DNA from: Clostridiisalibacter paucivorans DSM 22131
GTDB taxonomy: Bacteria; Bacillota; Clostridia; Tissierellales; Clostridiisalibacteraceae
Reading direction: 5' to 3'
Length of the DNA stretch: 41,248 nucleotides
Assembly: GCF_000620125.1 (NCBI RefSeq)
Contig: NZ_JHVL01000032.1
Coordinates: 1-41,248, forward strand
In this document: positions 1-41,248 of the stretch, piece after piece
How the letters are laid out: every line of letters begins with the position of its first letter
Numbering within the stretch: position 1 is the first letter of the stretch
The notes under the pieces: generated by a model
The model's input: the letters and a program-made list of their open reading frames with translations, nothing else
Databases searched by the model: none
Told to the model about the DNA's origin: nothing
Made by a program: the position numbers and the translations under genes

Positions 1-222
1 GGTAACAAATATCTTAGATATTACTTAATTGAATCAGCAAACAGTGTAAAAAATCTTGTTCCAGAGTACAAAGAGTATTACTACAAAAAATTTAGTGAAG
101 TTAAAACCCATCAACACAAAAGAGCACTCGCGTTAACATCTCGTAAATTAGTACGCCTGATTTTTAGCTTGCTGACTAAGAATCAAATCTACTCCAATGA
201 TAAAGTTGGGGAGATTCAATAA
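1..222 (+). CDS. IS110-family transposase, C-terminal fragment (5' end outside window)
   Basis: The frame is open from base 1 and ends at TAA 220-222, giving 73 residues. The sequence begins GNKYLRYYLIESANSVKNLV and continues with HKRALALTSRKLVRL, which I recognise as the end of the C-terminal (transposase_20) domain of IS110/IS1328-type DEDD transposases. The catalytic N-terminal part lies before the window, so I cannot tell whether the element is intact. IS110 elements usually lack terminal inverted repeats, and I see none after the stop codon. Confidence 0.85.
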   Translation, partial: GNKYLRYYLIESANSVKNLVPEYKEYYYKKFSEVKTHQHKRALALTSRKLVRLIFSLLTKNQIYSNDKVGEIQ

Positions 223-488
223 AATATGCTCTTAAATCAAACCTGTTTTTTTGCTGAAAAACCTAGGTTCTATTAAAGTTACCCTTTTTTAATCACTTCT
301 TTTATTTTCTTTTAAAAATTCTCCTTGACATATTACCAGGTTGCTTTTTTATTTGTACAATATATTATTGCAATAAATATGCCTAAGGGTTTTTATAATA
401 TTTGTTTAGATATAAAATCAACTTTATATTAATTAATAACTCATACTGGCGTCGATATCATTTTTTTATTTATTAATTTTTCACACAA
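223..488. other. Non-coding, AT-rich spacer after the IS110 transposase
   Basis: This stretch of about 270 bases has no convincing coding frame. It holds short inverted AACCT/AGGTT arms near 240-272 and otherwise AT-rich sequence. It probably contains the right boundary of the IS110 element, but without terminal repeats the boundary cannot be placed. Confidence 0.4.
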
Positions 489-534
489 AAATATTGCTAA
501 AAATTTATCATATGATAAATTTTTAGCAATATTT
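489..534 (-). terminator. 46-bp perfect palindrome, terminator of the PAS sigma-54 activator
   Basis: Positions 489-534 form an uninterrupted dyad centred on CATATG (511/512) with 23-bp arms. It overlaps the stop codon of the minus-strand gene at 533-535. Read on the minus strand it ends in a run of five T, as expected for an intrinsic terminator. Nearly all pairs are A-T. Confidence 0.75.
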
Positions 535-1906
535 AAAGTCCCATCTTTTTTATTCTATATTGTAATGTTTGCCTTTTTATTCCTAATATCTTTGAAGCCT
601 CCGATATATTTCCTTTTGTAATTTCTAAAGCCTCTGATATTATTGACTTTTCAAATTCAAGCATTCTTTTATTATAATCCAAATCATCATAGTCTTTCAC
701 TTTAATATTCATCATATTTTTTTTCATATAATGTGGTAAATGTTCTAAATTAATTGGATCAACAAATAGAGAATTTAATAATAGATAATTAACTACATTT
801 TTTAACTCCCTTACATTTCCTGGCCAAGGATATTTTCTAAAAAAATCTTTAACTTTAACTGAAATATTTGGTTCCTTAATCTTGATTCTTTTACTTTCTC
901 TTTTTATAAAAATTCTAGTTAAATAATCTATATCTGATTTTCTATCACGCAAAGGGGGGATATTTATATATATAGGACCCAATCTATAAAATAAATCTTC
1001 TCTCAATTTTTTGTCTCTCATTAAAGTTTCAGGATTTTCATTAGTAGTACCAATAATTCTAACATTTACATAAATGTCTCTTTTTCCTCCTACCCTTCTA
1101 ATGCAACCTTCTTCTAAGACTCTTAAAAGTTTTGCTTGCAAAAATATAGGCAAAGAATTTAATTCATCTAGTAATAATGTACCTCCATCAGCCTGCTCAA
1201 ATAATCCTATTTTTTGAACTGCACCAGTAAAACTTCCTACCTCTGTTCCAAAAAAAATAGATTCCAATAAATTTTCTGGGATAGCTGCACAATTCTGTGC
1301 TATAAAAGGCTTATTTTTTCTAGGACTTTTATTATGTATACTCTGGGCTATTATTTCTTTTCCTGTTCCTGTTTCTCCAAAAATTAAAACATTATAATCA
1401 TAAAGAGCCATATGACTAATCTTTTCTATTAAAAAAGTCATTTCCTTTTCTACAGTTAAAAAATCGCTGAAATTATAGCTATATGAACTTTTCAAATCAA
1501 GACGACTTTTTATTTTCATTTCTTTTTTAGCGTCCCGCAAAAGATAAGAAAACAAATCTCCAAAAGAATCTTCCGTTTTAACATATTCTATTGCTCCAAT
1601 AATTTTTCCATCCTTAAATATTGGGATATTGGTACTAACTAAATAAATCATTTCTCCTTTATTATTAAATCGAATTTTTATTTTATTATTTATACTATTA
1701 CCTGTTTTTACACAATTAAGCAGTGTACTTGATTTTTCTTCTAAGTCTTCGTGTAATTCCAATATATGCTTCCCACATATTTCATTCTCATTTAAACCTA
1801 TTATTTTAGCCATTTTACTATTACAATAAATGATTAATCCTTCTATATTAATAACCCTTATACCAATATCTATCGTTTCTATTATGTAAGAGGAAATATT
1901 TTTCAT
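533..1906 (-). CDS. Sigma-54-dependent transcriptional activator, PAS-AAA+-Fis (RocR/NtrC class)
   Basis: This is an enhancer-binding protein that should remodel RNA polymerase-sigma54 at a -24/-12 promoter. The order is an N-terminal PAS-like sensor (about residues 5-105), a sigma-54 AAA+ domain (about 145-380) and a Fis-type helix-turn-helix at the end (GNISEASKILGIKRQTLQYR). Walker A is GETGTGKE and Walker B is GGTLLLDEL. The sigma-contacting loop reads GSFTGA rather than GAFTGA, a conservative change. I start at ATG 1906 (MKNISSY), preceded by GGGA six bases upstream; the frame stays open to a TTG at 1948, but that start has no good ribosome site. The AGCS symporter gene lies upstream on the same strand, separated by a terminator. 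Its promoter is a plausible target, though the NtrC-type regulator at 3748 competes for that role. Confidence 0.85.
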   Translation of the reverse strand: MKNISSYIIETIDIGIRVINIEGLIIYCNSKMAKIIGLNENEICGKHILELHEDLEEKSSTLLNCVKTGNSINNKIKIRFNNKGEMIYLVSTNIPIFKDGKIIGAIEYVKTEDSFGDLFSYLLRDAKKEMKIKSRLDLKSSYSYNFSDFLTVEKEMTFLIEKISHMALYDYNVLIFGETGTGKEIIAQSIHNKSPRKNKPFIAQNCAAIPENLLESIFFGTEVGSFTGAVQKIGLFEQADGGTLLLDELNSLPIFLQAKLLRVLEEGCIRRVGGKRDIYVNVRIIGTTNENPETLMRDKKLREDLFYRLGPIYINIPPLRDRKSDIDYLTRIFIKRESKRIKIKEPNISVKVKDFFRKYPWPGNVRELKNVVNYLLLNSLFVDPINLEHLPHYMKKNMMNIKVKDYDDLDYNKRMLEFEKSIISEALEITKGNISEASKILGIKRQTLQYRIKKMGL

Positions 1907-2090
1907 ATCTATTCCCAAAATAAAAATCAACCCCTTTTTGGATAACAATTATAAGGCTTGCTTACGGATACATGTATATTATATTCTGTAATTACAAAAT
2001 ATAATGAAATTCATGAAATATATACATATTTCTACAAATTATTTGGTTTTCCTCTTATCTTTGACAATAAAGTGTAGATTCGTGGAATAG

Positions 2091-2136
2091 AATAAAATCC
2101 CATCAGATAGAAGACTCTACCTAATGGGATTTTATT
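2091..2136 (-). terminator. Intrinsic terminator after the AGCS symporter gene
   Basis: Arms AATAAAATCCCAT (2091-2103) and ATGGGATTTTATT (2124-2136) are perfectly complementary around a 20-base loop, just after the minus-strand stop at 2159. It separates the symporter from the regulator downstream. Confidence 0.8.
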
Positions 2137-2158
2137 AAATCTAAGATATTTACCAATA

Positions 2159-3502
2159 TTATTTATTTTCAAAATACTCTCTTTTCAATTTAACAACAAT
2201 TCCATTTAATAATAGTAAAGAAATAAGGTTTGGAATTGCCATTAGACCATTTGCAGTATCTGCTAATCCCCATACAAATTCTAACCCTCCTAAAGAACCT
2301 ATAACTATAAAAATTATCCATAGGATCCTAATTGGTTTAATTGCTTTATATCCAAATAAATAGTCACCTGCCCTTTCACAATAATAGTTGGCAGATATTA
2401 AACAAGAATATCCAAATAAAATAGCAGATATTAATACAACATAACTACCTATATTTCCAGGCAAAGTTTTAGAAAATGCTCGCATAGTCAATGCAGGCCC
2501 TGATACACCTGTAACCCATTCCCCAGATATTACTATTGCTAATCCAGTAATTGTTCCAATTATTAATGTATCTACAAAGACCTCTATTGTCCCCCATATG
2601 CCCTGCTCTACTGGATGATTAACTTGAGCACTACTATGAATAATAGGAGAGCTACCCATACCAGCCTCATTAGAAAACAGTCCCCTGGCTGTACCAATTG
2701 TTATCATTCTAGTAATAGTAGCACCAGCAAATCCACCAGTTGCAGAAACTGGGTTAAATGCAGTATAAAATATTTGAATAAATGCATTGGGAATCTTGTC
2801 AATATTTAATATCAATACAGCTAATCCAGTGATTATATATATACCTCCCATGAAAGGAGTTAGGAACTGACACACTTCTCCAATTCTTTTAATGCCACCT
2901 AAAATAACAATCCCTGCTAATATAGCAAAAACAACCCCTGTAATAATTGGTTTAATTCCCCACTGTTCCTGCAATGACATAGCAATAGTATTAGTGTCAA
3001 CAATAGCTCCTATTATGAAATAAGAAATAATAACCATAATACTAAAAAAAGTTGCTAGCCATTTTTTCCCTAACCCTTTTTCAATATAATACATAGCTCC
3101 ACCAGCATAAGCTCCATTTGCCCTTTTTTCTCTGAAGTGAATTCCAAGGGTAACTTCAGCAAATTTTGTAGCCATTCCAAAAATTGCTGCTACCCACATC
3201 CAAAATAAAGCACCAGGTCCCCCAATAGATATTGCAGTAGCAACACCCGCAATATTTCCAGTGCCAACAACAGCGGCAATTGAAGTAAATCCTGCCTGCC
3301 CCGATGATATATCTCCTTCTTCAGCATCCCCCTTTGAAAATGATTTTACCAATGTGTTTTTAAAAATGTGCTTAAAATTAATCAACTGGAAAAATCCTAG
3401 TTTAAAACTTAAAAAGATCCCAGTCCCCACCAATAAAGCAATCATATATGGCCCCCAGACAATGCCATTTAACCAATCATTAACTGCATATACTACATCC
3501 AT
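2159..3502 (-). CDS. Alanine/glycine:cation symporter (AGCS family)
   Basis: A 447-residue integral membrane protein of about 11 membrane segments that imports small amino acids (alanine, glycine) with Na+ or H+. The AGCS signature region is clear: VVGTGNIAGVATAISIGGPG followed by ALFWMWVAAIFGMATKFAE, with GGAMYYIEKGLGKKW and GLFSNEAGMGSSP further on. Length is normal for the family. ATG 3502 follows an AGGAGG site (3511-3516). A textbook -24/-12 promoter lies about 80 bases upstream (3584-3598), so expression should need sigma-54 and an activator. The neighbouring regulators and SBP-type kinase suggest amino-acid-induced uptake. The exact substrate cannot be read from sequence. Confidence 0.93.
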   Translation of the reverse strand: MDVVYAVNDWLNGIVWGPYMIALLVGTGIFLSFKLGFFQLINFKHIFKNTLVKSFSKGDAEEGDISSGQAGFTSIAAVVGTGNIAGVATAISIGGPGALFWMWVAAIFGMATKFAEVTLGIHFREKRANGAYAGGAMYYIEKGLGKKWLATFFSIMVIISYFIIGAIVDTNTIAMSLQEQWGIKPIITGVVFAILAGIVILGGIKRIGEVCQFLTPFMGGIYIITGLAVLILNIDKIPNAFIQIFYTAFNPVSATGGFAGATITRMITIGTARGLFSNEAGMGSSPIIHSSAQVNHPVEQGIWGTIEVFVDTLIIGTITGLAIVISGEWVTGVSGPALTMRAFSKTLPGNIGSYVVLISAILFGYSCLISANYYCERAGDYLFGYKAIKPIRILWIIFIVIGSLGGLEFVWGLADTANGLMAIPNLISLLLLNGIVVKLKREYFENK

Positions 3503-3583
3503 TTATAATTCCTCCTATTTATTATATTTCCCTTAAGTAGTAGTACTCTTAATATACTAATAAGGGTTATATAATAAATATTC

Positions 3584-3598
3584 GCAATTTATATGCCA
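3584..3598 (-). promoter_or_regulatory. Sigma-54 (-24/-12) promoter of the AGCS symporter
   Basis: On the minus strand the sequence is TGGCATATAAATTGC. This has the GG and GC dinucleotides at the required spacing and matches the TGGCAYRNNNNTTGC consensus throughout. It lies upstream of the symporter start at 3502, allowing a leader of about 70 bases. Three sigma-54 activators are encoded in the window. Confidence 0.85.
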
Positions 3599-3696
3599 AC
3601 AATCTGAGTTCACATCTTTTTGTTATAAAACCATTTTAAACGTTGATATTTGGCGATTTATTGTTTTCCTAAATAATCATGTTAAATAATTGTCAG

Positions 3697-3749
3697 AATA
3701 AACAGAAATTTATTTCCTACCATTACCGGAAATAAATTTCTGTTTTATT
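3697..3749 (-). terminator. Intrinsic terminator after the NtrC-type regulator
   Basis: The 17-bp arms at 3701-3717 and 3728-3744 pair fully around a 10-base loop and overlap the regulator's stop codon (3748-3750). The minus-strand product ends in a T-rich stretch. Confidence 0.8.
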
Positions 3750-5109
3750 ATTTTCTTATTTTATATTCATTAATTTTGTTAGACAAATGACGTGTTGTTA
3801 TACCCAATTTTTTGGCAGTGACAGATACGTTCCTCTTACTTTCTTTAAATATTTCATTAATATAAAATGCTTCAAATATTTTCCTAGCTTCCTTCAATGA
3901 TTTACCCATTAATTTTTTTTGATTTAAATCTCTATAAGTATGTATTTTACCCATTGGCAAATAATCTTTTTTTATAACCCCATCTTCAGATAATACTACA
4001 AGCCTTTCTATAATATTCTTTAATTCACGAATATTTCCAGGATATTCATATTTATTAAGAAAAAATAATACATCATCATCAATAGTCTTTACCTTCTTTT
4101 TCAATTCATTTTCAGTTTTACCAATAAAAAACTCTATTAGTTTAGGTAAGTCTTCTTTTCTTTCCCTTAGAGGCGGAATATTTATTGTAATAGTATTAAC
4201 CCTATACAACAAATCTTCTCTTAAATGATTTTTATAAATAGCATCTTTTATATCTCTATTTGTGGCTGAAATAAATCTCAAATCTATAGGTATGTTCCTA
4301 TTGCTTCCTATTCTTTCAATAGATTTTGTATCAATTGCCCTTAACAATTTTATTTGAGTATTTATAGGCATATCCCCTATTTCATCTAAAAATAATGTGC
4401 CTCCATCGGCTTCTTCAAATCTTCCTATTCTTTTTTCTGTTGCTCCAGTAAATGCTGCTTTTTCATGTCCAAATAATTCTGATTCCAGTAATCCATCAGA
4501 AAAGACATGACAATTAACAGCAACAAAATTATTATCACGTCTTAAGCTTATATTGTGAATATACCTAGCTAGAACTTCTTTACCTGTTCCAGACTCCCCT
4601 AAAATCAAAATACTGCTATTACTTAATGCTGCTTTTTGTGCAATATGTATGACTTCTTGAAATTTCTCATTTTTAGTCTCTAATAAAAATTTACCATTCT
4701 TTTGCATCTTTTTAAGTATACTATTTTCTTTCTCCAGAACTTTAATCCGTACTAATTTATCTATCTCTAACAACAATGTTTCTGGATTATGACTTTTTAT
4801 ATAATAGCTAAATGCACCCTTTTTCATTGCTTCAACTGCACTTTCAATAGTCCCATATCCCGTTATTACAATGACTTCTATGTCTTTGAATTTCTCTTTG
4901 ACTTCTTCCAAAAGTTTTAGGCCTGTCATATTTTTCATTTTCAAATCTGTTAATACAAGATCAATTTCTTCATGTTCTAATAATTTCATTGCCTCTTCTC
5001 CAGAACTACAAGACTTCACATTGTATCCCTTTTTTGTTAATAAAATTTTATAGACCTCTTGATAGCGAACTTCATCATCTACTACTAAAATAGTAAAATC
5101 TTTAGCCAT
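3748..5109 (-). CDS. NtrC-family response regulator (receiver-AAA+-Fis)
   Basis: A 453-residue sigma-54 activator and the output half of the two-component system with the gene at 5102-7111, which it overlaps by 8 bases. The receiver occupies residues 1-120, with acidic pocket D11/D12 and phospho-acceptor D55 (LVLTDLKM). The usual K-P near its end reads K-S (YYIKSHNPE). The AAA+ domain (about 140-370) has Walker A GESGTGKE and Walker [11 protein letters not shown], and its sigma-contact loop reads AAFTGA instead of GAFTGA. The C-terminal Fis helix-turn-helix is [17 protein letters not shown]. The sigma-54 promoter of the AGCS gene immediately downstream is the likeliest local target (inference from position). 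Confidence 0.93.
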
Positions 5110-7111
5110 CTATTTTCATCCTCTCTGGTAAATAAATAGTAAATGTAGTTCCTAAGCCAATACTACTTTCTACTTGGATTTCACCCCCTAATTTTTGAAC
5201 TTCATTATAAACTACATAAAGCCCTAATCCTGTTCCATCTTTATTTTGTTTTGTAGTAAAAAATGGATTGAATATATTCTTAAGATTTTCTTCATTTATA
5301 CCAATACCATTATCTTTAATTATGATATTAACACCATTATCTTTTGGGTAACAAATTATTTCTATTACTCCATCCTGTTCAATAGCATGTATAGCATTTT
5401 CAATTGTGTTAATTAATATATGCTTTAATGATTCTCTATTTGAATGTATCGTTAATAACTCATCACATTTAACATCAAACTTTATACTTCCTATCTCTAA
5501 TTGAATCTGCTCCAATTCAACAATATTTATAATCATATCCTTTATAAATATTTTCTGTTCATAATCATCTGTCAACCTAGAAAAATTCAATAGATTTGTT
5601 ATGATATGATCAATCCTACCCACTGATTCTTCAATTATTTCCAATGATTTAATATCTTCTTGATTTAAATTATTCTCTTTCATTAAATAACCATATGTAT
5701 GTATTAACCCAAGGGGATTTCTTATCTCATGGGCTACCCCTGCCGCCAGTTGACCAATTGCCTCCATCTTATTTCTTTGTGCCAATCTGCCCTCTATTAT
5801 TCTAAAATCAGTTATATCTTCTATCACAATTAACAGTTTATATGTATTATCAGTAACAAAATCCATAGAAAACACACTAAAGCTATAAGTCCTATTATCC
5901 ATAGGAATCTCCATATTTTTAATATCATTATCCTTATTAAAAAAAGTATTGATTTCCTGTTCTATTAAATTAAGTATTGGAAATGTTAAATAGTGGGTAC
6001 CTATTACCTTTGACTTGTCGGAACCGATTAATTTTAAAAAGGGCTTATTACAATTCAATATGATTCCATATTCATCTAAAACTACAACTAATTGATTTAA
6101 AGCATTAAATGTAGTTTCCAGCTCTTCTTTACTCTTTCTAATCTCACTATTTCTACTACTAATCTCTTCCTTTAATATCTCAATTAAAATTAACATAACT
6201 AATACAATAGCAGCTACTATTACAATAAATAATATACCCCCTATGAACATATTATCTGTCAATATGGTTTTTTCAATTGGGGTAGAAATTCCAAACCATC
6301 TCTGTTGTATTTTGGTAACATAATCTATCTTCTTTAAATTTAATATAGCCTTATTGAAGATATTTAATAGATGTGAATCCGCCTTTCTAACAGCTAAAAC
6401 TACGTCTTGCTCATATATGTATGGATAGATTAAATGTGTTTCATCTTTTAGATTCATTTTAAGTACAAAATAATTAATTACAGGCTCGTCTCCTATTACT
6501 CCATTGACAATACCCTTTCTTAATAAAAAAATAGACTCTTCAATATCATCAGTTAATATGTAATTTATTTGAGGAAAATGTTTATCAATATGCTCTCTAG
6601 CATAATCTCCTCTTTGTATAGCAACTGTATGTCCAAATAAATCAGAAATCTCTTCTATGGAATTATTCTTACTAGCTACCAATACTACACCTTTAAGCTG
6701 ATAAATCGGTTTTGAAAAACTATATGCTAACTTTCTCTCATCACTAACAAATATATCGACAATATCTGCTTCCCCATTTTTTAAACCATTTAATGCATTT
6801 TCCCATACCGATGGTTTAAAAATAATATCTGCTCCCATCTCTACAGAAAGAGCTGATGCATAATCAATTACTAAACCCCTGTATTGATTATTTTCTTCCT
6901 CTATATATGAGAGAGGTGGGGCATTTTCATCAGAAGTAAAAATAATCGTACCCCTGTCTTCAATAATTTTAAACTCATTTTCTGTTATTGGCTTAGACTG
7001 AATATAGTATTCATATAAATTTAAATCATATTTTATTTTTGTTAGCTGGTTAAATAACACAATCATAATTAAAAATAATATCAATAAATAAATAGCAGCT
7101 CTTTTTTTCAT
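5102..7111 (-). CDS. Sensor histidine kinase with extracellular amino-acid-binding (SBP_bac_3) domain
   Basis: A 669-residue membrane sensor. Membrane segment 1 is at about residues 7-21. An outside periplasmic-binding-protein type 3 domain (about 45-278) has features of amino-acid binders (FTSDENAPPLSY, GLVIDYASALSVEMGAD, GEADIVDIFVSDERKLAYSF). Segment 2 is at about 289-311, followed by a PAS domain (about 330-440). The kinase core has H461 in GVAHEIRNPLGL, N-box ENAIHAI, G1 DNGIGINEENL and GTGLGLYVV. It should autophosphorylate in response to an extracellular ligand, perhaps an amino acid, and pass phosphate to D55 of the overlapping regulator. ATG 7111 is preceded by AAAGGA 12 bases away, a rather long spacing. 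Confidence 0.92.
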   Translation of the reverse strand: MKKRAAIYLLILFLIMIVLFNQLTKIKYDLNLYEYYIQSKPITENEFKIIEDRGTIIFTSDENAPPLSYIEEENNQYRGLVIDYASALSVEMGADIIFKPSVWENALNGLKNGEADIVDIFVSDERKLAYSFSKPIYQLKGVVLVASKNNSIEEISDLFGHTVAIQRGDYAREHIDKHFPQINYILTDDIEESIFLLRKGIVNGVIGDEPVINYFVLKMNLKDETHLIYPYIYEQDVVLAVRKADSHLLNIFNKAILNLKKIDYVTKIQQRWFGISTPIEKTILTDNMFIGGILFIVIVAAIVLVMLILIEILKEEISSRNSEIRKSKEELETTFNALNQLVVVLDEYGIILNCNKPFLKLIGSDKSKVIGTHYLTFPILNLIEQEINTFFNKDNDIKNMEIPMDNRTYSFSVFSMDFVTDNTYKLLIVIEDITDFRIIEGRLAQRNKMEAIGQLAAGVAHEIRNPLGLIHTYGYLMKENNLNQEDIKSLEIIEESVGRIDHIITNLLNFSRLTDDYEQKIFIKDMIINIVELEQIQLEIGSIKFDVKCDELLTIHSNRESLKHILINTIENAIHAIEQDGVIEIICYPKDNGVNIIIKDNGIGINEENLKNIFNPFFTTKQNKDGTGLGLYVVYNEVQKLGGEIQVESSIGLGTTFTIYLPERMKIDG

Positions 7112-7223
7112 AATAGATCATTGTCCTTTTAAATTATTGAAATATGGCTATTTAGGCTAGTTATATTATATCATATATTCATATTTCAGAATAGTTTGAT
7201 ATATCCATGCCTCTCAATGTTAC

Positions 7224-7252
7224 TTTACAAAAATAGGATAAAAGATTATAAT
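7224..7252 (+). promoter_or_regulatory. Sigma-A promoter of the thiC leader
   Basis: TTTACA (7224-7229), a 17-base spacer and a perfect TATAAT (7247-7252) lie about 20 bases before the start of the TPP aptamer, which fits transcription of the riboswitch from its 5' edge. Confidence 0.75.
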
Positions 7253-7272
7253 GTATATATAATTTAATAGTA

Positions 7273-7356
7273 GTAGCTAGGGGAGCTTTTTAGCTGAGAA
7301 GGAAAATTCCTGACCCTTTGAACCTGAATTAGTTAGTACTAACGTAGGGAAGCTGT
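7273..7356 (+). promoter_or_regulatory. TPP riboswitch (THI element) upstream of thiC
   Basis: The conserved thi-box elements appear in order: AGGGGAGC, GCTGAGA, the core CTGACCCTTTGAACCTGA (7309-7326) and TAGTACTAACGTAGGGAAGC (7336-7355). AGCT flanks at both ends can close P1. The aptamer is followed by a strong terminator hairpin (7376-7405) and then thiC, so thiamine pyrophosphate binding should end transcription early. Confidence 0.95.
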
Positions 7357-7375
7357 TTATCTTATATTTTGATAG

Positions 7376-7405
7376 AAAGCTTACCTTTGTGGTAAGCTTT
7401 TTTAA
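7376..7405 (+). terminator. Riboswitch expression-platform terminator
   Basis: Arms AAAGCTTACC (7376-7385) and GGTAAGCTTT (7391-7400) pair perfectly around TTTGT and run into a T tract. The bases GAAGC at the 3' end of the aptamer could compete for the left arm. A 13-bp inverted repeat (7362-7374 and 7412-7424) encloses the hairpin. Confidence 0.88.
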
Positions 7406-7463
7406 TTTTTATATCAAAATATAAATTACAAAAATTTTATAAAATATAAGGGGGAAGTACATA

Positions 7464-8777
7464 ATGAATTATACAACTCAAATGGATGCTGCTAAAAAGG
7501 GTATTATAACTAAAGAAATGGAAGTAGTGGCACAAAAAGAAAAAATTGATACTCAAAAGCTAATGAAATTAGTTGCCGATGGAAAAGTAGTTATACCAGC
7601 AAATAAAAATCATAAATCTTTAGATGCCGAAGGTATAGGGGAAGGATTGAAGACAAAGATAAATGTGAATCTAGGAATTTCTAAAGATTGTTACAATGTA
7701 GATGCAGAGATGGAAAAGGTAAAAGTAGCATTAGACATGAATGCAGAAGCAATAATGGATTTAAGTTCATATGGTAAGACCCAGGAGTTTAGACAAAAGC
7801 TAGTTGATATGTCTACAGCTGTTGTAGGAACTGTACCTGTATATGATGCTGTGGGATTTTATGATAAGGAACTCAGTGATATAACCTCAGAAGAATTTCT
7901 AAAGGTTGTGGAAAGACATGCCAAAGATGGTGTAGATTTTATCACTGTCCATGCAGGAATGAATAGAGAAACTGCTAAGGTCTTCAAAAGAAATCCTAGA
8001 CTTACTAATATAGTCTCTAGAGGTGGATCATTGATGTACGCATGGATGGAATTAAATAATAAGGAAAATCCATTCTTTGAATACTACGATGAAATGTTAG
8101 ATATCTGTGCCAAATATGATGTAACATTAAGTTTAGGTGATGCATGTAGACCTGGTAGTATAAATGATTCCACCGATGCAAGCCAAGTAAAAGAATTGAT
8201 GATATTGGGTGAACTCACTTTAAGGGCTTGGGAAAAAAATGTGCAAGTCATGATAGAAGGTCCAGGACATCTGGCTATAGATGAAATAAAATCAAATATG
8301 ATTCTAGAGAAAAAACTTTGTCATGGAGCACCTTTTTATGTATTAGGTCCAATAGTTACCGACATTGCCCCTGGATATGACCACATAACCAGTGCAATTG
8401 GTGGAGCAATTGCAGCTAGTACTGGAGCTGACTTTCTATGTTATGTTACACCAGCAGAGCATCTTAGATTACCTACACTTGATGATATGAAAGAAGGTAT
8501 TATTGCTACAAAAATTGCTGCTCATACTGCAGACATTGCCAAAAATGTAAACGGTGCAAGACAATGGGACTATGATATGAGTAAAGCAAGACAAGAATTG
8601 GACTGGGATACAATGTTCAAATTAGCTATAGATTCTGAAAAACCTAAAAAATATAGAATGGAATCCATGCCACTACATGAAGATAGTTGTACTATGTGTG
8701 GAAAAATGTGTTCAATGAGAAATATGAATAAAATAAAAGAAGGAAAAGATTTAAATATTTTGAGAGAAGATGATTAG
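7464..8777 (+). CDS. thiC: Phosphomethylpyrimidine synthase ThiC
   Basis: This radical-SAM-type enzyme turns aminoimidazole ribotide into hydroxymethylpyrimidine phosphate, the pyrimidine half of thiamine. It has 437 residues, normal for the short bacterial form. The non-canonical cluster motif is intact at the C terminus ([15 protein letters not shown]-x2-C-x4-C). Typical blocks include [32 protein letters not shown] and [24 protein letters not shown] 7464 is preceded by AGGGGGAAG. It stands alone behind the TPP riboswitch; no other thi genes are in the window. Confidence 0.97.
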
Positions 8778-8820
8778 AAAAAAGACTTGGGATATAGTTT
8801 TATATCCCAAGTCTCTTTTC
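8778..8820 (+). terminator. Bidirectional terminator after thiC
   Basis: Arms AGACTTGGGATATA (8783-8796) and TATATCCCAAGTCT (8801-8814) are perfectly complementary with a 4-base loop. A T-rich run follows on the plus strand and six T on the minus strand, so it can also serve the minus-strand remnant at 8831. Confidence 0.85.
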
Positions 8821-8830
8821 TATTGACAAA

Positions 8831-9036
8831 TTATTTTGCTTGTTTTAATCTTGCAATCTCTGCCCAATTACTAGCTGTAGCCTCTTCGACCCTGTACATA
8901 CTTCTCCACTTTTAATGCCACCTATTTTATTTTTTATGCCATTTATTTCATTTTTCACGGCGCCTATTTCACTTTTGATTGGATATAATTCTTCTTTAAG
9001 CATCTCTCTAATTGCTGACAATAACTCTTTTTCCAT
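8831..9036 (-). pseudogene. Frameshifted remnant of a small coiled-coil protein
   Basis: The reading frame from ATG 9036 gives MEKELLSAIREMLKEELYPI and repeats of the type EIxGxKN, a short coiled coil seen in many small clostridial proteins. After about residue 45 the frame loses sense (GEVCTGSKRLQL). The +2 frame instead reads MYRVEEATASNWAEIARLKQ and stops at TAA 8831-8833, which looks like the authentic C terminus of such proteins. A frameshift, probably with an internal deletion, has therefore joined the two ends. Function unknown. Confidence 0.6.
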
Positions 9037-9156
9037 GGTTTAATCGCCTCAATCACAGTATGCCTTCAGATGATTTATAGATTAATAAATGTCTTCTGCT
9101 TATTATGTCATAGATATATGTTTGACAACTTATGCCTTTATTTTCCGATCACTATT

Positions 9157-9663
9157 CTAATCTTTAGATGAATAAATTTTATTTATTAAAAGGGAAACAA
9201 TTATACCTATTAATGTATCAATTATCCTGTTTAGTCCAAAAAATATGGGAGAAATATCCCCACCATGAGACACTGTTATACTTAAAAAAACCACACAACT
9301 AATATAAGTTGACTTTGCAGTTTTGCAATATACATTTGTATATATTATTGGGACCAAGAAAAAACACAATGTCAAATAGTATATGTAACTAAATAATTTA
9401 ATATTAATAAAATCAGCCAATAAAATAGCTATAAATCCATAGAACCCACCAATCATTGTGCCAATCATTCTATTTTTACCTACTTTTAGACTATTGGCAT
9501 GAGTATTCTGCATACAAAGTATTGCAGCTATAGCAGAATAAAAAGGTGGTGATTTCCTAATAAAACTTATCAAAAAACATATATATACTGCAATAACTGT
9601 CTTAACAACTCGCATACCTATAAATGTTGTTTTTTTGTCCTTGTCTAGTGTGAACTTTTCCAT
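9157..9663 (-). CDS. Aromatic acid exporter family (FUSC/ArAE-like) membrane protein
   Basis: A 168-residue membrane protein with about four to five hydrophobic segments. The N-terminal block IGMRVVKTVIAVYICFLI followed by PPFYSAIAAILCMQ, and later GKNRMIGTMIGGFYG and GLNRIIDTLIGIIVSLLIN, are the conserved parts of the aromatic-acid-exporter type 1 membrane domain. It lacks the long cytoplasmic C-terminal domain of full-length relatives, so it is a membrane-domain-only form. I start at ATG 9663 because AGGAG lies seven bases upstream; the frame runs open to 9705 without a ribosome site. Substrate unknown. It stands alone, with no operon partner. Confidence 0.7.
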   Translation of the reverse strand: MEKFTLDKDKKTTFIGMRVVKTVIAVYICFLISFIRKSPPFYSAIAAILCMQNTHANSLKVGKNRMIGTMIGGFYGFIAILLADFINIKLFSYIYYLTLCFFLVPIIYTNVYCKTAKSTYISCVVFLSITVSHGGDISPIFFGLNRIIDTLIGIIVSLLINKIYSSKD

Positions 9664-9835
9664 AGCTATGCTCCTAATTTTACATTTTCCCTTATTTTTT
9701 GACAAATATGCATCTATAGGATATCAGATTTTACTTATTAATTCTAGAGATAAGTGATAAAATATATCATCATAGTTTTAGAGAATGCAAAAGGTTACTT
9801 TTTAGTGGATAATAAAATGGTCAAGAAATACTGAA

Positions 9836-9872
9836 AAATTAAGCCTGAGATACAATGTCCCAGGCTTAATTT
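9836..9872 (-). terminator. Intrinsic terminator of the small gene at 9871
   Basis: Arms AAATTAAGCCTG (9836-9847) and CAGGCTTAATTT (9861-9872) pair perfectly, overlap the stop codon, and lead into a five-T run on the minus strand. Confidence 0.85.
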
Positions 9873-10101
9873 AATGCATTAATTTAATATTGTTTTCTCT
9901 TATCATTTTTATATCTACCCCTATAATCTCTGAAACTTCTTTCATTGGCAATCCCATTTTCAAAAGCCTTTTAACCAAATTTATTTTTTTATAGCTTAAT
10001 CTCCCCTGTTCACTATTTATACTTTTAAAACCTGGTAATTCTTTATCTGATTCTTGATATCTTAAGCTCCTAACCTTAATATTTGTAAACTTTTCCGCCA
10101 T
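9871..10101 (-). CDS. Small helical protein, possible helix-turn-helix, function unknown
   Basis: A 76-residue protein from ATG 10101 (MAEKFTNIKVRSLRYQESDK), chosen because GGGGGAG lies five bases upstream; the frame remains open to 10131. The C-terminal half (LSYKKINLVKRLLKMGLPMK followed by EVSEIIGVDIKMIRE) has the spacing of a helix-turn-helix, like the C-terminal part of small DNA-binding proteins. I do not recognise the family. A good ribosome site and its own terminator argue that it is a real gene rather than a chance frame. Confidence 0.55.
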   Translation of the reverse strand: MAEKFTNIKVRSLRYQESDKELPGFKSINSEQGRLSYKKINLVKRLLKMGLPMKEVSEIIGVDIKMIRENNIKLMH

Positions 10102-10131
10102 TTTATCTCCCCCTTGAATTTTTATTCTCAA

Positions 10132-10400
10132 TTACTCATTATCTTTAAACCTTAATATAATCTCCCCAATATTCCCTTTTCTCATAAGTTCAAAGTCCTT
10201 TAATTATTTTTACTTATTGTTGTATTAATACTAATAAATTGGTAAAATGTTATCATAAAGTTTGCCCCCACAAACTTTACGATAACTGACTAAGTAATTA
10301 TTACTAATAAGTTCTTTTTGCTGTTCATAAACCCTGAAACAGCTATGTCTTAATTGTGTTATAAAGTTATATATTTGGTCACCACCTTTCTAAAAATATC
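10132..10400. other. Intergenic region with a strong 38-base hairpin
   Basis: No gene is visible. Positions 10249-10264 and 10271-10286 form 16-bp arms around CCCCCA with a single A/C mismatch on the plus strand. In a minus-strand RNA the same pair is G-U, so the stem would be fully paired, and ATTTTACC follows. Near 10379-10390 the minus strand carries AAAGGTGGTGACC, a strong ribosome-site-like sequence leading only to an 8-codon frame (GTG start, TAA stop). This looks like the remains of a small divergent gene or RNA opposite the XRE repressor. Confidence 0.45.
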
Positions 10401-10401
10401 T

Positions 10402-10446
10402 ACGCATTGTGCGTCTTTTATTTATATGTTATAACGCATTGTGCGT
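10402..10446 (+). promoter_or_regulatory. Twin operator dyads and promoter of the XRE repressor
   Basis: The dyad ACGCATTGTGCGT (5-bp arms, 3-base centre) occurs at 10402-10414 and again at 10434-10446, 32 bp apart, about three helical turns. A -35-like TTGTGC inside the first dyad and TTATAA next to the second (16-base gap) place the promoter within the pair. The layout fits autorepression by the helix-turn-helix gene that follows. A diverged copy of the whole arrangement lies at 15095-15142. Confidence 0.75.
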
Positions 10447-10465
10447 AAAGTCAAGGAGTTTTTTT

Positions 10466-10699
10466 ATGTTTTCAAGAGAAATATTTTCTAAACGAGTTAA
10501 AATGTTGAGATTATCTCACAATCTTAGTCAAATTGAGCTTGCAAAAATTGTTGGTTTTTCATACAGCAGTGCAATTGGAGACATTGAAAGAGGTAGGAGA
10601 ACAACTCCTATAGATAAAATAGTAGCATTGGCAGACTATTTTGATGTATCTGTTGATTACCTAATAGGTAGAACCGATAATCCAAAGCTCAATAAGTAA
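10466..10699 (+). CDS. XRE-family (HTH_3) transcriptional repressor
   Basis: A 77-residue single-domain DNA-binding protein of the Cro/CI type. It reads RVKMLRLSHNLSQIELAKIV then GFSYSSAIGDIERGRRTTPI and DKIVALADYFDVSVDYLIGR, the standard five-helix HTH_3 fold with the usual LADYFxVSxDYLxGR ending. ATG 10466 has AAGGAG seven bases upstream; the longer frame back to 10409 would run through the operators and is not the start. The two dyads directly upstream suggest it represses itself. Its distant targets may include the related dyads near kdd. Confidence 0.9.
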   Translation: MFSREIFSKRVKMLRLSHNLSQIELAKIVGFSYSSAIGDIERGRRTTPIDKIVALADYFDVSVDYLIGRTDNPKLNK

Positions 10700-10705
10700 T
10701 CTATT

Positions 10706-10757
10706 AATCAAAAAAGGCGATGTGGATACTTAAGTATCCACATCGCCTTTTTTGATT
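10706..10757. terminator. Perfect 52-bp bidirectional terminator
   Basis: Positions 10706-10757 form an uninterrupted palindrome centred at 10731/10732 with an A-rich start, GC-containing stem (AGGCGATGTGGATACTT) and T-rich end on both strands. It lies between the convergent XRE gene (stop 10699) and dctM (stop 10790). Confidence 0.9.
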
Positions 10758-10789
10758 GCACTTTATGAGATAACAATTCGAACAATTCA

Positions 10790-12106
10790 CTATACAAACA
10801 ACAATGATAACCAAGGCACATAGGTAATTATCAAAAGTGCTACAATAGAAGTAACAAAAAATGGTACTATATATGTAAACATACTCTCTAATTTAATCTT
10901 TGCAACAGCAGCTCCTACAAAAAGATTACATCCATATGGCGGTGTGCAGAGACCAATTGCCAAATTAACAGCCATAATGACACCAAAATGGACTGGATCA
11001 ACACCTAAAGACCTAATAGCTGGAAGTAACATTGGAGCCATTATAATAATAGCTGGAACTGTATCCAAAAACAAACCTACTGCTAACAATATCAAATTAA
11101 TAAGAATTAACACTACATACATATTATCTGAAACACTAGTCAAAAAAGTAGTAATCATCTGAGGTACTTTTTCAAAAGTCATAAAAGTAGAAAAAACTGT
11201 TGAATATCCAAGAAGAAAAGATGTAATACCATTAAGAACAGCGGCATCTAAGAGAACTCTATATAAATCCTTCAATTTCATATCTCTATACACAAACAAA
11301 CTTATTATAGTTGAATAAACAACAGATATACAAGCAGCTTCTGTAGGTGTAAATATTCCTGAATAGATTCCTCCTAGTATTATGACAGGAGAAAGTAGTG
11401 CCCATATACCTTCTTTTGTTGCAACCCAAATAAGCTTTGCACGTTTCCTCAAAAGCTCATTAATTGGAACTTTTTTATATTCTCTTTCAGTAGCATGATT
11501 ATTTTTTAAATCTATATTATTCTTTTTGCATAAAATGATATTCATAACAATATAAACAAGTCCTAATAATATTCCTGGAAGAATCCCTGCTATAAATAGA
11601 CTTGGTATAGGTGTACCTGTTGTAGCTCCATATAAAACAAAAGAAAGACTAGGAGGAATAATCGGTCCTACTATACCTCCAAAACAAACAAGTGTAGCTG
11701 CATAAGATGGATTATATCCCTTTCGTTTCATCTCAGGAATCATCATACCACCTATAGCAGAAGTAGTTGCCATTCCAGACCCTGTTAATGCACCAAAAAA
11801 CATAGAAGCTAACACAGTCACACAACCAAGGGCACCTGTTACAAAATCAATAATTGCAGAAGCAAAGTCTACTATCCGTCTTGCAATGCCTCCTGTAGAC
11901 ATTATCAATCCTGCTAACATAAAAAATGGTATTGCCATAACAGTAAAAGAACTGATACCAGAGTAACAATACTGTGCACTAATTACCATATTCAAATCTG
12001 AACAAAAGATCATAGAAGCCATAGTTGCTCCACCAATTGCAAAACCAACTGGTACACCAACCATTAACATAATAAATAATATAACAAATAATACAACCAA
12101 CGACAT
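10790..12106 (-). CDS. dctM: TRAP transporter large permease (DctM)
   Basis: The 12-segment ion-coupled subunit of a tripartite ATP-independent periplasmic transporter, 438 residues, normal length. Landmarks: the start LFVILFIMLMVGVPVGFAIG, ALTGSGMATTSAIGGMMIPE, GGIVGPIIPPSLSFVLYG and the end NLAIGLCTPPYGCNLFVG. ATG 12106 follows AAAGGAGGG. It is the last gene of dctP-dctQ-dctM, 24 bases after dctQ, and is closed by the 52-bp terminator. The substrate is likely an organic acid or zwitterion. The adjacent kdd suggests a lysine-pathway-related or other amino-acid-like compound (inference only). Confidence 0.95.
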   Translation of the reverse strand: MSLVVLFVILFIMLMVGVPVGFAIGGATMASMIFCSDLNMVISAQYCYSGISSFTVMAIPFFMLAGLIMSTGGIARRIVDFASAIIDFVTGALGCVTVLASMFFGALTGSGMATTSAIGGMMIPEMKRKGYNPSYAATLVCFGGIVGPIIPPSLSFVLYGATTGTPIPSLFIAGILPGILLGLVYIVMNIILCKKNNIDLKNNHATEREYKKVPINELLRKRAKLIWVATKEGIWALLSPVIILGGIYSGIFTPTEAACISVVYSTIISLFVYRDMKLKDLYRVLLDAAVLNGITSFLLGYSTVFSTFMTFEKVPQMITTFLTSVSDNMYVVLILINLILLAVGLFLDTVPAIIIMAPMLLPAIRSLGVDPVHFGVIMAVNLAIGLCTPPYGCNLFVGAAVAKIKLESMFTYIVPFFVTSIVALLIITYVPWLSLLFV

Positions 12107-12130
12107 TATATATTCCCTCCTTTCAGCAAA

Positions 12131-12616
12131 TCAAGCCTTTAATCCCTTATTAATTGATGTTATAGAATCTATTATTGATACTAAACAACGAATTATCATT
12201 ATGCTACAACCTACAACAACTGCTAGATAACCCCAAGACATACTTATCTTTATACCTGCATAATTAACATTTGCCTGACTCATCACAAGACTAACCCCAT
12301 AGTAGACTGTAATGGAACATATTCCTATTACAATCAATTGGGAGATAATATTGAAAATATGTCCAGGAATAAAGGGCAATTTATCAACTAACATAGTAAT
12401 TTTGATATGCTCTCCCCTTTTAGCACCTATACTAATTCCAATCCACGATAACCATACAAAAAGAAACTTTCCAAGCTCTTCAGACCAAGAAAGAGAATTA
12501 TTAAAAACATATCTCATAATAACCTGTAAGAAAATTGCTAAAACCATAGTAGCAAACATAGTAACTAATAAAATTCCCTCTACTCTATCCAGAATAGAAA
12601 CTATTTTTTTCTTCAT
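12131..12616 (-). CDS. dctQ: TRAP transporter small permease (DctQ)
   Basis: A 161-residue, four-segment membrane protein. VIMRYVFNNSLSWSEELGKF and LFVWLSWIGISIGAKRGEHI are the hallmark DctQ blocks (NxxxSWxEELxxxLFxWxxxxG). It partners DctM. ATG 12616 has no ribosome site of its own. Instead it overlaps the TGA of a 15-codon reading frame (12613-12660) that has a strong AAAGGAGGG, so translation is probably coupled. Confidence 0.93.
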   Translation of the reverse strand: MKKKIVSILDRVEGILLVTMFATMVLAIFLQVIMRYVFNNSLSWSEELGKFLFVWLSWIGISIGAKRGEHIKITMLVDKLPFIPGHIFNIISQLIVIGICSITVYYGVSLVMSQANVNYAGIKISMSWGYLAVVVGCSIMIIRCLVSIIDSITSINKGLKA

Positions 12617-12660
12617 AAAGTTATTGCATATGTCATGTCTAGAAAAAATTTATACGACAT
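12613..12660 (-). CDS. 15-residue leader peptide coupled to dctQ
   Basis: On the minus strand AAAGGAGGGAGCAGGTC precedes ATG 12660. The frame reads MSYKFFLDMTYAITL and stops at TGA 12615-12613, which overlaps the dctQ start as ATGA. The strong ribosome site serves this peptide and not dctQ directly. It may simply load ribosomes for dctQ. An alternative is that a small indel has separated an old dctQ start from its frame, but DctQ is full length without it. Confidence 0.55.
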   Translation of the reverse strand: MSYKFFLDMTYAITL

Positions 12661-12706
12661 GACCTGCTCCCTCCTTTCAATAAATTAAAATTCATCTATA
12701 TAACAC

Positions 12707-12736
12707 GCTTTGTACTTGAATATTCAAGTACAAAGC
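12707..12736 (-). terminator. Intercistronic hairpin between dctP and dctQ
   Basis: A perfect 30-bp palindrome (arms GCTTTGTACTTGAAT and complement) lies between the dctP stop and the dctQ leader. It has no long T tract, so it is more likely a partial terminator or 3'-end stabiliser. Such elements keep binding-protein mRNA more abundant than permease mRNA. Confidence 0.6.
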
Positions 12737-12767
12737 ATTAATAACATTAAACGTTAATATTTTGAAT

Positions 12768-13823
12768 TCATTGTTTAGGAATAGTGTTAAGCCAAGCATC
12801 CATTACTTCATCACCTACTTTTTCTCTCCACTTATCATATATAGGTTGTACAGCTTGTACAAAATCTTCTACTTCTTTGGATGTTAACTCTTCTACAGTA
12901 GCTCCTTCATTTTTGAAACGTTCAATATATTTCATTTCATTATTTCTTTCTTCTTCTCTTTGCTGTTCACACATTTTATGAACACCATCTTCAAAAATCA
13001 CTCTTAAATCTTCAGGCATAGAATTAATCCAATCCAAAGAACAAATCACTGGAAATGGTGAACTTGCATGGTTTGTTAAAGTGACATACGGAGCAATCTC
13101 ATGAAGTGAGAAATCATTAAATACTCCCAATGAATGATCCAATGCATCTATTGTCCCTTGTGAAAGAGAGGTAATTACTTCACCCCAAGCCATAGGTGTT
13201 GGATTCCCACCCATTGCTTTCCAAAGTTCAATATTCAGTTCATTTTGTGCTATACGAATCTTCTGCCCATCAAGATCAGTAGCATTATGATAAGTTTTGT
13301 CTGTGCTTATTACTTGTCTCATGCCATTATAAAACATATCTAAACAATAATATCCTGAGTCTTCAAGGGTCTTATTGAAAAGTTCTAGACCTCCATTTTC
13401 AAAAGTTCCTTCAATCCAGTCCTCATAAGTAGGATACAGATAAGGCAAATCAATACAACTTGAAGCTGGTCCAGCTGCAGATGTAATTACAGAAGAAAGC
13501 TCAAATGCAACATCTAATGTACCAAGTTTTGTACCAGCTATTAAATCTGGAGAATCTCCCAATTGACCATCAGGATAAACTTCAATTACAAACTTCCCTG
13601 GAGCCTTTTCTTCAAGATATTCGCCGAGCCAAACACTCCAACGATGAGTTGAACGTGTGGATGAATCAGTATGCCCAATTTTCACAACAATTGGTATGTC
13701 TTCATTATTAGAAGTTTTTGCTCCTACCGATCTATCTGATTCAGATGATTTACCACAACCCACAGCTAAAGTTAAAACCATTACTACTACAAATATCAAT
13801 GCTAATAGTTTTTTGATTTTCAT
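12768..13823 (-). CDS. dctP: TRAP transporter substrate-binding lipoprotein (DctP)
   Basis: The extracytoplasmic binding subunit, 351 residues. The signal peptide ends in lipobox LAVGC with the lipidated cysteine at residue 23, so it is anchored outside the membrane. DctP features follow: VVKIGHTDSSTRSTHRWSVW, VEVYPDGQLGDSPDLIAGTK-like text (IEVYPDGQLGDSPDLIAGTK), GQKIRIAQNELNIELWKAMG and NPTPMAWGEVITSLSQGTID (the arginine in RIAQN normally contacts the substrate carboxylate). ATG 13823 has AAAGGAC upstream. It begins 60 bases after the kdd stop on the same strand, so the TRAP genes probably share kdd's transcript. Confidence 0.93.
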   Translation of the reverse strand: MKIKKLLALIFVVVMVLTLAVGCGKSSESDRSVGAKTSNNEDIPIVVKIGHTDSSTRSTHRWSVWLGEYLEEKAPGKFVIEVYPDGQLGDSPDLIAGTKLGTLDVAFELSSVITSAAGPASSCIDLPYLYPTYEDWIEGTFENGGLELFNKTLEDSGYYCLDMFYNGMRQVISTDKTYHNATDLDGQKIRIAQNELNIELWKAMGGNPTPMAWGEVITSLSQGTIDALDHSLGVFNDFSLHEIAPYVTLTNHASSPFPVICSLDWINSMPEDLRVIFEDGVHKMCEQQREEERNNEMKYIERFKNEGATVEELTSKEVEDFVQAVQPIYDKWREKVGDEVMDAWLNTIPKQ

Positions 13824-13882
13824 ATATCTCGTCCTTTCAAATTAATAGTTTTCTAATGTTACTAAATTATGTAATAATAGTA

Positions 13883-14917
13883 TTATTTTAAATATTTCTT
13901 TTCAAAATAATTTCTTAGCATTGGATTATCCCTCATAATTTGGAATGTAACGTCTGCATGTCCTGGATAATATCCATTTCCTACTAACATTCTTGTATAC
14001 TTTCCTATACCTTCAGCACCTAAAGAAGCCTTTGCAAAATTTGTACTCATACTAAAAAAATAAACTAATCCTTCATTGTCTGTAATCAATACTGTTGAAA
14101 CTTCAGTATCACTAACATTTACAGTATTAATAGTTAAATCTGCTAACCTGTCTCCCATAATTTTTTGATATTTTTGAAGTATCTCAAGTGGATGTTGAGC
14201 ATTGCCTTGTATTACATAATCAGCTAAACCAAGTTCTTTAACTAATTCACATTGTTCTTTTGAATACTCAATACAAATAACCTTACCAGTTGGTTTAACC
14301 CTCTTCTTAGCTTCATGTAAACAAAGAAGTCCAGCTTTACCCGATCCAATTACGACTACTATGTCGTTAGGCTTAGCATTTACAGCAACTTGTGCTGGAG
14401 CACCTGCTACATCCATAATGGCTAATGAAAGATTTTCCGAAAGATCTTTAGGAAGTTTTGTATAAATTCCACTTTCAAATAAAACTGCATCAGCCTTTAC
14501 AAATACTTGATCTGTCTTTATATTTACATCTAAAATTTCATGAATTTTTAATGGGGTTAAAGATAGTGATACTAACGTAGCAATCTTATCCCCTACTTTT
14601 AAATCACTTTTTCCTTGAAAATTCTGTCCTATTTGTTTGACTTTACCTATTAAATTTCCCCCTGATTTAGTCACAGGGTCTTGAAACTTTCCCTGAGCTT
14701 CAACTATCTCTGTTATAGACTTTTTTATTTCTTCTTTATCACCATTACATTTTGTTCTAATTCTATTAAATGCTGTTGAAGTTGGATTTAATGCAATAAC
14801 ATCAATTAAAATTTCATTTGAACATATTTTAGTAGTATTGTTAACTTTAGCAGCTGATTGAGGTAAAAAACCTTTAGGTTCTAATACTCTATGTCCACCA
14901 TACGTATTTCCTTTCAT
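13883..14917 (-). CDS. kdd: L-erythro-3,5-diaminohexanoate dehydrogenase (Kdd)
   Basis: This enzyme oxidatively deaminates 3,5-diaminohexanoate to 3-keto-5-aminohexanoate with NAD(P)+ in lysine fermentation. From ATG 14917 (MKGNTYGGHRVLEPKGFLPQ) it has 344 residues, the usual Kdd length, and the N terminus matches the family pattern. The nucleotide-binding turn is VVVIGSGKAGLLCLHEAKKR, and a medium-chain-dehydrogenase-like fold follows. GGGGG lies nine bases before this ATG; the frame extends to 14950 but without a ribosome site. The aminomutases that make its substrate are not in the window. A possible promoter (TTGTGT, 17 bases, TAATAA) lies near 15010-15038 on the minus strand. Confidence 0.88.
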   Translation of the reverse strand: MKGNTYGGHRVLEPKGFLPQSAAKVNNTTKICSNEILIDVIALNPTSTAFNRIRTKCNGDKEEIKKSITEIVEAQGKFQDPVTKSGGNLIGKVKQIGQNFQGKSDLKVGDKIATLVSLSLTPLKIHEILDVNIKTDQVFVKADAVLFESGIYTKLPKDLSENLSLAIMDVAGAPAQVAVNAKPNDIVVVIGSGKAGLLCLHEAKKRVKPTGKVICIEYSKEQCELVKELGLADYVIQGNAQHPLEILQKYQKIMGDRLADLTINTVNVSDTEVSTVLITDNEGLVYFFSMSTNFAKASLGAEGIGKYTRMLVGNGYYPGHADVTFQIMRDNPMLRNYFEKKYLK

Positions 14918-15071
14918 ATCAATTATCCCCCTATTTAAATTCAATATCATAGTCAGTCTATTGTGAAATTCTATATAACACTCTTTCTTACTTTAGCACC
15001 CCCTTTTCTTTATTAATAATACTGTTGCATTAACACAAAAAAGTTGTTTGAATATCTATTTGACTATATTG

Positions 15072-15170
15072 TCACCACCTTTAAATAATTTTAAACGCAT
15101 TTTGCGTCATTGTCTATCTATATGATATAACGCATTTTGCGTTAAGTCAAGTAGTTTTTTATATTCAAAA
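15072..15170 (+). promoter_or_regulatory. Fossil copy of the XRE repressor promoter with twin dyads
   Basis: ACGCATTTTGCGT occurs at 15095-15107 and 15130-15142. The surroundings match 10378-10470 base for base in long stretches: GTCACCACCTTT on the left, TATATGATATAACGCATT between, and AAGTCAAGTAGTTTTTTAT on the right. Here the ribosome site AAGGAG has become AAGTAG and the ATG has become ATA, and no helix-turn-helix gene follows. The dyads themselves are intact, so the repressor at 10466 may still bind here. Confidence 0.7.
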
Positions 15171-15207
15171 AAGAGAACTAACCTTTTTAACTTGGTTAAT
15201 TCTCTTT
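15171..15207 (-). terminator. Intrinsic terminator after the SSS symporter gene
   Basis: Arms at 15171-15183 and 15194-15206 (AAGAGAACTAACC with GGTTAATTCTCTT, one mismatch) lie just after the stop at 15217, and a T run follows on the minus strand. The hairpin abuts the fossil XRE promoter. Confidence 0.75.
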
Positions 15208-15216
15208 CATCTTCTT

Positions 15217-17193
15217 TTAAATAGTTACATAATCCCCATATTTTCTAATCATTGATTTCCCTAAATCAGTAATTTCTACTTTTCTTTTAAATAGTCCCTT
15301 TTCATTAATATAACCTCTACGATTTAAATGAGAAATCATACTAGACATTTGCAAAGAGGACATATTGTATTCCTTTGGAAATGATCCTATTTTTTCCTTT
15401 TCATTAAAGGTTATTTCTAAAAATTTAAGATATTTTTTATTTAGATAATCTTTAACCATTGCTAATTCCTTTTCATCTAATATTGGTAAAGCCTTCTCTC
15501 CCTTTTTAGTTATATTAAAAGTAAAAAATTTACTTCCTCTCAATCCTGCTCTTTCTATATATCCACCTTGGTCTAATTTTTCAATTGCTACATTTGATAT
15601 TCCAGAATCAACCTTTAGCCCATCACTTATATCTGCTAGATATTGATGTCCATTACGAATCATAACTAATACTTCAAGATCAAACTCATCTAATTTTCTT
15701 TCCACTCTATTGGATTTATTTGCTCTAATATCCCAATTAGGGTCTCCATAATACTTTGGTTTATCAGTGAAAGTTGCCAATATTCCTACAATTAAAGATA
15801 CTAGAAATCCAATAATAGCCATATGTGTCCACTTTCCTATTGCAAATATTCCTGTTAATTCAGTTATAGTTAAAATAACCATTGTTATCATACCTATAAG
15901 AACTCCCCAAAAAGCTCCTCTAGCATTAAATCTTGGCCAAAATGCCCCTAATAGCAACAATACAGCTGGTGGAGTTAGCCAAGCGTTTGCAAATGCAAAC
16001 AAATAAGTAGGTCCCCCTGGAAAGAAAGTCATTACCCATGTAACTATAATAATTAACCCCATTGTAAATTTACTGGCCCTCAATGTAGTCTCAGATGATG
16101 CTTTCTTATTTATCAGTCTTTTGTAAATATCCCTTGTGGCCATAGATGTTGCTCCCATTGCTGCCGTTGAAGATGTAGATAGAGCAGCAGCTGCAGCACC
16201 AACTATAAATAATGAACCTAATATTGGAGTAATTACAGTTGCAATCATTCCATAAGCAGCAGTTTGATCAGCACTTCCTCCAACTAAAGCAAATACCTCT
16301 GGCATAGTGACACCAGCATATATGCCGATTATAGATAAAGGTATCATAAATACAATTATTAGATATATTGTTCCAATAGTATATGATTTTCTTGCAATAC
16401 TTTCATTCCTACATGAAGAAATCTTTAACCAATAATAATTATTTCCCCATACCAAAGCAGTACCAAATAAAAGCATAAATGTTATAACACTTGGATATTT
16501 CATTGTCAAACCAGGTAATTGAGCCCCAGATAATCCAGTATTAAACCAGTTCCCCCCTAACCAAGTATTGAAGTATTCAAATCCTCCATACTTATTCATT
16601 AATATTAGAGTAAATATAGGAACAGCAATTGTACCAATGGTCACTTGAATAAAATCTGCCACTGATGTTGCCCATAGACCACTCATAGTTGCAAATATTA
16701 GAATAACTAAAAATGCAACTGCAGCAATTGCAATTGTCGACCAGCCGGTATATCCTGAAACAATAGCTGATAATGATGACACATTATTCGCTAATATACC
16801 ACACATACCAATAACAGATGTAACTGCCACAAGTCCTCTTACTTTGCCATTATATCTAATCTGAAAATACTCTGGAAGAGTCTGTGCTCCAGATCTTCTT
16901 ATAAAATTCGAAAATAAATTAGCATATAAAAATAATCCAAATATAGAATAGATTACACCCCATATTATGCCACCTCTAGCTCCATATAGAACAGAAAATC
17001 CAGGTGCTAAAGCTATACTTGTACCAGCAAATCCTATTGCAACAACGGCTACAGTGTTAATAGGAAAACTGATTTCTCTTCCTGCTAATATATAGTCATC
17101 TGAATCTGATACCCATTTTTTAGAGATTAGCCCAGAACCGACTAATAACCCAATAAATATAATCGCATATATAGCAAAGGTAATATTAACCAT
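15217..17193 (-). CDS. Sodium:solute symporter with two C-terminal winged-helix domains
   Basis: Residues 1-475 are a complete SSS transporter of about 13 segments, with the start DSDDYILAGREISFPINTVA, a SGLWATSVADFIQ block and AAAAALSTSSTAAMGATSMA (the Na+-site region). Usual family members end near residue 500. Here a linker leads to two wing-shaped modules. The first, 501-570, has ISDGL, then GISNVAIEKLDQGGYIERAG as recognition helix, and a wing ending FFTFNITKKGEKAL. The second, 573-652, has SSLQMSSMISHLNRRGYINE and wing KRKVEITDLGKSMI. Both look like MarR/PadR-type DNA-binding folds. ATG 17193 follows AGGAGG. It lies between the kce operon and kdd, so the substrate may feed that pathway. 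Confidence 0.88.
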   Translation of the reverse strand: MVNITFAIYAIIFIGLLVGSGLISKKWVSDSDDYILAGREISFPINTVAVVAIGFAGTSIALAPGFSVLYGARGGIIWGVIYSIFGLFLYANLFSNFIRRSGAQTLPEYFQIRYNGKVRGLVAVTSVIGMCGILANNVSSLSAIVSGYTGWSTIAIAAVAFLVILIFATMSGLWATSVADFIQVTIGTIAVPIFTLILMNKYGGFEYFNTWLGGNWFNTGLSGAQLPGLTMKYPSVITFMLLFGTALVWGNNYYWLKISSCRNESIARKSYTIGTIYLIIVFMIPLSIIGIYAGVTMPEVFALVGGSADQTAAYGMIATVITPILGSLFIVGAAAAALSTSSTAAMGATSMATRDIYKRLINKKASSETTLRASKFTMGLIIIVTWVMTFFPGGPTYLFAFANAWLTPPAVLLLLGAFWPRFNARGAFWGVLIGMITMVILTITELTGIFAIGKWTHMAIIGFLVSLIVGILATFTDKPKYYGDPNWDIRANKSNRVERKLDEFDLEVLVMIRNGHQYLADISDGLKVDSGISNVAIEKLDQGGYIERAGLRGSKFFTFNITKKGEKALPILDEKELAMVKDYLNKKYLKFLEITFNEKEKIGSFPKEYNMSSLQMSSMISHLNRRGYINEKGLFKRKVEITDLGKSMIRKYGDYVTI

Positions 17194-17271
17194 TGATTTA
17201 ACCTCCTATTTGCTTTTAATTTTTATATATAGTATAATGCTTCTATCTTTATTTTTATAAATTATTTGTTA

Positions 17272-17294
17272 GAAAGGGATATAAAATCCCTTTC
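17272..17294 (-). terminator. Hairpin between the cyclase-family gene and the SSS gene
   Basis: Arms GAAAGGGAT (17272-17280) and ATCCCTTTC (17286-17294) pair perfectly. The T tract lies on the plus-strand side only; read on the minus strand the stem is followed by TAACAAATAA. Termination for the minus-strand operon is therefore probably partial, and the symporter may be reached by read-through. Confidence 0.55.
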
Positions 17295-17299
17295 TTTTT

Positions 17300-18070
17300 T
17301 TATTCTTCTACAAAAGCCACAGCCCGTATCCATCCAGCACTGGCCTTTTTTATTTTTATGGGAAAACAGAAAAATTTGCTCCCTATTATAGGTAAAGATT
17401 CTAAATTAGTTAATTTTTCTATATGACAATATGCCTTTTCTGCGCCAGCTCTATGGCCTTCCCATATGATACTTTTATCACCAGTTTTATCAAATTCTTC
17501 TGCTATTAATGGTAATGGTCTATCCCAGCTCCAAGCATCTGTTCCTACTACTCTGACCCCTTGATTGACAAGCCATAGAGTTGCAGCCTTACTCATTCCA
17601 CATCCAGAAGATAGGTATCTCTTGCTTCCCCAATACTTGCTAGCTCCAGTATTAACCAATACTATATCTCCAGCCTTTAATGTATATTGTATTTTATTGA
17701 AATATTCATCAAAATCTTCAGGTTCAACCTTATATCCGTCAGGCTTATCCCTAAAATCTACAACAACAGCAGACCCATAAAACCAATCTAAAGGTATTTC
17801 ATCTATTGTCCATGCCTCTTCACCTCCATTCATAGTTGGATAGTAATGATAAGGAGCATCAATATGAGTCCCTCCATGGGTAGAAACTTTAAGAAACTCA
17901 ACAGCCCATCCATTTCCTTCTGGAAGATCTTCTAATGTAGCATTCCCAAAGTACTCCAACATTTCTTCTGCTGTATCTTTATGGTTTCTATAGTCTATAT
18001 ATGGAATATAATCTGGTGGATCACTAGGTAATCCACTTTCTAATGCAATACTTAAATCTATAATTTTCAT
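17300..18070 (-). CDS. Cyclase-family metal-dependent hydrolase (kynurenine-formamidase-like fold)
   Basis: A 256-residue enzyme of the family that includes kynurenine formamidase KynB and isatin hydrolase, which hydrolyse amide or cyclic amide bonds with a divalent metal. It starts MKIIDLSIALESGLP. The metal-binding signature is THGGTHIDAPYHYYP (HxGTHxDxPxH), and GDIVLVNTGASKYWGSKRY and VVGTDAWSWDRP follow. ATG 18070 has AGGAGGATATAT upstream. It is the third gene after thiolase and kce, 16 bases from kce. Its presence in a lysine-type operon is unexpected; opening a lactam or cleaving an N-acyl group on an imported substrate is a guess. Confidence 0.8.
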   Translation of the reverse strand: MKIIDLSIALESGLPSDPPDYIPYIDYRNHKDTAEEMLEYFGNATLEDLPEGNGWAVEFLKVSTHGGTHIDAPYHYYPTMNGGEEAWTIDEIPLDWFYGSAVVVDFRDKPDGYKVEPEDFDEYFNKIQYTLKAGDIVLVNTGASKYWGSKRYLSSGCGMSKAATLWLVNQGVRVVGTDAWSWDRPLPLIAEEFDKTGDKSIIWEGHRAGAEKAYCHIEKLTNLESLPIIGSKFFCFPIKIKKASAGWIRAVAFVEE

Positions 18071-18086
18071 TATATATATCCTCCTC

Positions 18087-18905
18087 TTATTCTAATCCTA
18101 ATATTTCTCTTGTTTCATCTGGTGTAGCCACTTCATTTCCAACTTCCTTTATTATATTAGCAGCCCGCATCACAAATTGTTTGTTGGATCTTGCCAATTC
18201 TTTTTTATTAAATAGTATATTATCTTCCATACCAACTCTTATATGACCACCCAACGCTATAGTTGCTAGCATTATTGGAATATGAGTTTTTCCAATACCA
18301 AAAGCCGACCATGTAGAATTAGATGGCAACAATCCCTTCATAAAAACTAAGTTTTCTACAGTAGCTGCAATTCCCCCCGCTGCACCTAAAACAAATTGAT
18401 AGTGCAAAGGCTCTTTTAATATTCCTTTTTTTACATAATACTTGGCATTATAAATCATTCCTGGATCAAATATTTCAATTTCTGGTTTTATTCCATATTC
18501 ATTCATTGTTTTCCCTAATTCCTCTAAAAAAGATGGAGAATTTATAAACAAGGAATTATGTTGCCAGTTCATAGAACCACAATCATAAGATGCCATGTCA
18601 GGTCTAATTAATTTTAAATGTGATTGTCTTGTTTCATCTGTCGCATTTAGATCACCTGATGTGGTTAGATTAATTATAATATCACATTTATCTTTAATTA
18701 AATCTACTGTTTCTTTGAATCTCTCTTTGTCCATAGTACCTTGGCCCTTATCATCTCTCATATGCAGATGAGCAATAGATGCTCCTGCCTCATAGCATTG
18801 ATACACATCTTCAGCAATTTCTTTTGGTGTTAAAGGTATATTAGGATTGTCTTTTTTAGTTGGCCACGCACCAGTTGGTGCTACTGTTATAATTGTTTTT
18901 CCCAT
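18087..18905 (-). CDS. kce: 3-keto-5-aminohexanoate cleavage enzyme (Kce, BKACE family)
   Basis: It condenses 3-keto-5-aminohexanoate with acetyl-CoA to give acetoacetate and 3-aminobutyryl-CoA. Length is 272 residues, standard. The Zn site is visible: H46 and H48 in HLHMRD, and E227 in RVGMEDN; R223 and D228 in the same block match the catalytic Arg/Asp of characterised Kce. Glycine-rich LGAAGGIAATVENL also fits. BKACE enzymes differ in substrate, so the exact keto acid is uncertain, but kdd three genes away supports the lysine pathway. ATG 18905 follows GGAGGAAGTG, and the gene is 20 bases after the thiolase stop. Confidence 0.88.
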   Translation of the reverse strand: MGKTIITVAPTGAWPTKKDNPNIPLTPKEIAEDVYQCYEAGASIAHLHMRDDKGQGTMDKERFKETVDLIKDKCDIIINLTTSGDLNATDETRQSHLKLIRPDMASYDCGSMNWQHNSLFINSPSFLEELGKTMNEYGIKPEIEIFDPGMIYNAKYYVKKGILKEPLHYQFVLGAAGGIAATVENLVFMKGLLPSNSTWSAFGIGKTHIPIMLATIALGGHIRVGMEDNILFNKKELARSNKQFVMRAANIIKEVGNEVATPDETREILGLE

Positions 18906-18925
18906 ATCTTCACTTCCTCCCTAAA

Positions 18926-20098
18926 TTAATCTCTTTCCAGCAGCATAGCTACGCCTTGCCCTCCTCCACAACAGAAGGTTATTAAGCCTAAATTAACATC
19001 TCTAAATTCCATCTCATAAACCATTTTTGTCGTCAATATAGCCCCAGTTCCAGCTAATGGATGTCCAAGAGCTATGGCCCCTCCATTAACATTTAATTTA
19101 TTCTCATTGATTTTAAGTTCTTTGATACATGCTAATGTTTGCGCTGCAAAGGCTTCATTTAATTCAATTAAATCAATATCTTCTAATTTTAGGCCTGTCT
19201 TTTCAAGTACCTTTTTAGTTGCAGGTACTGGTCCTATTCCCATTATATTTGGATCTACTCCTACAGCAGTAAATGCTTTATACCTTGCTAAAATCTCATA
19301 CCCCATAGCTTTAGCCAATTTTTCTTCCATCATAATCACAGCTCCTGCTCCATCACTCATTGGAGAACTATTCCCTGCTGTTACCACTCCATCTTGTTTA
19401 AACACTGATTTTAATTTAGCCATAGATTCCAAATTAGCATCATCTCTAATAGTCTCATCTTCATCAATTACAACCTTCTTGTCCCTGTCCAATTGTACTT
19501 CAATTGGTAATATCTGTTCCTTAAACTTCCCCTTTTTTCTTGCTAAGGAAGCTTTTTTATGACTATTAACAGAATAGATATCAAGTTCTTCTCTAGTAAG
19601 ACTGTACAATTGTGCCAAATTTTCTGCTGTAATACCCATACTAGGATTACCAATATGCTCTGGTGAAAGCCTTAATTTCCCATTAAATCTAGGTGGATTA
19701 ACAGAATAACCTATCTCAGGTTTCAGCATCACATAAGGTCTGCGTGAATCACTCTCTACTCCCCCAGCAATAATCACTTTAGCTTCTCCTAATTGAATCA
19801 TCATTGCTGCTAAAGCTATTGCATTAAGCGAAGTCCCACATTGCCTATCAACAGTAAGTGCTGGTATGTCTATTGGTAAGCCAGCTTCAAGAGAAACCAC
19901 TCTTGCAATATTGTTTACATCATGACCCATAAGATTACCAAATATAATCTCATCTACCATATCCAAACTTATACTAACTCTATTGATAACTTCTTTAACA
20001 ACTTCTGCCCCCATCTTATAAGGTTCTACTGATGCCAATACTCCCCTACATCTTCCCACTGGAGTACGCACAGCGGAAACAATAACTGCATTATTCAT
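18926..20098 (-). CDS. Thiolase (acetyl-CoA C-acetyltransferase type)
   Basis: It interconverts acetoacetyl-CoA and two acetyl-CoA, or a longer 3-ketoacyl-CoA equivalent. It has 390 residues from ATG 20098 (MNNAVIVSAVRTPVGRCRGV), preceded by AAGGAGG. The frame extends to 20128, but the sigma-54 transcription start predicted near 20130 and the ribosome site favour 20098. Catalytic residues are all present: nucleophile Cys in VDRQCGTSLNA, His in GGAIALGHPLAGTG, and the second Cys in FCCGGGQG. First gene of thiolase-kce-cyclase. It could dispose of acetoacetate released by Kce once that is activated to the CoA ester. Confidence 0.94.
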   Translation of the reverse strand: MNNAVIVSAVRTPVGRCRGVLASVEPYKMGAEVVKEVINRVSISLDMVDEIIFGNLMGHDVNNIARVVSLEAGLPIDIPALTVDRQCGTSLNAIALAAMMIQLGEAKVIIAGGVESDSRRPYVMLKPEIGYSVNPPRFNGKLRLSPEHIGNPSMGITAENLAQLYSLTREELDIYSVNSHKKASLARKKGKFKEQILPIEVQLDRDKKVVIDEDETIRDDANLESMAKLKSVFKQDGVVTAGNSSPMSDGAGAVIMMEEKLAKAMGYEILARYKAFTAVGVDPNIMGIGPVPATKKVLEKTGLKLEDIDLIELNEAFAAQTLACIKELKINENKLNVNGGAIALGHPLAGTGAILTTKMVYEMEFRDVNLGLITFCCGGGQGVAMLLERD

Positions 20099-20140
20099 AC
20101 TAACCTCCTTCTGTAAATTTATTTTCATTTATTTAATATT

Positions 20141-20155
20141 GCAAAACTTATGCCA
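20141..20155 (-). promoter_or_regulatory. Sigma-54 (-24/-12) promoter of the thiolase-kce operon
   Basis: The minus strand reads TGGCATAAGTTTTGC followed by A, a full match to TGGCAYRNNNNTTGCA. It lies 43 bases before the thiolase ATG, giving a leader of about 30 bases. The sigma-54 activator gene is directly upstream. Confidence 0.87.
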
Positions 20156-20172
20156 TTTTAAAAAAATAATAA

Positions 20173-20215
20173 TAAGCTTAGAGTTCTAGGCTTTATACCT
20201 ATATATCTAAGCTTA
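20173..20215. repeat. Hairpin with symmetric internal loop between UAS and promoter
   Basis: TAAGCTTAGA (20173-20182) pairs with TCTAAGCTTA (20206-20215). Inside, TAGG (20187-20190) pairs with CCTA (20198-20201), leaving a 4 by 4 internal loop. It sits between the putative activator site and the -24 element, where DNA bending or looping takes place. Confidence 0.5.
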
Positions 20216-20224
20216 CAAAAACAA

Positions 20225-20250
20225 AATGTGTAACTATATGTTTACACATT
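20225..20250 (-). promoter_or_regulatory. Putative upstream activator site for the sigma-54 regulator
   Basis: Nine-bp inverted arms AATGTGTAA (20225-20233) and TTACACATT (20242-20250) are separated by eight bases and centred about 108 bp upstream of the predicted start. This is the usual distance for an enhancer-binding protein site. The same GTGTAAA/TTTACAC words recur in the terminator stem at 20296-20339. Confidence 0.55.
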
Positions 20251-20295
20251 AATGCTTGTTATTTATTTTTCTTCTGATCACAACCTGATTATAAG

Positions 20296-20339
20296 TAAAG
20301 TGTAAACAATAGTTTGCGCAAACTATCATTTACACTTTA
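20296..20339 (-). terminator. Terminator of the PAS sigma-54 activator at 20337
   Basis: A 22-bp dyad centred at 20317/20318 with a 2-bp interior mismatch overlaps the stop codon (20337-20339). The long stem supports termination, although the downstream stretch is only moderately T-rich. Its GTGTAAA and TTTACAC arms resemble the nearby activator site and could double as a second binding site. Confidence 0.65.
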
Positions 20340-21746
20340 TAATTTATCTAACTCATACTTTTTTATTTTTTTATATAAAAGAGTCCTAGATATTCCAAGA
20401 GTTTTAGCTGCCCGTGTCTTATTTTGATTGCAATCTCTAAGGACCTTAATTATTGTTTCCTTTTCTAAATCCTCCTTGATATCTTTTAGCAATAATTTAT
20501 TTTTCTTTTGCCCTTTACAACTCTTAACAGTTTTTTTCTTTTCAAAATAATCACAAAAATGACTCCATGATAGAGATTCTCCCCACGACTTATTCATTGC
20601 TCTTTCCAATACATTTTGAAGTTCCCTTATATTTCCTGGCCAATTGTATTCTAATCCCATTAATCTAGTTTTTGCTTCATCAGATATTCCAATTACACTC
20701 ATTCCAAGCTGAAAATTTAATTTGTCTAATAAATTATCCATTATTAGAGGGATATCTTCTTTTCTCTTTCTAAGAGGTGGTATAGTAATTTTTAATACAT
20801 TAAGCCTATAAAAAAGATCCATTCTAAATTTATTTTTCGCCACTAATTTATCTAAATTTGCATTTGAAGCTGCAATAATTCTAACATCTACAGGTATAGA
20901 TTTTCCTCCTCCTACTCTTTCTATTTCCCTTTCTTGTAATGCTCTTAATAGTTTAGGTTGTAAAGATAAAGGCATTTGATTAATTTCATCAAAAAATAGG
21001 CTACCTCCATTGGCCATTTCAAATCTTCCCTCTTTACCACCTTTTTTAGCTCCTGTAAAAGCCCCTTCTTCATATCCAAAAAACTCCGATTCTAAAAGCT
21101 CACTAGGTATAGCTGCACAATTCACTTTAATAAAAGGTTGAGAATATCTATTACTCAAATCATGTATGGCATGAGCAACTAATTCCTTTCCAGTACCTGT
21201 TTCTCCTTCTATTAATACACTAGAATTTGATCTAGCAGCATTGACTATTAATTTTTTCATATTTTTTATCTTTACACTATCTCCTATAATATTATCAATT
21301 GTATAATCTGCTCCCCTGATTTTTCTTAATTCCTCTTGATAATATTCAATTCTACTAGCCATACTATTTACTTTAAAAGAAAAATCTATTGCTTCTTCCA
21401 TTCCTTTGAATATAACATGTATAAATCCAGCTACCACTTTACCATCCTTCATAATTGGCAGATAGGTCGAAAAAGCCTTTATTTTTGAAGGGCCTTTAGT
21501 TATAATTACATGTCCTGTTACAGATTTTTTTGTCTTTAAAACATAATCAATTTTTGTATCTGGAATAAAGTCTCGAACAGGCTTCCCTTTTATATCTCTT
21601 AGCTTTATATTTCCCATCATCTTTGACCATTTGTCATTCACATATAAATATCTCCCCTTAGAATCCGTTATGACAACTCCATCTAAATGCTCTATGATTA
21701 ATTTAAATACATCTAAGTTAATATCTTCAAAATCACTATTAGTCAT
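20337..21746 (-). CDS. Sigma-54-dependent activator with PAS domain, likely regulator of the thiolase-kce operon
   Basis: A 469-residue enhancer-binding protein. A PAS domain (about 10-120) starts DVFKLIIEHLDGVVITDSKG. The AAA+ domain (about 150-385) has Walker A GETGTGKE, a canonical GAFTGA loop and Walker B GGSLFFDEIN. The Fis helix-turn-helix at the end is NKTRAAKTLGISRTLLYKKI. ATG 21746 follows AAGGGGG. It lies immediately upstream of a sigma-54 promoter and shares its strand, which is the standard arrangement for a local activator of amino-acid catabolism. The PAS ligand is unknown. An ISLre2-type element sits about 170 bases upstream and may have altered its own promoter. Confidence 0.93.
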   Translation of the reverse strand: MTNSDFEDINLDVFKLIIEHLDGVVITDSKGRYLYVNDKWSKMMGNIKLRDIKGKPVRDFIPDTKIDYVLKTKKSVTGHVIITKGPSKIKAFSTYLPIMKDGKVVAGFIHVIFKGMEEAIDFSFKVNSMASRIEYYQEELRKIRGADYTIDNIIGDSVKIKNMKKLIVNAARSNSSVLIEGETGTGKELVAHAIHDLSNRYSQPFIKVNCAAIPSELLESEFFGYEEGAFTGAKKGGKEGRFEMANGGSLFFDEINQMPLSLQPKLLRALQEREIERVGGGKSIPVDVRIIAASNANLDKLVAKNKFRMDLFYRLNVLKITIPPLRKRKEDIPLIMDNLLDKLNFQLGMSVIGISDEAKTRLMGLEYNWPGNIRELQNVLERAMNKSWGESLSWSHFCDYFEKKKTVKSCKGQKKNKLLLKDIKEDLEKETIIKVLRDCNQNKTRAAKTLGISRTLLYKKIKKYELDKL

Positions 21747-21903
21747 AATACCCCCTTATCATACAAATACTAGACTTTTTTATCGATATATCAAATATAT
21801 TAATAGAAAGAATATTGTTAATAACAAATATTTTCATAATATTACCTCAAATGCTGATTTGCCCAATATTATATATCATATTTATGAAACATTCAACCGA
21901 CCC

Positions 21904-21912
21904 AATGCATGG
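21904..21912. repeat. Left 9-bp target-site duplication of the IS element
   Basis: AATGCATGG directly abuts the left end of the element and is repeated exactly at 23465-23473. Confidence 0.85.
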
Positions 21913-23464
21913 GATAGTGTCAAGTTACTGTAGGTTTTTATGAAATAGAGATTCCCCACATCATTATGAAGTTAAGCTCCAGTCATAGACTTAAGCAATT
22001 CTGATAGCCAAGTCCTTTTACCATTATTTAAAATTGTTATATTATTTATTTTTTCATTTGTAGATTTATTAACTGTTTTTTGTATGCTTTGTTTGCTTAA
22101 TTTACTTAATCTTAATTCCTTTTGTTCTTCTTTTCACTTGTTAATGATTAAATCATATACATCTCCACCATTAGCTTTAAATACTCTAAGTCTAGACATT
22201 TGATCTACACCTGTTTTGCTCCAAGCTCGTGGTCTAGAGCTTAGCCTATCGGCTAATATATGGCTTATATGACCTTCAGCACTGCAACCTATATAATCCT
22301 TATTATACTGATTTTTTATACCTTCCCATTGGTTCATTATATATCTTCTAGAATCTTTTATTGCATTTATTTTTGTTTGTAACTTAGTTTCTTCAATGAT
22401 AACTCTAAATAAATCAAGTACACTTTTTTTATCTAATTTATTTATATAATGCCACATAATAGGTGTTGTATAAGGTAAGTGAGCTGTGGCTATCTTTATA
22501 TATTTAGATAAATGAAATCTATCTAGTACAAAGATACTTCCTTTAATCCATCCTACACCATTCTTTATCCACTTAGCTCCATCTCCTGATAAATAGATTT
22601 TCTCTATTTTTTCCATGTCATAAGCTTCTTCTAAATAATTGGCTACTTCTATCCATAAATCAGCACTATGAGAATAAACACCACTAAAATACCTTACATT
22701 TTGAAGTCTATATCTATCTTTATTAACAGCTTTTTTACCTTCATGCACATATACTAACTTTGGCTCAATATTTTTTCCAGATTGAAGTGCTACATGATCC
22801 TCATCAGCTTCAATATATAAAGTTTTAACTACTTTCTTTTTTTCAGTTATCTTAACACTATCATTTGGTATATCTCCTAGCTCTCTAATAGTATTCATGA
22901 CTGTTTGATTAGTTAGATCAATAGAGTCAACAGCTATTTGACCACTTTTTCTATAAGAAGATTCTATGGCTTCATCCACAAGCTTCGCTTTTAAAGAAGA
23001 ATCTAATCTATCATGTATATCTATTCCCAATCTTTGATCTGATAAATATTTATATTCACCAGTTTTCTTATTTTTATAGTAGGTTCTTTTATAATTAACT
23101 TCACCAAATATTGTAGCTATAGTTTTTCTGTCTGCTTTTCTCTGAACAGTCCATTTTTCTTTTCTTAAATTATCCTGTTTTACTAAAGAATCCACTGTTT
23201 CCAACGCTTTTTGTACTATCTGTACGCCTATATCATCAAGTATTTTTTCAGTATTTAAAATAAATTCCGATATATCTTTATGGTTTGCCAAAGTATTAAT
23301 TAAATTTTCTTTTGTTTCATTGATGATTTTTTGTGAAATTTCATGTATAATAGTTTCCAAGAGAGTTCCTCCTTTGATGTTGGTTTTGGCACTTACATCA
23401 TAACATATGGAGGAACTTTCTTTTTTATTTTTTGAAATTTTACCTACAATAATTTTACTCTAAG
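21913..23464 (-). mobile_element. ISLre2-family insertion sequence, 1552 bp
   Basis: The element is bounded by 23-bp imperfect inverted ends: GATAGTGTCAAGTTACTGTAG at the left and the complement of the right end, CTTAGAGTAAAATTATTGTAG, each followed by GT. They agree at 17 of 23 positions and share TGTAGGT. It is flanked by a 9-bp duplication, so the boundaries are firm. The single gene inside is an ISLre2-type transposase with one nonsense codon. Confidence 0.85.
21972..23360 (-). pseudogene. ISLre2-family transposase interrupted by one TGA codon
   Basis: The frame starts at TTG 23360, seven bases after AAAGGAGG, and reads METIIHEISQKIINETKENL. It has the family's typical blocks YLSGDGAKWIKNGVGWI, FVLDRFHLSKY and SAEGHISHILADRLSSRPRA. 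At 22134-22136 the frame meets TGA after DLIINK. It then continues in the same frame with KEEQKELRLSKLSKQSIQK, a normal family C terminus, to TAA 21972-21974 (462 codons in all). A single point mutation has removed the last 50 or so residues, so the product is probably inactive or altered. Confidence 0.85.
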
Positions 23465-23473
23465 AATGCATGG
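23465..23473. repeat. Right 9-bp target-site duplication of the IS element
   Basis: AATGCATGG, identical to 21904-21912. Removing the element and one copy restores a continuous spacer between the sigma-54 activator and the acyl-CoA dehydrogenase gene. Confidence 0.85.
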
Positions 23474-23595
23474 TTTGTTCTTCCAGTTATAACTGTTGTA
23501 TTTATAAATATATTTGATCCAATTATTATAACTTATTTCATGAATCTATTTAGTTAGTTCTATTATACGTATACTAGTCTAACCAAATACCCATA

Positions 23596-23629
23596 TATAA
23601 AAGGTGGCGGCAAAATGAACCGTCACCTT
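23596..23629 (-). terminator. Terminator of the crotonase-CoA-transferase-dehydrogenase operon
   Basis: AAGGTGGCGG (23601-23610) pairs with CCGTCACCTT (23620-23629) with one G-T position, and the minus-strand copy runs into TTTTATAT. It lies 58 bases after the acyl-CoA dehydrogenase stop. Confidence 0.7.
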
Positions 23630-23652
23630 ATCTAATTAATATAGTGTCAATA

Positions 23653-23679
23653 ATAAAGTTTAAAAGTGAGCCTGACCCC
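23653..23679 (+). repeat. Dispersed repeat copy 1 (GTGAGCCTGACCC type)
   Basis: AAAGTTTAAAAGTGAGCCTG then ACCCC. The same unit recurs at 32471-32495 and 34865-34891 in the same orientation, each time in a spacer. Confidence 0.8.
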
Positions 23680-23686
23680 ATAGCTT

Positions 23687-24823
23687 TTATATTGTACTGC
23701 CTGCTATGACCATCTTCATTACTTCTGATGTTCCTTCATAAATTTCTGTTATTTTAGCATCTCTCATCATTCTTTCCACAGGATAATCTTTTATATAGCC
23801 ATATCCTCCATGTAATTGTACTGCTTTACTTGTTGTAAACACTGCTGTTTCGGATGCGAATAGTTTGGCCATTGCTGCATCTTTTGAATAATTTTGTCCT
23901 GCATATTTTTTAGATGCAGCTTTATATACTAACAGTCTTGAAGCATTAATCTTAGTTTCCATTTCTGATATATACCACTGTAACCCTTGAAATCTAGATA
24001 GAGGTTTCCCAAATTGTTCCCTCTCCTTTATATACTTTATGGATTCATCTAATGCCGATTGTGCTATGCCCAATGCTTGGGCTGCTATTCCTATCCGTCC
24101 TCCATCTAGGCAATTCATAGCTATGGCAAACCCTTTTCCCTCTTTTCCCAATAAATTTTCTTTAGGCACTTTTACATTGTCAAAGAATAACTCTCCCACT
24201 GGCACTGCTGTTATACCCATTTTATCTTCTATTTTCCCCACAGAAAATCCCTCTGTATCAGCATCTACTATCAAAGCAGTTATACCCCTCAATCCCTTTT
24301 CTGGATACTGCATGGCAAATACTATAGCTATATCTGCATAATTACAATTTGTTATGAAGCATTTTTGACCATTTAATATATAATAGTCTTTTTCTGATTT
24401 TATCCTACTAGATTGACTTGCAGCATCAGAGCCTGCATTTGGTTCTGTTAATGCAAAACAACAGCCAATCTTGCCCTGACACATGGGTTTCAAGTACTTT
24501 TGCTTTTGTTCCTCCGTTCCAAATTTTAAGATAGGATATGTGTATAGAGAATTATAACCTGAGCATAAAAGTCCCACCGCAGCACTTTTTCTAGATAATT
24601 CTTCTACAGCTATGGCATATGCCAAATCATCTCCCCCACTTCCGCCATATTTTGTGGGTACTGATATACTTAATAGCCCATATCTTGCCATATCATCTAC
24701 TATCTTTTTTGGATATGCCCTGGTTTCATCTATTTCTGATGCTATGGGTTCCACTTCTTTTTCTGCAAATGCTTTAACCACTCTCTGTACCATTTTTTGT
24801 TCTGGTGTTAAATTGAAGTTCAT
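23687..24823 (-). CDS. Acyl-CoA dehydrogenase (butyryl-CoA dehydrogenase type)
   Basis: A 378-residue flavoprotein that interconverts saturated short-chain acyl-CoA and enoyl-CoA, for example crotonyl-CoA to butyryl-CoA. Length is right for the short-chain class. Signatures: CCFALTEPNAGSDAASQSSR, the C-terminal QLHGGYGYIKDYPVERMMRD and the catalytic Glu in ITEIYEGTSEV. ATG 24823 follows AAGGGGGGAAA. Last of three genes. No etfA/etfB genes are in the window, so its electron-transfer partner, needed for bifurcation or oxidation, must be encoded elsewhere. Confidence 0.95.
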   Translation of the reverse strand: MNFNLTPEQKMVQRVVKAFAEKEVEPIASEIDETRAYPKKIVDDMARYGLLSISVPTKYGGSGGDDLAYAIAVEELSRKSAAVGLLCSGYNSLYTYPILKFGTEEQKQKYLKPMCQGKIGCCFALTEPNAGSDAASQSSRIKSEKDYYILNGQKCFITNCNYADIAIVFAMQYPEKGLRGITALIVDADTEGFSVGKIEDKMGITAVPVGELFFDNVKVPKENLLGKEGKGFAIAMNCLDGGRIGIAAQALGIAQSALDESIKYIKEREQFGKPLSRFQGLQWYISEMETKINASRLLVYKAASKKYAGQNYSKDAAMAKLFASETAVFTTSKAVQLHGGYGYIKDYPVERMMRDAKITEIYEGTSEVMKMVIAGSTI

Positions 24824-24871
24824 AAAATATTTCCCCCCTTATAATCCAATCTTGAATAGAGAGATTATAGT

Positions 24872-26188
24872 TTAAAATATTAGGCCATTTTCCTTAGCAT
24901 CATTCATTAATTGTTCTCTAAACTGTGGATGTGCCACTTTAATCAATGCCTCTACCCTTTGAGCAATACTCTTACCCCTTAAATCTGCAACACCATACTC
25001 TGTTACTATATATTGTGTATCTGTCCTTGGCGTAGTTATTACTGCCCCTGGGGGTAATGCTGCATTAATTCTAGATACCAATGTTCCATCTTTTTTCTTT
25101 GCTGTAGATTTAAATGCTAGGAAAGACTTTCCTCCATTGGATAATACAGCTCCCCTTACGAAGTCCAATTGTCCTCCTGTACCACTAAATTGCTTAAACC
25201 CTAGAGACTCTGAGCATGCTTGACCTGTTAAATCACACATTAGAGCATTGTTTATAGATATGAATTTGTCATTCTTTGCTATAATCTCTGGTGCAGCTAT
25301 ATAGGATATGGGATAACTTTTTACCATATCATTTTTATTCATAAAATCATATAGTTTTTGAGAACCTATGGCAAAACTACATGTAATCTCTCCTGGATGT
25401 ATGGTCTTTTTGCTGCCATTTATTACTCCCTTTTCGGTCAAAGTAACCATAGAATCTGTAAGCATCTCTGTATGTACTCCTAGATCTTTATGGTTTTCTA
25501 GAAAAAATCCCACTGCATTTGCTACCCCACCAAGGCCTATTTGTACTGTTGAACCGTTTTCTATCCTTTCTACTATATGAGAGGCTATTTTTTTCTCTAA
25601 CTCTGTTACTGGAGGTTGAGGTAATTCTGCTAATTTATGGTCTGCTTCACATATATAATCAACATCTTTAACATTTATGAAAGATTCCTTTTCGCATCCA
25701 TATACATATGATGTCTCCTTATTTACTTGTACTATAACTGTTTCTGCAAGTTCCACTGCAGTATCATTGCAAAATGCACCTACAGGTCCATAGCTCATAT
25801 TGCCTTGTTCATCTGGTGGAGATACTTCAATAAGCAGTACATTAGGTTTTATTACATTTCTAGTTAACCAATCGGTATGAGAAAATTGATAAGATGTATA
25901 TTCTACATTTCCCATTGGATAATATTTTCTTTCAAATGGTCCCATAAATGTTGTAAAATGATGTATATGTCCCTTGTATTCTGGTTTTAGGTAATCAAAG
26001 GGATATAGTATAAGACATGTATACATAGTTACATTTTCCAATTCTTTGTATCTTTTGGTGATTGCATTTATAATATCTCTAGGTGCACTGGCACATGGTG
26101 GATACCATATTCTGTCATTTGATTTTATCACAGATGCTGCCTCTTCTAATGATACTAATCTACTTTTATATTCATCTTTCCAATTCAT
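24872..26188 (-). CDS. Acetyl-CoA hydrolase/transferase-family CoA-transferase (butyryl-CoA:acetate or 4-hydroxybutyrate type)
   Basis: A 438-residue class I CoA-transferase that moves CoA between an acyl-CoA and a carboxylate such as acetate. The active-site glutamate is probably the E of GVHTEMLTDSMV. The glycine loop FSGTGGQLDFVRGA and the late motif TEYGVADLRGKSIAQRVEAL are typical. It could release butyrate from butyryl-CoA or activate acetoacetate or other acids. The precise donor and acceptor cannot be told from sequence. ATG 26188 follows GAGGGGGAG; 48-53 bases separate it from its neighbours, so one transcript is likely. Confidence 0.9.
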   Translation of the reverse strand: MNWKDEYKSRLVSLEEAASVIKSNDRIWYPPCASAPRDIINAITKRYKELENVTMYTCLILYPFDYLKPEYKGHIHHFTTFMGPFERKYYPMGNVEYTSYQFSHTDWLTRNVIKPNVLLIEVSPPDEQGNMSYGPVGAFCNDTAVELAETVIVQVNKETSYVYGCEKESFINVKDVDYICEADHKLAELPQPPVTELEKKIASHIVERIENGSTVQIGLGGVANAVGFFLENHKDLGVHTEMLTDSMVTLTEKGVINGSKKTIHPGEITCSFAIGSQKLYDFMNKNDMVKSYPISYIAAPEIIAKNDKFISINNALMCDLTGQACSESLGFKQFSGTGGQLDFVRGAVLSNGGKSFLAFKSTAKKKDGTLVSRINAALPPGAVITTPRTDTQYIVTEYGVADLRGKSIAQRVEALIKVAHPQFREQLMNDAKENGLIF

Positions 26189-26241
26189 AATACTCCCCCT
26201 CTATTTTGTTAATATTCTGAAAATATCTTGTTTTTTATAGA

Positions 26242-27024
26242 TTATTTGCCTTTAAAGACAGGAGCTCTCTTTTCCATAAATGCCTTTACACCCTCTTTAT
26301 GATCTGCTGTTTTCATGCATATAGTTTGAAGATCTGCCTCCAATTCTGTTGCTGTATCTAAGTCTAAGTCTCCACTTTTGTTTATTACTTTTTTCATTAA
26401 AGATAGAGAGATTGGTGCTGATCTTACTAATCTTTTGGCAAATTTATATGTCTCTTCCCTTAGTGTCTCATCGGGAAATACTTTGTTTACTACTCCTAAA
26501 TCCAGTGCTGTTTTAGCATCAATCAAATCTCCTGTAAACATTAACTCTTTGGCTTTGTGGGTCCCAACTGCCTTTGGTAAGAGGAACATACCTGCACAAT
26601 CAGGCACTAGTCCTACTTTAGCAAAACTTTGGCCAAACCTAGACGATTCTGCACAATAGACGATGTCACATGCCAGTGCTAAATTAAACCCTGCACCTGC
26701 AGCTACACCATTTACCATAGCTATTACAGGCTTATCCATAGTTATAACAAGGGATGCTATATTACCTGCTTTACTAATAAACTTTCGTGCACATATGGGA
26801 TCTTCTATTGATACCAAATAATTCAAATCTCCCCCTGCACTAAATGCCTTACCATTACCAGTAAGTACTACTACCCTTATTTCATCATCTTTCTTTACCT
26901 TTTCTAATGTTTCTGTCAAGTCATCTACTAATTCATCATTCAGTGAATTAAGTGCTTTAGGTCTATCCAATGTAATAGTTGCAATAGCATCTTTAACCTC
27001 TAGCAATACTGTTTTTTGTGACAA
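26242..27024 (-). CDS. Enoyl-CoA hydratase/isomerase family protein (crotonase fold, PaaG-like active site)
   Basis: A 260-residue crotonase-fold enzyme. The oxyanion-hole blocks are FSAGGDLNYL and GVAAGAGFNLALACDIVY. The position of the first hydratase glutamate (FGQPE in classic enzymes) is FGQSF here, while GLVPDCAG carries an Asp as in PaaG-type isomerases; the second glutamate (KELMFTG) is present. It may therefore be an isomerase or unusual hydratase rather than a standard crotonase. I use TTG 27024 (MSQKTVLLEVKD) because GGAGG is eight bases upstream; the longer TTG at 27039 overlaps that site. First gene of the operon. Confidence 0.85.
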   Translation of the reverse strand: MSQKTVLLEVKDAIATITLDRPKALNSLNDELVDDLTETLEKVKKDDEIRVVVLTGNGKAFSAGGDLNYLVSIEDPICARKFISKAGNIASLVITMDKPVIAMVNGVAAGAGFNLALACDIVYCAESSRFGQSFAKVGLVPDCAGMFLLPKAVGTHKAKELMFTGDLIDAKTALDLGVVNKVFPDETLREETYKFAKRLVRSAPISLSLMKKVINKSGDLDLDTATELEADLQTICMKTADHKEGVKAFMEKRAPVFKGK

Positions 27025-27103
27025 ATTTAACACCTCCAATTATATTTATACATATCCATAGGTATGTCTCTAATATTAATATGCTTACAATTCTATTAAT
27101 ATG

Positions 27104-27156
27104 AAAAAAGAGAGGGAAATAACATAATGAAAAAATGTTATTTCCCTCTCTTTTTT
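27104..27156. terminator. Strong bidirectional terminator between the toxin gene and the crotonase operon
   Basis: Perfect 22-bp arms (27104-27125 and 27135-27156) with A-rich and T-rich ends surround a nine-base loop. On the minus strand it closes the toxin-antitoxin operon, leaving 27040-27103 for the crotonase promoter. Confidence 0.85.
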
Positions 27157-27225
27157 TAAACTAATTAGTCTTATTTTCCATAATATTTTATTAGTTTTTT
27201 GAAGTAAAACTAATCTTAACAATTC

Positions 27226-27549
27226 CTAAAAATCAACTTCATTTGGAAATAGAATTTTAAGATAATTTCTTCTAGAATATAAAATACGATAGATTGATAC
27301 AAACTCGTTGTCTATTTTATAAAATACAATATAGTTTCCCGATACTAAATACCTAAAATCTGTTTTTGCATTTATCTTTGTTGATAAATCTACTCCCATC
27401 ATCGGAAACTCTTTTAATCGCTCATAACTTTCAAAGATCTTTCTTATAATATTTATTGCAGCTTTTGGACTTTCTAATTCTTTTGTTATATAATCTCTAA
27501 TCTCTATCAAGTCTTCAGTTGCCATGGGATTTATTCTCAGTTTATGCAT
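27226..27549 (-). CDS. Type II toxin, RelE/ParE family
   Basis: A 107-residue basic protein of the ParE/RelE fold. It reads LRINPMATEDLIEIRDYITK, then FPMMGVDLSTKINAKTDFRY, LVSGNYIVFYKIDNEFVSIY and RILYSRRNYLKIL. The pattern YxxxYxI...RxxVxI with late arginines is usual for ParE (gyrase-acting) or RelE (ribosome-acting) toxins; the exact target is not evident. It follows its antitoxin by four bases, and both share a terminator. Confidence 0.88.
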   Translation of the reverse strand: MHKLRINPMATEDLIEIRDYITKELESPKAAINIIRKIFESYERLKEFPMMGVDLSTKINAKTDFRYLVSGNYIVFYKIDNEFVSIYRILYSRRNYLKILFPNEVDF

Positions 27550-27553
27550 TAAA

Positions 27554-27802
27554 TTAAACTCCCAGTTTTTCTTTCACCTGATCTTCTGTCATCCAATCAT
27601 CATCTATTTTAATTCGATTTTCAGCTTCTATAAGTTTAGATAGCAATTTTATAGTAGCTTGATTTTTCTCATATTCTTTGATATCTAAGATTGCAAATCT
27701 CCCTCTACCATTCTTCGTCAAAAAAACCGGAGAACCAACTACTATATCTTTTAGTACATCGTTATAATTCCTTAAGTCTGAAACAGGTTTTATATTAGGC
27801 AT
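27554..27802 (-). CDS. Type II antitoxin, Phd/YefM family
   Basis: An 82-residue protein from ATG 27802 (MPNIKPVSDLRNYNDVLKDI), nine bases after GAAGGAG; the frame's TTG at 27811 overlaps that site. The N-terminal block IKPVSDLRNY and SPVFLTKNGRGRFAILDIKE is the Phd/YefM DNA-binding part. The acidic C-terminal tail (RIKIDDDWMTEDQVKEKL) should wrap and block the toxin. It normally represses its own promoter together with the toxin. Confidence 0.88.
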   Translation of the reverse strand: MPNIKPVSDLRNYNDVLKDIVVGSPVFLTKNGRGRFAILDIKEYEKNQATIKLLSKLIEAENRIKIDDDWMTEDQVKEKLGV

Positions 27803-27913
27803 AATTATCAACTCCTTCGTTAATATTATATCCTTATTTTACTTAAAATTCAACGTAATATATTATACAAATTTCAAATTTAATATTATGGAAAAACAAG
27901 TCAATATCTTATC

Positions 27914-28873
27914 TCACATCTGTTTTGTCTTATATTCAAGATATACCTTATCACCTATTTGATATTCTTTTGTTGATTTATTTGTAACTTGTGCTTCAAT
28001 TATATTATTTTCTACATTTATTTTGTATTTTATATATGGCCCTAAAAATATCTTTTCTTCTATTTTGCCTATTATTTTGCCTTTCACATCTCCATTATAA
28101 TCTGTGATATCTATCATTTCAGGTCTTACAAAGCTTATATTTCCATTCTCATCTTTTATTGTATTAGAATTACCTATAAAGTCTAATACAAATGGTGTCT
28201 TGGGGTTTTCATAGATTTCTCTGGCAGTTCCCAATTGCTCTAGCATCCCTTCATTCATGATACCGATTTTATCACCCATGGTTAGTGCTTCTTCTTGGTC
28301 ATGGGTTACAAATACCATGGTTATGCCAAATTTCCTTTGAATATTCTTTATTTCTTCTCTCATTTTTATACGTAGCTTTGCATCTAAATTTGATAGTGGT
28401 TCATCTAACAACAACACCTTAGGATTTACAATAAGGGACCTGGCCAATGCCACCCTTTGTTGTTGACCACCACTTAACTGATGTATTCTTTTATTTTTGT
28501 ATGTGCTGAGTCCTACAAGCTCTAAATACTCTTCACCCTTTGTTTTAGCTTTTTTCCTTTTAATCCGTTGAAATTTCAACCCATATATTACATTTTCCAA
28601 TACAGTCATATGTGGAAATAGAGCATAGGACTGAAATACTGTAGACACAGGTCTTTTGTCTGGAGGCATTTTACTTACATCTTGACCATCTATCCATATC
28701 TTTCCCTCATCTGGAATCAAAAAACCTCCTATCATCTTTAGGGTAGTAGTCTTGCCACAACCACTGGGCCCTAATAGACATAGTAGTTCTCCCTTTTCTA
28801 CCCCTATATTCAAATCATTTACTGCAACTAAATCCTCAAAAGATTTTCTCAAGTGTTCAATTTCTAAAAACAT
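27914..28873 (-). CDS. ABC transporter ATP-binding protein (AfuC/FbpC/PotA type)
   Basis: A 319-residue cytoplasmic ATPase. Walker A LGPSGCGKTT, Q-loop STVFQSYALFPHM, signature LSGGQQQRVALARS, Walker B VLLLDEPLSNLDAKL and H-loop FVTHDQEEAL are all present. A C-terminal regulatory TOBE-like segment follows (FVRPEMIDI onward). ATG 28873 follows GGAGGGG; the gene overlaps the permease stop by 17 bases. It energises the two genes upstream. Confidence 0.93.
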   Translation of the reverse strand: MFLEIEHLRKSFEDLVAVNDLNIGVEKGELLCLLGPSGCGKTTTLKMIGGFLIPDEGKIWIDGQDVSKMPPDKRPVSTVFQSYALFPHMTVLENVIYGLKFQRIKRKKAKTKGEEYLELVGLSTYKNKRIHQLSGGQQQRVALARSLIVNPKVLLLDEPLSNLDAKLRIKMREEIKNIQRKFGITMVFVTHDQEEALTMGDKIGIMNEGMLEQLGTAREIYENPKTPFVLDFIGNSNTIKDENGNISFVRPEMIDITDYNGDVKGKIIGKIEEKIFLGPYIKYKINVENNIIEAQVTNKSTKEYQIGDKVYLEYKTKQM

Positions 28874-30524
28874 TTTTCCCCTCCAGTACAAATTTTGAAA
28901 AAGTTATATTTACAGCTAATGTAATTAAGATAATAGTCACAGCAATTGCTGAACCAACTCCATAATTCCCACTCTGAATAGCATCAAACATCTCAATGGT
29001 AGCCAGTTTTTTCCCTGGATATATCAAAAATATTATAGAACCAATAGTAGTCATAGTAGCAGTAAAATTATTTATAAATGAAACTAATAGGGCCGATCTA
29101 GACATAGGGATTATAATATCCTTTAGCACAAAGAAGTCTTGTCCTCCTAAATCCTTTGCTGCCTGTTCTATTTGGGGATTTATCTGAGATAACACAGCAC
29201 TATTTATTTTGGTAGACATAGGTAATTGCTTAAATAACACATTGAATATAACTATAAGTGCAGTACCAGTCAATTCCAATGGATAATCATTAAATGCCAA
29301 AATATATCCTATACCAAAAAATGTACCTGGTATTATATATGGTATAGTAGCAATGAAGTCTATGCCTTTCATTATCTTTATCCTTCTTATCTCTAGATAA
29401 TAGGCTATCAATGAACCTATTAGACTTCCACCTATTGCTGCAATAAGTGCATATAATATACTTCTCAAGAAGCTTTTTCCACTATATATCCTCATATTCT
29501 GGATATTTTCCAGTGAAAAATACATATTTCCCGATCTATATTTTGTAAAAGCTGAAACAAATATGGATATGTATTGTAACAACATTATAGTCAAGAAAAA
29601 GTAGGTAATTATTTTTATGAATTTACCTAGAAAATCATCTATGGTCATCTCATCTTCTTCTGTGAAACCTACCAATGCATTGGTAGAAGCCATATTTGTC
29701 CTAGCCATAAAAACCCTGTAAAAGAGAAATGCAATAATAGCTGGTACAAATATCAGAACACTTATGGCCGATGCAGCATTTAAATCGGCATAGGCTATAA
29801 CATCTAAATATGCCTGGGTTGCCAATACATTAAATGCGCCCCCTATAATAGTAGGTGTTCCAAAATCTGAAAGGGACCTAACAAATGTAAGTAATGCTAC
29901 AACCAATATACCTGGTTTCATCAAAGGCAATACAATCTTTCTCACTGTGTATGAAGAGCTTGCCCCTAAATCTAGAGAAGATTTTATGAAGTTCTTATCT
30001 ATACCATTTATAACCCCTACCAAAATCAATGCACTTAGAGAAGTAAATCCCAGGGATTGCATGGCCACTATCCCCTGCCATCCATAGGTATTCATGGTCA
30101 GTCCCAATATATTGTGGATTATAAATCCCCTCCTCCCAAATAAGGTTATATATGCCAATGATGACACAAATGGAGGTGATATCATAGTCAACATAAGGAC
30201 TAAAAGAAGCACCTTTCTAATCCTTTTGCCACTAAAACTTATATACAAAGATATACATACCGACATAAAAGTAGATATAACTGTAGTCAATATGGCTACA
30301 AATATACTGTTATAAAACAATTTTGTACTCTTATTGAATAAATTCATATATATATCCAGTGTTAATTTGCCATCCACTATAAAACTTTCCATTATAACCG
30401 ATGCTATGGGATAAAGTATAAATGTCATAACCAAAGATATAACAGCCACTAATATTAATTTGTCCAATATATTATAAAAATGGGTACCTAATAAATTAGA
30501 TACCCTCTTAGTCTTTATCATCAT
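28857..30524 (-). CDS. ABC transporter permease, fused dimer (AfuB/FbpB type)
   Basis: A 555-residue protein of about 12 membrane segments in two homologous halves, as in ferric-iron-type and sugar-phosphate-type FbpB/AfuB permeases. ATPase-coupling EAA loops lie in each half (KSSLDLGASSSYTVRKIVLP and QAAKDLGGQDFFVLKDIIIP). The start is ATG 30524, with AGGAG ten bases upstream. The substrate is probably an iron complex, phosphorylated sugar or phosphonate-type compound. No Fur box lies upstream of this operon, unlike the feo operon, which argues mildly against iron. Confidence 0.92.
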   Translation of the reverse strand: MMIKTKRVSNLLGTHFYNILDKLILVAVISLVMTFILYPIASVIMESFIVDGKLTLDIYMNLFNKSTKLFYNSIFVAILTTVISTFMSVCISLYISFSGKRIRKVLLLVLMLTMISPPFVSSLAYITLFGRRGFIIHNILGLTMNTYGWQGIVAMQSLGFTSLSALILVGVINGIDKNFIKSSLDLGASSSYTVRKIVLPLMKPGILVVALLTFVRSLSDFGTPTIIGGAFNVLATQAYLDVIAYADLNAASAISVLIFVPAIIAFLFYRVFMARTNMASTNALVGFTEEDEMTIDDFLGKFIKIITYFFLTIMLLQYISIFVSAFTKYRSGNMYFSLENIQNMRIYSGKSFLRSILYALIAAIGGSLIGSLIAYYLEIRRIKIMKGIDFIATIPYIIPGTFFGIGYILAFNDYPLELTGTALIVIFNVLFKQLPMSTKINSAVLSQINPQIEQAAKDLGGQDFFVLKDIIIPMSRSALLVSFINNFTATMTTIGSIIFLIYPGKKLATIEMFDAIQSGNYGVGSAIAVTIILITLAVNITFSKFVLEGKNVFRN

Positions 30525-30526
30525 AC

Positions 30527-31609
30527 TTATTTGTCTCCTACTAATTCACTCCATTTATTGAGTATAGTCTCCCTATCATTACCAAAAGAACTTAAATCCA
30601 ATTCTAATAGCGTGTCTTTTGGCACTCCTAATTCTAGCCCTTGTACATCAGGTTTGACCATCATAGCACTATCTTTTCCATCTAGTTTGGCTAGTTCAGA
30701 TTGAACATCCTTAGTAAATATCCAGTCCATGAATAATTTTGCTGCTTCAAGATTTTCAGCATTTTTAAATATTGCCATTCCCTCTGGCACCCATGGTATA
30801 CCGTCTTCTGGATAAACAACTGTCATATTTCTTTCCTCTTGCAAATCAAATATTCCCTTATCTATATAGGTTATACCTATAGCTACTTCTCCTTCTACAG
30901 CCTTAAGTTGAGGATCTTTACCCCTTTTTCCATAGTAAGGGATATTCTTATCTAGTTCTTCAAAGAATTTCCACCCTGCTTCTTCTCCCATGGATTGTAA
31001 CAGACCATTAACTACTGCATAATTTGTTCCTGATATTGCTGGGTTAGACATGATTATTTCATCTTTATATTTTGGATCAGTTAGATCTTTCCAATTTTTA
31101 GGCATGGGAAGATCATTTTCTTCTAATACTTCATTATTTCCTATAAATCCTACTATAGTCATACCCTTTGCTACCCAATATCCCTCACTATCCTTGTATT
31201 GATCTGGGATATCTTCTGTCTGTGGTGATTTGTAGGACTCTAAAAGCCCCTCTTCTTTAGCTTGCATAAATGCGTCCAGTCCACCACCGAACCAAAAATC
31301 TGCCATTGGTTTTCCGCCTTCAGCCTTTGTTCTAGATAGTAACTCCCCTGAAGACATACTTACAAATTCTACTTTTATACCTGTTTTATCAGTGAATTTG
31401 TCAAATAACTCCTTATAGCTTTCAGATGTAGCTACTATCCTTAGAGTTGTTCCTTCTAAGGCCTTTGCTCCATCTTCTTCTGTATTTTCTACTGGATTGC
31501 TTTCTTCATTACTTTCACTATTTTCAGTTTCAGTATTGCCACAGGCTGCCAAACTTAATATCATAGTCAAAACTAAAAATAATGCTACTACTGACTTAAA
31601 TCGCTTCAC
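30527..31609 (-). CDS. ABC transporter substrate-binding lipoprotein (AfuA/FbpA-like)
   Basis: A 360-residue extracellular binding protein. The signal peptide ends in lipobox LAACG, and a Ser/Glu/Asn-rich spacer (TETENSESNEESNPVENTEE) separates the anchor from the domain. The core starts TLRIVATSESYKELFDKFTD, with KPMADFWFGGGLDAFMQAKE and MSNPAISGTNYAVVNGLLQS, typical of type-2 binding proteins such as AfuA and FutA. I do not see the paired tyrosines that would prove ferric binding. It starts the operon SBP-permease-ATPase and is divergent from the PHP gene. Confidence 0.9.
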   Translation of the reverse strand: MKRFKSVVALFLVLTMILSLAACGNTETENSESNEESNPVENTEEDGAKALEGTTLRIVATSESYKELFDKFTDKTGIKVEFVSMSSGELLSRTKAEGGKPMADFWFGGGLDAFMQAKEEGLLESYKSPQTEDIPDQYKDSEGYWVAKGMTIVGFIGNNEVLEENDLPMPKNWKDLTDPKYKDEIIMSNPAISGTNYAVVNGLLQSMGEEAGWKFFEELDKNIPYYGKRGKDPQLKAVEGEVAIGITYIDKGIFDLQEERNMTVVYPEDGIPWVPEGMAIFKNAENLEAAKLFMDWIFTKDVQSELAKLDGKDSAMMVKPDVQGLELGVPKDTLLELDLSSFGNDRETILNKWSELVGDK

Positions 31610-31785
31610 TTACAACCCCTCCATTTCTAATTTGTCTATAAGATTATATCATTGAAACAAGATTAATATGGCAATTATAGAAATTCCTTATAGTATATTT
31701 TTTAATATTATTTTTTTCTATAGTACAACATATATGGATATTTCTGTGTTAGAATTCCAATATAATATTATCTGGAGGTAATGAT

Positions 31786-32427
31786 ATGATTATTGATACC
31801 CATCTACATGAAAGTAAATACTCCCCCGACAGTCACCTATCCCTTACAGAGGCCATAGAAACTGCTAAGTCTTTAGGACTTGATGGTATATGTGTAACTG
31901 ACCACGACAATAATTATTTAAAAAATGATATAGGTACATCTAAAAAGATAGATGATATATTAGTTATTGTAGGGGCAGAAATACTCACATTTGAAGGAGA
32001 TATATTAGTTTTTGGATTAGATAAAGTGCCTAAAGATATGGTTCATGCTGAAGAATTGTTAGAAATAGTAAAAAGGAATCATGGAGTGGCTATAAGTGCC
32101 CACCCTTTTAGAAATAACAATAGAGGATTAGGGGAATATATCAGAAATGTAAAAGATAATCTCCATGGAATAGAGGCATTTAATGGCAGCACACTCCCCC
32201 ATCACAACCTATACGCATATGCCTTGGCCACAGAACTTGGTATCCCCTGTCTCGGAGCAGGTGACGCCCATCTATATAAGCAGGTAGGAAAATATGCAAC
32301 TTATTTTAATGATTCCATTAGAGATGAAAAAGATTTTATCGATGCCATTAAAACAAAAGACTTTTGTCCAGTCATAAGAAAAAATGAACAGTTCGAAAAA
32401 ATAGACATATATAAAACTCCCTTCTGA
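31786..32427 (+). CDS. PHP-domain metal-dependent phosphoesterase
   Basis: A 213-residue soluble hydrolase. The PHP metal-site motifs are in order: DTHLHESKYSPDS (HxH), VTDHDN, GAEILTFEGD, SAHPFR and the late GAGDAH. Members hydrolyse small phosphoesters such as 3',5'-bisphosphates or histidinol phosphate; the exact substrate is not evident. ATG 31786 has GGAGGT six bases upstream. It is divergent from an AfuA-type importer operon, whose relatives carry phosphorylated sugars, so a shared phosphorylated substrate is possible (inference). Confidence 0.87.
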   Translation: MIIDTHLHESKYSPDSHLSLTEAIETAKSLGLDGICVTDHDNNYLKNDIGTSKKIDDILVIVGAEILTFEGDILVFGLDKVPKDMVHAEELLEIVKRNHGVAISAHPFRNNNRGLGEYIRNVKDNLHGIEAFNGSTLPHHNLYAYALATELGIPCLGAGDAHLYKQVGKYATYFNDSIRDEKDFIDAIKTKDFCPVIRKNEQFEKIDIYKTPF

Positions 32428-32429
32428 TT

Positions 32430-32459
32430 TAGTTGCTATCAGAAAGGAGCTATTTTTTT
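32430..32459 (+). terminator. Probable terminator of the PHP gene
   Basis: TAGTTGCT (32430-32437) and AGGAGCTA (32445-32452) pair with one wobble and one mismatch around a seven-base loop, followed by seven T. The stem is short, so strength is uncertain. Confidence 0.55.
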
Positions 32460-32470
32460 ACTTGCTCTAT

Positions 32471-32495
32471 TAAGTTTAAAAATGAGCCTGACCCT
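32471..32495 (+). repeat. Dispersed repeat copy 2 (ATGAGCCTGACCC type)
   Basis: AAGTTTAAAAATGAGCCTGA then CCCT, one base different from copy 1 over its core, in the spacer between the convergent PHP and phosphatase genes. Confidence 0.8.
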
Positions 32496-32509
32496 ATTTG
32501 AGTTTTATT

Positions 32510-34669
32510 TTAATCTGAAAGATTAGCCTTTAATGTTTCAATCTGTTCATCTGTCATACCACCTGACACAAGATAGTCGTATGCAGCTGCCGCTAAATCT
32601 ATATTATCTAAATCCTCAGTATTTCCAATAACCTTAAGCATCGACAATACATCTTGAGAAATCAACTTATACTGATCAGTTCCTTCTTTAACTCCATAAT
32701 AATTAATATAGCTTTGCATATAGTCTTCAACAATCTCATCCTTAGATGCACCCATCAAAGATTCAATCAATGCTGCAAAAAAACCTGCACGATCTTTGCC
32801 TTCAGTACAATGGAAGATATAAGGTGCCTTATTCTCTGACATAAACACAAGACCTTTAACAACATTTGCCTTAAACTCATCATTGGCATATGCAATGCTC
32901 ATATTCAAAGGCAATACATTGTTATTTTTGTAAAGCTTTGCATAATATGGAGAGGCAAAATCATCTGCTGCTAGATAAGTATTAATATTGTCATCTGAAT
33001 CCGCAAGATTAACAACTGTATTTACATTGGCTTTCTTCATAAGTTTATCAGAATAAGAAGCACGACCAAGCTCATTATTTATTGGGCTTGAACTACGGTA
33101 AAGTACCCCTTTGGCTATATCACCTACAGTAATATTACGGAAATTAGCAAACACCTCATCAGAAGAATACTCTTCACGATTATTTGTACGCTCTAATTTA
33201 CGAATCTCATATTGAAGAAGATAATCTCCAGGATCAGTAAGCATAATAGTTGCCTTATCCCCAACTTCCACATTAGCAACCTCGTTTAACTTTCCATAGT
33301 TTATACAAACTGCAATATTAGTATGTCCTGGATAAGCACGCACTAGTGGACTACCATTGTCTACATAGTAGCCATCTAAAAATGGTGCTTCAAGTACAAA
33401 ACCATTATCAAATATAGCTGTTACCATATCACCTTTTTCAAAACCTAATTTATAGAAATCTTCAATCAAAATATCTGTTGATGCATGGCCATATTTTTCT
33501 ATTTCAGTAACTTTAGCTTCTACATTTGGAGTCTTATACATAGAATCAGCGGAAAGCTTAGTCTTAAGAACTGTAATCTCATCGGAAGTCATACCTATTG
33601 TTTCTAAATAATTTTCTGCAGCTTCTGCAAGGTCAACATCTGAGATGTCAGTTCCCTTTTCATATCCACAGACAATTGTAGTCAATGAGGATATGATATT
33701 ACTATTTGCTATTGATGTATATTGTTCGCTGTCTTTTTCAACTTTATAATAGTTTTCGTAGGTAGTCATATAATCATCCACTACTTCATCAAGCTCTGCA
33801 CCCATAAGAGATTCTAATAAAGCACTCACAAACCCTGCACGGTCTTTCCCCTCTGTACAATGAATAAGGTATGGTCCCTCATTCTTACTTAGGAATCGTA
33901 GTCCGTCGGCTAATTTTGTTCCAAAATCCTCTCCTGCAATATCAACACCCATATCCAAGTACTTTACCTTCCCTGTATCATAAAGTGATTTGTAATAATC
34001 AGAGGTAAAATCATCTGATGCAATATAACCTTCAATTTCTTCTTGAGAATCAGCCAAATTTAATACTGTCTGTACTCCTACCGCCTCAGCTAATGCATCG
34101 GAATAAGCTGCACGGCCTAATTCATTATTTATAGGACTGCTACTCCTATATAGAACAGCTGGTTTGATTCCAGTAGTGGCAATACTACGGAAATTTGCAA
34201 ATATTGAATCTGCTGTATAGTCAGAACGTAGATTGGTTCGTTCCAATTGATGAAGCAGGTATTCTGAAAGATAACCTTCTTTTTCTAATAGGGAAAATGT
34301 TACCTCATCACCCACTTCTGCATTGTATGTAGTAGAAAAATTACCCATATTGATTGCAACAACCAACAAATTTTCTTCCTGGTCATCACGTACAACAAGA
34401 CTTCCTGTGTCTACATCACTATAGGATGTACAGAAAGGTATTTCAAGTACATTATCTCCAACTGTAACCTTTAGCATATCACCTAATTCATAACCCGCAT
34501 CATATAGAGCATCAGGTTTAACATCCATTGTAAGATTACCATACTTTTGTACCTCTACAACGGTCCCCAATACATCATCATAAGTATCTACCGCATTAGC
34601 AGCAATAGGCAGTGAAAATGCCATGGCTAAAACCAAAAGCAATGAAATAATTCTCTTTACCTGTCTCAT
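32510..34669 (-). CDS. Secreted tandem tyrosine-phosphatase-like protein (two repeats)
   Basis: A 719-residue exported protein from ATG 34669 (MRQVKRIISLLLVLAMAFSL), six bases after AAAGGAGGAG; the open frame above it has no ribosome site. Signal peptide cleavage is likely after ANA. The rest is a duplication. Each half has a beta-rich N-terminal domain (VEVQKYGNLTMDV / TEIEKYGHASTDI) and a tyrosine/serine phosphatase domain with VLYRSSSPINNELGRA and the active-site loop HCTEGKDRAGF (Cys-x5-Arg). Both Cys and Arg are kept in both halves, so both sites may be active. Such secreted phosphatases resemble Tyr_phosphatase3/LipA-type enzymes that act on phosphotyrosine or phosphoinositides. The target is unknown. 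Confidence 0.87.
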   Translation of the reverse strand: MRQVKRIISLLLVLAMAFSLPIAANAVDTYDDVLGTVVEVQKYGNLTMDVKPDALYDAGYELGDMLKVTVGDNVLEIPFCTSYSDVDTGSLVVRDDQEENLLVVAINMGNFSTTYNAEVGDEVTFSLLEKEGYLSEYLLHQLERTNLRSDYTADSIFANFRSIATTGIKPAVLYRSSSPINNELGRAAYSDALAEAVGVQTVLNLADSQEEIEGYIASDDFTSDYYKSLYDTGKVKYLDMGVDIAGEDFGTKLADGLRFLSKNEGPYLIHCTEGKDRAGFVSALLESLMGAELDEVVDDYMTTYENYYKVEKDSEQYTSIANSNIISSLTTIVCGYEKGTDISDVDLAEAAENYLETIGMTSDEITVLKTKLSADSMYKTPNVEAKVTEIEKYGHASTDILIEDFYKLGFEKGDMVTAIFDNGFVLEAPFLDGYYVDNGSPLVRAYPGHTNIAVCINYGKLNEVANVEVGDKATIMLTDPGDYLLQYEIRKLERTNNREEYSSDEVFANFRNITVGDIAKGVLYRSSSPINNELGRASYSDKLMKKANVNTVVNLADSDDNINTYLAADDFASPYYAKLYKNNNVLPLNMSIAYANDEFKANVVKGLVFMSENKAPYIFHCTEGKDRAGFFAALIESLMGASKDEIVEDYMQSYINYYGVKEGTDQYKLISQDVLSMLKVIGNTEDLDNIDLAAAAYDYLVSGGMTDEQIETLKANLSD

Positions 34670-34963
34670 ATTTCTCCTCCTTTTAATATTGTTTAATAAT
34701 CTCACCTGTACTAAAATATAAGGTTCGAGAGCCACTTATATTATACTATGTTTTCATTATTATTTCCATAATAGTCCAATAATTCCGATATTTATTCCCT
34801 CTCTTTATTACCCTTCTTATATATTCTAAAATTCAAAAGCAATGGCGGTTTTCATTTATGCCTCATAAAGTTTAAAAGTGAGCCTAACCCTATTTAATTA
34901 TTTTTTCTATAAAAATCTTAATTTATCTAAATAAATTCATATAAATATTATGGTATACTACCA
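34670..34963. other. Spacer upstream of feoA
   Basis: No gene is visible. It holds the third dispersed repeat (34865-34891) and, just before the Fur box, a -10-like TATACT (34954-34959) that would place the feoA transcription start inside the Fur site. No clear -35 element is seen. Confidence 0.5.
34865..34891 (+). repeat. Dispersed repeat copy 3 (GTGAGCCTAACCC type)
   Basis: AAAGTTTAAAAGTGAGCCTA then ACCCT. One substitution (G to A) separates its core from copy 1. Confidence 0.8.
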
Positions 34964-34982
34964 GATAATGATAATCATTATC
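34964..34982 (+). promoter_or_regulatory. Fur box of the feo operon
   Basis: GATAATGATAATCATTATC matches the 19-bp Fur consensus perfectly and lies 33 bases before the feoA ATG, just after a -10-like TATACT. Iron-loaded Fur should repress the operon. Confidence 0.92.
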
Positions 34983-35015
34983 ACAGCATAATTAAATTTA
35001 TAGGAGGAATAAGTT

Positions 35016-35231
35016 ATGGTTTTATCAAGATGTAAAAATATAAGAAGATATAGAATTAAGTCATTACCTAAGATGCATTTATTAAAGGTTCTTGGTGTAA
35101 GAGAAGGGATTGACCTTACCTTTCAAAGCAAACAACCCTTGGGTGGGCCTATTGTAGTAAAAGTAGGTAGTAGAAGTATAGCCATAGCAAAGGACATCGC
35201 AAAAGACATCGTTGTGGAGGAGGTAGTTTAA
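35016..35231 (+). CDS. feoA: Ferrous iron transport protein FeoA
   Basis: A 71-residue SH3-like cytoplasmic protein that assists FeoB. The pattern RIKSLPKMHLLKVLGVREGI followed by GGPIVVKVGSRSIAIAKDIA is typical of FeoA. ATG 35016 follows ATAGGAGGAA. It lies directly after the Fur box and starts the operon feoA-feoB-NAS-like-LPG-synthase-like. Confidence 0.93.
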   Translation: MVLSRCKNIRRYRIKSLPKMHLLKVLGVREGIDLTFQSKQPLGGPIVVKVGSRSIAIAKDIAKDIVVEEVV

Positions 35232-35233
35232 TA

Positions 35234-36988
35234 TTGTCTTGTCATAAAAGTAAACATAAAGAGATTTCTGTTGATGGAAAAACCAAGATACTTCTCATGG
35301 GTAATCCCAATGTGGGAAAAAGTGTGATCTTTTCCAAACTAACAGGAGTAAATGTAGACAGCTCCAACTATACAGGTACTACTGTGGATTATACCATAGG
35401 GGATTTTAACTTTAGAAATGAAAAGGGAGTAATTATAGATGTGCCTGGCACATATTCCTTAGAGGCCACTTCAGAAGCTGAAAAAGTTGCAGTCTCGTTA
35501 TTGGAAGAAAATGCAGATGTCATAATATGTGTTTTAGATGCAACACATTTAGACAGGAATTTAGATTTAGCATTTCAATTAAAAGAGTACTCCACCCCAA
35601 TAATATATTGTCTAAACCTAATAGATGTAGCGGAAAGACAAGGTATAAAAATAGATTCAGATAAACTATCGGAAGAATTAAATGCACCAGTAATTCCTAC
35701 TGTGGCCATCAAAAATATTGGGCTAATGGATTTATTAACTACATCCATGGATTTAAAGGACAAGGAAACAACTCCAGTTCCTAAAATGGAAGAAAATCTT
35801 AGATGGAAAAAGATAAATGAGGTAATAAACAAGGTGCAGACAAATACAGAAAAGAAACCTAGCTTTGTAGATAAATTAGAACACTGGACCGTTAAGCCTT
35901 GGCCAGGGATTCCAATTTCTGTACTTATATTAATTATATCTTTGGGAGTTGTTATAGGTGGAGGTAAGGCCCTTAGAGCAGTTATATTATTGCCCTTATT
36001 AAATAAAGTAACTATACCCTTTTTAACTACTATAGTCTCAATGATTATACCTGCTGGTATATTTAGAAACCTATTAGTTGGAGAATATGGTATGTTGATA
36101 ATAGGTATAGAGTGGCCATTTGCACTAATTCTTCCCTATGTGCTTTTATTTTATATTGTATTTTCTTTTTTAGAAGACAGTGGATATTTACCTAGAATAG
36201 GCGTACTTGCTGATGGAATACTTAGAAAAATAGGTATCCAAGGTGGAAATATTATCCCATTAATGATGGGGTATGGATGTGCAGTTCCATCCATTATATC
36301 TACAAGAGCAGCAAATACATACAAGGAAAGAATAATGGTGGCTTCTTTAGTATCTTTAGCAATTCCTTGCGTTTCACAAACAGGAGCTTTTATTGCTTTA
36401 CTAGGTGATAGATCCCCTTTAGCCCTTGTAATGGTGTATATTACTTCTTTGATAGTAATATTGATAGCAGGAATAGTCATGAACAAGGTAATCCCTGGTA
36501 GAAGTCAACCTATGCTACTCGAAGTACCAAATCTATTATGGCCAGATAGAACTGCTTTCTTTAAAAAATTGAAACTAAGGATGAAACATTTCTTTATAGA
36601 AGCAAGAGGGGCTATGATGATTGGTATTGCCATTGCAGCTATAATAGTTGAGACAGGGATGCTTCAAGGATTTAGTAATATGGTATCTCCTCTAGTTGAA
36701 GAGTGGTTAGGTCTTCCACGGGAGGCTAGTCTATTTTTGATATTAGGCATTGTTAGAAGAGAATTTGCAGCTTTGCCATTATTAGAGTTAGATTTAAGTG
36801 TATTTCAGTTATTTGTTGGTTCTATAGTAGCACTGTTTTATCTTCCATGTATATCTGTATTTGGAATATTAATAAAAGAATTCTCTCTAAAATCAGCATT
36901 GATGATAGGGGTAGGAACTACTCTTGTGGCATTCTTACTTGGAGGATCTATAAAACAAATTGGAAATTTAGTAATATCTTTATTTTAG
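35234..36988 (+). CDS. feoB: Ferrous iron transporter FeoB (short form)
   Basis: A GTPase-coupled Fe2+ importer. The N-terminal G domain has G1 GNPNVGKS, G3 DVPG and G4 NLID. The membrane part contains the two gate regions GYGCAVPSIISTR and SLAIPCVSQTGAF, where GCNVP of classic FeoB reads GCAVP. At 584 residues it is much shorter than the enterobacterial 770-residue form, mostly in the linker and C-terminal parts. The start is TTG 35234, nine bases after AGGAGGT, two bases beyond the feoA stop. Fur-regulated with feoA. Confidence 0.93.
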   Translation: MSCHKSKHKEISVDGKTKILLMGNPNVGKSVIFSKLTGVNVDSSNYTGTTVDYTIGDFNFRNEKGVIIDVPGTYSLEATSEAEKVAVSLLEENADVIICVLDATHLDRNLDLAFQLKEYSTPIIYCLNLIDVAERQGIKIDSDKLSEELNAPVIPTVAIKNIGLMDLLTTSMDLKDKETTPVPKMEENLRWKKINEVINKVQTNTEKKPSFVDKLEHWTVKPWPGIPISVLILIISLGVVIGGGKALRAVILLPLLNKVTIPFLTTIVSMIIPAGIFRNLLVGEYGMLIIGIEWPFALILPYVLLFYIVFSFLEDSGYLPRIGVLADGILRKIGIQGGNIIPLMMGYGCAVPSIISTRAANTYKERIMVASLVSLAIPCVSQTGAFIALLGDRSPLALVMVYITSLIVILIAGIVMNKVIPGRSQPMLLEVPNLLWPDRTAFFKKLKLRMKHFFIEARGAMMIGIAIAAIIVETGMLQGFSNMVSPLVEEWLGLPREASLFLILGIVRREFAALPLLELDLSVFQLFVGSIVALFYLPCISVFGILIKEFSLKSALMIGVGTTLVAFLLGGSIKQIGNLVISLF

Positions 36989-36998
36989 AGGTGTAAAT

Positions 36999-37565
36999 AT
37001 GATAAGAGCTTGGACAAAATGGATGGAAAAAAGAATATCTAATTCAAATTTCTTTATTGATATGTATGAATTATATTATAAAAATGTAGTTAAAAATGAA
37101 ATTAGATTAGCTAGAGTAGAAGATAAGGATAATATACTTTGTATTGGTGGAGGTGCAGTACCATGTACTGCCCTTCAAATGGCCATGGAAACAGGAGCTA
37201 AGGTTCATGTAATAGATATAGATCCTATAGCAGTATACAATGCTAAAAACCTGATTAACAAAAAAGGTCTAAGTCATAGGATTCAAGTATCCAATAAAAA
37301 TGGACAAGAAATAGATATAAGAGATTATGATGTCATTCATGTCGCACTACAAGTAAGTCCAAAAGAAAAGGTTTTGGAAAACTTATGGAAAAAAGCAAGA
37401 AAAGGGACAAAAATAGTAGTGAGAATGCCTAAAAAAGGTTTAAATTACTTTTATTCTAGTCTATCTTGTGGATTTTTGGAAACAAATGATATAAATTGTG
37501 AAAGATGTTCAGCAAAAAAAGGAATAAACACTATGGATAGGACACTACTTATGGTTAAAAATTAG
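36999..37565 (+). CDS. Nicotianamine-synthase-like / SAM-dependent methyltransferase-fold protein
   Basis: A 188-residue Rossmann-fold protein. The nucleotide-binding loop is NILCIGGGAVPCTALQMAME, followed by acidic residues in VHVIDIDPIAVYNAKNLINK and the KGLSHRIQV block. The run of glycine loop, DIDPxAxxxA and GLxxRI resembles nicotianamine synthases, which build metallophores from SAM. It is shorter than known NAS (about 270-290), lacking much of the N-terminal helical part, so a generic methyltransferase is possible. Two cysteines (CERC) lie near the end. It is tightly spaced (10 and 8 bases) inside the Fur-box feo operon, which supports a metal role. Confidence 0.65.
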   Translation: MIRAWTKWMEKRISNSNFFIDMYELYYKNVVKNEIRLARVEDKDNILCIGGGAVPCTALQMAMETGAKVHVIDIDPIAVYNAKNLINKKGLSHRIQVSNKNGQEIDIRDYDVIHVALQVSPKEKVLENLWKKARKGTKIVVRMPKKGLNYFYSSLSCGFLETNDINCERCSAKKGINTMDRTLLMVKN

Positions 37566-37573
37566 GTGATTTT

Positions 37574-38575
37574 ATGAAAAAGAATCTATTGTACTGCTTA
37601 GGAGCTGTGGCGATTATATTTCTATTGTTAAATTTAGACTTTGCAGAAATATTTTTAAGTATAAAAACTGTTCCCTTATATTTACTCTTTATATCTTTAA
37701 CATTACAGATTATCACCATGGTTTTGATATCTATTCAGTGGAAAACCATGGTGAATCTAATAGATAAAGATTGTAAACTAGCTGATATACTAAAAATGAA
37801 TATGAAAGGTAATGTAGTAGATGCCATCACTCCTGGAGTTAAAGTAGGAGGAGAACTTGCGAGACTTTATGATATAAAGGTAAGACTAGGTTTAAATACA
37901 AGTGATGGAGCTGTGGTAGTAGGGCTTCAAAAGACAGCAAGTATATTAAGTTTTTATTCCTTAACTCTACTCAGTCTGATTTGGTTTTATTTTAATATAG
38001 GACAAACAGACTTACATCATATGCTTATATTTTCAACAATTGTAATCATATTTGGAATAGGTTTTATTGTGATTATTTTAGCTTTTTTAAATCCTAAACC
38101 AATAGAAAGCCTATTATTAAAAATTGCCATTAAAGAAAATACAAAAGATAAGCTCAAAAATCTATTCCAAAGATATGTTATATCTTTAAAAAAATTTAAG
38201 AAAAAGAAGAAAAAATTTTTTTTGCAAATATTACTCAGTATATTTATATGGATACTTTTTGCATTTAAAATGTATTTAATATTGATAGGATTAAATATAA
38301 AACTTAATATGCTTTCAATAGCTTCAATTACATATTTAAGCTATATAATCGGAATGATACCATTATTACCAGGCAGCGTAGGAAGTTTTGAAACTAGCAT
38401 GACCTATCTTTTATCAATGAAAGGAGTTGCAATAGAAAAAGGAATTGCAATTGCAATAATATTTAGATTTGTAACGTTTTGGTTTGAGTTTTTTATTAGT
38501 TTGTTTTTTTTGATATCATATAAACTCATATCCAAAATTATAAAGAGAAATAAATATGCTAGAAAGCCACTATAA
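37574..38575 (+). CDS. Lysylphosphatidylglycerol synthase transmembrane-domain (UPF0104) protein
   Basis: A 333-residue membrane protein of about eight segments. The conserved block GNVVDAITPGVKVGGELARL matches the flippase-like part of MprF and stand-alone UPF0104 proteins, as does the late IPLLPGSVGSFETS. It has no aminoacyl-transferase domain, so it should move a lipid or lipid-linked molecule rather than make one. ATG 37574 follows AGGTGATTTT, eight bases after the NAS-like gene. Fourth and last gene of the feo operon; the link to iron is unexplained. Confidence 0.8.
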   Translation: MKKNLLYCLGAVAIIFLLLNLDFAEIFLSIKTVPLYLLFISLTLQIITMVLISIQWKTMVNLIDKDCKLADILKMNMKGNVVDAITPGVKVGGELARLYDIKVRLGLNTSDGAVVVGLQKTASILSFYSLTLLSLIWFYFNIGQTDLHHMLIFSTIVIIFGIGFIVIILAFLNPKPIESLLLKIAIKENTKDKLKNLFQRYVISLKKFKKKKKKFFLQILLSIFIWILFAFKMYLILIGLNIKLNMLSIASITYLSYIIGMIPLLPGSVGSFETSMTYLLSMKGVAIEKGIAIAIIFRFVTFWFEFFISLFFLISYKLISKIIKRNKYARKPL

Positions 38576-38620
38576 AAAATAGTATGATACTTTCATGTTA
38601 AAGTATCATACTATTTTTTT
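38575..38620. terminator. Bidirectional terminator between the feo operon and the AraC gene
   Basis: Arms AATAGTATGATACTTT (38578-38593) and AAAGTATCATACTATT (38600-38615) are perfectly paired around CATGTT, with A and T runs at the ends. Confidence 0.88.
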
Positions 38621-38659
38621 AAACATCTATATATAATTAGTACCTTAAAAACTAATTTT

Positions 38660-39325
38660 TTAAAATAGGCATTTATTATGATCTATTTTATACTGCTTGG
38701 GGCTCATTTTTTCCAATTTTTTAAATACATAACAAAAATAACTTTGACTATTAAATCCACACTCTAATGCAATATCTAAAAGAGAAAGAGAAGTGTTCTT
38801 GAGTAATTCTTTTGCCCTATCTATTTTTACTATATTGATATATTCAGAAAAGCTATACCCCACATGGTCAGAAAATAAAAAAGATAAATAGTTTTTACTC
38901 ACATGAATTCCATCAGCTACTTTTTGTAGTGTTAAGTCCCCATCTAAATTATTGTTTATATATATTAGCGCTTTATTTATAATAGGATGTTTTGTATTAA
39001 CAAATTTTTCTTCTTTAATACTTAACGAGAAGAGAACCATTTCCTTTCCCAGTAAATACAGATGTTCAATCTTTTTTTGTCTTTCAATCTTTTCTATAAA
39101 GCAACATCTATGATATATTAACTTTTTCTTACACATATGACTGAAAAAATAATTGTTATAGATAATAGTATTTAAACATATTAAATGATTTTTTAATGTT
39201 CTTAGATTACAATCAATCCCTACATCCATTTTTAAGTACGTAGAATAGAGTTCATTGTATGTATTTAAAGCGCGACATTCATCTCTAGTGCTTATATTTT
39301 TTAATAAGTTTTTTTCTAACGGCAT
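38660..39325 (-). CDS. AraC-family transcriptional regulator
   Basis: A 221-residue protein from ATG 39325 (MPLEKNLLKNISTRDECRAL), which has AGAGGTGAG seven bases upstream; the GTG at 39337 lies inside that site. The C-terminal AraC/XylS double helix-turn-helix is complete: LTLQKVADGIHVSKNYLSFL then SLLDIALECGFNSQSYFCYV and FKKLEKMSPKQYK. The N-terminal 110 residues are helical with several cysteines and resemble no sugar-binding cupin I know. A Fur box just downstream of its promoter implies iron-repressed expression. Likely targets are unknown. Confidence 0.9.
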   Translation of the reverse strand: MPLEKNLLKNISTRDECRALNTYNELYSTYLKMDVGIDCNLRTLKNHLICLNTIIYNNYFFSHMCKKKLIYHRCCFIEKIERQKKIEHLYLLGKEMVLFSLSIKEEKFVNTKHPIINKALIYINNNLDGDLTLQKVADGIHVSKNYLSFLFSDHVGYSFSEYINIVKIDRAKELLKNTSLSLLDIALECGFNSQSYFCYVFKKLEKMSPKQYKIDHNKCLF

Positions 39326-39353
39326 CAAATATCTCACCTCTTATAAAGTAATA

Positions 39354-39372
39354 GATATTGATAATCATTATC
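39354..39372 (-). promoter_or_regulatory. Fur box of the AraC regulator
   Basis: GATATTGATAATCATTATC agrees with the Fur consensus at 18 of 19 positions. It lies between the AraC -10 element and its ribosome site. Confidence 0.85.
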
Positions 39373-39386
39373 AGCATTTAAGGTAT

Positions 39387-39416
39387 ATTATATATGAAAG
39401 ATTATGGGTTTGTAAA
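39387..39416 (-). promoter_or_regulatory. Sigma-A promoter of the AraC gene
   Basis: On the minus strand TTTACA (39416-39411) and TATAAT (39392-39387) are 18 bases apart. The Fur box begins about 15 bases downstream of the -10. Confidence 0.65.
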
Positions 39417-39494
39417 GTCCAAAAAAGCACTAAAAGATAACCAATATAAAGATTAAAACTTTTGTACAATTTCAAATGTGGATTTAACCAATTC

Positions 39495-39523
39495 TTGACA
39501 ATAGCCCATATTTATTGTAGGAT
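39495..39523 (+). promoter_or_regulatory. Promoter of the half-permease pair
   Basis: TTGACA (39495-39500) and TAGGAT (39518-39523) lie 17 bases apart, and a 17-bp dyad begins two bases later. Confidence 0.6.
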
Positions 39524-39524
39524 A

Positions 39525-39541
39525 ATACCACCCCCTGGTAT
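39525..39541. promoter_or_regulatory. Candidate CsoR/CstR-type operator dyad
   Basis: ATACCACCCCCTGGTAT is a perfect inverted repeat (six-base arms, C5 centre) placed at the transcription start of the permease pair. Its TACC/GGTA ends with a C/G-rich core resemble operators of CsoR-family metal or persulfide repressors. No such repressor is encoded in the window. Confidence 0.5.
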
Positions 39542-39572
39542 ATGGGTATATATTGATTGGAGGTTTTATTCT

Positions 39573-40055
39573 ATGACAAGTCTTTATATAGTAACAGCAG
39601 TCGCCCTTGTTATCTCTTACTTCTTAAATCCACAAAAGACCAAAATGGGTCTGAAAAAAGGATGGAAAAAGTTTTCAAAAACCTTGCCCACTTATCTTAA
39701 GCTACTTATGATTATATCCCTTGTACTTCTTTTTACTGAAGAAACTATAATTAAGTACCTAAGTCAAGATAATCTTTTATTGGGACTAATATCTAGTCTT
39801 TTACTTGGTTCAGTTACCATGATGCCTGGATTTATTGCCTATCCTCTTGCTAAGATACTGGTGGAAAAAGGTGTTCCTTATATGGTTGTGGCAGGATTTG
39901 TAACTTCTCTTATGCTTGTAGGGATTGTCACATATCCACTTGAAAGCAAATACTTTGGAACAAAAGCAACAATTCTGAGAAATATCATGAGTTTTGTCGT
40001 AGCAGGGCTTATTTCTTTACTCATGGGAATCTTCTATGGGGAGGTATTTATCTAA
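39573..40055 (+). CDS. Half-size permease (DUF318/ArsP-like), first subunit
   Basis: A 160-residue protein of about four to five segments, starting at ATG 39573 (MTSLYIVTAVALVISYF), eight bases after GGAGGT. The region SSLLLGSVTMMPGFIAYPLA followed by KILVEKGVPYMVVAGFVTS is the half-repeat of ArsP/DUF318-type permeases, normally about 300 residues in one chain. It overlaps the next gene by one base (TAATG), so the two halves are probably made together and form one transporter. It lacks the cysteines typical of metalloid exporters. Substrate unknown. Confidence 0.75.
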   Translation: MTSLYIVTAVALVISYFLNPQKTKMGLKKGWKKFSKTLPTYLKLLMIISLVLLFTEETIIKYLSQDNLLLGLISSLLLGSVTMMPGFIAYPLAKILVEKGVPYMVVAGFVTSLMLVGIVTYPLESKYFGTKATILRNIMSFVVAGLISLLMGIFYGEVFI

Positions 40056-40585
40056 TGAAAAAATTTGACAAGAATTATTTATATTTTGGTGTATTTCTTT
40101 TGTTTTCACTGATATCATGGTTAATAAAATTTGACCTTGGAATTAAGGTCTGGGACAATTTTCTAGTATTTGCAAAGGATATGGTCCTTATACTTCCACC
40201 GGCATTTATCCTTATAGGACTGTTTGATGTATGGGCCAAAAGAGAATCGGTTGAAAAGCACTTTGGTAACAATAGCAACCCCTTGAGATTTTTGTGGTCA
40301 GTTCTTCTTGCATCCACAACAGTAGGGGGAACTTTTGTCGCATTTCCACTGGCAAATTCCATGTATCACAAGGGTGCCAAATACAGCTCAATTATAACCT
40401 ATATAACATCAGCCTCTCTTTTCATGATTCCCATGAGTATCATGGAGGCAAGTATGCTTGGTATTCGATTTACAGTTATAAGACTAATAGGTTCCCTTCC
40501 ATTTATAATAATTGGAGCCATTATGCTTGAAAAATATTTTGAAAAATCAAGATATCAGCTACCTCTCATAACCGATGACAAATAA
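40055..40585 (+). CDS. Half-size permease (DUF318/ArsP-like), second subunit
   Basis: A 176-residue membrane protein with about five segments. ASTTVGGTFVAFPLANSMYH then KGAKYSSIITYITSASLF and GIRFTVIRLIGSLPF correspond to the second half-repeat of the same permease family. The start codon overlaps the stop of the previous gene, showing translational coupling. A terminator-like hairpin follows at 40632-40667. Confidence 0.75.
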   Translation: MKKFDKNYLYFGVFLLFSLISWLIKFDLGIKVWDNFLVFAKDMVLILPPAFILIGLFDVWAKRESVEKHFGNNSNPLRFLWSVLLASTTVGGTFVAFPLANSMYHKGAKYSSIITYITSASLFMIPMSIMEASMLGIRFTVIRLIGSLPFIIIGAIMLEKYFEKSRYQLPLITDDK

Positions 40586-40627
40586 TATATAGACTATAGT
40601 GCGATGATTATATTTGTATTGCTTTGC

Positions 40628-40667
40628 AAAAAAAGGAACTAATCTTTTTAGGTTGATTAGTTCCTTT
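40628..40667. terminator. Terminator between the permease pair and the Rpn-like gene
   Basis: AAAGGAACTAATC (40632-40644) pairs with GATTAGTTCCTTT (40655-40667). The minus strand continues in seven T and the plus strand in TTTCTG, so it favours the minus-strand gene. Confidence 0.8.
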
Positions 40668-40688
40668 CTGTTGCAACAATATATAGCT

Positions 40689-41248
40689 TTAATTAATAAA
40701 TTTTTTTAACTCTTCTACTTCAGATTTAGAAAGACCTGTAGCTTTTACTACTAAGGCTATCTCTGTACCTTCTTTTAAGAGATTCTTTGCTATTTCTTTA
40801 GCCTTATTAATTTCACCTTCTAGTCTTCCTTTTTGCATGCCTTTTTTCATGCCTTTTTGCATGCCTTCTTGCCTTCCTTTTTCTTCTCTTTTTTCTAATA
40901 TATTCATGGTAATAGCCCCCTTTCCTTCTAGTTTTTTTATTTGTTCTTTTATGTCTTCTTCTTTTATATCTCTGTTTGTTAGTTCTATATATTTTAAGTA
41001 TATTTCTCCATAATATATTAGTGTCTCTAGTGGTTCTTCTTTTTTTACTTCTTCTAATGCTAGTAAATATGTTCTTAATACTATTTCTAGATCTTCTTCA
41101 AAGGCATATTTAAATGCCTTTAGCATCATTGCTGTTAGTTTTGTTAGTTTTTCAAAATCTCTTTCTTCATATTCTCCTATGTTAAAAAAGTCATGCTTAA
41201 ATACTGGCACTCTTTGTTTAAAGTATTCTGGTAATTCATAAAATCCTG
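40689..41248 (-). CDS. Rpn family recombination-promoting nuclease/putative transposase, C-terminal part (5' end outside window)
   Basis: The frame is open to the right edge (GFYELPEYFKQRVPVFKHDF at its start), so the N-terminal nuclease domain is not seen. What remains is the helical middle part (YEERDFEKLTKLTAMMLKAF) and the charged tail with the repeat QEGMQKGMKKGMQKGRLEGE. This is characteristic of Rpn/PD-(D/E)XK transposase-like proteins common in Firmicutes. The end is a small helical hairpin (VVKATGLSKSEVEELKKF). An internal GTG at 41210 is not needed as a start. Confidence 0.8.
   Translation of the reverse strand, partial: GFYELPEYFKQRVPVFKHDFFNIGEYEERDFEKLTKLTAMMLKAFKYAFEEDLEIVLRTYLLALEEVKKEEPLETLIYYGEIYLKYIELTNRDIKEEDIKEQIKKLEGKGAITMNILEKREEKGRQEGMQKGMKKGMQKGRLEGEINKAKEIAKNLLKEGTEIALVVKATGLSKSEVEELKKFIN

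Follow-up and report, generated by a model that had tools for sequence, protein, structure and literature searches.

A sodium:solute symporter (SSS) normally ends soon after its last transmembrane helix. The locus studied here raises the question of why one such protein continues into two tandem winged helices, and whether this tail links uptake to gene control. The protein is encoded in the window, by which we mean the whole stretch of 41,248 nucleotides that was analysed (Clostridiisalibacter paucivorans DSM 22131, contig NZ_JHVL01000032.1). Its gene occupies 15217..17193 on the minus strand, with the ATG at 17193 and the stop at 15217 in the ORF list and translation, and encodes 658 aa; these are the limits that a preliminary description, made from the DNA letters, had given.

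The symporter and its tail

The transporter domain (residues 1-475; 15769..17193, minus strand) was delimited from Pfam, the full-length model and the alignment. The Pfam SSF family PF00474 matches residues 34-434 with E 1.6e-25 over profile positions 1-406 of 406, and TIGR00813 scores 114 bits in the NCBIfam scan, under its cut-off of 184. A full-length AlphaFold2 model (pLDDT 88.2, pTM 0.86) has the SLC5 fold, with SGLT2, NIS and SiaT as the top Foldseek matches and 13 TM helices by our own count on the predicted structure. The SSF match and the 13-helix model bear out the earlier view that the first part is a full SSS transporter. Within this domain A52, I53, G57, D180, S339 and T340 are invariant. 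Four of them, S339 and T340 in TM8 and A52 and I53 in TM1, were assigned to the Na2 site from what we take to be the corresponding positions in vSGLT and PutP; they are identical in 49/49 homologues, and the S339/T340 pair lines up with the S/T pair of vSGLT. The protein thus shares its core fold and its Na2-site residues with vSGLT, SiaT and PutP, and we infer that it is Na+-coupled. Ordinary SSS symporters differ from it in the tail: the tail-less relatives found here are at most 33% identical, and the tail HMM matched none of the 49 fetched loci with tail-less SSS genes (L007-L030 and L101-L125) at E 0.1. Two SSS genes lie in longer open frames, of 791 aa (L015, on G045:C44) and 873 aa (G016:C75:19974-21461), each with a stop inside; these frames are possibly other C-terminal fusions, and L015 gave no match to the tail HMM.

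The tail holds winged helix 1 (wH1, about residues 503-566; 15496..15687, minus strand) and winged helix 2 (wH2, about residues 586-658; 15220..15438, minus strand), both defined by Pfam, AlphaFold2 and VIA-align. When the last 169 aa were scanned alone, HTH_27 matched residues 505-565 (E 1e-5, 26.2 bits, cut-off 22.2) and HTH_45 matched residues 591-655 (E 2.4e-5, 24.7 bits, cut-off 25.5); both fall under their cut-offs when the whole 658-aa protein is scanned. An AlphaFold2 model of the tail, built with 49 aligned tails, is confident (pLDDT 92.9, pTM 0.88) and contains two H1-H2-H3-wing units. For wH1 the modelled elements are helices 503-513, 519-526 and 530-542 and a wing at 546-561; for wH2 they are helices 586-597, 599-608 and 613-625, a wing at 629-641 and a last helix at 643-657. 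In VIA-align, model residues ~15-88 and ~88-175 each fit 4yif, BpsR, YusO, MepR and MarR with Z 10-11, the two modules aligning separately to these MarR-type chains over 64-88 residues. Plain Foldseek on the tail was weak, with a best E of 5.4e-3, no structure matched at E 0.001 or below, and an rmsd above 8 in the long alignments. The ScoC structure 9fa0 covers model residues 16-146 in VIA-align at an rmsd of 6.1 and spans parts of both modules; among the matches listed, no single PDB chain spans both at low rmsd. Two winged helices, each with a recognition helix and a wing, had been read from the sequence in the preliminary description, which proposed a comparison with MarR folds; the prediction returns a winged-helix fold in both halves. 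Each module is predicted to share the winged-helix fold of MarR-family regulators; the tandem arrangement sets the tail apart from them, and the wing of wH1 is without what we take to be the MarR D-R-R signature. A comparison of wH1 with wH2 by hhalign gave 95.5% at E 1.5e-8 for this one pair, which is suggestive only of a duplication, because winged helices resemble one another.

Seven residues (D524, D529, L540, R548, S613, E631 and G633) are invariant in 49/49 tails. The net charge of wH2 is positive in 48/49 aligned sequences (mean +5.7), and that of wH1 averages -2.0 over the same 49. A basic face of wH2 is formed by residues 615, 622, 625 and 636-638, and K, R or H occupies 615 in 37/49 sequences, 622 in 48/49, 625 in 47/49, 636 in 48/49 and 637 in 48/49; these conserved basic positions sit on the recognition helix and the wing. 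The wing motif E-x-G-L-F/W-K/R-R is nearly constant across loci of all the regulator families described below. The basic face of wH1 is weaker: R548 is invariant, and positions 531, 539 and 555 are basic in 21/49, 30/49 and 24/49. Of the conserved acidic positions in wH1, several are common in MarR proteins too, so we draw little from them.

Positive-inside counts for the symporter are 16 in and 4 out, and the inside count exceeds the outside count in 49/49 homologues; because these counts favour the inside, and with the 13-TM model, the tail is predicted to lie on the cytoplasmic side. The full-length model further suggests that it is docked on the transporter, since the pTM of 0.86 is higher than expected if the tail, 27% of the residues, floated free; by our arithmetic a free tail of this size would hold pTM near or below 0.75-0.8.

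Distribution of the fusion and its split form

Our data set comprises 55 loci: 52 from a scan of genome contigs, the window, and two more genomes (L003 and L004). The tail is present in 54/54 loci that reach the tail region, the window included; L081 stops at a contig edge before the tail, and L057 stops at a contig edge after wH1. Two of the six search peptides of the contig scan lie in the tail, so this count leans to tail-bearing matches. The profile searches are free of that lean. Among 120 genomes, the organism's own included, one such search found five other relatives at 43-74% identity, all with the tail and one of them cut at its start; the remaining SSS matches are at most 33% identical over the matched stretch. 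A transporter-only query of 299 genomes of the phylum, again including its own, gave four non-self matches, which are 30-74% identical and carry the tail in every case; the 74% relative is split over two contigs, and other matches are at most 27% identical. Both winged-helix modules are thus kept in relatives down to 30% identity. Searched the other way, the tail HMM (E <= 1e-6) matched one of 291 genomes of the class, the window's own, and 6 of the 299 phylum genomes, that of the window among them; the rest are four symporter fusions, one of them over two contigs, and G585. The match in G585, like one in G029 from the search of 120 genomes, proved to be an ordinary single-domain regulator and was rejected as a tail module.

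When 111 transporter domains were placed on a tree, the sequences with the tail grouped in a single clade (SH-aLRT 100). The tree is transporter-only, made by a quick method and midpoint-rooted, and its software flags long branches that come together where the tail clade joins, which leaves the sister group unsure. By record titles the tail-bearing members span Clostridia, Bacilli and Spirochaetota, many of them MAGs, and the clade is spread over two phyla, Bacillota and Spirochaetota. The deep-branching G603 was the one member found among ten genomes of its class. A deep-branching symporter-winged-helix fusion, at L155:3089-12078, lies by molybdenum hydroxylase subunits, a UbiD decarboxylase and an aromatic-acid MFS transporter. 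An assembly or annotation artefact is ruled out, as isolates and MAGs from many genera carry the fusion too, and conservation together with the confident fold rules out run-off coding. The preliminary description had left conservation of the fusion to a homologue search, and conserved it is.

Papillibacter cinnamivorans provides a further view of the tail. Its second symporter copy (L153:9029-11068) stops at a TGA after 506 residues, and a detached tandem winged-helix protein of 161 aa begins 33 bp beyond that stop, preceded by AGAAGGAGG as its own ribosome-binding site; a second in-frame stop lies between the two genes. The tail HMM scores 119 bits on this detached protein, in which Pfam and NCBIfam found nothing, and its wH2 wing retains E, G and KR. 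Because Papillibacter encodes the tail separately with its own ribosome-binding site, we regard the tail as an independent module and not as run-off. The separate gene shows that the covalent tether is apparently not essential, and Papillibacter offers a natural comparison of one module with and without it. A cleavage enzyme adjoins the split pair; it comes near the 3,5-dioxohexanoate family, scoring 361 bits where the cut-off is 430.

Gene neighbourhood, pathway and candidate operators

Neighbours were counted within 9 kb of the 55 symporters by phmmer at E 1e-12. The counts are lower bounds, with 4 kb of upstream sequence at 40/55 loci and at least 1.5 kb downstream at 46/55, and near-identical pairs of loci were counted apart. 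The most frequent partner is a PF04199 cyclase (43/55; 17300..18070 in the window, minus strand). A KCE-like beta-keto-acid cleavage enzyme, under the KCE cut-off, occurs in 29/55 (18087..18905, minus), and a thiolase, the first gene of a probable operon, in 20/55 (18926..20128, minus). A sigma-54 activator lies within 9 kb in 29/55; the window's (20337..21746, minus) is PrdR-like, under the cut-off of that family, and is the probable regulator of the operon. Other neighbours are a CoA-transferase (11/55), a TrmB-like regulator (10/55), a MalT-like regulator (9/55), an FAH hydrolase (7/55) and a metallo-hydrolase (4/55). A TRAP membrane protein occurs near the symporter in 2/55 loci, and kdd and a TRAP binding protein in 1/55 each, both in the window alone. 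The partnership with kdd-TRAP suggested earlier is therefore not supported, 46/55 loci having at least 1.5 kb downstream in which it could appear; of the proposed constant proximity to kdd or kce, the kdd part fails and the cleavage enzyme stands as a neighbour in 29/55. A transposase-like ORF, identified by eye, occupies 22134-23360, with the activator gene on one side and an acyl-CoA dehydrogenase-like gene on the other.

Soluble regulator genes of three unrelated families (sigma-54 activator, TrmB-like, MalT-like) are nearby in 47/55 loci; seven of the eight loci without one have less than 4 kb of upstream sequence. The MalT-like gene is directly behind the transporter in 8/55 and overlaps it by at least 4 bp in six of these eight, with start codons chosen by script. 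In the Spirochaetota loci L073, L074, L076, L077, L078 and L079 the MalT-like gene overlaps the symporter 3' end, which may couple their translation.

A sigma-54-type promoter, TGGCATAAGTTTTGCA, lies upstream of the thiolase at 20140..20155 (minus strand, read 20155-20140). Such promoters, with a score of at least 10 of 11, are present within 3.6 kb upstream in 24/28 activator loci; the controls gave 0/28 for reversed sequences, 0/10 for TrmB-type loci and 0/8 for MalT-type loci. From the promoter and the pattern in activator loci, the symporter is therefore probably the last gene of a sigma-54-controlled operon of thiolase, cleavage enzyme, cyclase and symporter.

The preliminary description had also pointed to operator-like dyads near the gene as targets of the tail. 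The dyads exist; their ownership by the tail is not supported, as an XRE regulator, the sigma-54 activator and terminators fit them better. Exact copies of ACGCATTTTGCGT stand at 15095 and 15130, upstream of kdd, and those of a one-base variant, ACGCATTGTGCGT, at 10402 and 10434 by an XRE-like gene (10409-10699, named by eye). One further copy in the genome has one mismatch, and the paired ACGCATTKTGCGT dyads (10402-10446 and 15095-15142) are almost unique there. They are likely a local operator of the XRE protein, because they flank kdd-TRAP and the XRE-like gene. With exact copies only by kdd and the variant by the XRE gene, the 15.1-kb dyads were set aside as an operator for the tail. The inverted repeat followed by a T-rich stretch at 15170..15207 (minus) is probably the operon terminator, and the repeat at 20173-20215 probably terminates the activator gene. 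The dyad AATGTGTAA-N8-TTACACATT at 20225..20250 (no strand assigned), ~90 bp upstream of the promoter, is a probable activator site, and a 44-bp inverted repeat overlapping the end of the activator gene (20296..20339, no strand assigned) is a probable second one; TGTAAAC-N4-GTTTACA-like dyads stand at activator distance in several relatives, not all. Our dyad search of the window and genome found no operator near the symporter gene without another likely owner.

The enzymes beside the symporter point to a substrate that would be a cyclic beta-diketone, a lactone or a similar acid. Phloroglucinol degradation uses a cyclase (DPGC) and a cleavage enzyme (TAL), encoded in a PGR-DPGC-TfD-TAL cluster as described in PMC10470551, and the symporter loci likewise pair a cyclase with a beta-keto-acid cleavage enzyme. 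The two clusters differ in Eubacterium ramulus, where a cluster of that composition (SDR, hydroxyacyl-CoA dehydrogenase (HCDH), cyclase and cleavage enzyme (BKACE)) lies on another contig than the symporter cluster. The E. ramulus cyclase linked to the symporter shares 66% identity with that of the window, and the other two cyclases of this genome share 33-34%. In this one genome the separate contigs rule out that the symporter cluster is the phloroglucinol cluster. The symporter family also points to an uncharacterised cluster of catabolic genes, for a cyclase, a beta-keto-acid cleavage enzyme and a thiolase, whose gut carriers include Flavonifractor plautii and E. ramulus.

Possible roles of the tail and their precedents

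Among the matches listed in the literature searched, with subscription papers mostly outside its coverage, no description of an SSS-winged-helix fusion was found, and the design appears to be conserved and undescribed. The SLC5/STAC sensor kinases CbrA, MxtR, CrbS and RpuS (PMC7918813; PMC13022988) are the closest precedent in design, and CadC/ToxR the closest in output. The SLC5 transceptors that we found described carry kinases, and kinase fusions are what the review PMC7918813 mentions for SLC5 proteins. CbrA, an SLC5 transceptor, has its STAC domain docked against the transporter on the cytoplasmic side (preprint PMC13022988). The window protein resembles these kinases in joining an SSS transporter and a cytoplasmic tail in one chain, and differs in having two winged helices in place of STAC, PAS and kinase domains. 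Pfam and NCBIfam scans of it returned transporter and winged-helix families only, apart from weak chance-level matches; the STAC four-helix bundle is absent, with ~28 residues between the last TM helix and wH1 in the model, and histidine kinase domains are absent, as the ORF ends after wH2. At the Na2 site the window protein keeps a serine and a threonine, in contrast to the lysine of CbrA (PMC13022988). CadC is a winged-helix regulator bound to the membrane, and it is the full-length protein that binds DNA (PMC5936718). Like ToxR and CadC, the window protein attaches what we predict to be a cytoplasmic winged helix to a membrane protein; ToxR and CadC are bitopic proteins that sense in the periplasm and bind DNA through an N-terminal domain (PMC5936718), whereas here a whole transporter carries two C-terminal winged helices.

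Our first choice, a tentative one, is a single-chain transceptor with a docked tail in which wH2 is probably the DNA-binding output, and the transceptor reading of the preliminary description is to this extent plausible. The Na+-coupled symporter would import the substrate of the adjoining cyclase/beta-keto-acid-cleavage/thiolase pathway; the tandem winged-helix tail would pack against the transporter from the cytoplasmic side and track its conformational cycle. In this scheme wH1 is probably a docking or pseudo-dimer module, and wH2 would be the output, probably binding DNA once the state of the transporter frees it and tuning pathway expression on top of the dedicated soluble regulator. We favour the transceptor because it accounts for two confident MarR-type winged helices, a basic recognition helix and wing in wH2 and a cytoplasmic tail, and because the tail-bearing proteins form one clade in which every locus reaching the tail region has it, docking is suggested, and CbrA and CadC are precedents. 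Against the transceptor, most loci have a soluble regulator gene nearby, so that the tail need not be the sole regulator, a docked tail may leave wH2 occluded, the dyads near the gene all have other likely owners, the basic face of wH1 is weaker, and the separate Papillibacter tail suggests that the tether is dispensable. A bolder form is possible yet rather doubtful: the transporter itself would be a DNA-binding transcription factor, its 13-TM SLC5 cycle directly switching the tandem winged-helix unit with no kinase, second messenger or proteolysis, and with a detached subunit in one lineage. If they bind DNA, domains borne by the transporter would link uptake to gene control by a very short path, and the tail may let the transporter report its cargo to the pathway genes.

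A close second to the transceptor, and itself a somewhat doubtful possibility, is that the tail regulates transport within the molecule, docking on the transporter, sensing a metabolite or the energy state and gating the inward side by autoinhibition or feedback, all without DNA binding. It ranks so high because the wing is little changed by the regulator family, which points to a partner present everywhere, such as the transporter or membrane lipids, and because no unowned operator was found; the pTM of the full-length model suggests defined docking, and in Papillibacter the detached protein could act as a loosely attached subunit. Counting against it, most winged helices whose recognition helix and wing are basic bind DNA, and no ligand pocket was identified.

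Protein contact with the cognate soluble regulator, which the tail would sequester or activate so that transport controls the regulator, ranks third and is unlikely. The contact between MalK and MalT is reportedly a precedent, and regulator genes are indeed close by at most loci, the MalT-like gene in places directly behind the transporter. LysP-CadC (PMC5936718) is a second precedent. The regulators belong to three unrelated families, yet the surface of wH2 changes little. A passive fold for stability or assembly, with no regulatory role, would fit with the fact that structurally characterised SSS transporters function in the absence of any tail of this kind, but it is very improbable given the seven invariant tail residues and the presence of the tail at every locus reaching it, in two phyla.

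Elsewhere in the window, inspection by eye picked out two further ORFs. The one at 32510-34735 encodes 741 aa in two halves that resemble each other, both of them having a secretion-signal-like start and the phosphatase-like signature HCTEGKDRAGF, and the one at 40689-41210 carries EGMQKGMKKGMQKG repeats, like Rpn-type putative transposases.
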